DNA of 52,149 nt from contig JALSLJ010000058.1 of NCBI GenBank assembly GCA_026988315.1, positions 1 through 52,149 on the forward strand, in the 5' to 3' direction. Of this stretch, positions 1 to 52,149 are shown piece by piece. How positions within the stretch are numbered: the first letter of the stretch is position 1; the number at the start of each line of letters is the position of its first letter. This DNA comes from Sulfurimonas sp. (GTDB taxonomy: Bacteria; Campylobacterota; Campylobacteria; Campylobacterales; Sulfurimonadaceae). The translations under genes and the position numbers were made by a program. The notes beneath the pieces are model-generated. The model searched no databases. It worked only from the letters and a program-made list of their open reading frames with translations, and was not told the origin of the DNA.

Positions 1-164
1 TCATCTATTACGTCCTGAGTCAAAAAATCCAGTAAAATAGTGCTAACATCTAAAAAAGAGCCTTTTTTCATAAAAAAAGCTTTTTAAAATAGTACAAGTG
101 TTAAATATAGAGTTTATTTAAAAACGACTGATATAATTATTATATCAAAGAAAATATCTAAATC
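1..164. other. Left edge, no gene recognised
   Basis: This short AT-rich stretch lies downstream of the minus-strand ABC cluster. No reading frame in it has a recognisable product. An A/T-rich self-complementary stretch around 57-98 (runs of A, AGC or AGAGCC, runs of T) could end transcription of the minus-strand operon, but the hairpin is weak. A gene end running in from outside the window cannot be excluded. Confidence 0.3.
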
Positions 165-1106
165 CTATAACCAAACCCCGTTTCTAATATAAAAAACAAT
201 CGGATATAAACTCAATAACATTACAAAAAGAGTATTAAAGAGCAATGATATGTTGTAGTTTTCTCTCTTTTGCATAAACCCTACCACTAAGCCGTAAAAA
301 GTTCCGATAAAAAGAAAAGTGTATATTAGGTATCCGACATAGTAGTAATCTTCTTGCAGATAACAAAATGGACAATGATGAGTAGGTATTTCGTAGATGT
401 ATGTTCCAAAAAACACTATAAGTGCGATGATTGAAATTATTATAAATACTAAGTTTAGTATTGCAAACAGATATCTGTTTTTAAAAAAATAAGCAGCAAC
501 TAAAAACATAAAATTTCCATAAAAAAGTACTAGAAGAGTACTGGTATCAACGGAAAAAATCTCAGATATATAGGAGTCTGCTGAACTTGAATAGATGTTG
601 CCACAACAACTTACCATCTTATCTATATCTATCGAGCTAAACATAATCCCCTCAAGGATAAGCTCACTAAAAAAAAGAAAAAAAACCACTATGAAAAATC
701 CAAACTTAACTTTAGTATATGGTTGCTTCTCATCCTTGACATCCACACTATGCAACATTAACCAGTAGGCAAAAAGGTATAGATTTATAATTTTTAGTAT
801 AAAAAGGTAAGTGCCATACTCTGTAGCATCAACAACCCCTGCCCCACACATTGCACCAATCAACACATTTGATATTTTATCTAATGTGAAAATAAAAAAT
901 AAAAATAAAGGTACTTTTATAATAAAAATATACTTTATAATAGTTGCTGCCAAATAACTTTGTTTTTCTAGCTTATACTGTCTAGGTGAGGTGGAGCTTA
1001 GATCCCAATCAAGATATATCTTAACACTCAACACAAAAGCAATAAGCGAAAAAAATCCAAATATACTATTTAAAATAAATATGGTTAAGACCTCTGGAGT
1101 TAACAT
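165..1106 (-). CDS. Integral membrane protein of the NosL/ABC cluster, unknown function
   Basis: A 313-residue, strongly hydrophobic protein with about eight membrane segments and no family I recognise. Two cysteine groups stand out: a C-C pair in the middle (near residue 167) and H-H-C-P-F-C about 250 residues in, both apparently in loops next to membrane segments, where they could bind metal or form a disulfide. It is the last gene of a five-gene minus-strand operon and starts one base after the ATPase gene ends, so it is very likely co-transcribed. By position it may be an extra membrane subunit of the ABC system or a redox or metal partner of the NosL-like protein. That role is inferred from context only. 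Confidence 0.6.
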   Translation of the reverse strand: MLTPEVLTIFILNSIFGFFSLIAFVLSVKIYLDWDLSSTSPRQYKLEKQSYLAATIIKYIFIIKVPLFLFFIFTLDKISNVLIGAMCGAGVVDATEYGTYLFILKIINLYLFAYWLMLHSVDVKDEKQPYTKVKFGFFIVVFFLFFSELILEGIMFSSIDIDKMVSCCGNIYSSSADSYISEIFSVDTSTLLVLFYGNFMFLVAAYFFKNRYLFAILNLVFIIISIIALIVFFGTYIYEIPTHHCPFCYLQEDYYYVGYLIYTFLFIGTFYGLVVGFMQKRENYNISLLFNTLFVMLLSLYPIVFYIRNGVWL

Positions 1107-1107
1107 C

Positions 1108-1779
1108 TTAAGCTATTTTTCCATTATCTATTTGTATCTCTCTATCAATAAAATCAAGACCAAAAAAAAGTGGATCGTGGGTGGCAATGATTATAGTCTT
1201 ATTGAGTGATTTTAACTCTCTGAGTATCTCTATGAAGTTGAGAGAAAGCTTTTCATCCAAATTTGCTGTCGGCTCGTCTGCTATGATTATTTTAGGATCA
1301 TTGACATTTGCTCTAGCTATTGCTACACGCTGTTGTTCACCACCTGATAAGTTTCGTACAAGTGTATCTTTTTTATGGATGATCTCAAATTTTTTCATAA
1401 CCTCATCTATCTTAGCATCTACTTCTAACTGGCTTGGGTTAAGGGGGATTAATGGCAATAAAATATTATCTTCGACACTCAGGTTTGTTAAAAGATTATA
1501 CTTTTGAAATACAAAGCCAATATTATCCCGTCTATATACAGATGCAAAACTATCGGGTAGTTTTGAGATTTGTTTTGCATCAACTATAACTTCACCGCTT
1601 GTTGGCTTACTTAGTGCCGCTATAAGAGATAAAATAGTACTTTTTCCACTACCACTTGAACCTTTTAAGACAACTATCTCACCCTCATTTATACTTAGGC
1701 TTATATCCTTGAGTGCTATCACTTTGTCGTTTGTATTGAGTTCATAAATTTTTGTTAGATTTTTTAGTTCAATCATCAT
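1108..1779 (-). CDS. ABC transporter ATP-binding protein, LolD/MacB type
   Basis: A 223-residue cytoplasmic ATPase of the family that works with FtsX/MacB-type permeases. Walker A is G-S-S-G-S-G-K-S-T at residues 40-48, the signature L-S-G-G-E-Q-Q-R-V is near 144, and Walker B with I-A-D-E-P-T-A-N-L-D follows. Length is normal for LolD-like subunits. The start overlaps the stop of the permease gene by four bases (ATGA), so translation is probably coupled. It should energise the permease encoded just upstream. Lipoprotein sorting by a LolCDE complex is an alternative role, but the NosL-like partner gene argues for a dedicated metal or envelope function. Confidence 0.9.
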   Translation of the reverse strand: MMIELKNLTKIYELNTNDKVIALKDISLSINEGEIVVLKGSSGSGKSTILSLIAALSKPTSGEVIVDAKQISKLPDSFASVYRRDNIGFVFQKYNLLTNLSVEDNILLPLIPLNPSQLEVDAKIDEVMKKFEIIHKKDTLVRNLSGGEQQRVAIARANVNDPKIIIADEPTANLDEKLSLNFIEILRELKSLNKTIIIATHDPLFFGLDFIDREIQIDNGKIA

Positions 1780-2963
1780 CTTATCACTTCATCTGCTTCT
1801 AAAGTTGCCACTTTCCACGATGGTATAATCGTTGCAGCTACATAAACGGGTACACTAATAAAAAACACCAGAAAAAGCGTTTGAAGATCAAAAATAAATG
1901 GTAGTTCAAAAGTTGTCTTTAGCTGAGAGTACCCAACAAATATCTCTCTTAAAACCGGTGCTTGAAAAATATAAACATATGCAAAGGTTAGTGTGCTTCC
2001 AAGCATATATGAAAAAAATGAAATTATAAAAGATTCATAAAATTTCTCTTTTAAGACATCATCAACTCTCCATCCAATAGCTTTAAGTATCCCTATCTCC
2101 CTTTTTTCTTCGCTGCTTAATCCACTTGATTTATCGTAAATAATAATAAAAAATGTAAATAAAGAGACAATAAATAAGGCTAAAAAAACTCCACTTTTAT
2201 AATCAAAAATATTTTGATAACTAATTTTTAAATCTTGTGTCGTTATTATTCTACTATCAGGAAGCATCAATTTTATTTTTGATGCAACCATTGACACCTC
2301 TTGAGGATTTGCAACTTTAACAACTATATCTGTTGCTTTTGTTTCATCTATATCAAAAATTTCCCTTATGGTCTCATTGGACATAACTATCATATCGTTT
2401 GATTCAAGCTGAGTGTCACTATCAAACACCCCTCTTATATTTACCTTTTTAAGGGTACCGTCTGGCTTGATAAAGTTAAAATACTCTTTAAAATAACTAC
2501 TATTCATCACCTCTTTTACTCCCTGCCCTACAACCATAAACGGCTCATCAGATGATTCTTCAAAATCGAACTTATTTACGATACTTTGGAGGGAGTTTTT
2601 ATATTGGTTTTCATACTTATCTATCCCAACAACACTAAAATTCACACCTGCATTTTCAAAATAATAATAACCCCAAACTCTAGCAACTGCATCACTTACA
2701 CCTGAGAGTTCAAGTATCTCATCAACCTTATCCACATCTATATCGTAATGGCGACCAGCTTTTATCTTTTGTACTATTATTTGAGGCAAAGCATCAACTG
2801 TGGAGTCTAATTCATATCTGATTGAGTTTGTTATGAAAAAAATAGAAGTAAGTAAAAAAACCAAAAATGTAAATATAGTGACAATAAAAAAAGTTTTATA
2901 CTTTTGTCTGAGTATGGAGTTTATAGCGTATTTAATAAGATAAATATTTATTTTACTACTCAT
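1776..2963 (-). CDS. FtsX/MacB-like ABC permease
   Basis: A 395-residue permease with the layout of type VII (mechanotransmission) ABC proteins: one membrane segment near residues 20-45, a periplasmic domain of about 200 residues, then three membrane segments in the C-terminal third. The cytoplasmic motif E-E-K-R-E-I-G-I-L-K-A-I-G-W before the second segment is typical of the FtsX domain. Such proteins usually do not pass solute through the membrane but drive work in the periplasm. Its ATG overlaps the small upstream gene by four bases and its stop overlaps the ATPase start by four bases. The substrate is unknown. Confidence 0.88.
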   Translation of the reverse strand: MSSKINIYLIKYAINSILRQKYKTFFIVTIFTFLVFLLTSIFFITNSIRYELDSTVDALPQIIVQKIKAGRHYDIDVDKVDEILELSGVSDAVARVWGYYYFENAGVNFSVVGIDKYENQYKNSLQSIVNKFDFEESSDEPFMVVGQGVKEVMNSSYFKEYFNFIKPDGTLKKVNIRGVFDSDTQLESNDMIVMSNETIREIFDIDETKATDIVVKVANPQEVSMVASKIKLMLPDSRIITTQDLKISYQNIFDYKSGVFLALFIVSLFTFFIIIYDKSSGLSSEEKREIGILKAIGWRVDDVLKEKFYESFIISFFSYMLGSTLTFAYVYIFQAPVLREIFVGYSQLKTTFELPFIFDLQTLFLVFFISVPVYVAATIIPSWKVATLEADEVIR

Positions 2964-3268
2964 TCCGAGCCTTTTTGCTTGTTATATATATGCGAATGAG
3001 AGATGGCAAATGTAGATGGAAAATACTCTCGTAAACTTCCATCATCTTTATAGATAGAAAAAACATCACTCAAGCTTCTGTGTCTAACATATGTTGCTTC
3101 TGTAGAGAGAGCTAAATCAGGTAATCCAACCACCTCAACAAAGGTTATTTTTTTTTGGAGCATCTCATCACTCATAGATTTCATAGATATTAAATAGACT
3201 ACTTGTGTAGTAAATAAAACAAATAAACCTAAAAATATATACAAAACATAAGAGCTTTTTTTATTCAT
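2960..3268 (-). CDS. Small membrane-anchored protein of the NosL/ABC cluster
   Basis: A 102-residue protein with one hydrophobic segment at about residues 8-28 and a periplasmic tail of about 70 residues. I do not recognise the family. Its start overlaps the end of the NosL-like gene by eight bases and its end overlaps the permease start by four, so it is locked into this operon. It may be an accessory protein between the NosL-like protein and the periplasmic domain of the permease. Confidence 0.65.
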   Translation of the reverse strand: MNKKSSYVLYIFLGLFVLFTTQVVYLISMKSMSDEMLQKKITFVEVVGLPDLALSTEATYVRHRSLSDVFSIYKDDGSLREYFPSTFAISHSHIYNKQKGSE

Positions 3269-4391
3269 CTAGTTTGTAAATTTCTTCTGGTGTAATATCT
3301 TTGAACTTTATAACCTTTGTACCCTTATGGTCCATATAAAAAGTTTTTGCATCCTCTTCATCTATAAAAGGTATCAACTCATCTCCCATTGGACCATAAA
3401 TATCACTGCCCACAACATAATAAGCCTTCGTTGCATCAATAGCTACTTGAGAATAGTAATCTGTCACCAATATCTTACTTATATCCTTTTTAGTTGTAAC
3501 CTTATCATTGCTCCACTCTTTAGGGTTAAAGTAAAATTTCATTAAATCTTTCACCCCATCAAATGAGTAATGTTTTTGCTCACCAGCATCTTCATAAAAA
3601 ATTTGTGCCACCCATTTTGGATATTTATATGTAAACATCCCGCAAACTGGACACTTTTCATCTTTTTGCACAGATATTTTACCTGTAATATCGCCAAGGT
3701 CACCGAGGCGTTTTACCTCCCATAAGTATAAGGCTGTTGCTTGCAACTGTTTCTCTTTTAAAGGGCGACAAAGATTGTCATTTTTTAAAGCTGATTTCAG
3801 TTCATTTATCTCTTTGTACTCTGCTAGATTGATATGAGTATCACACATTTTATAAAATATTTTCTTGCCCATAGGATAGATTTTTTTCTTTTTCTTTTTT
3901 GCAATCATCGAGGTATCAAATACTAAAGAGTCTTGAGCCAACTTCAATACTGTAGTAAAGTCAACTAATTTACCTTGATGTTTTTTAATAAATTCCAAGG
4001 CATCTTCTTTGGATGCAAATGCTAATTTACTCACCTTGCTCATTGTACCCTTCACCTTAGAGCCAACAACATAAAAAGCTTTATGAGCAGGAATGAGTTT
4101 TTCAGTTTTAGCATCTACCACCTCTACACTCTCTGTAGGAATATTCTGCTTTTTCATATCCACTACAAGACATCGAATGGAGCAGTATTGCCTATGTTTT
4201 GCATCTTCTGTTTTTGAGGTATGGTTTGTTTTATAAAACATTTTTAAATTCATCCCGCACACTGGACACCAATGCTTCTCTTCGCCACTTTGAACCAATA
4301 CAGGTTCGCTTGAAGCTGTTTTAGTAAAAGCATATACACTCACAGAAGCAGATACTAAAATAAACAACAATACAAATATTTTTTTTGACAT
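3261..4391 (-). CDS. Tandem NosL-domain protein, predicted copper binding
   Basis: A 376-residue exported or N-terminally anchored protein (hydrophobic residues 5-22). It carries two NosL-type domains. The first has C-P-V-C-G-M at 42-47 and Y-C-S-I-R-C at 69-74. The second has C-P-V-C-G-M at 247-252 but lacks the Y-C-S part. NosL proteins are copper(I)-binding periplasmic proteins that help assemble the copper centres of nitrous oxide reductase. Between the domains lies a stretch (about 165-235) with G-K-K-I-F-x-K-M-C and L-x-A-T-A-L-Y-L-W-E that looks like a cytochrome c fold without a C-x-x-C-H heme site; that is my inference. Typical NosL is under 200 residues, so this is a double-length form. 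It heads the operon. No nosZ is in the window. Confidence 0.82.
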   Translation of the reverse strand: MSKKIFVLLFILVSASVSVYAFTKTASSEPVLVQSGEEKHWCPVCGMNLKMFYKTNHTSKTEDAKHRQYCSIRCLVVDMKKQNIPTESVEVVDAKTEKLIPAHKAFYVVGSKVKGTMSKVSKLAFASKEDALEFIKKHQGKLVDFTTVLKLAQDSLVFDTSMIAKKKKKKIYPMGKKIFYKMCDTHINLAEYKEINELKSALKNDNLCRPLKEKQLQATALYLWEVKRLGDLGDITGKISVQKDEKCPVCGMFTYKYPKWVAQIFYEDAGEQKHYSFDGVKDLMKFYFNPKEWSNDKVTTKKDISKILVTDYYSQVAIDATKAYYVVGSDIYGPMGDELIPFIDEEDAKTFYMDHKGTKVIKFKDITPEEIYKLDE

Positions 4392-4441
4392 AAAAACTCC
4401 TTTTATAAACTTTATAGTATCAGTAAAGTATTAATTCATTA

Positions 4442-5683
4442 TTAATTTTTAGAGGATTGGGGTGATTTGAAGCTAGTAATTTTTTCATCTTGAAAACTCA
4501 TAATTATCTCGCCACTTAAACTCTCACCATCATAAAGAGATAAGGTATTGTCCACTTTTACTGTAAAATCTGGGTTAAAAAGTTGTGCATTCACTCTTTG
4601 CCCTACTTCGATAGTACCAGCTTCAACACCTATGCTACTTGCAGGATTTCTCACTGTCAGTTTAAGTAATTCACTCATACTCAGCATCTCTGTTTTTACA
4701 AGCTTTGTATAGTAAAGAGCCAAAGTATCCCCAATAGCTTCACACCCATAATCAGCATCAAAAAATGCAACCTCTTTATTTACTGGTGAGCTTGGTTGAT
4801 GCAGGGTTGTCAAAATATCTATTTGATTATTTTTAAGCGCTTTTTGAAGGAGTTTAACATCTGCACGAGATGCTAAAGGTGGGTCTAATTTTGCGGTTGT
4901 ATTGAAGTTTTCACACGCTTCATCAGAAAAAAGTAGATGGTGTAAAGAGACCTCACATCTAACATCTACACCATCTAGTTTTGCTTTATTTATAAGTGAA
5001 ATAGAGCGCGGGGATGCTACTGATTTAAAAAGTATTTTTATTTTAAAATGCCTTGCTATCTCAATCATTCTTGAGACATGAAGAACCTCACTCAAATCAG
5101 GAATTCCAGAGAGTCCTAGCTTGGAGCTAATATCACCATCGAGCATTACACCACTGTTTATCAAAGAGTTGTCTTCTGCTTTACAAAAAAGTGTCACTCC
5201 ATACATTTGGACATACTCAGCTATTTTTATCGCCAAATTATTTTTTGCTATGGTACTCATATAAGGAACTACAGCTCCACTTTTTAAAAGGATAGCAATA
5301 TTACTCAGAGTTGTATCTTCTTTTAAAGTATTGAGCATTAAGTCTATCTTTGCACCCTTTGCATCCCTTAAGCTGTTTTGTGCAAACTCTAAAACCACTT
5401 CGTTATCAATTGCAGGTTTACTATCAGCATTTAAAACTATATGCCCCACTCCGCCACTCAATGCCTCTTTTGAAATCATTTTAATATTTTTGGAATTAAG
5501 AGTAGAATCTTGGAGTCTTACATTTGTGTCTATTAAAAGTGGCATAAAATATGCACCGTTGGCATCTATGATTTGTTCATCAGACAAGCCAGAACCTATC
5601 TCGGTTATAACTCCCGCCTCTATCCTAACATCAGCTTTTTTTTCACCATTTACATCACAAATAATTGTATTTTTAACTACCAT
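4442..5683 (-). CDS. Dihydroorotase homologue, probably non-catalytic (PyrX-like)
   Basis: A 413-residue amidohydrolase of the class I dihydroorotase type. The usual H-x-H metal pair of the first strand is replaced: the region reads L-I-D-T-N-V-R. The later T-D-H-A-P-H motif, which carries the catalytic aspartate, reads T-L-H-Q-P-S. C-E-V-S-L-H-H-L-L keeps the family framework. Proteins like this occur as inactive dihydroorotases (PyrX) that support aspartate carbamoyltransferase in pyrimidine synthesis. A true dihydroorotase is expected elsewhere in the genome, and no pyrB lies in the window. The start has a clear ribosome site (AGGTGG). It is separated from the NosL gene by about 50 bases and may share or precede its transcription. 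Confidence 0.8.
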   Translation of the reverse strand: MVVKNTIICDVNGEKKADVRIEAGVITEIGSGLSDEQIIDANGAYFMPLLIDTNVRLQDSTLNSKNIKMISKEALSGGVGHIVLNADSKPAIDNEVVLEFAQNSLRDAKGAKIDLMLNTLKEDTTLSNIAILLKSGAVVPYMSTIAKNNLAIKIAEYVQMYGVTLFCKAEDNSLINSGVMLDGDISSKLGLSGIPDLSEVLHVSRMIEIARHFKIKILFKSVASPRSISLINKAKLDGVDVRCEVSLHHLLFSDEACENFNTTAKLDPPLASRADVKLLQKALKNNQIDILTTLHQPSSPVNKEVAFFDADYGCEAIGDTLALYYTKLVKTEMLSMSELLKLTVRNPASSIGVEAGTIEVGQRVNAQLFNPDFTVKVDNTLSLYDGESLSGEIIMSFQDEKITSFKSPQSSKN

Positions 5684-5856
5684 CCCTAACCACCTTTGAT
5701 ATATTGATGAAATTATAGTTCATCTTGGCTTATAAGCACCTCTCTCTAATTAGAAGAATAAATTACAATTTAGAAACATTATGAGCATTAAAAAATATTA
5801 AGAGTTGTTTAATGTAATTTATGAAACAATATATCAAATCTTTACAAGAGAAACAA

Positions 5857-6498
5857 ATGTATAAAAAAATATTTTTTGCTTACTTATTTATTATTTTTAC
5901 CTCTACAGGTTTGTGTGCGGGGGAAATAGCGCAAGATACACCTATGGAAAATAAAAAGATAAAAAACAGCTGGGGTGTTGAGATAAACCCTTTTAAGCTT
6001 GCTATTGGAACTGCTGATGATGGATACCGTATGTTTGCTGGTGGTGTAAGCTACTTCAACTATGAAAACAACACAGAGATAGCTCTACCGATTAATTATA
6101 ATACATACACAAGAAAAAGAGAACTCTCCTCCGTTGGTGATTATGACTATATAGAGAGAGATTTAAATATAGATATACATTTTCGTCAGTTTATAGGTCC
6201 GAGTGTTGGCGGTTCATACTTTGGTGTATTTGCCCGTTACACTTTTTTGGAGGGCAAGCTAAAAGATGATAACCGTTTTGCTGAAGTTCATAAGTTTGGT
6301 ATGGGCGTAGAGTTTGGGGTACGAGTTATGCAGATATATTTTTTCGATCTTCCGCTTTACTGGGGTGCAAGTGTTGCTGTTGGAAAATATTTTGGCGATA
6401 ATAACGATATTTTTCTACAAGAGGGGATTGCCATGGAGATGGATGATAGAGAGATATTTTTCGATGTTGAGTTATTAAAAATCGGTTTAGAGTTTTAG
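5857..6498 (+). CDS. Exported envelope protein, possible outer-membrane barrel
   Basis: The open frame begins at 5821, but the internal ATG at 5857 gives a clean signal peptide (M-Y-K-K-I-F-F-A-Y-L then a hydrophobic core and L-C-A cleavage site), so I start there. The mature protein of about 190 residues is rich in alternating hydrophobic and aromatic residues and glycine and ends in E-F, which fits a small beta-barrel of the outer membrane. No specific family is recognised. It lies six bases upstream of two lipoprotein genes and probably forms an operon with them. Confidence 0.6.
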   Translation: MYKKIFFAYLFIIFTSTGLCAGEIAQDTPMENKKIKNSWGVEINPFKLAIGTADDGYRMFAGGVSYFNYENNTEIALPINYNTYTRKRELSSVGDYDYIERDLNIDIHFRQFIGPSVGGSYFGVFARYTFLEGKLKDDNRFAEVHKFGMGVEFGVRVMQIYFFDLPLYWGASVAVGKYFGDNNDIFLQEGIAMEMDDREIFFDVELLKIGLEF

Positions 6499-6504
6499 GG
6501 GCAG

Positions 6505-7038
6505 ATGATGAAAAGTTTAGTACTTATAACTTGTTTATTTCTTTTTCACGGCTGTATAGAGTATAAAGAGGACCCTCTTTGTTCACAATATAAACTTCTA
6601 TCATTTGAAGAGATGAGAAAAAGCACATCCATAGAACCCCCAAAAGAGATAACACAAGCAGGTAAAATTTATCTTTATGAGAATTTACTCTTAGTAAATG
6701 AGCTATACAAAGGTGTTCATGTTATAGACAACTCAGACAAAAATAACCCTGTATCTAAGGCCTTTGTCAACCTACCTGGAAATGTAGATATAGCAGTTAA
6801 AAATGGTTTTATGTATGTAGATACTTTTTTAGACTTAGTTGTAATAGATATTCGAGATTTAGATAAGATACAAGAGGTAAATAGAACGAGAGATGTATTT
6901 AACTATGATTGGTTGGATGTTATGGATTATGGCGATGATATTATAATTCTACAAGAGTATGGAACTTCTACCAACATCTACGATGAGTGTAACTTCGATA
7001 GAACCAAAGGTATTGTAATAGGAGTACAAAATGATTAA
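6505..7038 (+). CDS. Lipoprotein, N-terminal half of an LVIVD-repeat protein
   Basis: A 177-residue lipoprotein: a short signal peptide ends in the lipobox L-F-H-G-C. Two adjacent ATGs (6505, 6508) could start it. The mature part has LVIVD-type beta-propeller repeats, visible as G-V-H-V-I-D-N-S-D-K-N-N-P and L-V-V-I-D-I-R-D-L-D. This matches only the first half of the usual single protein of this family, which as I recall is about 400 residues and continues with a G-S-M-A-R-F stretch. That second half is the next gene, which overlaps it by eight bases. It probably sits in the inner leaflet of the outer membrane. Function unknown. Confidence 0.65.
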   Translation: MMKSLVLITCLFLFHGCIEYKEDPLCSQYKLLSFEEMRKSTSIEPPKEITQAGKIYLYENLLLVNELYKGVHVIDNSDKNNPVSKAFVNLPGNVDIAVKNGFMYVDTFLDLVVIDIRDLDKIQEVNRTRDVFNYDWLDVMDYGDDIIILQEYGTSTNIYDECNFDRTKGIVIGVQND

Positions 7039-7801
7039 TTATCTGCTACTATTTATTGCCACACTTGTTGTTTTGGGATGTGGTGGTGAGTCAGGTTCCT
7101 CAACAGGTACAACAGCTAGTTCAACTACCACTGGCGTATCAGGTTCAATGGCGAGATTTGCCATCTCGGGTGATTATCTCTATACTATCAAAGGTGAGCA
7201 AATGGATATATTTGACCTAAGTGATGCAAGTAATCCACAAAGTGCATCAAAGGTGCATCTCCCTTTTAATGTGGAGACAATTTTTGCATATAAAGACTAT
7301 CTCTATATCGGTGCATCTACAGGAGTGTATATTTATGACAAAAGCATACCAACACAACCAACTAAAATTGCAGAGTTATCTCATGCACAAAGTTGTGACC
7401 CAATTGTTATTGATGATGATATTGCATATATAACACTCAACTCATCTTCTAGTTGTTCCATTTACGGTGATGTAAATAGCTTAATGATAGTAGATATGCA
7501 AGACCCAACTACACCTGCTTTTATAAAAAGTGTTGATATGTGGGCTCCCACAGGACTCGGTGTCGATGATGGTAAATTATTTATCTGTGATGGTGACTCA
7601 GGATTAAAAATTTTTGACATAAACAAAATCGACAACGGCACCTCTATAGATGTAAATATAAGCAATATTGGCTACAATAATGAGATAGACTGTTACGATT
7701 TGATAGCTCATCAAAATAATCTTATAATCTCAAATAAGGGTGAGATTCGTCAATATGACTATAGTTCATTTCCTATGTATGAATTGGGACAAATTAAATA
7801 A
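7031..7801 (+). CDS. Lipoprotein, C-terminal half of an LVIVD-repeat protein
   Basis: A 256-residue lipoprotein with its own signal peptide and lipobox V-L-G-C at about residues 14-17, then a Ser/Thr/Gly-rich linker and G-S-M-A-R-F-A-I-S-G-D-Y-L-Y-T. Four or so repeats follow, for example M-D-I-F-D-L-S-D-A-S-N-P and L-M-I-V-D-M-Q-D-P-T-T-P, typical of LVIVD beta-propeller blades. The ATG lies inside the stop region of the preceding gene (ATGATTAA), so the two are probably translated together and may assemble one propeller from two chains. Function of the family is not known to me. Confidence 0.68.
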   Translation: MINYLLLFIATLVVLGCGGESGSSTGTTASSTTTGVSGSMARFAISGDYLYTIKGEQMDIFDLSDASNPQSASKVHLPFNVETIFAYKDYLYIGASTGVYIYDKSIPTQPTKIAELSHAQSCDPIVIDDDIAYITLNSSSSCSIYGDVNSLMIVDMQDPTTPAFIKSVDMWAPTGLGVDDGKLFICDGDSGLKIFDINKIDNGTSIDVNISNIGYNNEIDCYDLIAHQNNLIISNKGEIRQYDYSSFPMYELGQIK

Positions 7802-7808
7802 TTCTATG

Positions 7809-7823
7809 TTATCATATTGATAA
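7809..7823. promoter_or_regulatory. 15-bp inverted repeat, possible CRP/FNR-type operator
   Basis: The sequence TTATCA-TAT-TGATAA is a perfect inverted repeat with a three-base centre, 25 bases before the cytochrome c start. It resembles CRP/FNR-family half sites (TGA-type) but the spacing is shorter than the classical FNR box. A role in oxygen or nitrogen-oxide control of the cytochrome gene is possible. Confidence 0.3.
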
Positions 7824-7847
7824 TCTTAAATTATACAAGGAATTATC

Positions 7848-8198
7848 ATGAAAATAAAATTGATAACATCTCTACTTCTAGGTTCAGTAATCTTACTTAA
7901 TGCTTCTAATGATGGAGCTAAACTTCTTGAAGAAAAATGTGCAACTTGTCACTTTCTCTCTAGCTCAAAAAATAAAATGGTTGCACCGCCTATGTGGGGA
8001 GTTACTAAGACTGTAAATACTCATTTTAAAACACAAGAAGAATCTATGGAATTTATTATGGACTATACAATGAATCCATCTGAAGATAAAATGGTTTTTC
8101 CAGTGAGTACAAAAAAGCTTTTTGGACTTATGCCATCTATGAAAGATAAACTTACCAAAGATGAACTAAGAACTATTGTTGAGTATCTTTATCCTTAA
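7848..8198 (+). CDS. Small periplasmic c-type cytochrome
   Basis: A 116-residue monoheme cytochrome c. A signal peptide occupies about residues 1-19. The heme site is C-A-T-C-H at 31-35 and a likely axial methionine is in G-L-M-P-S-M near residue 98, which makes it a class I-type electron carrier in the periplasm. A good ribosome site (AAGGA) precedes the ATG. Its partner is not evident. It follows two lipoprotein genes and has its own candidate operator (7809-7823), so it may be transcribed on its own. Confidence 0.85.
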   Translation: MKIKLITSLLLGSVILLNASNDGAKLLEEKCATCHFLSSSKNKMVAPPMWGVTKTVNTHFKTQEESMEFIMDYTMNPSEDKMVFPVSTKKLFGLMPSMKDKLTKDELRTIVEYLYP

Positions 8199-8208
8199 TT
8201 GCTATCAT

Positions 8209-8247
8209 CTTTTTATGGGCTTATGATGAAGCCAACTCCATAAAAAG
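8209..8247. terminator. Strong hairpin after the cytochrome gene
   Basis: CTTTTTATGG at 8209-8218 pairs perfectly with CCATAAAAAG at 8238-8247, and GCTT/AAGC pairs inside it. It sits 11 bases after the cytochrome stop. There is no clear T run after it, so it may be a terminator of limited strength or an mRNA-stabilising hairpin. Confidence 0.45.
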
Positions 8248-8317
8248 AGCAATAAGCACCTCTAGCAATAAACAATAATTTCATACAATTCACTACTTTT
8301 TTGTAAACACATTTTGA

Positions 8318-8337
8318 TATAATTATTACATTATAAT
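8318..8337 (+). promoter_or_regulatory. Two overlapping -10 boxes before the porin/kinase operon
   Basis: Two exact TATAAT boxes lie at 8318-8323 and 8332-8337, about 100 bases before the first gene of the operon starting at 8432. The leader between contains a short inverted repeat (GATATAG and CTATATC, about 8351-8380). No convincing -35 box is visible, as is common in Campylobacterota. Confidence 0.45.
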
Positions 8338-8431
8338 ATACTAAGTGATAAAGATATAGAAATATAGTATTATTCCTATATCAATTTAAAGAAGCGATTC
8401 ATAAATCATAAGTAAGCCAAAAAGGATTTTT

Positions 8432-9421
8432 TTGCGTAATTTTTTAATTTTTTTACTATTGGCAACTTCTCTTGTTGCTAAAGAAGCATACAAGCTAGGT
8501 GAGGGGATGCAAGTTCAAGAGCTCCCCTTATATCTTGGGGGTTACATCTCACTAGATTATAAAAGTTCACAAACAGAAGACAGATACAGAATAAATGACC
8601 TTGCCCTTCTTGCTTATGGAAACCACAATAAGTTTTCATATGTAGCAGAACTTGAAGCAAAAGAGTTTTACACAAAAAGATATAGAACAGAAGCTGACAA
8701 TAGCACCTACAACGGCAAACTTTATGTTGAGAGAGTCTATATTAATTATACTTTTAATGAAAACTATCAATTACAAATTGGTAAGTACAATTCCCCTGTA
8801 GGTTTGTGGAATCTTTACCCCATAAATGTTTTTAGAGAAACCACTTCTAGTCCAGCTAGCACTTTTATAATTTATCCAAAATACACAACAGGACTACTTG
8901 CATCTTACCAATCTTTTGGTGATGGGGAACTAAGTATTGACTTGATGTTACAGCACAATGAAGATGTTGATCATGAGTATAATAATTATGAAATAGACAA
9001 ACACTATGGCTTTGGTGTCTCTTATCAAATTGATGATTATTCTGTGAAATTAAATGGTGGTCATTTTCATAAAGTAAATCTTGGTACCCTTGAAGATGAG
9101 CTGTATTATGTACTTGTATCAGCAAAATATGAAACAGATACTTATCAAGTTTTAAGTGAGCTTGGAAAACAAAGATCAAATGACAAAGTAACAACAAACT
9201 ACGCAGGATATATTCAAGGCTTATACCGACTCACTCAAAAGTATAGTGGGGTTGTTAGAGTTGAAGCAATTGATGATAGAGTTAACAAGATAAATGAAGA
9301 GCTTATCATTTTTGGAGTAACATACAGACCGCTTTACCCAGTAGCTATCAAAGGTGAGTACAGATTTCACTCACAAAATAAACTCAATCAATCTTTAATC
9401 TCCTTATCGGTTCTTTTTTAA
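8432..9421 (+). CDS. Outer-membrane porin-like beta-barrel protein
   Basis: A 329-residue exported protein that starts with TTG after a good AAAGGA ribosome site. A signal peptide (about 1-16, ending V-A-K) precedes a mature sequence of amphipathic strands, with G-K-Y-N-S-P-V-G-L-W-N, a motif typical of porins and porin-like proteins, in the first half and a C-terminal S-L-I-S-L-S-V-L-F that fits a barrel-insertion signal ending in phenylalanine. It is the first of three tightly spaced genes with a PstS-like protein and a sensor kinase, so a role in taking up or sensing an anion is plausible. The substrate is unknown. Confidence 0.7.
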   Translation: MRNFLIFLLLATSLVAKEAYKLGEGMQVQELPLYLGGYISLDYKSSQTEDRYRINDLALLAYGNHNKFSYVAELEAKEFYTKRYRTEADNSTYNGKLYVERVYINYTFNENYQLQIGKYNSPVGLWNLYPINVFRETTSSPASTFIIYPKYTTGLLASYQSFGDGELSIDLMLQHNEDVDHEYNNYEIDKHYGFGVSYQIDDYSVKLNGGHFHKVNLGTLEDELYYVLVSAKYETDTYQVLSELGKQRSNDKVTTNYAGYIQGLYRLTQKYSGVVRVEAIDDRVNKINEELIIFGVTYRPLYPVAIKGEYRFHSQNKLNQSLISLSVLF

Positions 9422-9834
9422 TGGTGGGAGTATTGAAAATTATAGTCTCAAGCTTATTAGTCTCAAGCTTGAGCTTAGCATCTGAGTATGTTGTTATTGC
9501 CAATAAAAATATGAAAAACATCTCAAAAGCTCAAATAAAAGCAATATTTTTAAAAAAAATAACCGTAATTGATGAGACTAATGTTGTTCCTCTAAGCCTT
9601 CAAGCTAGAGATTCATTGCGAATGAAATTTGAGAAAGATGTACTTAGGATGAGTTTTACACGCTTAAAAACCCATTGGACGAAACAACACTATAAAGGAC
9701 TTAGACCACCAATAAGTATGCAGTCACAACAGAGCATACTCGCTTTTGTAAAAAAAGTTGAGGGTGCTATAGGCTATATTAATGCCGATAATCTTGATGC
9801 GGATGTCAAAGTAATCTACAGATGGGAAGATTAA
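9421..9834 (+). CDS. PstS-like periplasmic protein (short phosphate-binding-type domain)
   Basis: A 137-residue exported protein of the short PBP-like family related to phosphate-binding proteins (K-x-M-K-N-I-S-K-A-Q-I-K-A-I-F and a late V-E-G-A-I-G-Y-I-N motif). The ATG at 9421 overlaps the porin stop (TAATG). A TTG at 9433, preceded by GGTGGGAG, would give a more regular signal peptide and may be the real start. It is followed without a gap by the sensor kinase gene. It may bind a ligand and present it to the kinase. It is about half the length of true PstS, so it is unlikely to be the binding protein of a full transporter. Confidence 0.72.
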   Translation: MVGVLKIIVSSLLVSSLSLASEYVVIANKNMKNISKAQIKAIFLKKITVIDETNVVPLSLQARDSLRMKFEKDVLRMSFTRLKTHWTKQHYKGLRPPISMQSQQSILAFVKKVEGAIGYINADNLDADVKVIYRWED

Positions 9835-11883
9835 ATGATATTTGATTTTTATAAAAAATCGTTACGGAACAAACTTCTTAGCATATTTATAATTATTGGA
9901 TTTCTACCATTTTTTATACTTTTAGTATATACACTTTTTTTAAGTGAAAACAAAATAGCAAATAAGATTATAGTTGAACAATTTGATAGAACTGAGGTTG
10001 TTATAAAACAGATTGACAACCATATAAATGCTTTGCAAAAAGAGATTAATTTTTTAGGCTCTCTTGAGTTGATGGATGACCTTCTAGCTGATGATATTGA
10101 CAAAAGAATCTCAAGGCTTTTAACTCAAAAAGCAGAAGATTTAAACCTGCAACTTACTTTTTTTGTTGTAGGTGAAGACTCTATAATAATTGCCTCATCT
10201 GACAAAGAATATTTACAAAAAACATATGATTTAAAAAAAGAAAAAGAGCTAAACAATAGCATCTATATAGAAGATACCCTACTCTATATATGTTCAAAGA
10301 TAAATGCCTCTTTTGATGCGACAAAAACACTTGGAACTTTAGTTTTACAATATAATCTCAAAAATTTAGACCTCTTTTTAACACACCAAGATGGCGTACA
10401 TTCTTATATTATAAATCCAAAAATAGCTTTTCTTATAGGGGAGGAGTTAGCACTAGATGTTAGTTTTGCAAACGATGAAAACAGCATTATAAATCATCAA
10501 TATGTTGTGGTGTATAAACACCTATTATCTATACTCCAAGATTGGTACATTGTATATGCAGTTGATAAGAGTGTTGCCTTAGAATTTTTATATGACTTTA
10601 TGAGATTCATGCTTTATATCTCCGTACTTATAATTGCACTTATCATTTATTTGTCAGTGAAACACTCTAAAGAGATAGTAAAACCTATCGAAGAGTTAAC
10701 CACAATTATAAATGACATTACAACTACACACAACTACTCTAAAAGGATTGAAGTTACTTCACAAGATGAGATAGCAATACTCACACACTCTTTTAATCAT
10801 ATGTTACAAACCACTTCTTCTGCACTCAATGAACTAGAAGAGGAAAACAAACGGAGGCTCAAAAGATTTACCCAGCTCATAGAAATTTTCAACACTATTA
10901 TCCAAACGATATCTGAAGAGGAATGTATGGATGTCTCAATTCAAGAGATAAAAAAACTTACAGACAAAGAGAATCTATACTTTGTAAAAGACAGAGATAT
11001 GATTGATACTACAAAATATATAGACCTTTATGTTACCGATTTTGAAAATCAAACAAAGATATATTTTGGCTCTATTGAATTGGGGATAAATACTTTTGCA
11101 GATAAAAATGAAAAAGATTTTTATAACTCTATCGCGTCTATGATAACTCTACAGCTCGATAGAATCAGGCTGATACAAAGAACTCTGAGTGTATCTAATG
11201 CAAAGTCAGCTTTTATCTCAAATATGTCGCATGAATTGAGAACCCCACTTAACGCCATTATCGGTTTTGCCCAGTTTATGATTGCCTATGAGGAACTAAA
11301 CGAAGAGCAACAAGATACACTTGGAAATATAGAATCATCAGCGCAGTATCTTCTAAGTATGATAAATGAAATTTTAGATATTGCAAAAATTGAAGCAGGA
11401 AAAATGGAAGCACATATGAAAGATATAGATGTTTTAGAGCTACTGCAAGAAACCTATGATATGCTCTCTCCTCTAGCATATGATAAAGATTTAAAATTTG
11501 AATTTATCTTTAATAATTTTAAGCCTGAAAACTACTATACTGACCCAAAAATGCTCAAGCAGATTGTTATAAATCTTATCTCAAACGCGATAAAATTCAC
11601 TCAAGAGGGAACTATTGTTTTAGAATTAGCAAATGATGATAAAAATCTTAAAATTAGCATACAAGACACAGGAATTGGGATAGATAACAAAGATATACCT
11701 CAACTTTTCAATGATTTCACTCAAGTGGAAAATGTTATGCAAAAGAAACACAAAGGGACGGGTCTTGGTCTTTCCATAAGTAAAAAAATGGCAGAGATAT
11801 TGGGTGCCAACATCCAAATCTATAGTAAAGGTCTTGGATGTGGTACAAAAACTACACTTTTATTTACAAAAATTAGCAAGTAG
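9835..11883 (+). CDS. Membrane sensor histidine kinase
   Basis: A 682-residue kinase. A membrane segment near 15-35 and another near 255-275 enclose a periplasmic sensing domain of Cache-like size. A HAMP linker follows (about 276-330), then a coiled and GAF-sized region, the HisKA motif H-E-L-R-T-P-L-N-A-I-I-G-F with the phosphorylated histidine at 466, and an ATPase domain with N-L-I-S-N-A-I-K-F-T, D-T-G-I-G-I and G-T-G-L-G-L-S-I. No receiver domain is attached. It begins directly after the PstS-like gene. The OmpR-type regulator at 12498 is the obvious partner, although a gene on the other strand lies between them. Its 3' end overlaps that gene by 24 bases. Confidence 0.92.
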   Translation: MIFDFYKKSLRNKLLSIFIIIGFLPFFILLVYTLFLSENKIANKIIVEQFDRTEVVIKQIDNHINALQKEINFLGSLELMDDLLADDIDKRISRLLTQKAEDLNLQLTFFVVGEDSIIIASSDKEYLQKTYDLKKEKELNNSIYIEDTLLYICSKINASFDATKTLGTLVLQYNLKNLDLFLTHQDGVHSYIINPKIAFLIGEELALDVSFANDENSIINHQYVVVYKHLLSILQDWYIVYAVDKSVALEFLYDFMRFMLYISVLIIALIIYLSVKHSKEIVKPIEELTTIINDITTTHNYSKRIEVTSQDEIAILTHSFNHMLQTTSSALNELEEENKRRLKRFTQLIEIFNTIIQTISEEECMDVSIQEIKKLTDKENLYFVKDRDMIDTTKYIDLYVTDFENQTKIYFGSIELGINTFADKNEKDFYNSIASMITLQLDRIRLIQRTLSVSNAKSAFISNMSHELRTPLNAIIGFAQFMIAYEELNEEQQDTLGNIESSAQYLLSMINEILDIAKIEAGKMEAHMKDIDVLELLQETYDMLSPLAYDKDLKFEFIFNNFKPENYYTDPKMLKQIVINLISNAIKFTQEGTIVLELANDDKNLKISIQDTGIGIDNKDIPQLFNDFTQVENVMQKKHKGTGLGLSISKKMAEILGANIQIYSKGLGCGTKTTLLFTKISK

Positions 11884-12420
11884 TCCTGCTTTTAAAGCAA
11901 GATACTGCTCCTCCCCTTTTAGTTTTTTTACAATCTCTAAAGCAAAACAAATCGCTGTAGCTGGTCCTCTCGATGTCATCACATTACCATCTTCAACAAC
12001 CATCATTTTATCGCCTAAATACCCATCTTCTCTTATCTGCTCCTCCGCTGATGGATAGCAGGTATAGTTATGTTTTAAAACTCCAGCTTTATGAAGAGCA
12101 AAAGGAGCAGCACAAATAGCAGCAATATTTTTGCCCTTGGCATCCATCTGCTTTAAAATATTTTGAACATTAGCATCATCTGCCAAAGCATAAGTCCCAT
12201 CCCATCCACCAGGCAGAATTATCATATCAAGTTCATCTACAACTATATCTTTTATATTCATATCAGCGACAACAGTGATGCTGTTAGCCCCTTTTACATG
12301 AGTATTATCATCTAAAGAGGCGACTAAAATCTCTATCTCTGCTCTTCTTAAAACATCTATGATACTTACAGCTTCTATCTCTTCAAATCCATTTGCTAGT
12401 GGCACTAAAACTTTACTCAT
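11860..12420 (-). CDS. DJ-1/PfpI family protein (YajL-like)
   Basis: A 186-residue protein of the DJ-1/PfpI superfamily. An upstream frame adds eight residues, but the ATG at 12420 is preceded by a perfect AGGAG, so I start there. The nucleophile elbow is A-A-I-C-A-A-P-F-A-L with the catalytic cysteine, and E-E-I-E-A near residue 15 supplies the conserved glutamate. P-G-G-W-D-G and T-S-R-G-P-A-T-A are also family motifs. Family members act as chaperones or in stress or carbonyl detoxification. It runs against the flanking kinase and regulator genes, overlaps the kinase end, and probably has its own promoter. Confidence 0.9.
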   Translation of the reverse strand: MSKVLVPLANGFEEIEAVSIIDVLRRAEIEILVASLDDNTHVKGANSITVVADMNIKDIVVDELDMIILPGGWDGTYALADDANVQNILKQMDAKGKNIAAICAAPFALHKAGVLKHNYTCYPSAEEQIREDGYLGDKMMVVEDGNVMTSRGPATAICFALEIVKKLKGEEQYLALKAGLLANFCK

Positions 12421-12480
12421 AATAACTCCTCTATAGAAAATCAATAATATAGTAGCAAATTTTCACTAATGTAATATTAG

Positions 12481-12497
12481 TATGCTAAAATAAATCC
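12481..12497 (+). promoter_or_regulatory. Extended -10 promoter for a probably leaderless mRNA
   Basis: TATGCTAAAAT at 12481-12491 contains an extended -10 (TG-n-TAAAAT). A start of transcription about seven bases later would fall on or next to the A of the ATG at 12498. There is also no Shine-Dalgarno sequence before this ATG. Both points suggest that the regulator mRNA has no leader. Confidence 0.5.
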
Positions 12498-13166
12498 ATG
12501 AATATTTTAATAGTAGAAGATGACAAATTAACAGCAAAACAGCTTTTTATGCTCCTAAAGAGTGAAAAATATACTTGTGATGTTGCTTTTGGCTACAAAG
12601 AGGCTCAAGAGTATTTAGATAAAAATAGTTACGCACTTATATTACTTGATTGGAACTTAGGTGATGGGGATGGGATGACTTTGCTAAAAGAGCAAAGAGA
12701 TATGGATATAAGTACACCTGTCTTAATGCTCTCAGCTAACTCCGAGATAGATGATAGGGTTTCTGTTCTTGATTGTGGTGCGGATGATTATCTCTGCAAA
12801 CCCTACTCTAATGTAGAGTTGCTTGCAAGGATGCGTGCCCTACTAAGAAGAGAGAGTACACAAAAGTCCTCCCTTATCACAGTTGGCAGAGTTAAACTAG
12901 ACATCAGTGCACATCAGGTTTTAATAGATGATACACCTGTTAAACTTACAAATTCTGAATTTGATCTCCTTGAGCTGTTTATGCAAAACTCAAATATTGT
13001 TCTCACAAGATACCAACTGAGTGAACATATCAACAAAGACAATTACGCTATAAAAAACAGTAACCTTGTAGATGTACACATAAAAAACTTACGAAAAAAG
13101 CTAAATATTGCTGATTTTATACAAAATGTTCGTGGTGTTGGATATAAAATAAATAAATCTTCATAA
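12498..13166 (+). CDS. OmpR-family response regulator
   Basis: A 222-residue two-component regulator. The receiver domain has the acidic pair at residues 8-9, the phosphorylated aspartate D51 in L-L-L-D-W-N-L-G and the lysine in C-K-P-Y. The C-terminal winged helix DNA-binding domain (about 125-220) has the OmpR pattern L-T-N-S-E-F-D-L-L and R-G-V-G-Y-K. It most likely accepts phosphate from the kinase at 9835. Its closeness to the thioredoxin/DUF4266/DUF3570/ApbE operon, 53 bases downstream, suggests it may control that operon, the porin operon, or both. Confidence 0.92.
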   Translation: MNILIVEDDKLTAKQLFMLLKSEKYTCDVAFGYKEAQEYLDKNSYALILLDWNLGDGDGMTLLKEQRDMDISTPVLMLSANSEIDDRVSVLDCGADDYLCKPYSNVELLARMRALLRRESTQKSSLITVGRVKLDISAHQVLIDDTPVKLTNSEFDLLELFMQNSNIVLTRYQLSEHINKDNYAIKNSNLVDVHIKNLRKKLNIADFIQNVRGVGYKINKSS

Positions 13167-13219
13167 TATCTTCACACTAGAGTTGTAAAATTCTTTTATA
13201 AATCAAAAAAAGGTTCCCA

Positions 13220-13678
13220 ATGAAAACACTCATTATCAGTTTACTGCTTCTAACAAATCTATTTGGCTATGAAAAAGGTGAGCTTATCCCTCAACAGATG
13301 GCTTCTCATATTGGATGTGATGGCGATAAAATCTATGTGATAGATTTTTTTGCGTCATGGTGTGGTTCATGTAAAAAAGAGTTACCACTTATCTCTAAGC
13401 TTAATGAACAAATCGATAAAACAAAAGTTGAAATTATCGGTATAGATGTTGATAAAAATGTGGAAAAAGGTATAGCTTTTCAAAATGCTTTAAAAGAACA
13501 AGGGAAGCTAAACTTTAGAGTTATTAACGACCCTCAAAACCTTATCATCTCTGAGTTCGCACCTATTGGGATGCCAACACTTTACTATGTAAAAGATAAA
13601 AAAATAGTTGGGATTATTACAGGTGCCATTGATGAGATAGACCAAAAAATCCTTGCTGATTTAAAAGAGCTGGAGTAG
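13220..13678 (+). CDS. Periplasmic TlpA/ResA-like thioredoxin
   Basis: A 152-residue exported thioredoxin-fold protein. A signal peptide covers about 1-16. The active site is W-C-G-S-C at 47-51 and the cis-proline loop is G-M-P-T-L near residue 118. TlpA-like proteins reduce disulfides in periplasmic proteins. It is the first of four genes whose order (thioredoxin, DUF4266, DUF3570, ApbE) I recognise as recurrent. Its natural target could be the C-terminal cysteine pair of the DUF4266 lipoprotein or cysteines of the DUF3570 protein. Four bases separate it from the next gene. Confidence 0.88.
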   Translation: MKTLIISLLLLTNLFGYEKGELIPQQMASHIGCDGDKIYVIDFFASWCGSCKKELPLISKLNEQIDKTKVEIIGIDVDKNVEKGIAFQNALKEQGKLNFRVINDPQNLIISEFAPIGMPTLYYVKDKKIVGIITGAIDEIDQKILADLKELE

Positions 13679-13681
13679 CCT

Positions 13682-13900
13682 ATGAAAATAACTGTATTTT
13701 TAGCACTTTTTATATCTTTGTTTTTTACTGGATGCATTAAAGATGTGAAGCCTTGGGAAAAAGGCACCTTATCGAAAAAAACTGTAAAAGAGTCTGGTAT
13801 AAACCCCATACTTAATCAATTTGAAGAACACATCTACTTCTCTAAAGAAGCTTCTAAGGGTGGTGGTGGAATTTCTGGCGGAGGTTGTGGATGCAATTAA
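13682..13900 (+). CDS. DUF4266 lipoprotein with Gly/Cys tail
   Basis: A 72-residue lipoprotein. The signal peptide ends in the lipobox F-T-G-C with the lipidated cysteine at 18. The conserved part V-K-P-W-E-K-G-x-L near 22-30 is the mark of DUF4266. The tail (about 60-72) is rich in glycine and ends in C-G-C-N, giving two cysteines at 69 and 71. Such a tail could bind a metal or take part in thiol exchange with the neighbouring thioredoxin. The last ten bases overlap the DUF3570 gene. Function is not established to my knowledge. Confidence 0.85.
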   Translation: MKITVFLALFISLFFTGCIKDVKPWEKGTLSKKTVKESGINPILNQFEEHIYFSKEASKGGGGISGGGCGCN

Positions 13901-15033
13901 GACTATCCCTTGCAGCACTTGCAATAATAACATCTATGAGTGCTCAAGCTGAAGACTTTGTAAGTGTTCAGTTTTTACAATATGATGAAAATGAAAATAG
14001 AACTTCAGTTTCTGCACCATCTATAATGATAAACAAAGATTTTGGAACAGACTATACTCTCAATGTTAGTTTTGTAGCTGATGCAGTGAGTGGTGCTTCA
14101 CGAAACTACTATGATGCTTCAAGTGGAGCTTCTGCTTTTTCTCGTGGAGCAAATGTTGATTCTGCGGATGTTGAGTATAGTAATGTTGAGTACAGCGATA
14201 CTCGCCTTGCAGGAAGTGCCTTACTTACTACTCGTTTTGAGAATCGTGATGAACTTACGGTTGGGATAAGCCGTTCTACTGAGAGTGATTTTTATTCAAA
14301 TGAAGTCTCTGCAGAATATATGCATTGGTTAAGTGCTTCTAAAAACAACTCAATAACTGCAGGTGTATCATACCAATCAAATCAGGTATTAAGACAATGC
14401 CCAACGATTGGAGTAGATGGATGTAGTGGTGCGAGTGAATCTATGGATGTAACAGCTCTCAATGCACAAGTGAGCTACTTTCAAAACATTGACTCTGAGA
14501 GTTATGCAAAGATCTCACTCTTTTACTCAAATGATGATGGATACCTGAGTAATCCTTATCTCAATGTGGTGAGAAACTATACTGAGGGTGGCACTGCTGA
14601 GATAGTTGCTGATACTAGACCTGACTCTAAAATAGCAAGTGGTGTAGCACTCAAATACGCAAATGCACTGACAGATGAGATAGCTTTACATCTTTCATAT
14701 AGATACTATAATGATGATTGGGATATAACTTCACATACACTAGACTCAGATATTTATTATCAAGCAAATGCCGATTGGTTGTTTAAACTCGGGCTAAGAA
14801 GCTATACCCAAAGTGAGGCAAAATTTTATAGTGGTGAAAAAGATTATTTTACAAATGAAATATATGCTTCTAGTGACCAAAGGCTTAGTAACTTTAATGC
14901 TCTTACATATAAAACAGGCCTTGATTACAAGATAGACAAAGACTTAAGTGTAAATTTTGATGCAAATTTTTATGACCAAAGCACAGGACTAAGTGCCACA
15001 TATTTTGTAACTGGAATCACTTATAATTTTTAA
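13891..15033 (+). CDS. DUF3570 outer-membrane protein with three flavinylation-like motifs
   Basis: An exported beta-barrel protein of the DUF3570 family. A longer frame begins at a TTG (13885), but the ATG at 13891 has a perfect GGAGG six bases before it, so I start there (380 residues). The signal peptide ends near S-A-Q-A. Many amphipathic strands and a C-terminal F-V-T-G-I-T-Y-N-F indicate an outer-membrane barrel. Three copies of D-x-x-S-G-A-S occur at 64-70, 75-81 and 176-182. This pattern resembles the ApbE attachment site in NqrC and RnfG (D-x-x-T/S-G-A-T), where FMN is bound to the Ser or Thr. The apbE gene follows with no gap. I infer a flavin-bearing outer-membrane electron carrier. 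Confidence 0.85.
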   Translation: MQLRLSLAALAIITSMSAQAEDFVSVQFLQYDENENRTSVSAPSIMINKDFGTDYTLNVSFVADAVSGASRNYYDASSGASAFSRGANVDSADVEYSNVEYSDTRLAGSALLTTRFENRDELTVGISRSTESDFYSNEVSAEYMHWLSASKNNSITAGVSYQSNQVLRQCPTIGVDGCSGASESMDVTALNAQVSYFQNIDSESYAKISLFYSNDDGYLSNPYLNVVRNYTEGGTAEIVADTRPDSKIASGVALKYANALTDEIALHLSYRYYNDDWDITSHTLDSDIYYQANADWLFKLGLRSYTQSEAKFYSGEKDYFTNEIYASSDQRLSNFNALTYKTGLDYKIDKDLSVNFDANFYDQSTGLSATYFVTGITYNF

Positions 15034-15858
15034 ATGAAAAAGTATATTTACAAATTTGAAGCGATGAGTAGTCCATGTGAACTTACTCTTTATGCAGATA
15101 AAAAAACTCTAGCAGATAAAGCAGCCGAGGCTGTACTGCTAGAGACAAAACGACTAGAGAAGAAATATAACTATTACAAAGAAAACTCCATAGTTTCATT
15201 GATTAACTCTAGAACTACACAGGAGTTGGACGCTGAGACAAAAAGCATACTTCAAAGAGCCAAGCAGTACTATAAACTCACTGATGGACTTTTTGACATA
15301 ACTATTGCAACTATCAAAGAACTGTATAGAAATGAAAAAAACTTAGAAGCGTTTAAAAGTAAAAAAGAGTATTTACTACAGTTTATCGGATGTGAGCACT
15401 TTAGTATCAAGCGAAATAAAATTGTATTTGACAATAAATTTACAAAGATTGACTTAGGTGGATTCGTTAAAGAGTACGCAGTTGATAGAGCTGTTGTTGT
15501 GCTAAAAAAGCATAAAATAACCTCTGCACTTGTAAATTACTCTGGAGACATCTATGCACTAGGGAAAAAACCAGATGGATCTCAATTTACTATAGGGATT
15601 AAAGACCCAAAAAACAGAGAACTCTTTGCTACAGAGGTTTCACTCCAAGACCAAGCGCTAACAACTTCTGCATCTTATGAAAGAAACTATACAATAGGCT
15701 CAAAAACATATTCACATATCATCACAAAAGATGACTCAAAGAAGATGCAAAATTCAGTAAGTATTATCTCTAGTAACTGTGTAGAGAGTGGTGTATTTTC
15801 CACATCTATGATGATAAATAGAGATTTAATAACATCTAATCAAGTTATTATTATTTAA
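15034..15858 (+). CDS. apbE: ApbE-family FAD:protein FMN transferase
   Basis: A 274-residue ApbE protein, which moves FMN from FAD onto a Ser or Thr of a target protein. Family motifs are visible: G-L-F-D-I-T-I, I-D-L-G-G-F-V-K-E-Y-A-V-D, N-Y-S-G-D-I-Y-A-L-G, A-L-T-T-S-A-S and S-H-I-I. It is shorter than most ApbE (about 320-350), and unlike the usual periplasmic lipoprotein form the N-terminus M-K-K-Y-I-Y-K-F-E-A-M has no signal peptide. The usual late D-A-L-x-T motif is changed to E-S-G-V-F-S-T. The ATG follows the DUF3570 stop directly. The expected substrate is the DUF3570 protein. Where the reaction takes place is unclear. Confidence 0.88.
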   Translation: MKKYIYKFEAMSSPCELTLYADKKTLADKAAEAVLLETKRLEKKYNYYKENSIVSLINSRTTQELDAETKSILQRAKQYYKLTDGLFDITIATIKELYRNEKNLEAFKSKKEYLLQFIGCEHFSIKRNKIVFDNKFTKIDLGGFVKEYAVDRAVVVLKKHKITSALVNYSGDIYALGKKPDGSQFTIGIKDPKNRELFATEVSLQDQALTTSASYERNYTIGSKTYSHIITKDDSKKMQNSVSIISSNCVESGVFSTSMMINRDLITSNQVIII

Positions 15859-16100
15859 GGGCACTTATACATAAAAAAATTTCCATGAAATTCCATAAGG
15901 GTTATAATTACGGTATAAGCAAAGCATGATATTTGAATATGATAAAAACCTTATCAATAAATCAAAACGAAGCACAGATGGAATTGATTTTCCATCTTAG
16001 ATGGTTCAGGTGAACCCTATACCCACTTTAGAACTCTTCATTTAAGTTTTGTTTGTAGTATGATACAATACGCTATCTATATAATAGCAAGGGATTTAAG
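15859..16100 (+). other. Intergenic region with promoters and paired segments, possible small RNA
   Basis: A -10 box TATAAT at 15903-15908 precedes about 140 bases with two perfect hairpins: AGATGGAA/TTCCATCT (about 15976-15997) and GGTTC/GAACC with loop AGGT (16004-16017). A 24-codon frame (15926-16000) ends in TAG and is followed in the same frame by ATG and 14 more codons (to 16045). A second promoter-like box (TATGATACAAT, about 16058-16069) probably drives lpxB. It could be a structured RNA, a leader with small peptides, or a gene remnant. No Rfam family is recognised. Confidence 0.35.
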
Positions 16101-17147
16101 TTGGCAACGATACTTGTAAGCGCTTTGGAGCACTCAGCGAATGTACACTTAAAATCATTAAAAAAAGAGCTTGATACGAGAACAAAATTTATTGGTATAT
16201 TTGATAGTGAATTGGGTGAGCCTATTATAGATTTGCGTTCTCTTGCCATTATGGGTTTTGTGGATGCTCTCAAAAAACTACGATTTTTCTTTAAACTCAA
16301 TGCTCAAATGGTTGACTTAGCAAAAGATGTTGATAAAGTTTTACTCATTGATTCCTCTGGATTTAATCTTCCTTTGGCAAAAAAAATAAAAAAAAAGTAC
16401 CCCGATAAAGAGATAATCTACTATATCTTACCTCAGGCATGGGCATGGAAACCTAAACGAATCCCTGTTTTAGAACGCACTATTGATACGCTAGCCTCTA
16501 TACTTCCCTTTGAGAAAGAGTATTACTCTAAGAATGCTCCCATAACTTATGTTGGACACCCACTACTTGATATCATCCCTAAGTTCAAAGAGCAACTAAA
16601 CTCAGATGTCAAGCATATTGCCTTTATGCCTGGAAGTAGAAAAGGTGAGATACAAAAACTTATGCCTATTTTTAAAGAAGTAGTAAAAAAACTGGATGTG
16701 AATGCAACTATTATTATCCCAAAGCACTTCACTAAAGAAGATATAAATGAACTTTACGGTAACCTATCAGGTTTTAAAACTGCTCATGATACATACGAAA
16801 CACTTTATGAGGCAGATTTTGCGTTTATCTGTAGTGGAACGGCAACACTTGAAGCAGCACTTATAGGGATCCCTTTTGTGCTTAGCTATATTGCAAAACC
16901 ACTAGATTATTTTATCGCGAGCAGACTTGTAAAGCTTAGCCACATAGGACTAAGCAACATTATGTTTACTCAGTTTAATGATAGAGATTTACACCCAGAG
17001 TTTATTCAGCAAGATGTAACCGCTGATAACCTCATAAAAGCATATAAAGAGTATGATAGAACTACATTTTTGGATGATTCTAAAGCTTTAAGAGCCTACC
17101 TGCAACATGGTAGTTCAAAAAATGTAGCCAAAATATTAGAAAGTTAA
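16101..17147 (+). CDS. lpxB: Lipid-A-disaccharide synthase
   Basis: A 348-residue glycosyltransferase (GT19) of lipid A synthesis that joins UDP-diacyl-glucosamine and lipid X at the inner face of the inner membrane. It starts with TTG behind an AAGGGA ribosome site. Motifs include S-A-L-E-H-S-A-N at the N-terminus, Y-Y-I-L-P-Q-A-W-A-W, G-H-P-L-L-D, L-P-G-S-R-type M-P-G-S-R-K-G-E-I and S-G-T-A-T-L-E-A-A. It is slightly shorter than the E. coli enzyme (382). It heads a plus-strand operon with GnnB/GnnA-like genes, which fits a lipid A with 2,3-diamino sugar. Confidence 0.95.
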   Translation: MATILVSALEHSANVHLKSLKKELDTRTKFIGIFDSELGEPIIDLRSLAIMGFVDALKKLRFFFKLNAQMVDLAKDVDKVLLIDSSGFNLPLAKKIKKKYPDKEIIYYILPQAWAWKPKRIPVLERTIDTLASILPFEKEYYSKNAPITYVGHPLLDIIPKFKEQLNSDVKHIAFMPGSRKGEIQKLMPIFKEVVKKLDVNATIIIPKHFTKEDINELYGNLSGFKTAHDTYETLYEADFAFICSGTATLEAALIGIPFVLSYIAKPLDYFIASRLVKLSHIGLSNIMFTQFNDRDLHPEFIQQDVTADNLIKAYKEYDRTTFLDDSKALRAYLQHGSSKNVAKILES

Positions 17148-17160
17148 TTTAGGGAAAAGA

Positions 17161-18252
17161 ATGAAAATAAATTTTATAGATTTAAAAGCACAGTATAAAG
17201 AGTACCAAACAGAGATAGATAGTGAAGTTTTAGAGGTGTTCTCTTCTGCTCAGTTTATTGGTGGAGAGAAGTTAAACAAGCTTGAAAACTCACTAGTAAC
17301 TTACACAGGTGCAAAACATGCCATCGGATGCAGCAGTGGAACTGATGCTCTTATACTCTCTCTCATGGCATTAGATATTGGCGCTGGTGATGAAGTTATC
17401 ACTACACCATTTACTTTTATAGCTACTGCGGAAGTTATCGCTTTTTTAGGTGCCAAATCTGTTTTTGTTGACATCGATGAAGATACTTATAACATTGACC
17501 CAAGCCTTATTGAAGATGCTATTACAGATAGAACTAAAGCTATCATCCCTGTTTCATTATATGGTCAGTGTGCCGACATGGATGCTATTAATGCAATAGC
17601 TGCTAAACATGAAATCCCCGTTATCGAAGATGCGTGTCAAAGTTTTGGTGCAACCTATCACGGCAAAAAATCTTGTAACCTTTCAACCATTGGATGTACA
17701 AGTTTTTTCCCATCAAAACCTCTAGGTGCTTATGGTGATGGTGGGGCAATTTTTACAAATGATGAAGAGATAGCTCAAAAAATTAGAATGCTTCTCAATC
17801 ATGGGCAAAATGAGAGATATAAACATAAATTTATCGGGATGAATGGTCGCTTAGATGCTGTTCAAGCAGCGGTTTTAAATGTAAAACTAAAACATTTCGA
17901 CAAAGAAACAATAGCTAGAGAGCATATAGGTGCTAGATATTCTGACCTTCTTGAAGATGTAGGTGTTATCACTCCAAAAATTGCAGAGGGTAATGTAAGT
18001 GTATTTGCTCAGTACTCAATTAGAGTCAAAGACAGAGAAGCTATGATTGCAAAACTGGGTGAAAAAGAGATTCCTACTGCTGTTCACTACCCTGTGCCAC
18101 TTCACCTTCAAGAAGCTTTTTCTCCACTGGGTTATAAAAAAGGGGACTTTCCAGTAAGTGAAGAGGTATCTACACAAATCATGTCATTACCGATGAGTCC
18201 TTACTTAACTGAGGCACAACAAGACTTCATAGTTGAAGCGATAAAAGGATAA
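17161..18252 (+). CDS. gnnB: DegT/DnrJ-family sugar aminotransferase, GnnB-like
   Basis: A 363-residue PLP-dependent aminotransferase. The cofactor lysine lies in [14 protein letters not shown] (near residue 184) and E-D-A-C-Q-S-F-G-A is another hallmark. It resembles enzymes that aminate C3 of UDP-3-keto-GlcNAc derivatives (GnnB, WbpE/WlbC). The next gene encodes the matching dehydrogenase. Placement between lpxB and an LpxA-like gene favours GnnB, which makes UDP-GlcNAc3N for lipid A with amide-linked acyl chains. A surface polysaccharide role like WbpE is the alternative. Confidence 0.8.
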
Positions 18253-18254
18253 TC

Positions 18255-19163
18255 GTGGTACATATTGCTATAGTTGGACTTGGTGCAATGGGTAAAAATC
18301 ATTACCGTATTTTAAAAAACATAGAAAATGTCAATATTATCGGGCTTTGTGATGTGGTAAAAAATGATGATTTTAAGGAACCATTTTTTACAGACCTAGA
18401 TACAATGCTAGACGAAATTAAACCTGATGCCGTAATCATTGTAACCCCTACCTTTTTACATAAAAGTGTTACTCTTAGTTGTGCTAGGCGAGGGATAAAT
18501 GTATTTATAGAAAAACCTGCTGCTTCAAATGTAGCTGATGCAAGAGAGATGCTTGAAGCGGTAAACTCTAACAACATCAAAAGTTGTGTAGGGCATATTG
18601 AGAGATTTAACCCTGTTGTAAAAGCTCTTATAAATGAGATAGACGCTCATGAAATCATGTCTATCTCTATCACTCGTAGCGGAGCTTTTCCTGAGCGTAT
18701 AGCAGATGTTGGAATCCTTACAGATCTCTCTGTTCATGATAGTGACCTTATCCGTTTTATCACTCAAAAAGAGATAACTAGAACTGCTGTATTTAAGTCT
18801 CAAAAAATCCATAAAACGCATGAAGATAATGCCATATTAGCCTTTGAACTCGATGGAAATATAGTTGGAGATATCACAACTAATTGGTTTACTCCTTTTA
18901 GAAAAAGAAGCATCATCGTTACTTGCAGAACTGACAAAGAAGCTGAGATAAAATACCTCGAAGCTGATTTAATCTCACAATCTCTAAAAGAATATATAAA
19001 CATCGATAACAATTCTCACAGTACAAGAAACTGTTTTATTCAAAGAAGTGACGCTTTAAATGATGAGTTACAAGCCTTTGTTTCATACTTAAATACTGGA
19101 AACAGAGGCTCTTTAGCTTCTATAGAAGATAGTATAATCACTTTAGAGATAGCGAGTAAATAG
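18255..19163 (+). CDS. gnnA: Gfo/Idh/MocA oxidoreductase, GnnA-like
   Basis: A 302-residue NAD-dependent oxidoreductase starting with GTG after AAAAGGA, two bases behind the aminotransferase gene. G-L-G-A-M-G-K-N-H near residue 8 is the dinucleotide site, and E-K-P-A-A-S and G-H-I-E-R-F-N-P are typical of the family and hold the catalytic lysine and histidine region. GnnA oxidises the 3-hydroxyl of UDP-GlcNAc so that GnnB can aminate it. Same caveat as for GnnB: a WbpB/WlbA-type role cannot be ruled out from sequence alone. Confidence 0.8.
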
Positions 19164-19904
19164 ATGTCATTAATTCATGAAAGCGTAATAATAGCAGATG
19201 GTGCAAAAATAGCTCCTGATGTTACCATAGGTCCATTTTGCAATATCGGTAAAGATGTAGAAATCGCATCTGGATGTAGATTGGAGTCCAATATCATATT
19301 AAATGGCAAACTCAGTATTGGTAAAAATGTTAGAATCTTTAGTTTTACAACTATCGGTTATGAAGATACAGAGATTAGCATAGGTGAAAAATCACACATC
19401 CGTGAATTTGTAAAAATTGGTTCAAGAGAAGATGAAACCAAAGCATACAAAAAAATCGTTGTTGGTGCAAATAGCTTTATAATGGGATACGCACAACTTT
19501 TTTCTGGTGTTAAACTTGGTGACGCTTGCATAATTACAAATGCAGTAAAACTATATGATAATGTAGTATGTGAAGAGAGAGTAGTTATTGGTGGGCTTAG
19601 TACAGTTGAAGCGAACAACACAATAGGCACAGGAGTTATGATAGGTGGTGCATCATATGTAAACCATGATCTCCCACCTTTTACTCTTGTTGAAGGGAAC
19701 CGCGCAAGTGTAAAAGGACTCAATGTTATTGGTCTCAGACGCAGACTAGAAAACAAAGACGACATAGAAGATATAAAAATTATTTTTAAGAGAATTTTAG
19801 GTGAGGGTACAGATAAAGTACTAGCCATTGAACTCTCAACCTCTCATGAGAATGAATATGTGAAAATGTTTGCTACATTTGTTGCTAATAGCAATATGGA
19901 GTAG
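19164..19904 (+). CDS. LpxA-like left-handed beta-helix protein without catalytic histidines
   Basis: A 246-residue hexapeptide-repeat protein that follows LpxA along its whole length: I-A-P-D-V-T-I-G-P-F-C near the start, I-R-E-F-V-K-I-G at about 79, V-I-G-G-L at 141 and V-M-I-G-G. Compared with E. coli LpxA from memory, the residues in place of His122, His125, His144 and His160 are Gln111, Ser114, Asn133 and Glu149. The loop with Lys76 is about nine residues shorter. His125 is the general base of LpxA, so normal O-acyl transfer looks impossible. It may acylate an amino sugar by another mechanism, bind without catalysis, or act on another substrate. The ATG follows the GnnA stop directly. 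Confidence 0.8.
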   Translation: MSLIHESVIIADGAKIAPDVTIGPFCNIGKDVEIASGCRLESNIILNGKLSIGKNVRIFSFTTIGYEDTEISIGEKSHIREFVKIGSREDETKAYKKIVVGANSFIMGYAQLFSGVKLGDACIITNAVKLYDNVVCEERVVIGGLSTVEANNTIGTGVMIGGASYVNHDLPPFTLVEGNRASVKGLNVIGLRRRLENKDDIEDIKIIFKRILGEGTDKVLAIELSTSHENEYVKMFATFVANSNME

Positions 19905-20029
19905 GCTTACTACTCTATCTATTTCACACCCCTCTTAATCATAACTCCTCAGTCACAAATGGAGCACATAAAATTTAAAAAGCTAAGTTTTATTTTTTTA
20001 TAATATCGTTTTATTAGGGAATATATAAG

Positions 20030-20106
20030 TGGTGGGTCCTATGTGACTCGAACACATGACCACTCCGTTATGAGCGGAGGGCTCTAACCAACTGAGCTAA
20101 AGACCC
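20030..20106 (-). tRNA. tRNA with CAU anticodon (Met elongator or Ile2)
   Basis: A 77-base tRNA on the minus strand with encoded CCA. The acceptor stem G-G-G-U-C-U-U pairs with A-G-G-A-C-C-C. The anticodon arm is CUCCG-CUCAUAA-CGGAG, and the T loop UUCGAGU is normal. CAU decodes Met, or Ile if the C is changed to lysidine. It is not the initiator, since it has a normal first base pair and lacks the GGG/CCC anticodon stem of the fMet genes at 35681 and 35989. I cannot choose between Met and Ile2 by eye. Confidence 0.92.
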
Positions 20107-20182
20107 ACATTTTAAAGAAGCTATTTCTTTGTAGGGCGCAATTATACTCAACTGCACCTTATATTTTTCTGATTTTTTGCAA

Positions 20183-20620
20183 TTATTTTGTATTAATCAT
20201 CCATATAGAAAAAACATCCAAATAGTTCCACATTGAGCGTAGTGATGTCTCTGTAACACCTTTATCTTTTAACTCTAAGAGTAATGGCTTATATAGCTCT
20301 AGCCATACCTCTCTAGCACTGTTATCAATTCTAAATGGGGCATGTCTTCCAACCATTCTTGGTGCACCTCTATTTTCGTTAAAGTAAGCCCTTCCTCCAC
20401 AAATCTGAATGAGAAAATCTGCTGCATTTTTCTTCGCTTCTTCTATATCTTTTTTGTCACTTGGAAAGAGATTGGATATGCTACTTTGCACCAGAGCATC
20501 ATAATGCTTAGACACTAGTTCTCTTGTTCCCTCCTCTGTGACTTCTATCAAAAATTCTGGAATTGGTTTTGATACTGGTGGTCTCACTCCAAATGGAGCC
20601 TTTGTTATACTTAAATTCAA
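20183..20620 (-). CDS. Truncated hemoglobin
   Basis: A 145-residue globin of the 2-on-2 (truncated) type, closest in pattern to group II. His93 in G-R-H-A-P-F is the proximal heme ligand, Tyr40 in K-H-Y is at the B10 position, and the tryptophan in E-V-W-L-E-L-Y sits at G8. Such proteins handle oxygen, nitric oxide or peroxide. It starts with TTG within the stop of the RND gene (TTGA overlap of four bases), so translation depends on the exporter gene. It is unusual to see a globin coupled to an exporter. It is the last gene of the rsmH operon. Confidence 0.82.
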   Translation of the reverse strand: MNLSITKAPFGVRPPVSKPIPEFLIEVTEEGTRELVSKHYDALVQSSISNLFPSDKKDIEEAKKNAADFLIQICGGRAYFNENRGAPRMVGRHAPFRIDNSAREVWLELYKPLLLELKDKGVTETSLRSMWNYLDVFSIWMINTK

Positions 20621-23600
20621 TTTTTTCCTTCTATTGGTGGTTTAATTTTATATACTACAGCATACAGCAGTGGCACATATATAAGATTTAGCACAGTCGC
20701 CCATGCAATACCAAAGCCAAGTGAAATAGCCATTGGCTGCAGTATCATCGCTTGACCTGATGCAAAAAAGATAAGAGTTGAGAGACCTAAAACAGTTGTT
20801 ATAGATGTAAGTAAAATAGGTCTCAAACGATTTTTTGCCCTTTGCATCAACTCTTCGGTATCTTTAGCACCTTTTATAAAGCTAACCATAATCAGCCCAT
20901 CATTTACAACAACTCCAGCTAGTCCTACTATCCCTATTAGCCCTGGCATAGTAAGGTTAATCCCCATCACCATATGTCCAAAATATACTCCCAATAAAAC
21001 GAGAGGAATAGTGCTAATTACGATAAGTGGTTTCACAAATGAATCAAAAAGCCATACAAGGGTTATAAAGATTAAAAAGATAGCTATTACTGCTGATTGC
21101 ATCATCTCTTTTTTGTTTTTATTATTCTCTTTTTCTTCCCCTTTTATCTCAATATTAATCCCCTCATTACTTAACTTTTCAATAGCAGGTTTTAATCTCT
21201 CCATAACTTCAGAAGATGTTATAACTGTTTTATCTAAAGAAGCAAAAACACTTCTCAACCTAACACCATCTTCTTTATAAAGTGCTACAAACCCTTGAAC
21301 CATAACAAAATCACATATATCTTTTACTGCTACATATTGGTCAGTTGATGGTACTTGCACCTCAATCTCTTCAATAGAATCTATATCTTTGTTTGCTCCA
21401 CTCTCTATCTTTATGCGTATAAGTCCATCTTTGTTGAACATTTTTCCGTATTCACCCTTTAGATAGTAAGAACGAAGCTCTTTTGATATAATTTCCTCAT
21501 TGAAACCTAGTTCTTGACCATAAGCATTCACACGAAGTTTTAACTCTTTCTCACCTACATCTGCGTCATCTGCAATGTTGTTAACACCTTCTATTGCAGA
21601 TAAGGACTCACTTAAGTATTTCAAGCCCCTTAGAGTTTCCTCTTCACTTTTAGCATTTAAGCTTATCTCAATATCGTGTGCCACTATCCCAGCACCAGGC
21701 ACCTTAATAACTATCTCTTCAAATAAGAGTCCATCTTTGTCTTTTAAACTCCTAAAAGGTTCCATCATCTCATCTATATCTAATGCTATACTCTGAGCAT
21801 CTCTTTTTCTTATTAGGTATTCTGGGTCATACTCTATAGAAAGATGGGGGCTTATAAACCTTTCAAAAAGATTCGTAGGCGCACGCTCATGTAAATCTAC
21901 AAATATATGATAAAGGTGCTCTCCAGTATCTACTCTATTTTTGGCATCCATCTTAAAGCCTATCACAGATGTCACAGATGAAACATCTTCATCTTTGAGA
22001 TTTTCTAATAAAATTTTTTCTAATTTTGTAACTAAAACCTCAGTATCTTTTAGTTCATTATTTATATTTACTTTTCCAGTTATGTAGATTTGTGTTGTAT
22101 CAAAATCTGGAAACAACTGAAACTTAGAGTTTTTAATAAGCACAACACTTAGCACCAAAATTGTTCCAACGATTACTATTAATGAGAGGTGTTTTCTTTT
22201 AAAAACAAAATGCAATATACTCAAATGCCATGACCATAGCTTATTCCATAAACTTTTACTAATACTATCTTTGTGTGAAACTCTTAAAAAATCATGTGCA
22301 TGAAGTGGTAAAATGTAAAAAGCTTCAAAAAGGGATGACAATAAAAGTACGGTTATCATGATAGGTATAATCTTCATAAAAGTACCCATCTCCCCGCTCA
22401 GTAAAAGCATAGGTAAAAATGCAAAAATAGTTGTAAGAGTAGCGGCTAGTACCGCTGGAAACATCTCCGTAGCACCACGAATGGCAGCTTCTCTTCTATC
22501 CATCCCCTCTTCTAAGTGTCTATAAATATTTTCAGCAACAACTATAGCCTCATCTACTAACATCCCTAAAGCTATTAAAGCCCCAAGAAGCGAAAGCATA
22601 TTGATACTGTCACCCCTTATTTCACTCACAATAAGACCTATCATAAAACTAACAGGTATCCCAATCGCAACAACAACAGCAATACCGCGATTTATAAAAA
22701 TCAGCATTGCTATAAACACAAGCATCAAGCCAAACACAATATTTGCAAAAACAGTGTTGAGACGATTTTTTATCCATATTGATGTATCTGTATATACTTC
22801 ATATTTCATATCTGGATATTTCAGTTCATTTTTCTTTAAAAGCTCTCGTATCTCTTTTACAAGTGCTATAGAGTTCCCATCCTCAGATTTTGAAACATTT
22901 ATAGAGATATTTCTTTGCCCATTATAATGGGAAAGCTCAGACTCATCGCTAAGCTCAAACGAAACATCTGCTATATCTCCTATGCGAACTCGAAAGGAGC
23001 CTATGCCGATGATGGTATTTTCTATATTTTGTTTCGTTTTTTCACCATTAAAGGTGGATATGTATAGATGTGAACCTTTCTCTTTTATGGTTCCAATTGG
23101 AAAAATTGAGCTTATATTTTTTAGTGCATTGATGGCTAGACTTGGTTGCAAACCTAAGGCAAATAGTTTTTTCTCATTGAGTTTAATAACCAGCTCATCA
23201 TCTGCATTTCCACGGATGGTAATATCACTCAAGTCATTAAACTGACTAAGTTGACTTTTAAGTTCATCAGCTTTTTGCAGTAACTCTTTTTTTGTTTTAT
23301 CACCTGCGATTGCTATGAGAACAAGGGGAAAAGCGTGTGTTTTTATCTTTGCAATAGGCTCAGACATATCTGCTGGCAAATCTTTCTTTGCAGCACTAAC
23401 AATATCTTTTACATCATTTAAAACACTTATATTGTCTGAACCTGTTTTGATATCCATACTTACAACAAAAGAACCATTTTTTATGGTACTTTTGATACTT
23501 TCTAATTCACTAATATTTTGTAAATCATCTTCTATATTTTTGACAACCATCTTATCTAAAACATCGGCAGATGTTCCAGCGTAACCACCAGTCACAGTTA

Positions 23601-23742
23601 CCTTATCCATAGCCATCGGAGGAAAAATCTCTTTTGGAATATTTATATATGCAAAAATAGACATCATTACAATAAATATGAGTAGCATATGATTTAGTAA
23701 TGGTTTATCTATTGCAAATTCTAAAATTTTTCTTATCATCAT
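20617..23742 (-). CDS. RND-family efflux pump, inner-membrane subunit
   Basis: A 1041-residue AcrB-type proton-driven transporter with 12 expected membrane segments and two large periplasmic loops (about 40-330 and 560-870). The fourth-segment motif is G-M-L-V-D-E-A-I-V-V-A-E-N-I, so the usual proton-relay D-D is D-E, and the tenth segment reads G-L-A-G-V-V-V-N-D without the lysine of drug pumps of the AcrB type. This fits the broader HAE-like group of unknown substrate. No adaptor or outer-membrane channel gene is adjacent. It starts five bases after the ftsL-like gene, so it seems to be read from the rsmH promoter. Confidence 0.92.
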   Translation of the reverse strand: MMIRKILEFAIDKPLLNHMLLIFIVMMSIFAYINIPKEIFPPMAMDKVTVTGGYAGTSADVLDKMVVKNIEDDLQNISELESIKSTIKNGSFVVSMDIKTGSDNISVLNDVKDIVSAAKKDLPADMSEPIAKIKTHAFPLVLIAIAGDKTKKELLQKADELKSQLSQFNDLSDITIRGNADDELVIKLNEKKLFALGLQPSLAINALKNISSIFPIGTIKEKGSHLYISTFNGEKTKQNIENTIIGIGSFRVRIGDIADVSFELSDESELSHYNGQRNISINVSKSEDGNSIALVKEIRELLKKNELKYPDMKYEVYTDTSIWIKNRLNTVFANIVFGLMLVFIAMLIFINRGIAVVVAIGIPVSFMIGLIVSEIRGDSINMLSLLGALIALGMLVDEAIVVAENIYRHLEEGMDRREAAIRGATEMFPAVLAATLTTIFAFLPMLLLSGEMGTFMKIIPIMITVLLLSSLFEAFYILPLHAHDFLRVSHKDSISKSLWNKLWSWHLSILHFVFKRKHLSLIVIVGTILVLSVVLIKNSKFQLFPDFDTTQIYITGKVNINNELKDTEVLVTKLEKILLENLKDEDVSSVTSVIGFKMDAKNRVDTGEHLYHIFVDLHERAPTNLFERFISPHLSIEYDPEYLIRKRDAQSIALDIDEMMEPFRSLKDKDGLLFEEIVIKVPGAGIVAHDIEISLNAKSEEETLRGLKYLSESLSAIEGVNNIADDADVGEKELKLRVNAYGQELGFNEEIISKELRSYYLKGEYGKMFNKDGLIRIKIESGANKDIDSIEEIEVQVPSTDQYVAVKDICDFVMVQGFVALYKEDGVRLRSVFASLDKTVITSSEVMERLKPAIEKLSNEGINIEIKGEEKENNKNKKEMMQSAVIAIFLIFITLVWLFDSFVKPLIVISTIPLVLLGVYFGHMVMGINLTMPGLIGIVGLAGVVVNDGLIMVSFIKGAKDTEELMQRAKNRLRPILLTSITTVLGLSTLIFFASGQAMILQPMAISLGFGIAWATVLNLIYVPLLYAVVYKIKPPIEGKN

Positions 23743-23747
23743 CTATC

Positions 23748-24026
23748 CTAAAAAATTGTATCAAGTATTTGGTTTTTAAATTTAATAGACTCAACAGAGG
23801 CATTTATTAACCTGTTTTCCTCTTTTAAGGTGTCGTACTCACCTTTTAACTTAGAAATATCTCTACTCTTGTAGTATATTTGTTGTTGTATATAAATCTT
23901 TGGAAATAAAACTACACAAATGAGTGTTAATACTAATAAAACATATGCAAAATAAGTAAAATCAAGTTTTTTTTCTGGATTTAAAACTAATCCTACTTCA
24001 TCTAATAACTCAGTTTTATCATGCAT
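23748..24026 (-). CDS. ftsL: FtsL-like division protein
   Basis: A 92-residue single-pass membrane protein: a short cytoplasmic N-terminus, one membrane segment at about 25-45 and a C-terminal coiled coil with heptad pattern (S-K-L-K-G-E-Y-D-T-L-K-E-E-N). A TTG three bases upstream is an alternative start; I chose the ATG, which overlaps the rsmH stop (TGATG). Location directly behind rsmH is the classical place of ftsL, a subunit of the divisome that binds FtsB/DivIC and FtsQ. Sequence conservation of FtsL is low, so the call rests on layout and context. Confidence 0.72.
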   Translation of the reverse strand: MHDKTELLDEVGLVLNPEKKLDFTYFAYVLLVLTLICVVLFPKIYIQQQIYYKSRDISKLKGEYDTLKEENRLINASVESIKFKNQILDTIF

Positions 24027-24949
24027 CAAAGACTCATCTTAAAAATTCTCATCTTAGCACTTCTACTTCTTGGATTCTCTTTTAACTCATCATCTTTTGC
24101 CATAATTGGCTTTCTAGTGATTATTTTACCAAGCTCATTATCTCTACTACAAGTGCATCTCATAGCTTCATTGGGGCATATACATGATTGAGACCATTGA
24201 ACATATGTTTGTTTTACAATCCTATCTTCTAGGGAGTGAAAGGAGATAATTGCAATTATTGCATCTTCAAGCCTAGCATCTTGCATACTTTTAAGTAATG
24301 ATTTCAACTCACCTAATTCATCGTTAACCTCTATACGGATAGCCTGCATTAAAAGAGTAGCTGGATGTATCTTTTTACCTCTTGGCATCAAATGTTTAGT
24401 TTTTTCACCTAACTCTTTAGCAGAACTAAATGGACGATTAGCAACTATACAAGATGCAATTTTTTTATAGTTTCTTAGCTCACCATATTCTAAAAGAATC
24501 TCTTCTAACTCGGATATTGTGTAATCATTAACAACTTCTAAAGCACTCAAAGGCGCATCTTTATCCATTCTCATATCAAGGTTGTCACTCTCATATGAAA
24601 AACCTCTCTCTTTTTGGTCAAGTTGCAAAGAGGAGACACCTATATCTGCTAAAACACCTTTAATCTCACTCACACCATATTCATTGATAATATCTTTTAT
24701 TACCGATGAAAAACGACCTTTACGGATACTAACTCTATCCCCATATGGTGCAAGGCGTTGAGTAGAAAAGTCTATCGCAGTTTGGTCTTGATCAATTGCA
24801 ATTAGTGTAATATTTGGGTTTGATTCAAGTATCATTGAGGAATGCCCTGCATACCCCATAGTACAATCTATGATAATACCACTATCAATTTTTTCAAAAG
24901 ATTTTATAACTTCTCGGTATAATACTGGAACATGTGGGATGTTTTGCAA
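24026..24949 (-). CDS. rsmH: 16S rRNA (cytosine-N4) methyltransferase RsmH
   Basis: A 307-residue SAM-dependent enzyme that methylates C1402 of 16S rRNA. H-V-P-V-L at the N-terminus, D-C-T-M-G-Y-A-G-H-S (SAM binding), A-D-I-G-V-S-S-L-Q-L-D, R-G-F-S-Y and I-S-F-H-S-L-E-D-R-I-V-K are all family hallmarks. It starts with TTG after AGAGG. It heads the operon rsmH, ftsL-like, RND, globin and is divergent from the receiver protein gene at 25042. Confidence 0.96.
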   Translation of the reverse strand: MQNIPHVPVLYREVIKSFEKIDSGIIIDCTMGYAGHSSMILESNPNITLIAIDQDQTAIDFSTQRLAPYGDRVSIRKGRFSSVIKDIINEYGVSEIKGVLADIGVSSLQLDQKERGFSYESDNLDMRMDKDAPLSALEVVNDYTISELEEILLEYGELRNYKKIASCIVANRPFSSAKELGEKTKHLMPRGKKIHPATLLMQAIRIEVNDELGELKSLLKSMQDARLEDAIIAIISFHSLEDRIVKQTYVQWSQSCICPNEAMRCTCSRDNELGKIITRKPIMAKDDELKENPRSRSAKMRIFKMSL

Positions 24950-25041
24950 AAAAAACCTCTATATATATTTTAAAGAGATTATACATTAATTTTGTAAAAT
25001 TTAATTTTAGTTACAGTATTATTAATAAAAAGGGTTGTTTT

Positions 25042-26103
25042 ATGCTTGAAAATTTAACCATGATTGCGGTGATAATTGGGACAGTGATTATTTTACTACT
25101 TATAAAGATAGTAATAAATAACAGAAAAAAAGTAGAAACAAAAGTTGATAAAATAATTGAAAATTTTGAAGTTGTTGATGATGTGTATGATGTACAAGAA
25201 GTAGAAAAAAAAGAGATTCCAAAACAAGAGGAAGCAACACAAAAAGAGGTCACTAGAATTGATGGTCCAAGAAAAGGAACAGACAGAAGAGTAAGACAAA
25301 GAAGAGCTACACCAAGAAGTGGACCAGATAGAAGAAAAAATCAAAGAAGAGAGATACCTAAAGATTTAGTAGTCACAAAAGATGACTTTAAAATATTTTC
25401 AGGTTTAAGAATTTTGGTCGCTGAGGATAATATCATCAATCAAAAAGTGATCCAAGGCTTGTTAGCTAACTCAGGAGTAGAGGTGGTGATTGCAAATGAT
25501 GGGCAAGAAGCTTTAGATATTTTAGAAAAAGATAATAACTTCTTTGTGATTTTAATGGATTCTAATATGCCTGTCTTAGATGGTAGAGAAGCGTCTAAGA
25601 AAATAAAACAAAATCCTAAATATAATCATATCCCAATTATAGCCCATAGTGGTGATACAGCGATGGATGATATTAAAATAATGAAAGAAGCCGGCATGGA
25701 AGAACACCTTGCCAAGCCACTGTCCATAGTTGAATTATATAAAGTTCTTTATTTATACAAAAAAGATGAAAAAAAAGAGTTAAACATAAAAAAAGGTTTA
25801 GAGATATGTGGCGGCAACAAAGAGTTCTACCTTGAAATATTAAATGAATTTGTCTCTAGCTATTCAGATTCTGCAAAAACACTCAACACACTTCTGTTAA
25901 ACAAACAAATGACAGAAGCAGATAAACTTTTATTGGACTTAAATGGTATATCCGCAAATATTGGTGCGGAACTTTTACACGAAGCCACAACGGAACTAAG
26001 ACAACGAATACGCGATGGAGATAAACTTACCTATATGACCAAATATAAAGAGTGTGAGGAACACTTACATAACTTACTAGATGTAATTAAAGTTTATCTT
26101 TAG
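25042..26103 (+). CDS. Membrane-anchored receiver protein with degenerate Hpt domain
   Basis: The frame opens at 24934, but the ATG at 25042 with AAAAGGG before it starts directly with a membrane segment (residues 5-25), so I use it (353 residues). An acidic linker and two basic repeats of the pattern G-x-D-R-R-x-x-x-R-R (about 75-105) precede a receiver domain with A-E-D-N and phosphorylated D173 in L-M-D-S-N-M-P. The C-terminal 100 residues look like a histidine phosphotransfer bundle, but the key H-x-L-K-G reads L-D-L-N-G, with Leu298 where the histidine should be. It thus cannot pass phosphate on in the normal way and may be an anchored phosphate sink or scaffold. No kinase is adjacent. 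Confidence 0.8.
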   Translation: MLENLTMIAVIIGTVIILLLIKIVINNRKKVETKVDKIIENFEVVDDVYDVQEVEKKEIPKQEEATQKEVTRIDGPRKGTDRRVRQRRATPRSGPDRRKNQRREIPKDLVVTKDDFKIFSGLRILVAEDNIINQKVIQGLLANSGVEVVIANDGQEALDILEKDNNFFVILMDSNMPVLDGREASKKIKQNPKYNHIPIIAHSGDTAMDDIKIMKEAGMEEHLAKPLSIVELYKVLYLYKKDEKKELNIKKGLEICGGNKEFYLEILNEFVSSYSDSAKTLNTLLLNKQMTEADKLLLDLNGISANIGAELLHEATTELRQRIRDGDKLTYMTKYKECEEHLHNLLDVIKVYL

Positions 26104-26112
26104 CTACTAAAG

Positions 26113-26134
26113 GGGCAAACTATCTAGTTTGCCC
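26113..26134. terminator. Hairpin between two converging genes
   Basis: GGGCAAAC (26113-26120) and GTTTGCCC (26127-26134) form an eight-base stem with a six-base loop between the ends of the receiver gene and proA. It overlaps the last codons of proA. Neither side is followed by a long T run, so termination on both strands is plausible but not certain. Confidence 0.4.
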
Positions 26135-27352
26135 ACTTCCATAAACTTTAAACTTATAGGTTGTCAACCCTTCTATCCCCATTGGTCCACGGGCATGAAG
26201 TTTGTTTGTGCTGATTCCAACCTCTGCCCCAAAACCAAAAGCACCACCATCAGTAAAGCGAGTGGATGCATTCACATAAACAGCAGCGGCATCTATAGCA
26301 TTTAAAAATATCTCAGATGATGTTATGTTTTGGCTGATAATTGACTCTGAATGACCTGAACCATATTTTACAATATGCTCTATCGCACCCTCTACTCCAT
26401 CAACAACTCTAATGTTTAAAATATTTGCCAAATATTCAGTATCGTAATCTTCTTCAGTTGCATTTGCAACCTCTATAATTTTTTGAGTATTTTCACACCC
26501 TTTTAGCTCTGTACCTGTTCGAGTAAATTCAAGCTTTACAATTGGAAGAAACTCTTGAGCAATTGCACTGTCAACTAGAAGTGTCTCCATTGCATTACAA
26601 ACACCTGGTCTTTGTACTTTTGCATTTAAAGCAATGGCTATTGCATCATCAATTTTAGCATCTTTATCTACATATGTATGACACTGCCCTTTATCGTGTT
26701 TAACGACACTCACTGTTGCATTTTCACTTACATATTTAATAAGCCCTGCTCCACCACGAGGGATGATAAGATCAACATACTTATCCATCTTTATAAGTTG
26801 TGCTACACCCTCTCTTGAAGAATCTGGAATAAGTGAAATTAATGATATTGGTAAGTTGTTTTTCTCCAGAACTGTTTGAAGAACTTTTGCAATGGCAATA
26901 TTAGAGTTTTCAGCCTCTTTTCCACCCTTTAGTACACAAACATTCGAGCTTTTAAAACATAAAGCTGCTGTATCACTCGTTACATTTGGACGAGATTCAT
27001 AAATTATACCAATAACTCCAATAGGGATAGAAACTTTTTCTATTTTTAAGTTATCCTCTGTAACCCATCCATCTAAAACTCGTCCTACAGGCTCTTTTAA
27101 TGCAGCTATATCTTCAATCGCCACCGCCATAGCATCTATACGCTTTTCATCCAAAAGAAGTCTATCTTTAAGTGCTGGTGTCAAGTTGTTTTTATCAGCA
27201 TCTGCCATATCAAGTGCATTTGCTTCAAGTAAATTCATAGTATTGACTCTCAGTGAGTTTGCCATCTCTTTTAATATACGCTTTTTTTCTGCTCCACTAA
27301 TAGTAGAAAGTATCCTACTTGCAGATTTTGCTTCTTGTAAAAATTGTTCCAT
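26120..27352 (-). CDS. proA: Gamma-glutamyl phosphate reductase
   Basis: A 410-residue NADPH-dependent enzyme of proline synthesis that reduces gamma-glutamyl phosphate to the semialdehyde. The catalytic cysteine lies in R-P-G-V-C-N-A-M-E-T-L-L, and Y-E-S-R-P-N-V-T, L-K-G-G-K-E-A and F-T-D-G-G-A-F-G-F-G-A-E-V-G-I-S-T are typical. Length is normal. It is divergent from proC, with about 75 bases of AT-rich promoter region between them, so the two proline genes may be controlled together. proB is not in the window. Confidence 0.97.
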   Translation of the reverse strand: MEQFLQEAKSASRILSTISGAEKKRILKEMANSLRVNTMNLLEANALDMADADKNNLTPALKDRLLLDEKRIDAMAVAIEDIAALKEPVGRVLDGWVTEDNLKIEKVSIPIGVIGIIYESRPNVTSDTAALCFKSSNVCVLKGGKEAENSNIAIAKVLQTVLEKNNLPISLISLIPDSSREGVAQLIKMDKYVDLIIPRGGAGLIKYVSENATVSVVKHDKGQCHTYVDKDAKIDDAIAIALNAKVQRPGVCNAMETLLVDSAIAQEFLPIVKLEFTRTGTELKGCENTQKIIEVANATEEDYDTEYLANILNIRVVDGVEGAIEHIVKYGSGHSESIISQNITSSEIFLNAIDAAAVYVNASTRFTDGGAFGFGAEVGISTNKLHARGPMGIEGLTTYKFKVYGSGQTR

Positions 27353-27426
27353 TTTTATGCCTTATAGTCTAATAATGTTATACTAACATAAAATAAATTA
27401 ACTTTTATCTAATAAAATTAAGGATT

Positions 27427-28188
27427 ATGATGAAAACTATAACATTTATTGGAAATGGAAATATGGCACTTAGTATAGCTAAGGGCTTAAAAGATAACTA
27501 CAAAATAGAAGTAGTTGGAAGAGACTTAGAAAAACTTGAACAGTTTGAAAAAGACCTTGGGGTAGCTATAGATAAACATATTATAAACGGCTTTAATGCT
27601 GAAAATAAAACTGTTTTACTCTGCATTAAACCTGCAAATGTAGAGGAGATTAGTGATTATATTAGTGGTAGAGCGAGAGTTATCTACTCTGTTTTAGCTG
27701 GCACATCACTTTCTAAACTCAAACAAAACCTAAACCCATATGCAGTTGTTAGAACTATGCCTAACCTTGCGGCGAGTGTAAATAGATCTATGACTACATT
27801 AACTGGTGATGTTGAATTTAAAGAGGAAGCAAAAGAGCTCTTAGGTGCTATTGGCTCCACTTTATGGCTCAATAGTGAGAAAGAGATAGATATAGCTACT
27901 GCACTAGCTGGGAGTGGTCCTGCTTATTTAGCACTTATGGCAGAATCTCTTGCAGATGGAGCTGTCAAACAAGGCCTCAAGCGTGATGATGCGATGGCAA
28001 TTATGAGAGGTCTTTTTGGTGGCTTTGGAGTACTTATTCAAGATATACACCCTGCACTATTAAAAGATGGTGTAATGAGCCCAGGTGGTACAACTGCTGC
28101 TGGTTATGGCGCTTTAGAAAATGGTAATGTAAGAAGTGCTTGTATAGATGCCATAGAAAAAGCTTATAAAAAAGCTACTGAACTTTAA
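27427..28188 (+). CDS. proC: Pyrroline-5-carboxylate reductase
   Basis: A 253-residue enzyme for the last step of proline synthesis. The N-terminal I-G-N-G-N-M-A is the NAD(P) binding loop, and L-A-G-S-G-P-A-Y and D-G-V-M-S-P-G-G-T-T-A-A-G are the C-terminal hallmarks. Two ATGs in a row (27427, 27430) could start it; AAGGA lies just before. It ends before a strong hairpin (28233-28267) shared with the cold-shock gene on the other strand. Confidence 0.96.
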   Translation: MMKTITFIGNGNMALSIAKGLKDNYKIEVVGRDLEKLEQFEKDLGVAIDKHIINGFNAENKTVLLCIKPANVEEISDYISGRARVIYSVLAGTSLSKLKQNLNPYAVVRTMPNLAASVNRSMTTLTGDVEFKEEAKELLGAIGSTLWLNSEKEIDIATALAGSGPAYLALMAESLADGAVKQGLKRDDAMAIMRGLFGGFGVLIQDIHPALLKDGVMSPGGTTAAGYGALENGNVRSACIDAIEKAYKKATEL

Positions 28189-28232
28189 GTATGAAATTTT
28201 AGTTAATCTGGATAAAGGAAAAAAATAGAAAG

Positions 28233-28267
28233 TTTCCCATATCTCAAAAAAGATATGGGGAATATTT
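28233..28267. terminator. Bidirectional terminator between proC and the cold-shock gene
   Basis: CCCATATCT at 28236-28244 pairs with AGATATGGG at 28251-28259, extended by TT/AA pairs, with a six-base loop. On the minus strand a T-rich stretch follows, and on the plus strand AATATTTT follows, so it can serve both converging genes. Confidence 0.65.
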
Positions 28268-28273
28268 TAGCAC

Positions 28274-28492
28274 TTATTGTGCTGTTACGTTTTCAGCTTG
28301 AGGACCTTTTTGACCTTCACCAATTTCGTATGTTACACTTTGACCTTCGTCTAAAGAAACACGACCTGGACCTGTACTGTTTACTTGACGAAAGTGTACA
28401 AATAAGTCACCACCGCCATCATTTTGTTGGATAAATCCATAGCCTTTTTCTTCATTGAACCATTTTACAGTTCCGCTTAGCAATTCTGCCAT
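28274..28492 (-). CDS. Cold-shock domain protein
   Basis: A 72-residue single-domain RNA/DNA-binding protein. The two RNP motifs are clear: K-G-Y-G-F-I and L-F-V-H-F. G-T-V-K-W-F-N precedes them. It acts as an RNA chaperone that keeps mRNA unfolded. A GAGGT ribosome site lies before the ATG, and a leader of roughly 115 bases precedes it, as is typical of cold-shock mRNAs. It stands alone between converging proC and upstream argB. Confidence 0.95.
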
Positions 28493-28620
28493 TATAATAC
28501 CTCTGTGGGAAAATACATTTCTCTTCGAAATGGAATCAGAATTGAGGAATCTTTTGCAGGATAAAAAGATACCCTACCAAAGATGAATTCGAACCTCATC
28601 TTTCATCGGGAATTATTATA
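28493..28620 (-). promoter_or_regulatory. Promoter and long leader of the cold-shock gene
   Basis: On the minus strand TATAAT lies at 28620-28615, so transcription should begin near 28608. The leader opens with AAAGATGA/TCATCTTT (28579-28586 with 28596-28603), a perfect eight-base hairpin right at the 5' end, and runs about 115 bases to the ATG. Long structured leaders of this kind control stability and translation of cold-shock mRNAs in other bacteria. Confidence 0.5.
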
Positions 28621-28655
28621 TCTGTTTGATACAATAAAAGCAAATAAAACAGACA

Positions 28656-29507
28656 TTATTTAACGATTTGCGTTCCAACACCCTCAGAAGTAAACAATTC
28701 TAGTAACATTGAGTGTTCAAGTCTTCCATCGATTATATGAGCTTTATGCACTCCACCCTCTATAGCTTCTAAACACGCATCAACTTTTGGTACCATACCA
28801 CCATGAATAGTGCCATCAGCTTTAAGAGCTTGCACTTCCGCTTTTGTAAGTGTATTTAAAAGCTCTTTATCATTGTTAAGAACACCAGCTGTATCTGTTA
28901 AAAATATAATTTTATTTGCACCAATAGCTTTTGCAACATAGGAAGCACAAAGGTCAGCATTTATATTAAAGCCTGGATGTCCCATCTCTTCACCAGCTGC
29001 TATGGGTGCTATAACTGGTACAAATTTTTCATGAATTAAGTTAGATAACACATCTGGTTTTACATCTGTGATATTTCCCGTAAGCCCCCATTTTGCAAAA
29101 TTTTTCGCTTTAGCAGTGATAAAGTGCGCATCTTTACCACTCACACCTATAGCCTTTGCACCATGAGAGTTTAAAAGAGAAACTATCTCTTTGTTTATCT
29201 CACCACTTAAAATCATCTCAGCTATGCGCATAACTTCTTTTGTTGTTACTCTTTGTCCCTCTATAAACTTCGTATCTATCTTTAAATCATCGAGCATTTC
29301 AGTGATTTTTGAGCCACCGCCATGAACTATAACAGGCTTGATGCCTACAAGATACATAAGTAAGATATCTTCAGCAAACTTCTCTTTTAATTGTGTAGAT
29401 GTTTGAGCCGAACCACCATATTTAATCACTACTATCTCTTTATTAAACTCTTTTATAAATGGTAAAGCTTCAAGAAGTGTTTTAACTGTCTCAATCTTTT
29501 TTTGCAT
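28656..29507 (-). CDS. argB: Acetylglutamate kinase
   Basis: A 283-residue amino-acid kinase that phosphorylates N-acetylglutamate in arginine synthesis. V-I-K-Y-G-G-S-A, V-H-G-G-G-S-K-I and N-I-N-A-D motifs are clear. The ATG has a perfect AGGAGG, which lies inside the end of lpxK. The genes overlap by 17 bases. Pairing with lpxK rather than other arg genes is a local operon feature and does not imply a shared pathway. Confidence 0.96.
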   Translation of the reverse strand: MQKKIETVKTLLEALPFIKEFNKEIVVIKYGGSAQTSTQLKEKFAEDILLMYLVGIKPVIVHGGGSKITEMLDDLKIDTKFIEGQRVTTKEVMRIAEMILSGEINKEIVSLLNSHGAKAIGVSGKDAHFITAKAKNFAKWGLTGNITDVKPDVLSNLIHEKFVPVIAPIAAGEEMGHPGFNINADLCASYVAKAIGANKIIFLTDTAGVLNNDKELLNTLTKAEVQALKADGTIHGGMVPKVDACLEAIEGGVHKAHIIDGRLEHSMLLELFTSEGVGTQIVK

Positions 29508-30414
29508 TAAGCCCTCCTGTATATTTATCTATTATTTTAAAAACTTTTTCATCAACTTCTACATCCAAATCTAATAATGACAGGGGAAGATTGAAAGACT
29601 CTAATTTAACATAATCTTTATATGTCACTAAAATTGAGTCCGAAGCATCTTTTTTCAAAACTTCAAGTAGCTCAGAGCGAACAAAAGAGTGATGATCTTC
29701 AAAATAGTTTTTACTCACCACCTTTGGTAAAAATTCATCTAGTCTATCTGGTCTTGCAATAGCTGTTACTAATGACATTTTAGCACTTTTATTTTTAAGT
29801 TCTACTACTCTTTTAAAATCTATTCCATCTTTTAATATATGAACCTCTTTAGAACTCCATAACCGCTCTCTAAAAGGTCCAGAGGGAAGACAAAAACTGT
29901 TTTTTGAGTGAACCTCTATAAGAAAATCAAGCTTTTTAATATCATGTTTAGAATAAGCATCATCTAAAAAAACAACTCTAGCACCCATCTCTTTAGCTTT
30001 GTAAATAGCTTTTTTTCTGTCCTCACTCACTATAACGAGAGCATTTTTTACTTTGTGAGCATATATCATAGCTTCATCACCGCTAACACTAACATCACAT
30101 AAAATATTTTTCGAATCTTTAACAATATGAAGACCTTTACTCTCTCTGCCATAGCCACGAAGAATAATCGCCACATTATCATATCTGCTCGCGAGAGCAC
30201 ACACCAATGGTGTTTTACCACTCCCCCCCACACTTAGATTGCCAATGCTAATTATGTCAATATTAAAATCTTCTACTCTTTTACTCTTAAAACGGATGTA
30301 CATTCCAAAGCAATAAAGAAGACTAAGAGGTAAAAGCAGGAGTGATACTAATCTTTGAACACCAGAAGGGTTGTAGAAATACTCTTCAACCCAAAAAACT
30401 AGACTTTTTTTCAA
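29491..30414 (-). CDS. lpxK: Tetraacyldisaccharide 4'-kinase
   Basis: A 307-residue membrane-associated kinase that phosphorylates the lipid A disaccharide at position 4'. A hydrophobic anchor lies near residues 20-42, and the P-loop is G-N-L-S-V-G-G-S-G-K-T-P-L-V. It starts with TTG inside the stop of the upstream aminotransferase gene (TTGA). With lpxB at 16101 it provides a second lipid A gene in the window, in a different operon. Confidence 0.94.
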   Translation of the reverse strand: MKKSLVFWVEEYFYNPSGVQRLVSLLLLPLSLLYCFGMYIRFKSKRVEDFNIDIISIGNLSVGGSGKTPLVCALASRYDNVAIILRGYGRESKGLHIVKDSKNILCDVSVSGDEAMIYAHKVKNALVIVSEDRKKAIYKAKEMGARVVFLDDAYSKHDIKKLDFLIEVHSKNSFCLPSGPFRERLWSSKEVHILKDGIDFKRVVELKNKSAKMSLVTAIARPDRLDEFLPKVVSKNYFEDHHSFVRSELLEVLKKDASDSILVTYKDYVKLESFNLPLSLLDLDVEVDEKVFKIIDKYTGGLNAKKD

Positions 30415-31532
30415 ACTCTATTTTTAGCTATTTTCTTGATTGTATCGACAACAAATTTCACCTCTTTATCTTCCATAGTAGGATAGACAGGAAGAGATAA
30501 AATTTGCTGATACGCTCGTAGAGCTACGGGAAAATCATTTACACGCAGAGAGTATTTTGATTTATAATAGGTTAAAAGATGCAATGGGATATAATGTAAT
30601 CCTGTATCTATCCCATTTTCTTTTAACTCTAAAGCAAATGAATCACGATTTTTATCTATCTTAATAATATACAAAGAGTACGGATGTTCTTGACAGCTCA
30701 TCTCTGGAATTGTTATATGTTCAACCCCATCTAAAGAATCAGAGTAGATCTTAGCAATCTCTTTTTGTCTGAGTATATTTTTATCTTGATCTTGAACTTG
30801 AGCTCTAATATACGCAGCATTGAGATGACTCAAAGAGTAATCATTACCAATATCTACCACATCATAAATGTACTCTAAAGCATCTTCATCACGGACTATC
30901 GCATGGTTTGCTAAAAGTCTAGCACGCTCTATAATATCATCATCATCTGTCACTAGCATCCCGCCATTACATATATTTTTCTTTAAATGTGGAGAAAAAT
31001 TAAAGCAAGTTATATCAGCACCAGTAGCACCAATTCTTACTCCATTATATGTTGAACCTAAAGCATCACAAGCATCTTCAACTATCTTCACATCATAAAT
31101 CTTAGCCATTGAGTATAATCTATCAAGGTCCAAACAAGCACCAGCCACATGAGTTAAAATAACAGCCTTTAATTTTTTAGACTTATGCTTCTCTAAGTAT
31201 TGCTCTAGTTTATCCATATCAATATTGTAAGTTTTCTCTTCAATATCTATAAAAACTGGCTCTGCATCAAAGTGACGAACAACCTCAGGAACATTTGGGT
31301 GTGCATTTACAGAACACACTACTTTATCCCCTCTTTTTAACTCTAAAGCAAGCATTGCTAAATGCAAAGCAGATGTTCCGTGCGATGTTGCTAATGCATA
31401 TTTAGAACCTATATACGAGATAAAATCATTTTCCAACTCTTCTATCTGGTTTATATCTTCACCATCCAAAACATCACTTACATTTGAGTGAGATTCACGC
31501 CCGCTTTCGTATTTGCTAAATGGAACTTTCAT
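30411..31532 (-). CDS. DegT/DnrJ/EryC1/StrS-family aminotransferase
   Basis: A 373-residue PLP-dependent sugar aminotransferase. H-G-T-S-A-L-H-L-A, V-E-D-A-C-D-A-L-G and F-S-P-H-L-K-K-N-I (with the likely cofactor lysine) are recognisable. The glycine motif after the lysine reads C-N-G-G-M rather than T-G-E-G-G, so it diverges from the best-studied members. It lies between nadE (11 bases upstream) and lpxK (overlapping by four). It may modify a surface sugar. Its substrate cannot be told from sequence, and it is not a close duplicate of the GnnB-like enzyme at 17161. Confidence 0.8.
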   Translation of the reverse strand: MKVPFSKYESGRESHSNVSDVLDGEDINQIEELENDFISYIGSKYALATSHGTSALHLAMLALELKRGDKVVCSVNAHPNVPEVVRHFDAEPVFIDIEEKTYNIDMDKLEQYLEKHKSKKLKAVILTHVAGACLDLDRLYSMAKIYDVKIVEDACDALGSTYNGVRIGATGADITCFNFSPHLKKNICNGGMLVTDDDDIIERARLLANHAIVRDEDALEYIYDVVDIGNDYSLSHLNAAYIRAQVQDQDKNILRQKEIAKIYSDSLDGVEHITIPEMSCQEHPYSLYIIKIDKNRDSFALELKENGIDTGLHYIPLHLLTYYKSKYSLRVNDFPVALRAYQQILSLPVYPTMEDKEVKFVVDTIKKIAKNRV

Positions 31533-31543
31533 TTTTCTTTCCT

Positions 31544-32350
31544 TTATAAAGTTATATCTCTTGGATAATTAAAATCATGGTTTATTGTTCTGGATGTCAA
31601 CTTCGCAATAACTGGCATTTTTCGCTTAAACTGGTTACGGAAAATTCTACTCACTATCATCTCAAGCATATCTTTATCGACACCCATTTTTACTATCTCT
31701 TCTTTACTTATTCTATCTTCTACATAAAGTTTTAGTGCTTCATCTAACTGGGCATATGTATAGCCTAAATCATCTTCATCGCTCTGTCCATCCCACAAAT
31801 CTGCAGAAGGGGCTTTGTCTATTATATTTTTAGTTATATTTAAATGCTCTGCAAGCTCATAAACCTCACTTTTATACAAATCACCTATGGGGTTTAATGC
31901 ACTTGACAAATCACCATATAGAGTTCCATATCCAAGCATCAATTCACTTTTATTGCTAGTACCTAAAACCAAAGCATTTTCTCTCGCTGAAATATCAAAA
32001 ATCGTTGACATCCTCATACGAGAAGAAAAATTGCCTTTTCTTAAATTATCCATATTTGGATTCAAGGCTTCATAAGCACGCAACATCGGTTCTATTGAAG
32101 CTGTGATAACATTCATCTTGAAATCTTTGCATAGTGCTAAGGCATCATTTAATGAACTTTGTGAGGAGTATTGCGAAGGCATCATCACACATAAAAGATT
32201 ATCTCTAAAAGTTTTATGAGCCAATACAGCTACAACAGCAGAGTCAATTCCACCACTTAAACCAATAACAACTTTTTTAATTCCAGTCTTACGAACTTCA
32301 TTATCTAAAAATCTCACTAGATAGTCTGTAATCTGCTCATATTTACTCAT
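31544..32350 (-). CDS. nadE: NH3-dependent NAD+ synthetase
   Basis: A 268-residue enzyme that amidates nicotinic acid adenine dinucleotide to NAD. The PP-loop G-L-S-G-G-I-D-S-A near residue 31 binds ATP, and G-T-S-N-K-S-E and P-S-A-D-L-W are typical. The short form has no glutaminase domain, so it uses free ammonia. It begins the operon with the aminotransferase, lpxK and argB. Confidence 0.95.
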   Translation of the reverse strand: MSKYEQITDYLVRFLDNEVRKTGIKKVVIGLSGGIDSAVVAVLAHKTFRDNLLCVMMPSQYSSQSSLNDALALCKDFKMNVITASIEPMLRAYEALNPNMDNLRKGNFSSRMRMSTIFDISARENALVLGTSNKSELMLGYGTLYGDLSSALNPIGDLYKSEVYELAEHLNITKNIIDKAPSADLWDGQSDEDDLGYTYAQLDEALKLYVEDRISKEEIVKMGVDKDMLEMIVSRIFRNQFKRKMPVIAKLTSRTINHDFNYPRDITL

Positions 32351-32424
32351 AATTATTTATAACCTTTAAAAAACTTTAACAAAAAATATTATATCTAATT
32401 TTTGTAACAAATATATAATTAAAG

Positions 32425-33240
32425 TTAACAGATGTGCTTATGGGCCATAATATTTAGCTCTTTACAGGAAAATCCTGCCTCTTTTCTTGCATCTGTATTT
32501 AATTTTTTTGCTCTTAAAAAACCTTGAGGGTAGTATTTTGCTATTATTTCAAAATATACATCGACATCTTCATCATCCTTTTCACATGCATAATTGAACC
32601 AAACATCGCCTTTTTTTACATGGTCAATCTCTTCTTCTAAAATTATATTTAGCTTACTAATAATTTTCTCTATCATCTCATTTTTAGGAAGTTTTTTAAG
32701 TTTTTTTAAAATCATTGGTGTAGCATCTAAGCCATTAGCTTCTAAGTATCTAGGAACTACTGCCATCCGCTCTATCAAAGTTTGTGTTCTTTGGGATGCT
32801 TCAAACAAAGCATTATGCACCTCAATGTCTCCATAATTAGTACCAAGCTCATTTAAAAGGGTCTCTAGCATGACAAAATGTTTGATTTCATCATCTGCAA
32901 CCTCTAACCAGTCATCATAATATTTTTTTGGTAAGCCTACAAACCTATATGCAGCATCCAATGCCAAATCAATAGCAGAATATTCTATATGTGCTATAGC
33001 ATGTAAGAGATTTATCTGCCCCTCTTTTGTTGTTAGGTTGCTTCTTTTTGGAACATCTTGTGGTGGGACTATTTTACATATAGCATCATATGAGGGAACA
33101 GTAAACTCTTTTGCTTTAAACACTTTTTCAAATGCTATCTCATCTGATTTGTATGTGTGATAAAACTCCCTAAAGTGTTCTATTTTTGTTGCAGGATTTT
33201 TAGCTTCTATAATTAGCTCTAATTCTTTATAAAAATTCAT
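32425..33240 (-). CDS. DUF455 ferritin-like protein
   Basis: A 271-residue protein of the DUF455 group, a ferritin-like four-helix fold. H-A-I-A-H-I-E-Y-S-A-I-D-L, W-L-E-V-A-D-D-E-I-K-H-F and E-E-I-D-H-V-K-K-G provide the paired Glu and His residues expected for a di-iron site. It is related in fold to MiaE, the tRNA hydroxylase, but its reaction is not known to me. It is divergent from the MBL hydrolase gene. Confidence 0.85.
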   Translation of the reverse strand: MNFYKELELIIEAKNPATKIEHFREFYHTYKSDEIAFEKVFKAKEFTVPSYDAICKIVPPQDVPKRSNLTTKEGQINLLHAIAHIEYSAIDLALDAAYRFVGLPKKYYDDWLEVADDEIKHFVMLETLLNELGTNYGDIEVHNALFEASQRTQTLIERMAVVPRYLEANGLDATPMILKKLKKLPKNEMIEKIISKLNIILEEEIDHVKKGDVWFNYACEKDDEDVDVYFEIIAKYYPQGFLRAKKLNTDARKEAGFSCKELNIMAHKHIC

Positions 33241-33250
33241 AAGAGTATCA

Positions 33251-33259
33251 TGATATAAT
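33251..33259 (+). promoter_or_regulatory. Extended -10 box before the MBL gene
   Basis: TGATATAAT at 33251-33259 is a good extended -10 (TG-n-TATAAT), 23 bases before the start of the MBL hydrolase gene, leaving a short leader with AGAGA as ribosome site. Confidence 0.45.
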
Positions 33260-33281
33260 CACACTAAAAAAGAGATAAATT

Positions 33282-33875
33282 ATGCAAATAAAAGTGCAAC
33301 CAATGGGTGTTTACCAAACAAACTGCTATATTGCTACAATTGATGGAAAAGATTTTATTATTGACCCGGGAGTAGGTGCAACAGAGTGGGTGATACAAAA
33401 TGTCACTAATCCTATTGCCATCTTAAATACACATGGTCACTTTGATCATGTATGGTCAAATGCAGAGTTACAAAAGAGACTTGGCATTAAACTCTACACT
33501 CCAAAAGGCGATGTAATGCTGCTCACTTCTAATAGCTGGATGCCAGACTTACCACCCTCTACTCCTGATGTGGAAGTTGAACCAAATGAAGAGTTTGATT
33601 TTGATGGTGTAAAAGTGAAGTTCCGTCACTTCCCAGGTCATTGTCCTGGATGTTCAACCATAGAGATAGGCGACGCTATGTTTAGTGGTGATTTTATTTT
33701 TGAGCGCTCCATAGGTAGAACAGATTTTCCATATTCATCTCCGCAGGATATGAAAGATTCATTACAAAGATTTAAAAAACTTGATTACGATAAAACAATC
33801 TATCCAGGGCATGGTGGAACAACCACTATTAAACAAGAGCAACAATATGCGGATTACTGGATAGGCAACCTATAA
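33282..33875 (+). CDS. MBL-fold metal hydrolase, glyoxalase II-like
   Basis: A 197-residue metallo-beta-lactamase fold enzyme. T-H-G-H-F-D-H (metal ligands) near residue 48, H-C-P-G-C, a ligand aspartate in F-S-G-D-F-I-F and the last histidine in Y-P-G-H-G-G are all present, so it should bind two metals and be active. It belongs to the small glyoxalase II-like group whose real substrate is usually unknown. Its stop overlaps the start of the methyltransferase gene by one base (TAATG). Confidence 0.9.
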   Translation: MQIKVQPMGVYQTNCYIATIDGKDFIIDPGVGATEWVIQNVTNPIAILNTHGHFDHVWSNAELQKRLGIKLYTPKGDVMLLTSNSWMPDLPPSTPDVEVEPNEEFDFDGVKVKFRHFPGHCPGCSTIEIGDAMFSGDFIFERSIGRTDFPYSSPQDMKDSLQRFKKLDYDKTIYPGHGGTTTIKQEQQYADYWIGNL

Positions 33876-34471
33876 TGCAAGATCATTTTAAAGATAGAGC
33901 AAAAGAGTGGGATGCTGGTAGCATCCGTGTAAAAGGTGCTAAAACGATAGCGGATGCTATAGAGAGACAAATAAGACTCACAAAAGATATGGAGATAATG
34001 GATTTTGGTGTAGGAACAGGACTTTTGGGATTCGAGATAGCAAAACATGTTAAACAAGTGTATGGTGTCGATACTTCTGCAAATATGTTAGAAAAACTAA
34101 AAGCAAAAAACACAACACAACTCAGTATAGAAACCTATTGTCAAGATATTATAAAAGAGCCACTAATAAAAACTTTTGATGGTATGGTAAGTTCTATGAC
34201 TCTACACCACATAGAAAACTTAAAAGCTTTTTTTGCAACAATGTATAAAAATATAAATAAAGGCGGATTTATCGCTATTGCAGATTTAGAGAATGAAGAT
34301 GGAACTTTTCATTCAGATAACACTGGTGTATATCATTTTGGATTTGATAATTCAGAGCTATGTAAAATTGCAAAAGATGCTGGATTTCAAAGTGTAAAGT
34401 TTAACAATATCAACACCATCTACAAGCCAAATAGAGAATTTGGTATATTTTTACTTACAGCTACAAAGTAG
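33875..34471 (+). CDS. Class I SAM-dependent methyltransferase
   Basis: A 198-residue small-molecule-type methyltransferase. The SAM motif is M-D-F-G-V-G-T-G-L-L-G near residue 47, followed by V-D-T-S-A-N-M-L. M-T-L-H-H-I-E is the usual post-I motif. Its substrate is unknown. Coupling with the MBL hydrolase suggests the two act on a related metabolite or are simply co-expressed. Confidence 0.88.
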   Translation: MQDHFKDRAKEWDAGSIRVKGAKTIADAIERQIRLTKDMEIMDFGVGTGLLGFEIAKHVKQVYGVDTSANMLEKLKAKNTTQLSIETYCQDIIKEPLIKTFDGMVSSMTLHHIENLKAFFATMYKNINKGGFIAIADLENEDGTFHSDNTGVYHFGFDNSELCKIAKDAGFQSVKFNNINTIYKPNREFGIFLLTATK

Positions 34472-34485
34472 AATTCTAAGCTCTA

Positions 34486-35514
34486 CTAAATATCTATAAT
34501 TTCATGTACCTCTAATCCAAATCCACTTAAACCTACAAACTCAGTACGAGCCATAGATGTGATGAGGTTCATTTTTGAAACACCTAAGCCTTTTAATATC
34601 TGTGCCCCAATGCCGAACTCTTTCATTGCAGCATTATCTTGATGATTGGTTTTATTGATAAAAACTAAAACTCCACTATTTTGTTTTAAATACTCTATGG
34701 AGCTTACTAAATTATTATATTTTTTCTGGTTTAAAAGGAGTTCAATATCTGGAATAACATTATGAACTCTCACATTAGCTACCTCTCCAGCACTATAAAA
34801 CACTATGGCAGTATGTTGCACCTCATCATGATCTATAAATGTATGTTGCTTCACCTTCACACCAAAAAAATCTATCTCTTGAACATCTACTTCATTGACT
34901 AATCTTTCATTCGCTAAACGGTACTCAACTATATCAGAGATAAAAACTGTTTTTAGATTATGCTCTTCACCAAAAATATCAAGGTCATCACGCCTTGCCA
35001 TTGTTCCATCTTCTTTAATGATTTCACAAATTACTGATGATTCACTCAAGCCAGCTAGCCTACATAAATCAACTGAACCCTCAGTATGACCAGTTCTTAC
35101 AAGCGTTCCACCATCCTTAGCTATTAGAGGAAAAATATGTCCTGGCTTTACTAAGTCATCTGCATGGCTGATAGGGTTTGCTAATATCTTAATGGTATCA
35201 TCTCTCTCCCCTGCTGATATACCAGTTAAAGCATTTTTTGCATCAACTGAAACAGTAAAGGCAGTTTCATATGATGATGTATTTGAGCTAACCATTGGGT
35301 TTAAGTCTAATCTCGTCGCGATAGTCTTGCTAATTGCAACACAAATCAAGCCTCTTGCATGAGTCGCCATAAAGTTAACATGTCTCGGAGTTGAAAATGC
35401 TGATGCATATACTAAATCACCCTCATTTTCTCTATCTTCATCATCAATCATGATGACCATATTGCCTTTTTTAATCTCATCTATAGCTGTTAATACTCTA
35501 TCAATCGGTGTCAT
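34486..35514 (-). CDS. ribBA: 3,4-dihydroxy-2-butanone 4-phosphate synthase with degenerate GTP cyclohydrolase II half
   Basis: A 342-residue riboflavin enzyme. The N-terminal half (about 1-200) has the RibB motifs D-D-E-D-R-E-N-E-G-D, A-R-G-L-I-C and G-H-T-E-G-S-V-D-L and should be active, making the four-carbon unit of riboflavin. The C-terminal half resembles GTP cyclohydrolase II but lacks the zinc-binding cysteine motif: after V-R-V-H there is N-V-I-P-D instead of S-E-C-L-T-G, and the later C-x-C is missing. It is therefore probably only RibB in function. This has been noted for other Campylobacterota. A separate RibA should exist elsewhere. Confidence 0.9.
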   Translation of the reverse strand: MTPIDRVLTAIDEIKKGNMVIMIDDEDRENEGDLVYASAFSTPRHVNFMATHARGLICVAISKTIATRLDLNPMVSSNTSSYETAFTVSVDAKNALTGISAGERDDTIKILANPISHADDLVKPGHIFPLIAKDGGTLVRTGHTEGSVDLCRLAGLSESSVICEIIKEDGTMARRDDLDIFGEEHNLKTVFISDIVEYRLANERLVNEVDVQEIDFFGVKVKQHTFIDHDEVQHTAIVFYSAGEVANVRVHNVIPDIELLLNQKKYNNLVSSIEYLKQNSGVLVFINKTNHQDNAAMKEFGIGAQILKGLGVSKMNLITSMARTEFVGLSGFGLEVHEIIDI

Positions 35515-35603
35515 TAATTCTCTTTAAAATAATTTAGGGCATTATATATAAATGTTGATTAAAAACAGCGTAAAAAGATTTTGTAAATTTATTCATAAAA
35601 CAC

Positions 35604-35632
35604 TTGACAAAGAAATCTTATTTACCTATAAT
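35604..35632 (+). promoter_or_regulatory. Consensus sigma-70 promoter for the tRNA cluster
   Basis: TTGACA at 35604-35609 and TATAAT at 35627-35632 are separated by 17 bases, a perfect sigma-70 promoter. It lies about 50 bases before the first tRNA. It is the only full consensus promoter that I noticed in the window, as expected for stable RNA. Confidence 0.85.
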
Positions 35633-35680
35633 TTCGCTCCAACAAACATGATAGACAAGTTTGTTATCTTGTATAAACAC

Positions 35681-35757
<77 letters not shown>

Positions 35758-35774
35758 ATTTCAATTTTCAATGT

Positions 35775-35849
35775 TGGGGTATCGCCAAGCGGTAAGGCAC
35801 TAGTTTTTGGTACTGGCATTCGGGGGTTCGAATCCCTCTACCCCATCCA
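35775..35849 (+). tRNA. tRNA-Gln (UUG), copy 1
   Basis: A 75-base tRNA with acceptor stem TGGGGTA/TACCCCA, anticodon UUG in loop TTTTGGT, T loop TTCGAAT and encoded CCA. It follows fMet copy 1 by 17 bases and is identical to the copy at 36148. Confidence 0.97.
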
Positions 35850-35887
35850 CCTTTTTTAAATCAACATCAACAGTTGATATAAAATGA

Positions 35888-35970
35888 TTAATTTTAGTTT
35901 TAATCAAGACAGAATCGAGGGAAGCATACTTTAGTATGTGAACGAAAATTCTAACGCAGAGTAAAATTAA
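35888..35970. repeat. Stacked palindromic element between the tRNA pairs
   Basis: Three nested inverted pairs share one centre: TTAATTTTA (35888-35896) with TAAAATTAA (35962-35970), AGAAT (35911-35915) with ATTCT (35948-35952), and CATAC (35925-35929) with GTATG (35934-35938) around a TTTA loop. The 83-base unit could fold as one long interrupted hairpin. It resembles dispersed REP-like intergenic elements, but only one copy is visible here. Confidence 0.5.
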
Positions 35971-35988
35971 AAGTAACATTTTAGATAT

Positions 35989-36065
<77 letters not shown>

Positions 36066-36117
36066 ATCATACACCACACAAAATTCTACAACTAAAATAA
36101 AAATAATTTAAGTTTTT

Positions 36118-36128
36118 TATGCTAAAAT
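36118..36128 (+). promoter_or_regulatory. Extended -10 box before tRNA-Gln copy 2
   Basis: TATGCTAAAAT, the same eleven bases as at 12481 and 46534, lies 20 bases before the second tRNA-Gln, so this copy may have its own promoter. Confidence 0.45.
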
Positions 36129-36147
36129 TTCGAGATTTATCACACTT

Positions 36148-36222
36148 TGGGGTATCGCCAAGCGGTAAGGCACTAGTTTTTGGTACTGGCATTCGGGGGT
36201 TCGAATCCCTCTACCCCATCCA
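36148..36222 (+). tRNA. tRNA-Gln (UUG), copy 2
   Basis: Identical over 75 bases to the copy at 35775, anticodon UUG, CCA encoded. It lies 82 bases after fMet copy 2, a longer gap than in the first pair. Confidence 0.97.
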
Positions 36223-36263
36223 CAATTCAACAACTATCAAATCATATATTTAAAGGCTTCATA

Positions 36264-36374
36264 ATGGGCGACACTTCTGATCCAATTGACTTAACAATAA
36301 GAACAATCGTACTTGTCGTAATTTTGGGAATATTTTATTTTGTATTAAAAGGTAAAAAAGAGGACAAAAAGTAA
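36264..36374 (+). CDS. Small single-pass membrane protein
   Basis: A 36-residue protein starting M-G-D-T-S-D-P-I-D-L. A longer frame runs back into tRNA-Gln, but the ATG at 36264 has AAAGG seven bases before it. A hydrophobic segment of about 19 residues (about 11-29) is followed by a lysine-rich tail G-K-K-E-D-K-K, which predicts a tail facing the cytoplasm. No family is recognised. It lies right after the tRNA cluster and may be read through from it. Confidence 0.5.
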   Translation: MGDTSDPIDLTIRTIVLVVILGIFYFVLKGKKEDKK

Positions 36375-36383
36375 AACACTCTC

Positions 36384-36710
36384 TTAGTGATTTACTTCTC
36401 TGTTTAAAACTTTCTCGATAGATTCTATCTTTGTTTTGAGTCTATTTTCACAATTTTTACGGATATCAAATTTTAGTGAAGAATATACTCTCTCACACCC
36501 CTCCAACTGCTTATAAGCTAACTCAATTACATCTAAAGCCTCTTTCATACTTGAAGCTTCTATAACAGTTCCCATAGGTGTTAACTGGTATGGTACACCC
36601 GATTTATCAATAGCATCTATAACTTTACTCACTTGCTTTGAAACCGAAGCTCCATCCCTACAATCATCTGATGTAGGAAACATACTGAACTCTAGTAATA
36701 CACTTGTCAT
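36384..36710 (-). CDS. MTH1187-family thiamine-binding protein
   Basis: A 108-residue cytoplasmic protein of the MTH1187/YkoF type (older name DUF77). The ferredoxin-like fold pattern starts with V-L-L-E-F-S-M-F-P and includes Y-Q-L-T-P-M-G-T-V-I-E-A and S-S-L-K-F-D-I-R. Members bind thiamine or its pyrimidine part. An AAGGA ribosome site precedes the ATG. It follows the cysteine-rich lipoprotein gene by 16 bases. Confidence 0.88.
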   Translation of the reverse strand: MTSVLLEFSMFPTSDDCRDGASVSKQVSKVIDAIDKSGVPYQLTPMGTVIEASSMKEALDVIELAYKQLEGCERVYSSLKFDIRKNCENRLKTKIESIEKVLNREVNH

Positions 36711-36726
36711 TATTTTCCTTCTACTT

Positions 36727-36930
36727 TTAACTTTTACTCATATTTGTAGAGTTTCCATTTTGACCACATTGACAACTTGAACCACATTGGCAAGGTTTTG
36801 GGCATTGACATTTAGGATTATTACATACTCCAGAATTCATCTGCTCTAATTTTGCTTGCGATGATGTAGAGCATCCTGAAGTTAAAAATATCATTCCAAC
36901 TACTGCTATTAGTTTTATTGCATTTTTCAT
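36727..36930 (-). CDS. Cysteine-rich small lipoprotein, metallothionein-like
   Basis: A 67-residue lipoprotein: signal peptide, lipobox L-T-S-G-C with lipidated Cys20. The mature part has seven further cysteines at 36, 41, 43, 47, 49, 53 and 55, including three C-x-C pairs alternating with Q, P, K and G. Such C-x-C spacing is typical of thiolate metal clusters, so it may bind copper, zinc or another soft metal at the outer membrane. I know no characterised homologue. A ribosome site AAGGA is present. Confidence 0.7.
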   Translation of the reverse strand: MKNAIKLIAVVGMIFLTSGCSTSSQAKLEQMNSGVCNNPKCQCPKPCQCGSSCQCGQNGNSTNMSKS

Positions 36931-36975
36931 TTTTATTAAATCCTTGTTTTAACAATTAATGTTACAGTAAATATA

Positions 36976-37054
36976 AGGGCATCTCTAATAACCCTAATAT
37001 GTCTCAACATTATAGCAGAAGTACTGTTGGAAGAAGTACAAAAAGAGGTGCCCT
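36976..37054. mobile_element. MITE-like element with 11-bp terminal inverted repeats
   Basis: AGGGCATCTCT at 36976-36986 and AGAGGTGCCCT at 37044-37054 are inverted repeats with one mismatch, 79 bases apart end to end, flanked by TA-rich sequence. No transposase fits inside. Two direct copies of AGAAGTAC (37017-37024, 37032-37039) lie within. The right end supplies the stop codon of the HIT gene. It may be a small non-autonomous element or a remnant of an insertion sequence. Confidence 0.45.
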
Positions 37055-37544
37055 AAATATATTTAGGGATTAAGCTCTTAATTTTTTTATATATCTTTTC
37101 AAAATCTGTAGAATAAACCCTTGTTTGGGCTATGGATGTAATGAAGTTTGTGTCTCTCTCCCAACGGGGTACGAGGTGCATATGAATATGTTCAGCTATC
37201 CCTGCCCCTGCAACACCACCGAGATTCATCCCGATATTTACACCCTGAGCATCTATCCCCTCTTTTAAAAGCCTCACACATTTTTGAGCCAAAGCACTCA
37301 TATGTAGCCATGTCTCACTCGGTAACTCTTCAAGTTTATCCGTATGCATATGTGGAATTATCATAAAATGCCCAGGAGTATAAGGGTAGCGATTCATCAC
37401 TATAAAGCAATGTTCATCACGGTAAAGCACATGCAAATCACTATCATCTTGTGAATGGGTGCTTATATGACAAAAAACACACCCATCAATCTTTTTACTT
37501 GTAACATACTCATCTCGCCATGGGGCGTATAAAACATCTTCCAC
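37053..37544 (-). CDS. HIT-family nucleotide-binding protein
   Basis: A 163-residue histidine-triad protein, likely a nucleotidyl hydrolase or Ap4A-type phosphorylase. The triad is H-I-H-M-H-L-V-P-R-W in the C-terminal half, and C-V-F-C-H near residue 21 may bind zinc together with a later histidine. It starts with GTG after an AAGGA site that overlaps the end of the TRAP permease gene. Its stop codon lies within the end repeat of the MITE-like element, so the last residues may not be original. Confidence 0.9.
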   Translation of the reverse strand: MEDVLYAPWRDEYVTSKKIDGCVFCHISTHSQDDSDLHVLYRDEHCFIVMNRYPYTPGHFMIIPHMHTDKLEELPSETWLHMSALAQKCVRLLKEGIDAQGVNIGMNLGGVAGAGIAEHIHMHLVPRWERDTNFITSIAQTRVYSTDFEKIYKKIKSLIPKYI

Positions 37545-37553
37545 TGCAAATCC

Positions 37554-38837
37554 TTATATAAACGCAAAAACTAAGTCTGGAAATATTATAACAAGACCTA
37601 AACCTAAAAGCTGGAGAAATATAAAGGGGATAATACCTTTATATATCTCTAGTGTCTTTATAGTATCCCCTGCTGCACCTTTTAAAAAGAAGAGTGAGAG
37701 TCCAAAAGGTGGGGTCAAAAATGAAGCTTGTAAATTGAGTGCTATTAAAACTGCAAACCAAATAGGGTCAATTCCAAAAGCATTCATAACTGGAACCAAA
37801 ATAGGCACTATTATAAAACTTATCTCAATAAAGTCTATAAAAAAACCAAGTATAAAGATGCTCAACATTGCAATAGCAATAAACACCCAAACATCCCCTA
37901 TATCTTCACTGAAAAACTCTAAAATCAAATCACTTCCGCCAAGCTCATTAAACACTAAAGAAAAAGCCGTTGCACCTATGAGAATCATAAAAATCATGCC
38001 AGTGAGCTTTACTGTTTCTAAAGATGCATACTTTATCATCTCAAAATTAAGTGATTTATTTAAAACAGAAAGTAAAAGTGCACCTATTACACCAAATGCT
38101 GCTGATTCTGTTGGTGAGGCTATTCCTGCAAATATACTACCTAGAACTGATACCATTAAAAGCATTGGAGGGATTATTGCGATAAGAATCTCTTTGGTGC
38201 TAACACTTTGTATATCTTTTGGAATTGGTGCTATCTCAGGGGAAAAATAAGAACGAATCAAAATATATGTTATATAGAGACCCACTAAAACAAGCCCTGG
38301 TAAAACTGCACCCATAAACAGTTCACCAACACTAACACTCATAACATCACCTAAGATGATTAAGATGATTGATGGAGGGATGATTTGACCTAGTGTTCCA
38401 CTTGCAGCTACTGTTCCAGATGCCAAGCCTTTGTTGTAACCTGCCTGTAACATAAGAGGAAGAGCTATAACACTCATCATTACAACCGATGCTGAGACTA
38501 TCCCTGTTGAGGCAGCGAGCATTGCACCTACTAAAACAACACTTACAGCTAAACCACCACGAACATCGCGAAACAAAGCGCTCATTGAGATTAACAGTCT
38601 CTCTGCCATCTTTGACTTTTCTAACACTAATCCCATTGTAATGAAAAGTGGTACTGCCATAAGAGTGGTGTTGGACATGATTCCGTAGATTCTAAAAGGG
38701 AGCACTGAGAAAACATCAAACCCTAGTTCTGGAACAAAAAAAGCAAAAACAATCGCTACAGTTCCAAATACAAATGCCACAGGGATACCTACTAAAAGTA
38801 GTGCCAATACCACAATAAACATAAACATTGCAATCAT
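37554..38837 (-). CDS. TRAP transporter large permease (DctM type)
   Basis: A 427-residue, 12-segment membrane protein, the sodium-driven transport subunit of TRAP systems. G-I-P-V-A-F near the start, M-A-V-P-L-F-I and A-A-S-G-T-L-G-Q-I-I-P-P-S are typical of DctM. A GTG twelve bases upstream gives a slightly longer product; I chose the ATG that overlaps the small permease stop (ATGA). The binding protein (DctP) is missing nearby, so the substrate, usually a carboxylate or sulfonate, cannot be guessed. Confidence 0.93.
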   Translation of the reverse strand: MIAMFMFIVVLALLLVGIPVAFVFGTVAIVFAFFVPELGFDVFSVLPFRIYGIMSNTTLMAVPLFITMGLVLEKSKMAERLLISMSALFRDVRGGLAVSVVLVGAMLAASTGIVSASVVMMSVIALPLMLQAGYNKGLASGTVAASGTLGQIIPPSIILIILGDVMSVSVGELFMGAVLPGLVLVGLYITYILIRSYFSPEIAPIPKDIQSVSTKEILIAIIPPMLLMVSVLGSIFAGIASPTESAAFGVIGALLLSVLNKSLNFEMIKYASLETVKLTGMIFMILIGATAFSLVFNELGGSDLILEFFSEDIGDVWVFIAIAMLSIFILGFFIDFIEISFIIVPILVPVMNAFGIDPIWFAVLIALNLQASFLTPPFGLSLFFLKGAAGDTIKTLEIYKGIIPFIFLQLLGLGLVIIFPDLVFAFI

Positions 38838-39316
38838 AATGATTGCCACTCTTTAAAATTAATTTGGGTATCTCTTATAGCTTGCAATACTAAAAAAACA
38901 AATCCGAGAGGAAGAAGTGCCTTTACTAAGTACCTATACTCTAACCCACCAGGATTTGAAGAGGTTTCATTTTGAAGAAAACTCATATGCACAAAATCTA
39001 TACTGATATATATAATTAAAAAAGAAAAAGGAAGTATAAAAAAAAGTGATGAGATGATATTTATAAGTGCTTTTCTTTTTGCTGAATAATGAGCATAAAA
39101 AATATCCACCCTAACATGAGCGCCCTCTTTTAAAGTATAGGCAATTCCAAAGAGTATGATAACATCAAAGAGATGCCATTCCAACTCTTGCAAAGCAATA
39201 GAACCTGTAGAAAATAGATACCTTGCTGTGGCATCATACACAACAAGTAAAACTAAAATAATTAAAATAAAAGCTGTCAGGTAAGCTAAGTATTTTATGG
39301 CTTTATCTATAATCAT
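38834..39316 (-). CDS. TRAP transporter small permease (DctQ type)
   Basis: A 160-residue protein with four membrane segments, the DctQ partner of the large permease. Y-D-A-T-A-R-Y-L-F and L-Q-E-L-E-W-H-L-F are typical motifs. It starts three bases after the murF gene ends, so the transporter appears to be read as the tail of the cell-wall operon. Confidence 0.9.
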   Translation of the reverse strand: MIIDKAIKYLAYLTAFILIILVLLVVYDATARYLFSTGSIALQELEWHLFDVIILFGIAYTLKEGAHVRVDIFYAHYSAKRKALINIISSLFFILPFSFLIIYISIDFVHMSFLQNETSSNPGGLEYRYLVKALLPLGFVFLVLQAIRDTQINFKEWQSL

Positions 39317-39319
39317 AAT

Positions 39320-40765
39320 CTAAATAAAATTCGGTGCATCATTAGCAAAAAGAACAATATCACCAGCTTTTGTCTGCGAAGCTAAAACATCTGTAAGTGA
39401 TGATTTATCATGCAGTATTATCTTCGTTTTGACTTTTAAATTTTTATCAAAAAGTTCAGCATTTAATGACCCTGTAACTATTACAATATCAAAAGTGTTG
39501 TTTATTGCTTCAATCAACTTTAAATTTAACTCTTGAGAGCTTTCAACTAAACCAGGAGTAACTATCGCTTTTCTACCATTATGGAGTGAGCATAGTCTTA
39601 CACCCTCTAGCATCCCATCAATGTTTCCATTATATCCATCATCAAGTATCAATTTCCCGCCAGCTTTAATCATTTGAAGTCTGTGCTCTACTGGTTCCAA
39701 CTCCTCTACGGCCTCTTTTATCTCTTCAAAGCTAAGCCCAAAACTTCTAGCGACACGAACTGCAACAGCGATATTCATAGTTTGAAAATTTCCTAAAATT
39801 TTTGTATGAAAAGATATGGTTTCATCATCAAACTTTAAATCAAAATTCGTGCCCTCTAGTGTAGCATGACAACAAACTATCTCATTACCAAAAAAAGTTA
39901 CTTTTTTATGTGGCTCATCCGTAACAGAGGTGTGTATAAATGCTTTTTCGAGTTTAGGTGATTGCATAATCTCTAATTTTGTAGCAATTATATTTTCTAG
40001 AGTTTTAAAATACTCAATATGAGCTAAGCCCACTTTACCAACCACTACACTTTGCGGTTCTAAAAAAGTTGTAATCTCATATATATCACCACTCTCTCTA
40101 GCACCCGCTTCACAAACATAAATCTCTGTATCACTTGGAAGGGAGTTGTTTATATCACCCACTATTCCACCAATAGTATTGACACTTCTAGGCGTTGCAT
40201 ATACCTTATACTTCTTTGCAAGTATTTGTGCTACAAAATTTTTGATACTTGTTTTTCCATAACTTCCAGTGATACATATAATTTGTAAATCTTTCATCTG
40301 TGATAATTTTTTCAACGCTTCTTTTTTATATGTCATAAACAAAAATTTCTCAATCATATAACTACCTATATAAGCAAGAGCGAGTGGCATAAAAACACCA
40401 TATGTTCCACATCCACCCTTTAAAGTACATAAAACATTTTGAAAAAGAACAAATGAAACAAGGAGGATTAAAAATCTTTTTACACGCCATGTTAAAACTA
40501 ATTTTTTATCAAGTTTTTTATGCCAAACAAAGATAGAAGGCAACATTGCAAAGTAAAAGAAAATAGCAAAAAATTGACCCGTTGTATAGTAAGCTATAAA
40601 AGGTATAAAAAAGTAGATAAGATGCCATGAGGGTTTATGATGTTTTAAGACAACGCGAGTAATTTTATAATCATACCATTGTAAATTTGTTATAAGGTAC
40701 CATCCAAGTGTCGTTACAAATAAAACATTTGTAATAAAAGCAAATAATATTTTATACTCTTCCAT
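39320..40765 (-). CDS. murF: MurF-type Mur ligase with N-terminal membrane region
   Basis: A 481-residue ATP-dependent ligase that adds D-Ala-D-Ala to the UDP-MurNAc tripeptide in peptidoglycan synthesis. The ATP loop is I-T-G-S-Y-G-K-T-S near residue 167, with E-A-G-A-R-E-S-G-D and E-P-V-E-H-R-L-Q later and L-D-D-G-Y-N-G-N. The first 150 residues are not the usual substrate-binding domain but contain about four to five hydrophobic segments, so the enzyme seems to be anchored in the membrane. The ddl gene nearby makes its substrate. As I recall it, C. jejuni has a homologue in the same place. Confidence 0.88.
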   Translation of the reverse strand: MEEYKILFAFITNVLFVTTLGWYLITNLQWYDYKITRVVLKHHKPSWHLIYFFIPFIAYYTTGQFFAIFFYFAMLPSIFVWHKKLDKKLVLTWRVKRFLILLVSFVLFQNVLCTLKGGCGTYGVFMPLALAYIGSYMIEKFLFMTYKKEALKKLSQMKDLQIICITGSYGKTSIKNFVAQILAKKYKVYATPRSVNTIGGIVGDINNSLPSDTEIYVCEAGARESGDIYEITTFLEPQSVVVGKVGLAHIEYFKTLENIIATKLEIMQSPKLEKAFIHTSVTDEPHKKVTFFGNEIVCCHATLEGTNFDLKFDDETISFHTKILGNFQTMNIAVAVRVARSFGLSFEEIKEAVEELEPVEHRLQMIKAGGKLILDDGYNGNIDGMLEGVRLCSLHNGRKAIVTPGLVESSQELNLKLIEAINNTFDIVIVTGSLNAELFDKNLKVKTKIILHDKSSLTDVLASQTKAGDIVLFANDAPNFI

Positions 40766-41500
40766 TTAGTGCTCCAAAGTTTTCAAAAAAGTTGATTCTA
40801 TTTTTTTAGATATATCTTCTGATGTATTCATAAAAAAGTAATGGTCGCCATCATAAACTTCTAAAGTAGCATCATCTATAAGTTCATATATCTTTTGTGC
40901 TGAACTTAACGGTGTAGCAGTGTCTTCTTGCCCCCAACACAACAATGCTTTACCTGTGTATGAGGCAAACTCATCTGAAAAGTCTTCATTCACTACATTT
41001 TTAAAAGTTTGATACATCGGTTCACTTAATTCTTTAGCATCCTCTGCAACAAAAAGTGAACGAAGTTTTGCAATACCAAATATTTTTAGCATTTTAAACA
41101 GCATAATTTTTGATTTTACTTTCAACGATTTTGGTATGGAAATCCCTGCGCTACCAACAAGAACAAGAACTTTAGGGTCAAGTAAAAGTGCTATTTTACC
41201 ACCAAAAGAGTGACCTAAAATAATATCCTTGGATGCATTGATGTGAATCATTAAAAGCTCCACTATCCTTGCATAGTCTTTTGTTTGAAGTGTTAGATTA
41301 CAAGTGCTATTTCCAAAACCTGGCAGGTCTATATAGATGTGGCGAAAGCCACTCATATGTGAAGCAAATGATTGTTTCATCAGGTTCTTATTGCTTCCCC
41401 AACCATGGAGAACTATCAAATCTACCTTTGCGTTTGGATTGATTATCTCATAACTTATATCTAAAGTATGTTGATTATATTGGATAGACTTGATAGCCAT
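40766..41500 (-). CDS. Alpha/beta hydrolase
   Basis: A 244-residue hydrolase of the alpha/beta fold. L-H-G-W-G is the oxyanion region, the nucleophile elbow is L-G-H-S-F-G-G with the catalytic serine, and D-G-D-H-Y-F near the end holds the histidine. It lies between ddl and murF with a one-base overlap and no gap, so it may act in the cell envelope. Its substrate is unknown. Confidence 0.9.
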   Translation of the reverse strand: MAIKSIQYNQHTLDISYEIINPNAKVDLIVLHGWGSNKNLMKQSFASHMSGFRHIYIDLPGFGNSTCNLTLQTKDYARIVELLMIHINASKDIILGHSFGGKIALLLDPKVLVLVGSAGISIPKSLKVKSKIMLFKMLKIFGIAKLRSLFVAEDAKELSEPMYQTFKNVVNEDFSDEFASYTGKALLCWGQEDTATPLSSAQKIYELIDDATLEVYDGDHYFFMNTSEDISKKIESTFLKTLEH

Positions 41501-42537
41501 TATTTACCTTTTGCCGAAGATATTGAGTGAATATACTCATATGACACTTTTGCTTTATTTTGACTTGGAAGTGATTGTGCTAATGATTCTATGGTAGTTT
41601 TAAAATCTTCAAAAAGATAGTTTGCCATTGAACCTGGGATTGGGTTTATCTCATTTAATAACACCTCACCATCTACTACAAAGAAATCACATCTAATCAA
41701 TGAGCCCTCAAACATACCCCTATATATTTTTTCGAAGTTTGCTTTGAGTTTACTCTCTAGCTCGTCACTTATATCTGCTTTGAGAACTTGCTCACTTCTT
41801 GAGAAATCCATATATTTTTTCTCAAAATCTAAAAATTCATTTTTTTGAGGCTCTTCAACAATAGAAAATATCATAGTGCCATCAACCATACAACCCGCTA
41901 AGTTGTACTCTTTAACACCCTCTATAAACGGCTCTACTAAAACATTAGAATCAAATTCAAATGCACTATCAAGTGCATAATCAAGTTCACTTTCATCTCT
42001 TACTATACTTACTCCTATGGAGCTACCAAGACGAGCAGGTTTTATAATTATAGGGTAAGGTGTATTGATATTTGCATGCTCATTAGATGTTAAAACTTCA
42101 TACTCAACACTCTTAATATCTTTAGCATTACATAGGTATTTTGTATATCTTTTATCGTATGAAAATACACTCGCATCAACGCGTGGACCAATATACTTAA
42201 TAGAAAAAAAATCGAGTAAAGAAGCAACAGTTCCGTCTTCTCCGTCTGCTCCATGAATAAGGTTTAAAACTACACCTTGATGTATTGATGATGAGAACAT
42301 GCTCTTTTGAATAAATCCACCATTAGAGATACTCAGTTGTGGCATCTTTTTATACTCACTTTTACTAAAAGTTGTTGCTTTCATCTTTGATGGCTCAATA
42401 AGATAAAACAGATGACTTTCATCACAAAAAATAAAACTTACATCAAATCCTGATAGTTTCTCTTTTAAAGTTATCGCACTTACTATGCTAATCTCATGTT
42501 CAAAACTAGCCCCACCAAATAAAATAGTTAATTTCAA
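41500..42537 (-). CDS. ddl: D-alanine--D-alanine ligase
   Basis: A 345-residue ATP-grasp ligase that makes D-Ala-D-Ala for peptidoglycan. It starts with TTG after AAGGAAG. F-G-G-A-S-F-E-H-E-I-S at the N-terminus, H-G-A-D-G-E-D-G, I-K-P-A-R-L-G-S-S-I-G-V and L-N-E-I-N-P-I-P-G are typical. Its product is used by the MurF-type ligase two genes downstream. Confidence 0.95.
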   Translation of the reverse strand: MKLTILFGGASFEHEISIVSAITLKEKLSGFDVSFIFCDESHLFYLIEPSKMKATTFSKSEYKKMPQLSISNGGFIQKSMFSSSIHQGVVLNLIHGADGEDGTVASLLDFFSIKYIGPRVDASVFSYDKRYTKYLCNAKDIKSVEYEVLTSNEHANINTPYPIIIKPARLGSSIGVSIVRDESELDYALDSAFEFDSNVLVEPFIEGVKEYNLAGCMVDGTMIFSIVEEPQKNEFLDFEKKYMDFSRSEQVLKADISDELESKLKANFEKIYRGMFEGSLIRCDFFVVDGEVLLNEINPIPGSMANYLFEDFKTTIESLAQSLPSQNKAKVSYEYIHSISSAKGK

Positions 42538-42548
42538 ATTTTTCTTCC

Positions 42549-43112
42549 TTATACTGTTTGTAATAATTTCAAAGCTTCTTTAACAAGTGAAGCAGTATCA
42601 TTGCCCTCACATTTACTTAAAGCTTTTGATATTTTGTCTTTTTTGAATCCTAAAGATTCTAATGCTTCACTAGCTTCAGAAAATGCCAAATTTTGAGGTG
42701 CTGATGGTGCAACCAACTCCATATCAAAACCGTTGAGTTCCACTAAAATCCGCCCTGCACTCTTTGGTCCAATGCCAGGAACTTTTTTTACTCCGTTCAT
42801 ATCTTTGTTGTTGATAACTGTCGCGAATTGCGTTGGGGTATATGTTGAGCATATTGCCATAGCAACCTTTGGACCCACTCCGCTAATCTTTATAAGTCTC
42901 TCAAAAAGCTTTTTTTCACTAATATCTAAAAAACCGTAAAGAAGCTGGGCATCTTCACGAATAATATGTGAAGTAAAAAGCTTTACTTCTGTTTTTGGCA
43001 ATGCTGAAAATGTTTGCAAAGAGATAAAAACCTCATAAATAACACCACTAACCTCTATGTGCGCAAAAGATGGTTCTTTATGCTCTATCGTTCCTTTTAA
43101 TCCTACAATCAC
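42549..43112 (-). CDS. ruvA: Holliday junction branch migration protein RuvA
   Basis: A 187-residue RuvA, which forms the tetramer that holds a Holliday junction for RuvB. M-I-V-G-L-K-G-T-I at the start, the two helix-hairpin-helix motifs (I-S-G-V-G-P-K-V-A and V-P-G-I-G-P-K-S-A-G-R) and a short C-terminal RuvB-binding domain are present. It starts with GTG overlapping the stop of the FapA-like gene by four bases. Confidence 0.95.
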   Translation of the reverse strand: MIVGLKGTIEHKEPSFAHIEVSGVIYEVFISLQTFSALPKTEVKLFTSHIIREDAQLLYGFLDISEKKLFERLIKISGVGPKVAMAICSTYTPTQFATVINNKDMNGVKKVPGIGPKSAGRILVELNGFDMELVAPSAPQNLAFSEASEALESLGFKKDKISKALSKCEGNDTASLVKEALKLLQTV

Positions 43113-45016
43113 TCTTTTACCGCCTGTATTTCATATTGGTCTTCATCCACCTCAACAAGAGCAAAAATCTTTTCAGATGAGCCCTCTTGAGGCTTGTATG
43201 AGAGTTCAATCGGTGGTTCTACAAGCATAAATTTTATCTCATTATGACCTACCCATTTATCTCTATTTATAATTCTTGCATCAAATATACTCTCTTGAAA
43301 AGATGATGTTTTTGTACTTGAGAGGATAAGATGCTCTTTCTTTTTTATGTACTCTTTTTTTATACTAAGAAGATGTTCTTGAATCTTCTTAAACTCTTTG
43401 TACTGTTTCACAAAAGAAGCAGGCATCTTGACACCATTTTTTTTGTAATGGAGTAAGCGTTTTTTTACATCGTTAAAACTCGCTTTGTTATCTTCTACGA
43501 TAAGTGTATATTTTTCTATCTCTTTTTTTATATCACGGATATCGTTTTTAAGCTCTTGTATCTCATCTTGATTTTCATCCAAACCTTTTTGAGCTATTTT
43601 TTTAAGAAGCGGATCAATTGTAAAAACATTTTCACTCCCTTGCAGTTTTTTTATCTCTATAAATCTTGAAGCTGTAGCTTTTACATATGAGGCACATAGA
43701 TCTATAGTAATCTCTTTGGCTCTTATATCACCACCAACAGCTTGTTCTATCTCAACTATGTCACCATCAATCGTGCCATGTTCTAGTCTGGTTATATGAA
43801 TATTTTTACCATAAGCCATCCCTTTATGGGTATTGATTTTCAAGTTATCTGCTCTTATCTGGGCTGTTTTATGAGTCTGCCCATCAACCGTTGCAGTTAA
43901 AGCTTTCACCTTAGCGCTGGAACCAACATTACCCTCAATATGAATCTCACTCACCTCAACTAACATTCCTGTACCAACAGCATCTTTTATTGCATCTGTT
44001 TCTTTTACACTTATGGAAACATCCGAATCAAGTCCAGTTGAGATAGAGCCTGTTGTCTTAAAACTGATTTCACCTATGTCAACATCTGTTTTAATGAGAT
44101 ATGTGTCCTTATCAAGTGCAATATAGCCATTCTCTTTAGCGCTATATTTGATACTTTTATCTGTCTCAATCATCTTGATAGTATCGTCTATTTGAAATGT
44201 AGGAAATTTATCTGCACTTGGTTCTTTTGGGCTTAAATACTCTCCTCTACAGTTTCGACCAGGCTTACCATTTTGAGGTTTAATATACTCTATAAGAAGT
44301 TCATCTTTGAGTACACTCTGTATAAAACCCCTTTGAGCGTAATCTACCTTGGTGTTTTCGTCAACCTCTTCTTTTTTACTATAATGAAATATCAACGCAT
44401 CATCTGTAGTTTTAACAGGTTCAAGACTCTGCGCTACAAGAATGGTTTCATTTTTATCATAAGTCAATGTTTGAGCAACTTGTACCTCCGCTGATATTTT
44501 AGAAACAACACCACTTAGCATCTCATCAAAAATATTTATAAGGATACCTGCACGAACCTTACTTTTATTAATCATAAGCAAAAGTTCTTTCTCAAACCTT
44601 GGATTATAACTAACCTGTGATCCCTCTTTTATACTTAGATAAACTTTACATTTTGTAGCATTAGCCCCAACTGCAATTTTAAAATCTTTAAACAAGTCTT
44701 CTTCAGTATTTTTTGCAAAAATCTCCACTTCATACATCTGCATAATTTGAAAATTTTTATTTAGAAGTGCTGTTTCATCATCTAGTTCATAAAGCTTATA
44801 AACCTCTATCTCTTCCCAGTCAACCTCTTTTTTTTCTTCATTCATGCGGGTAAAAGTTTGAACATCTAAAATGGTAAAATCTAAAGTTTCTACTTTTACA
44901 TCATATAATTTTGCTAAACTCATCAACTCCTTAGCAACATTTTTTGTCCTTACAACAGTTGGACGAATTTTTTTTGAAGATGTATTAGATTTATTATCAG
45001 AGTTAAAAAATGGCAC
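43109..45016 (-). CDS. FapA-domain (DUF342) protein
   Basis: A large protein of the FapA/DUF342 family, about 635 residues. The frame begins at a TTG (45028), but a perfect GGAGG lies five bases before the in-frame GTG at 45016, which I prefer. The middle third (about 330-460) has the parallel beta-helix pattern of polymer-forming domains (I-H-I-E-G-N-V-G, V-D-G-Q-T-H, I-T-R-L-E-H-G-T-I-D-G-D). A coiled coil follows (about 490-560). FapA proteins have been linked to flagellar placement in Vibrio; a role in the envelope or cell pole is likely but unproven. The gene heads the operon with ruvA, ddl and murF and is divergent from murJ. Confidence 0.82.
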   Translation of the reverse strand: MPFFNSDNKSNTSSKKIRPTVVRTKNVAKELMSLAKLYDVKVETLDFTILDVQTFTRMNEEKKEVDWEEIEVYKLYELDDETALLNKNFQIMQMYEVEIFAKNTEEDLFKDFKIAVGANATKCKVYLSIKEGSQVSYNPRFEKELLLMINKSKVRAGILINIFDEMLSGVVSKISAEVQVAQTLTYDKNETILVAQSLEPVKTTDDALIFHYSKKEEVDENTKVDYAQRGFIQSVLKDELLIEYIKPQNGKPGRNCRGEYLSPKEPSADKFPTFQIDDTIKMIETDKSIKYSAKENGYIALDKDTYLIKTDVDIGEISFKTTGSISTGLDSDVSISVKETDAIKDAVGTGMLVEVSEIHIEGNVGSSAKVKALTATVDGQTHKTAQIRADNLKINTHKGMAYGKNIHITRLEHGTIDGDIVEIEQAVGGDIRAKEITIDLCASYVKATASRFIEIKKLQGSENVFTIDPLLKKIAQKGLDENQDEIQELKNDIRDIKKEIEKYTLIVEDNKASFNDVKKRLLHYKKNGVKMPASFVKQYKEFKKIQEHLLSIKKEYIKKKEHLILSSTKTSSFQESIFDARIINRDKWVGHNEIKFMLVEPPIELSYKPQEGSSEKIFALVEVDEDQYEIQAVKE

Positions 45017-45116
45017 ACTCACCTCCAAGGCAAATTTTAAGACTATATTTTAATCAAATATTTGTTAAAATATCGTAAAAATAATAAAAAATTCAATCAA
45101 GCACTTAAAGAAGCCC

Positions 45117-46529
45117 ATGTTTAAAGCCATATTTACAAACAGTTTTGGAATTTTAATCTCTAGGATTCTAGGATTTATCAGAGATTTATTTACAGCATCC
45201 GTACTTGGTGCAAACATATATAGCGATATATTTTTCATCGCCTTTAAGCTTCCAAACCTATTTCGCCGTATTTTTGCAGAGGGGGCTTTTACACAAGTTT
45301 TCATTCCAGCATTTGCCAAGTCCTCCCATAAGGGTGTGTTTTCCGCAAATATTTTTATAGTTTTTCTATCTATTATAATTTTAATCACACTCTTAGTAAA
45401 TTTACTCCCTACTTTAGCCGCCAAAACAATGGCGGTAGGTTTTGATGATGCAACCATAAAGATGGCAGCCCCATTTGTAGCCATAAACTTTTGGTATTTA
45501 CCAATTATATTTACCGTTACATTTTTAAGTACAATGCTTCAGTACAAACACCATTTTGCTACATCCGCTTTTTCCACTGCACTCCTCAACATTTCACTTA
45601 TTTTAGCTCTATATTTCTCTCAAGATAAAACTCAAAGCGAAATAGTTTACTATCTTAGTTTTGGTGTAGTTATCGGTGGACTTTTACAGCTCGCAGTTCA
45701 TATCATTGCCATATATAAACATGGACTCTCTAAGCTTCTCATAGGTGGGTTCAAGCACTTAAGAGTAAAGTCTAAAATCATAAAAAGAGATACAAAAGCA
45801 TTTAGAAACAATTTCTTCCCTGCAATGTGGGGAAACTCCACTGCTCAGGTGAGTGCATTTTTAGATACTTTTTTAGCATCATTTCTTGTAACAGGTTCTA
45901 TCTCTTACCTTTACTATGCCAACCGTATATTTCAACTCCCCCTAGCACTTTTCGCCATAGCAACATCCATAGCTCTTTTTCCTAGAATTGCCAGATATAT
46001 AAAAAATAAAGATGAAGAAAAAGCTCTTGTATTTTTACACAAGGCATTTTGGTTTTTAGCCTTTTTACTGAGTGCAAGTGCCATAGGTGGCTTTATTCTC
46101 TCTAGGGAAATAACATGGCTATTATTTGAGCGTGGTGCATTCAATGCAGAAGATACACTAAACACAACTGCAGTTCTACAAATGTACATGATAGGCTTAC
46201 TCCCTTTTGGACTTCAAAAACTTTTTATCCTCTGGCTATACGCAAAAGAGATGCAAATGAAAGCAGCCAAAATAGCAACCTACTCTCTAATCACCTACAT
46301 AATATTTGCCCTAGCCCTCATCTCACCCATGGGAGTAAGTGGTTTAGCATTAGCCGGAACAGTTGGTGGATTTGTAAGTTTTACTTTAACTATCAAAGTT
46401 TTTGGAGTAGATAACTTTTTAAATATTTTGCGTTGCAAAAACATCGTTTATCTTTTAGCTAGTTCTATTGTATTTATATTTTTACTTCTAATATTTAAAA
46501 ATTTTATTAGTACCATTATAAACGCATAG
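45117..46529 (+). CDS. murJ: Lipid II flippase MurJ
   Basis: A 470-residue membrane protein with about 13-14 hydrophobic segments. The N-terminal F-G-I-L-I-S-R-I-L-G-F-I-R-D, P-N-L-F-R-R-I-F-A-E-G-A-F and the later L-F-E-R-G-A-F are hallmarks of MurJ, which moves the peptidoglycan precursor lipid II across the membrane. It stands at the border of the divergent cell-wall operon and precedes cysS. Confidence 0.95.
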   Translation: MFKAIFTNSFGILISRILGFIRDLFTASVLGANIYSDIFFIAFKLPNLFRRIFAEGAFTQVFIPAFAKSSHKGVFSANIFIVFLSIIILITLLVNLLPTLAAKTMAVGFDDATIKMAAPFVAINFWYLPIIFTVTFLSTMLQYKHHFATSAFSTALLNISLILALYFSQDKTQSEIVYYLSFGVVIGGLLQLAVHIIAIYKHGLSKLLIGGFKHLRVKSKIIKRDTKAFRNNFFPAMWGNSTAQVSAFLDTFLASFLVTGSISYLYYANRIFQLPLALFAIATSIALFPRIARYIKNKDEEKALVFLHKAFWFLAFLLSASAIGGFILSREITWLLFERGAFNAEDTLNTTAVLQMYMIGLLPFGLQKLFILWLYAKEMQMKAAKIATYSLITYIIFALALISPMGVSGLALAGTVGGFVSFTLTIKVFGVDNFLNILRCKNIVYLLASSIVFIFLLLIFKNFISTIINA

Positions 46530-46533
46530 CTAA

Positions 46534-46544
46534 TATGCTAAAAT
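46534..46544 (+). promoter_or_regulatory. Extended -10 box before cysS
   Basis: TATGCTAAAAT, identical to the boxes at 12481 and 36118, lies just after the murJ stop and 32 bases before the cysS ATG. It probably gives cysS its own promoter. Confidence 0.45.
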
Positions 46545-46576
46545 ACTAAAAATTTAATCTATGATATGGAAAACTA

Positions 46577-48025
46577 ATGCACTTATTCGACTCAGCAAAA
46601 AAAATAAAACGCGAATTTATCCCCTTAGTAGAGGGCAAAGCATCATTATATGTTTGTGGTCCAACTGTTTATGATGACGCTCATCTGGGTCACGCAAAAA
46701 GTAGCTTAGTTTTTGACCTACTTGTTCGTGTACTCAAAGCAAATGGTTACGAAGTAATTTATGCTAGAAATATTACAGATATAGATGATAAAATCATTCA
46801 AAAAGCAATTACTCAAAACAAAGATATAAAAGAGATTACAGAGTTTTATACAGATTCTTTCCATACTGAGATGTCTGCACTTGGCGTACAAAAACCCAAC
46901 CTCGAGCCAAAAGCAACAGAATCTTTAGAGGCTATGTTTGAACTTATCCAAAAACTTATAGACAGCAACCATGCTTATCCAACTGCTGAGGGGGATGTTT
47001 ACTTTGATACATCTAGTGACAGTGAGTATCTAAGCCTTTCAAATAGAGTTCAGGATGAAGGAGACAAGCAAAATCGTGTGGAAAGTTCAGGACTTAAAAA
47101 AAATAGTGCTGATTTTGCTTTATGGAAGAGCGTAAAAGAAGAGTATAACGACTTGCCCGTTAGTAGCGATAAAGATGGCTTCAAGCCATCTTCTGTTACA
47201 TTTGACTCACCTTTTGGCAAGGGTCGCCCTGGATGGCATTTAGAGTGTTCTGCGATGATAGAAAAACATTTAGCAATCCCAAATGCTGAAGCAGCCGTTG
47301 ACATCCACGGTGGTGGAGCCGACCTACTCTTTCCTCACCATGAGAATGAAGCCGCACAAACAAGATGTGCAACAAACCACAAGATAGCAAACTACTGGGT
47401 ACATAATGGCTTTGTAAACATTGACGGTGAGAAGATGTCAAAAAGTTTAGGCAATAGTTTTTTCTTAAAAGATGCACTCAAAGAGTATGATGGAGAGGTG
47501 TTACGATTTTACCTTCTAAGCACCCACTATAGAAGTAACTTCAACTTCAATACCCAAGATTTAGAACTTGCAAAAAAACGCCTAGATAAAATTTACAGAC
47601 TTAAAAAGCGTCTTTTTGGATTGGCAGAAAATAGAGACAAAACAGCCTTTGAAGAGAAGCTTTTAAAGGCATTGAGTGATGACCTCAATATATCTACATC
47701 GCTAGCACTCATTGATGAGATGATTTCCAATGCAAATGAAACACTAGATACTGCTGGAAAACATAAACTCCTTAAGCGTGAGACAATCTCAAACTTAGCT
47801 TATATTGAAGAGGTTTTAGGTTTTGGTGTTAAAAATCCTTTTGAGTATTTCCAGGCTGGTGTGGAAGAAGAAACAAAAACAAAAATTGTAAAACTTATAG
47901 CATCGAGAGATGAGGCAAAAAAAGCAAAAGATTTTGAAAGCTCCGACAAACTTCGTGATGAGATTTTAGCTTTTGGCGTAAGCATTATGGACACTCCACA
48001 AGGGACATTTTGGGAAAAAATCTAA
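46577..48025 (+). CDS. cysS: Cysteinyl-tRNA synthetase
   Basis: A 482-residue class I synthetase. The HIGH-type motif is H-L-G-H-A within Y-V-C-G-P-T-V-Y-D-D, whose cysteine helps bind zinc; W-H-L-E-C-S-A-M and H-H-E-N-E hold the remaining zinc ligands, and K-M-S-K-S is intact. Length and domains are normal. It overlaps the following methyltransferase frame by up to 16 bases. Confidence 0.97.
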   Translation: MHLFDSAKKIKREFIPLVEGKASLYVCGPTVYDDAHLGHAKSSLVFDLLVRVLKANGYEVIYARNITDIDDKIIQKAITQNKDIKEITEFYTDSFHTEMSALGVQKPNLEPKATESLEAMFELIQKLIDSNHAYPTAEGDVYFDTSSDSEYLSLSNRVQDEGDKQNRVESSGLKKNSADFALWKSVKEEYNDLPVSSDKDGFKPSSVTFDSPFGKGRPGWHLECSAMIEKHLAIPNAEAAVDIHGGGADLLFPHHENEAAQTRCATNHKIANYWVHNGFVNIDGEKMSKSLGNSFFLKDALKEYDGEVLRFYLLSTHYRSNFNFNTQDLELAKKRLDKIYRLKKRLFGLAENRDKTAFEEKLLKALSDDLNISTSLALIDEMISNANETLDTAGKHKLLKRETISNLAYIEEVLGFGVKNPFEYFQAGVEEETKTKIVKLIASRDEAKKAKDFESSDKLRDEILAFGVSIMDTPQGTFWEKI

Positions 48026-48960
48026 AAGCAATGACAATAGCAGATATACAAACACACTTAGAAGTAAACTCTAAAAATCTTACTAAGGAATTTAAAAGAC
48101 TTTTTCATGGTCGTGGTGGGCTTTATGAGGGTTGGAATTTTTTAACTGTTGATTCTATTGACATGATTTTGAGTGTGGCTCTTTACTTTGAGATGCAAGA
48201 GAAGCTCGAAGAAGAGCTTGTCTCCATGTTCAAAAACTTTATATCTTCTAGCAGACATAAGAGTTTAGTTCTTCAAAGACGCTATATCAAAGGTGCTCCA
48301 AGTGAAGTTTTAGTTGGCGAGATACCTGAGAATCTTTTTGTTATTGAAAACGGGATGAAGCTAAAGCTCAACCTACTCTCAAACCGTAACAGCGGATACT
48401 TTGCCGATATGAAAAATGGGCGTAAATTTATAAGAAAAATTTCTAAAGATAAAAGTGTTTTAAACCTTTTCTCCTACACATGTGCTTTTAGCATTGCTGC
48501 GAGTCTAGGTGGAGCAAAAAGTGTTTCCAACATCGACATGAGCAAAAGTGCTCTCACAACAGGAAGAGCAAATCACCACTTAAATGAGATAGATACTAAA
48601 AGTATCAGTTTTCATCCCTATAACATACTAAAATCGTTCTCCCGTATAAAGAAAAAAGCTCCTTATGATATCATTATCATAGATCCTCCAACTTTTCAAA
48701 AGGGGAGTTTTGAAGCGACTAAAGATTATGAAAAAATCATAAAAAAGTTACCTCAAATTGCTTCGAATGATTGTATAGTTTTAGCTTGTCTCAACTCACC
48801 TGACTTAGAGTGTGAGTTTGTTATCAAACTTTTACAAGAGTGGGCACCAAGTTTTACATTTGTGAAGAGACTTGAAAATGTAGCAGAATTTGCTAGTGCA
48901 AACGAAGAAAGAAGTTTAAAAAATCTAGTTTTTCAAAGAGATGCAAATTATAATAATTAG
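48010..48960 (+). CDS. RlmI-like SAM-dependent methyltransferase
   Basis: A 316-residue protein with the catalytic domain of RlmI/RlmKL-type rRNA cytosine-5 methyltransferases. N-R-N-S-G-Y-F-A-D-M-K, L-N-L-F-S-Y-T-C-A-F-S and I-I-D-P-P-T-F-Q-K-G are clear. It lacks the N-terminal PUA domain of E. coli RlmI. Two starts are possible: TTG at 48010 with AAGGGA before it, inside the end of cysS, or ATG at 48031 without a good ribosome site. A 23S rRNA target is likely, but the base is not known. Confidence 0.85.
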   Translation: MGKNLKAMTIADIQTHLEVNSKNLTKEFKRLFHGRGGLYEGWNFLTVDSIDMILSVALYFEMQEKLEEELVSMFKNFISSSRHKSLVLQRRYIKGAPSEVLVGEIPENLFVIENGMKLKLNLLSNRNSGYFADMKNGRKFIRKISKDKSVLNLFSYTCAFSIAASLGGAKSVSNIDMSKSALTTGRANHHLNEIDTKSISFHPYNILKSFSRIKKKAPYDIIIIDPPTFQKGSFEATKDYEKIIKKLPQIASNDCIVLACLNSPDLECEFVIKLLQEWAPSFTFVKRLENVAEFASANEERSLKNLVFQRDANYNN

Positions 48961-48968
48961 GATGTACA

Positions 48969-50183
48969 ATGAGATATAAAATTCTTGATAGCTCAAATTT
49001 ACAAGAGTATCTATTTTCACTACCAGAGATAAAAAACTACTTTAATGCTACAAAACTCATCATCAGTGAAATTGGTGATGGAAATCTAAATTTTGTTTTT
49101 TTAGCAACATCTGCAACTGACTCCTCCAAACAACTCATTGTTAAACAGGCTGTTCCATATCTGCGTTGTGCAGGTGAATCTTACCCACTATCCAAAGAGC
49201 GTATGACCTATGAAATCCGCTCTTTAGAGGCTTTTAGTAAACTAAGCCAACATATACCAAAAATCTATCATAGTGATGAAGAGATGAGTGTTATCATTAT
49301 GGAATTTTTAGGGGAGCATATCATTATGCGTAAGGGGATGATAGAGAGTATAATCTATCCTAATTTTGCAAAACACATCAGTTCTTATATGGCAAACACT
49401 CTCTTTAAAACATCTTCACTCTACTTGTCAAGTGCCGATAAGCGTTCATTAATTTCTGAGTATATTGGTAATGCTGAGCTATGCAAACTTACAGAAGATT
49501 TTGTTTTTACTGCACCCTTTATGAAGCACGAAACTAACGCCCACCTTCCTGAACTGAGCGATGTTGCAGAAAAAATTGCTAATGATGTAGAATTAAAAGT
49601 AAAAATACTAGAGCTAAAAAATAAGTTTATGAACCAGAGTGATGCCCTCCTTCATGGTGATTTACACACTGGTTCTATTATGATTAACAAGCAAGAAACC
49701 TATGTTATTGACTCAGAATTTGCTTTTGTTGGGCCTATGGGTTTTGACATTGGTGCACTCATTGCTAATCTTATTATGTCGTGGATTTCCCATAAGATTC
49801 AAGATGACAATGAAACTTATCAAGAGTGGATACTAGAGTGTATTGAAAAAATTTGGAATAATTTTGTTCTTGAATTTTGTGCTTTATGGGATGAAACTCA
49901 GGAGAGTGCTTTACTTACTGATGGTTTTGCAAATAGTGATGTGCTTAAGGCGTATCAAAAAGAGTATATGCAGACACTTCTTCAAGAGAGTATCGGTTTT
50001 GCTGGATGCAAGATTATGCGTCGTCAACTAGGCATTGCAGGAGTTGAAGATATCCGAGGGATAGAGGATTCACACTTAAGAGAAAAAGCAAATCGTCTTG
50101 CTCTTAGTGTTGGTGAAACATTCATTAAAAAACATCAAAATATTACAAAAATAGATGATATATCTAAACTACTAAAGGCTTAA
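48969..50183 (+). CDS. mtnK: Methylthioribose kinase
   Basis: A 404-residue sugar kinase of the choline kinase-like fold that phosphorylates 5-methylthioribose at C1. G-D-G-N-L-N-F-V-F, V-K-Q-A, the catalytic H-G-D-L-H-T-G-S-I and D-S-E-F-A-F-V-G-P-M-G-F-D-I-G (metal binding) identify it. An AGGATG ribosome site precedes the ATG. It is followed one base later by mtnA, so the pair converts methylthioribose to methylthioribulose 1-phosphate. Confidence 0.94.
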   Translation: MRYKILDSSNLQEYLFSLPEIKNYFNATKLIISEIGDGNLNFVFLATSATDSSKQLIVKQAVPYLRCAGESYPLSKERMTYEIRSLEAFSKLSQHIPKIYHSDEEMSVIIMEFLGEHIIMRKGMIESIIYPNFAKHISSYMANTLFKTSSLYLSSADKRSLISEYIGNAELCKLTEDFVFTAPFMKHETNAHLPELSDVAEKIANDVELKVKILELKNKFMNQSDALLHGDLHTGSIMINKQETYVIDSEFAFVGPMGFDIGALIANLIMSWISHKIQDDNETYQEWILECIEKIWNNFVLEFCALWDETQESALLTDGFANSDVLKAYQKEYMQTLLQESIGFAGCKIMRRQLGIAGVEDIRGIEDSHLREKANRLALSVGETFIKKHQNITKIDDISKLLKA

Positions 50184-50184
50184 A

Positions 50185-51249
50185 ATGCAAGGAAAATACA
50201 GAGCTCTATGGTTAAATGAAAATGGTGATTTAGAAGTGATTGACCAGCGTTATCTGCCACATGAAAACAAAGTACGCGTACTAAAGAGTGGTTCAGATGC
50301 AACTGAAGCTATAAAAGATATGACTGTTCGTGGGGCTGGCGTTATTGGTAATGTTGCGGCGATGGGGATCTACTTACTTGCACGAGAATTTGGCGATGAT
50401 AAAAAACGCATCTCTCAAGAGGCACATAAAATACGCTCTTCTCGTCCAACTGCCGTAAACCTCATGTGGGCAGTTGATAGAATGTTAGATGTAATAGAAA
50501 AAAGCGATAATGTTTTAGTAGATGCTAAAGCTGAAGCTATTTTGATTTGTGATGAGGATGTTGAGCGAAGTAAAAAAATAGGACACCTCGGATGTGAAAT
50601 AATCGAAAAAATCATGAAAAAGAATAACCTTAAAAAAATAAACATCCTAACTCACTGTAATGCGGGATGGCTCGCTATCATAGATGATGGAACAGCTTTA
50701 GCACCAATATATGAAGCACAAAGAAGGGGGATAGATGTTCATGTATGGGTGGATGAGACTCGTCCACGCAATCAAGGAGCTAACCTTACATCTTGGGAAC
50801 TCTTAAATGCTAATATAGATCATACAATTATCGCTGATAATACAGGTGGACATCTTATGCAACACGAGATGGTAGATATGGTCATCACTGGAGCAGACAG
50901 AGTAACTGCTTGTGGGGATGTTGCCAACAAAATAGGAACCTATCTAAAAGCACTTGCTGCAAAAGACAATGATGTCCCTTTTTATGTAGCACTACCATTG
51001 AGCACCTTTGACTTTGAGAGTTGTGATGGTGTTCAAGAGATTGCGATAGAGATGCGAAGTGAAGATGAGATTCATATCATGAGAGGACTTGATTCCGATG
51101 GAAACTCTCAAGAGATTCGTATAACACCTAAGGGAACAAAAGGGGCTAACTACGGTTTTGATGTTACCCCTGCACGACTTATCACTGGGTTGATAACAGA
51201 ATCTGGAGTGGTTGGAGCAAATAAAAATGCTATAGAGAGATTAAGATGA
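50185..51249 (+). CDS. mtnA: Methylthioribose-1-phosphate isomerase
   Basis: A 354-residue isomerase of the MtnA/eIF2B-alpha fold. R-G-A-G-V-I-G-N-V near residue 50, T-H-C-N-A-G-W-L-A with the catalytic cysteine, and T-G-A-D-R-V with the catalytic aspartate are present. It turns methylthioribose 1-phosphate into methylthioribulose 1-phosphate. Its stop overlaps the aldolase start (ATGA). Confidence 0.95.
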   Translation: MQGKYRALWLNENGDLEVIDQRYLPHENKVRVLKSGSDATEAIKDMTVRGAGVIGNVAAMGIYLLAREFGDDKKRISQEAHKIRSSRPTAVNLMWAVDRMLDVIEKSDNVLVDAKAEAILICDEDVERSKKIGHLGCEIIEKIMKKNNLKKINILTHCNAGWLAIIDDGTALAPIYEAQRRGIDVHVWVDETRPRNQGANLTSWELLNANIDHTIIADNTGGHLMQHEMVDMVITGADRVTACGDVANKIGTYLKALAAKDNDVPFYVALPLSTFDFESCDGVQEIAIEMRSEDEIHIMRGLDSDGNSQEIRITPKGTKGANYGFDVTPARLITGLITESGVVGANKNAIERLR

Positions 51250-51863
51250 TTGATGGTGTAATAAAGTATTCTATAGAACACAAAACTAAAAATACTCCTG
51301 AGTTTCCAAACTATGATGAGATTGAAGCACTCCGTGGACGACTTTTTGCTTTAGGGTTGATTGGTGAAAAAGATGGCATCGGTTTTGGAAACCTCTCTTT
51401 AAGGGCTGAGAAAGAGAAAACTTTTTTTATAACTGCTACTCAAACAGGATCACAATCAACTCTCTTAAACCAACACTATACATACATAAATGATTATGAC
51501 TTTTCTAGCTTTAAGCTCTTCTCTCAAGGCTTACACAAACCTAGTAGCGAAGCACTGAGTCATGCAATGATTTATGAGATAGATCCAAAAATAAATGCCG
51601 TTATACACATCCACTCAAAACCACTTTGGAATTATATGAAAGATGAAGATGCATTTTGTACAAGAGCTGAATATGGTACCGTAGAAATGGTAGAGGAGAT
51701 TGCTACACTCTATAAAAATAAAAATCCTTTTAAGAACAATATCTTTGTTATGAGAGGGCATGAAGATGGCATCATCTCATTTGGAAGAGATATACAAGAA
51801 GCAGAGCGAGTACTCTATAAACTGATTCAAAGTTATCTTAAACTGATAAATAGTTCCTATTAA
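51246..51863 (+). CDS. Class II aldolase/adducin-type enzyme of methylthioribose salvage
   Basis: A 205-residue zinc enzyme of the class II aldolase family. G-F-G-N-L-S near residue 47, K-P-S-S-E-A-L-S-H, I-H-I-H-S-K-P-L-W (zinc ligands) and M-R-G-H-E-D-G (third histidine) are all present. After mtnK and mtnA it could be the aldolase of the DHAP shunt, which cleaves methylthioribulose 1-phosphate to dihydroxyacetone phosphate and methylthioacetaldehyde, or the MtnB dehydratase. The absence of other methionine salvage genes downstream favours the aldolase. The two cannot be told apart with certainty by eye. Confidence 0.82.
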   Translation: MIDGVIKYSIEHKTKNTPEFPNYDEIEALRGRLFALGLIGEKDGIGFGNLSLRAEKEKTFFITATQTGSQSTLLNQHYTYINDYDFSSFKLFSQGLHKPSSEALSHAMIYEIDPKINAVIHIHSKPLWNYMKDEDAFCTRAEYGTVEMVEEIATLYKNKNPFKNNIFVMRGHEDGIISFGRDIQEAERVLYKLIQSYLKLINSSY

Positions 51864-52012
51864 GTGTTTTTAATCCACTCTCAACCATAGATAATTCATC
51901 TCTCTCAATGCTATGATCTTCCTTATAGCTTTTAAACATAGTATTGAAATTGACAAATAACAGGATAGGCAATATTTAAAAAGTGCTTGAAAGCACTTAA
52001 AATAGGACTTCG
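51864..52012. other. Intergenic region after the aldolase gene
   Basis: No convincing gene. A 33-codon frame on the minus strand (51838-51939) overlaps the aldolase end but has no ribosome site or known product. A perfect hairpin AAGTGCT/AGCACTT with a TGAA loop lies at 51981-51998; on the minus strand it is followed by TTTAAATATT, so it could be a weak terminator in that direction. Confidence 0.35.
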
Positions 52013-52035
52013 TGGTGGAGAAGGAGAGATTCGAA
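52013..52035 (-). other. 3' fragment of a tRNA-Ser-like gene, possible attachment site
   Basis: On the minus strand these 23 bases match the end of a bacterial tRNA-Ser: T loop TTCGAA, T-stem half TCTCTCC, acceptor half CTTCTCC region and CCA. The rest of a tRNA is absent: the sequence to the right has no matching 5' acceptor or anticodon arm. Such isolated tRNA ends are left when elements integrate into tRNA genes. Confidence 0.5.
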
Positions 52036-52090
52036 AAGCCCTATGCCCCAATAATTCCATACCAAATTAGACAACAAGCTTGATTGCTCT

Positions 52091-52096
52091 ATAATT
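52091..52096 (+). promoter_or_regulatory. Possible -10 box near the right edge
   Basis: An exact TATAAT in AT-rich sequence that could drive a gene beyond the right edge. The last bases (CACCT-ATC-AGGTG, about 52134-52146) form a short inverted repeat. No gene is visible within the window. Confidence 0.25.
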
Positions 52097-52149
52097 AGGT
52101 ACTTTAAAGCGAAAAAGTCACACTTAAAACTTTCACCTATCAGGTGTAA

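Follow-up and report, generated by a model that had tools for sequence, protein, structure and literature searches.

The Trx/DUF4266/DUF3570/ApbE flavinylation module is known, and the locus analysed here, which lies in a 52,149-nucleotide stretch of Sulfurimonas DNA (the window), represents a variant of it with three sites. The ApbE of this locus has no export signal and an altered active site, suggesting that loading of the flavins probably takes place in the cytosol, ahead of export. The genes encoding the thioredoxin-like protein, DUF4266, DUF3570 and ApbE form one tight operon (Table 1). The end of the DUF4266 gene overlaps the start of the DUF3570 gene by 10 nt and the ATG of apbE (15034) is the base right after the DUF3570 TAA, as expected from the first-pass annotation, which placed apbE behind DUF3570 without a gap. 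The two genes are in frame in the window; a read-through fusion was ruled out, as in other operons they overlap or are spaced out of frame. The window ApbE scored 182.8 bits against PF02424 (cut-off 25.6). Both the C-terminal C-x-C of DUF4266 and its thioredoxin-like partner are present in the operon, and no DsbD was found next to it.

Table 1 Features of the DUF3570 operon and of the preceding gene cassette (positions in the window).
Feature	Position	Strand	Evidence and remarks
Porin_O_P-like protein, first gene of sensory cassette	8432..9421	+	Pfam E=2.5e-4, just under cut-off; conserved neighbour
Small periplasmic-binding-like protein	9421..9834	+	Weak Pfam PBP_like_2 match, E=0.09; conserved neighbour
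Sensor histidine kinase (possible dCache, HAMP, HisKA, HATPase)	9835..11883	+	Pfam; conserved neighbour
OmpR/PhoB-type response regulator	12498..13166	+	Pfam; conserved neighbour
Thioredoxin-like exported protein	13220..13678	+	Pfam Thioredoxin E=1e-12, AhpC-TSA E=8e-12; N-terminal signal, active site WCGSC
DUF4266 small lipoprotein	13682..13900	+	Pfam PF14086 E=5e-18; lipobox FTGC, C-terminal GGGCGCN
DUF3570 outer-membrane beta-barrel	13891..15033	+	Pfam PF12094 E=1.7e-56; 16 strands in model; PDB barrel matches
Flavinylation motif 1, DAVSGAS, residues 64-70, predicted acceptor S70	14080..14100	+	Strict in 23/23 type A; loop after strand 3
Flavinylation motif 2, DASSGAS, residues 75-81, predicted acceptor S81	14113..14133	+	Strict in 20/23 type A; same loop as motif 1
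Cysteine pair C170/C178 beside motif 3	14398..14424	+	Pair in same loop in 18/23 type A
Flavinylation motif 3, DGCSGAS, residues 176-182, predicted acceptor S182	14416..14436	+	Strict in 20/23 type A; strand 7-8 loop
ApbE-family flavin transferase without signal peptide	15034..15858	+	Pfam PF02424 E=1.2e-53
ApbE Glu147 (K-E-Y; K-G-Y in other ApbEs)	15472..15474	+	Alignment
ApbE Gly253 at the Mg-binding/catalytic Asp285 position (V. cholerae numbering)	15790..15792	+	Alignment with 6nxi

The motif D-x-x-S-G-A-S had been reported three times in DUF3570, and all three copies were recovered with an exact match of residues and DNA positions. In 20,000 shuffles of the DUF3570 protein, the expectation for D-x-x-[ST]-G-A-[ST] was 0.006 per protein, and the motif never occurred more than once. 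No other window ORF of 100 aa or longer contains it. The residue that receives FMN is the motif's last Ser/Thr (PMC12052999), so that the predicted acceptors are S70, S81 and S182. The 7-residue motif is sufficient for ApbE; replacing its Asp by Ala has a minor effect, and replacing its Gly by Ala brings the yield down to about half (PMC12052999). The pair C170/C178 represents the sole cysteines of the mature window DUF3570.

Alignment of the DUF3570 proteins delineated three groups: type A (23 proteins), which is the group of the window protein and has a DUF4266 ending in GGGCGCN; type B (15 proteins); and a deltaproteobacterial group. All three motifs were strict together in at least 17 of the 23 type A proteins. 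The entropy of the motif letters in this group was 0.22 bits versus an average of 1.41, the surrounding loops being otherwise variable. In 18/23 type A proteins, exactly one cysteine pair was found in the same loop just before site 3, and the mature protein nearly always contains no further cysteines. Of the five proteins without it, four carry an Asp-rich stretch in its place, and the last lacks both the pair and a strict site 3. In type B, DUF4266 ends in QGGCGCR, site 1 reads D-x-x-x-A-A-S (15/15) and site 2 is strict in 10/15 proteins. In the deltaproteobacterial group, site 2 is the main one present, and its Asp is mostly missing. In the alignment, site 3 sits in an insertion exclusive to type A and absent from the other clades. 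This predicted third site, present in 20/23 proteins of a Campylobacterota clade and usually beside a cysteine pair, looks new and is undescribed as far as the literature searched shows. A search of IMG/VR found no relatives. DUF3570 loops from five loci (L005-L008 and L035) contained runs of 7-11 Asp beside the flavinylation sites, with the cysteine pair replaced in the first four; it is possible that these runs bind metal or calcium.

DUF3570 was present in 28/151 genomes of the family. ApbE was encoded by all 28, compared with 78 of the 123 remaining genomes (p=2e-5). The suggestion that the motifs follow apbE stood in part: within the clade, relatives linked to apbE conserve them, but the other clades lack motif 3. 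As a strict rule of adjacency it was not upheld, with exceptions both ways. A type A DUF3570 (genome G004, L045/L104) has all three motifs, yet the 15 kb read contains no ApbE; 5/15 type B proteins have no strict motif despite an adjacent apbE. Loci L092-L095, a small number of distant sequences from two lineages, have no adjacent ApbE; their motifs are altered, the acceptor Ser/Thr is kept and ApbE is encoded elsewhere.

The first-pass annotation knew of no biochemical proof for the link between ApbE and DUF3570. Such proof was published in eLife in 2021 (Meheust et al.; PMC8238504): in Chlorobium luteolum, the neighbouring ApbE flavinylates DUF3570 at two conserved sites, and it was necessary to replace both serines. 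The proposal that DUF3570 is an ApbE substrate is therefore established for a homologue. The same study described Trx/DUF4266/DUF3570/ApbE clusters with or without DsbD, 316 DUF3570 clusters being DsbD-free (PMC8238504). Since both the flavinylation and the clusters were published in 2021, the claim is not new at the level of the family. The window operon has the four families, the gene neighbourhood and the motif in common with these clusters. Unlike them, it encodes a DUF3570 with three conserved sites instead of two and a cysteine pair by the third, as well as an ApbE that has no export signal and differs at the metal site; unlike their DsbD systems, it has no DsbD. The strong conservation of all three sites in one clade supports the idea that DUF3570 may carry up to three FMN. 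As predicted here for DUF3570, multi-flavinylated FMN-bind proteins hold several FMN per protein, with a proposed longer-range electron transfer (PMC8238504). The latter are series of soluble FMN-binding domains, mainly from Gram-positive bacteria, whereas the DUF3570 sites belong to loops of one barrel.

Two AlphaFold2 models were built, from seven sequences only. DUF3570 was modelled as a 16-strand barrel with a mean pLDDT of 67, and the model of a deltaproteobacterial homologue showed the same start of the barrel. In agreement with an outer-membrane location, DUF3570 has a signal peptide (approximately residues 1-20, MQLRLSLAALAIITSMSAQA), an even number of strands, a C-terminal Phe and a barrel fold. 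The PDB structures matching the model were generic barrels such as OmpG and FadL; a PDB sequence search with DUF3570 returned no match. In the model, sites 1 and 2 lie in the strand 3-4 loop (mature protein 46-84) and site 3 in the strand 7-8 loop (mature protein 149-162), all on the long-loop side. The acceptor serines were thus placed outside the strands, in loops that share one side of the barrel and were modelled with low confidence (pLDDT <50). With the N and C termini placed in the periplasm, the long-loop side would be outside and, by convention, the three sites would be displayed on the outer face of the cell. Their position on the loop side implies that ApbE, whether cytosolic or periplasmic, must act before barrel insertion.

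The conserved core of the window ApbE begins 10 residues past an ATG that abuts a stop codon, and the protein therefore cannot carry a signal peptide. Using a rule based on hydrophobicity and length rather than SignalP, signal peptides were found to be missing in 30/32 ApbEs at Campylobacterota DUF3570 loci, the two exceptions being an additional, canonical ApbE in L113 and the ambiguous L118. By the same rule, a signal peptide was present in 49/52 canonical ApbEs elsewhere in Campylobacterota genomes and in 16/16 deltaproteobacterial DUF3570-linked ApbEs. An in-frame stop usually lies 9-29 codons upstream of the signal-less ApbEs, leaving no room for a signal peptide, and the partner genes in the same Campylobacterota operons carry export signals. 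The ApbE of a Vibrio cluster (L052) was likewise signal-less. For ApbE clades A and B, the tree favoured two losses of the signal over one, a difference short of significance (AU p=0.096). As far as the literature searched shows, a signal-less ApbE at DUF3570 loci is undescribed, and this arrangement, called from sequence, looks new. The authors of the homologue study called their ApbE signal-peptide-truncated (PMC8238504), so the signal-less arrangement is not universal. In that study, flavinylated protein was present in the insoluble pellet after signal-less forms of DUF3570 and ApbE had been produced together in the cytosol of E. coli (PMC8238504). The window ApbE is signal-less like the cytosolic ApbE of Klebsiella pneumoniae, which modifies a soluble fumarate reductase (PMC12052999). 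The Klebsiella target is cytosolic, whereas the likely target of the window ApbE is a signal-bearing outer-membrane barrel. It is very unlikely that the window enzyme mainly serves another, cytosolic target and that the motifs of DUF3570 serve a structural or different purpose. Although close ApbE relatives without DUF3570 do adjoin small signal-less QSGAS/QSSAS proteins, several with EF-hands, a homologous DUF3570 is a proven substrate of its adjacent ApbE (PMC8238504), the motif letters are the conserved letters in variable loops, and the window contains no other motif-bearing ORF of the size searched.

The window ApbE belongs to the same family as the enzymes in the FmnB and Vc_ApbE structures (PMC8906456; PDB 7esa, 6nxi) and keeps the equivalents of Ser241 and His257 (Vc numbering). 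It differs from them at two positions: the Mg-binding Asp301/Asp285 is replaced by Gly, and the helix Gly four residues after Ala187 by Glu. The Asp285 to Gly change was always paired with the Glu in K-E-Y (30/30 full-length members of the window's ApbE clade, made of type A ApbEs and the relatives beside small QSGAS/QSSAS proteins). All canonical ApbEs in which both positions were readable have Gly and Asp there. The Mg ligands of FmnB are Asp301 (equivalent to Asp285), Ser304 and Ala187, and Ala replacements at residues contacting FAD or Mg greatly reduced or abolished its activity (PMC8906456). Given these losses and the replacement of the Mg-binding Asp by Gly, the window ApbE is a member of the family by descent and a putative flavin transferase. 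In the alignment, the new Glu lies four residues, or one helical turn, after Ala187. This position points to a metal-ligand swap in which the Glu in K-E-Y would compensate for the lost Asp285 ligand. The changed metal site, as read from the alignment, also looks new and is undescribed as far as the literature searched shows.

The loss of Asp285 from the adjacent enzyme could also mean that flavinylation takes place in the periplasm: an exported ApbE would modify DUF3570 before assembly, the adjacent ApbE-like protein having lost or changed its activity. A canonical, signal-bearing ApbE (C8) is encoded in the window's genome, and known ApbE targets such as NqrC and RnfG are modified outside the cytosol. 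We consider this explanation unlikely, because nearly all operons seen have apbE beside DUF3570, with Ser241 and His257 still in place, and because type B ApbEs have no signal despite a canonical active site. It is also at odds with four genomes (G093, G123, G046 and G020, 94-100% complete) that showed one ApbE only, which is signal-less; in G093 (98% complete) and G123 (100% complete), this sole ApbE lies beside a DUF3570 with an intact site.

We therefore slightly favour the hypothesis that FMN attachment is cytosolic and precedes Sec export. The signal-less ApbE would stay in the cytosol, draw FAD from the cytosolic pool and attach FMN to Ser70, Ser81 and Ser182 of the still-unfolded DUF3570. 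The modified chain would then be exported via Sec, and BAM would assemble the 16-strand barrel; the passage of FMN-modified chains through SecYEG is a proposed step only. All three loops bearing FMN would come to lie on the loop side, which is conventionally taken as the cell surface. Periplasmic thiol carriers, namely the thioredoxin-like protein, the C-x-C lipoprotein DUF4266 and a DsbD encoded elsewhere in the genome, would supply them with electrons. Expression would be under the control of the linked porin/binding protein/histidine kinase/response regulator cassette. The analysis itself shows the genes, their conserved motifs, the missing signal peptide, the substitutions in the active site, the modelled position of the sites in loops and the conservation of the cassette. 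We infer FMN attachment at this locus, its compartment, the surface exposure, the electron flow and the partners; electron transfer to the outside by DUF3570 is plausible. The complete scenario, a dedicated cytosolic ApbE in which the K-E-Y Glu compensates for Asp285 to Gly and which would load three FMN before Sec to create a flavin redox surface without periplasmic FAD, is put forward tentatively. The supply of FAD to periplasmic ApbE was called obscure in a 2025 review (PMC12052999). A signal peptide dropped from the enzyme and kept on the substrate suggests that this supply problem may be avoided by modification before export. If this is true, Sec and BAM must tolerate chains bearing bulky flavins, and FMN would be held at fixed sites on a Gram-negative outer face as a flavin counterpart to surface multiheme cytochromes.

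The purpose of the module is a separate matter. Instead of contributing to respiration or extracellular electron transfer, it could build or repair envelope proteins through thiol/flavin chemistry or assist iron assimilation, and this can hold with either compartment of FMN attachment. The thioredoxin-like and C-x-C partners, the DsbD beside a type B operon and the VIT1 iron transporter found in 25 DUF3570 clusters (PMC8238504) agree with such a role. We regard it as rather doubtful, since Pfam recognised no maturation or iron gene within the window operon itself and all the modelled FMN sites point to the loop side rather than to the periplasm.

The porin/binding-like/histidine kinase/response regulator cassette (8432-13166) precedes the window operon. 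It recurs in full by the DUF3570 operons of L036, L183, L195, L197 and L198, and in part in L193 and L196. The cassette was also found beside the related ApbE loci L141-L143, so that it accompanies both kinds of signal-less ApbE loci. The window's genome contains two further operons, C6, which is of type A, and C27, which is of type B. In the latter (L106:10-4535), the Trx/DUF4266/DUF3570/ApbE genes are directly followed by DsbD, and the DUF3570 contains DAVTSAS and DAITAAS, with no strict motif.

Loci L141-L149, L151-L153 and L155 encode small signal-less proteins whose N terminus contains QSGASG or QSSASG (for example L153:2390-2932 and L145:3719-4234, minus strand). Many have an EF-hand pair and a C-terminal L-M-x-x-I-L-S-A-Y stretch, and their genes usually directly precede those of signal-less ApbEs carrying the Glu/Gly swap. 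These proteins are candidate new ApbE substrates, and we found no paper on them. An exported cytochrome-like protein with a SCTMCHAGGQFPALTEMGR start, a barrel-like remainder and no Pfam match was encoded in three of these loci (L141:1490-2833; L142:2486-3811, minus strand; L143:1447-2757). Its gene precedes the small QSGAS gene and apbE, and heme and flavin genes thus adjoin in L141-L143.
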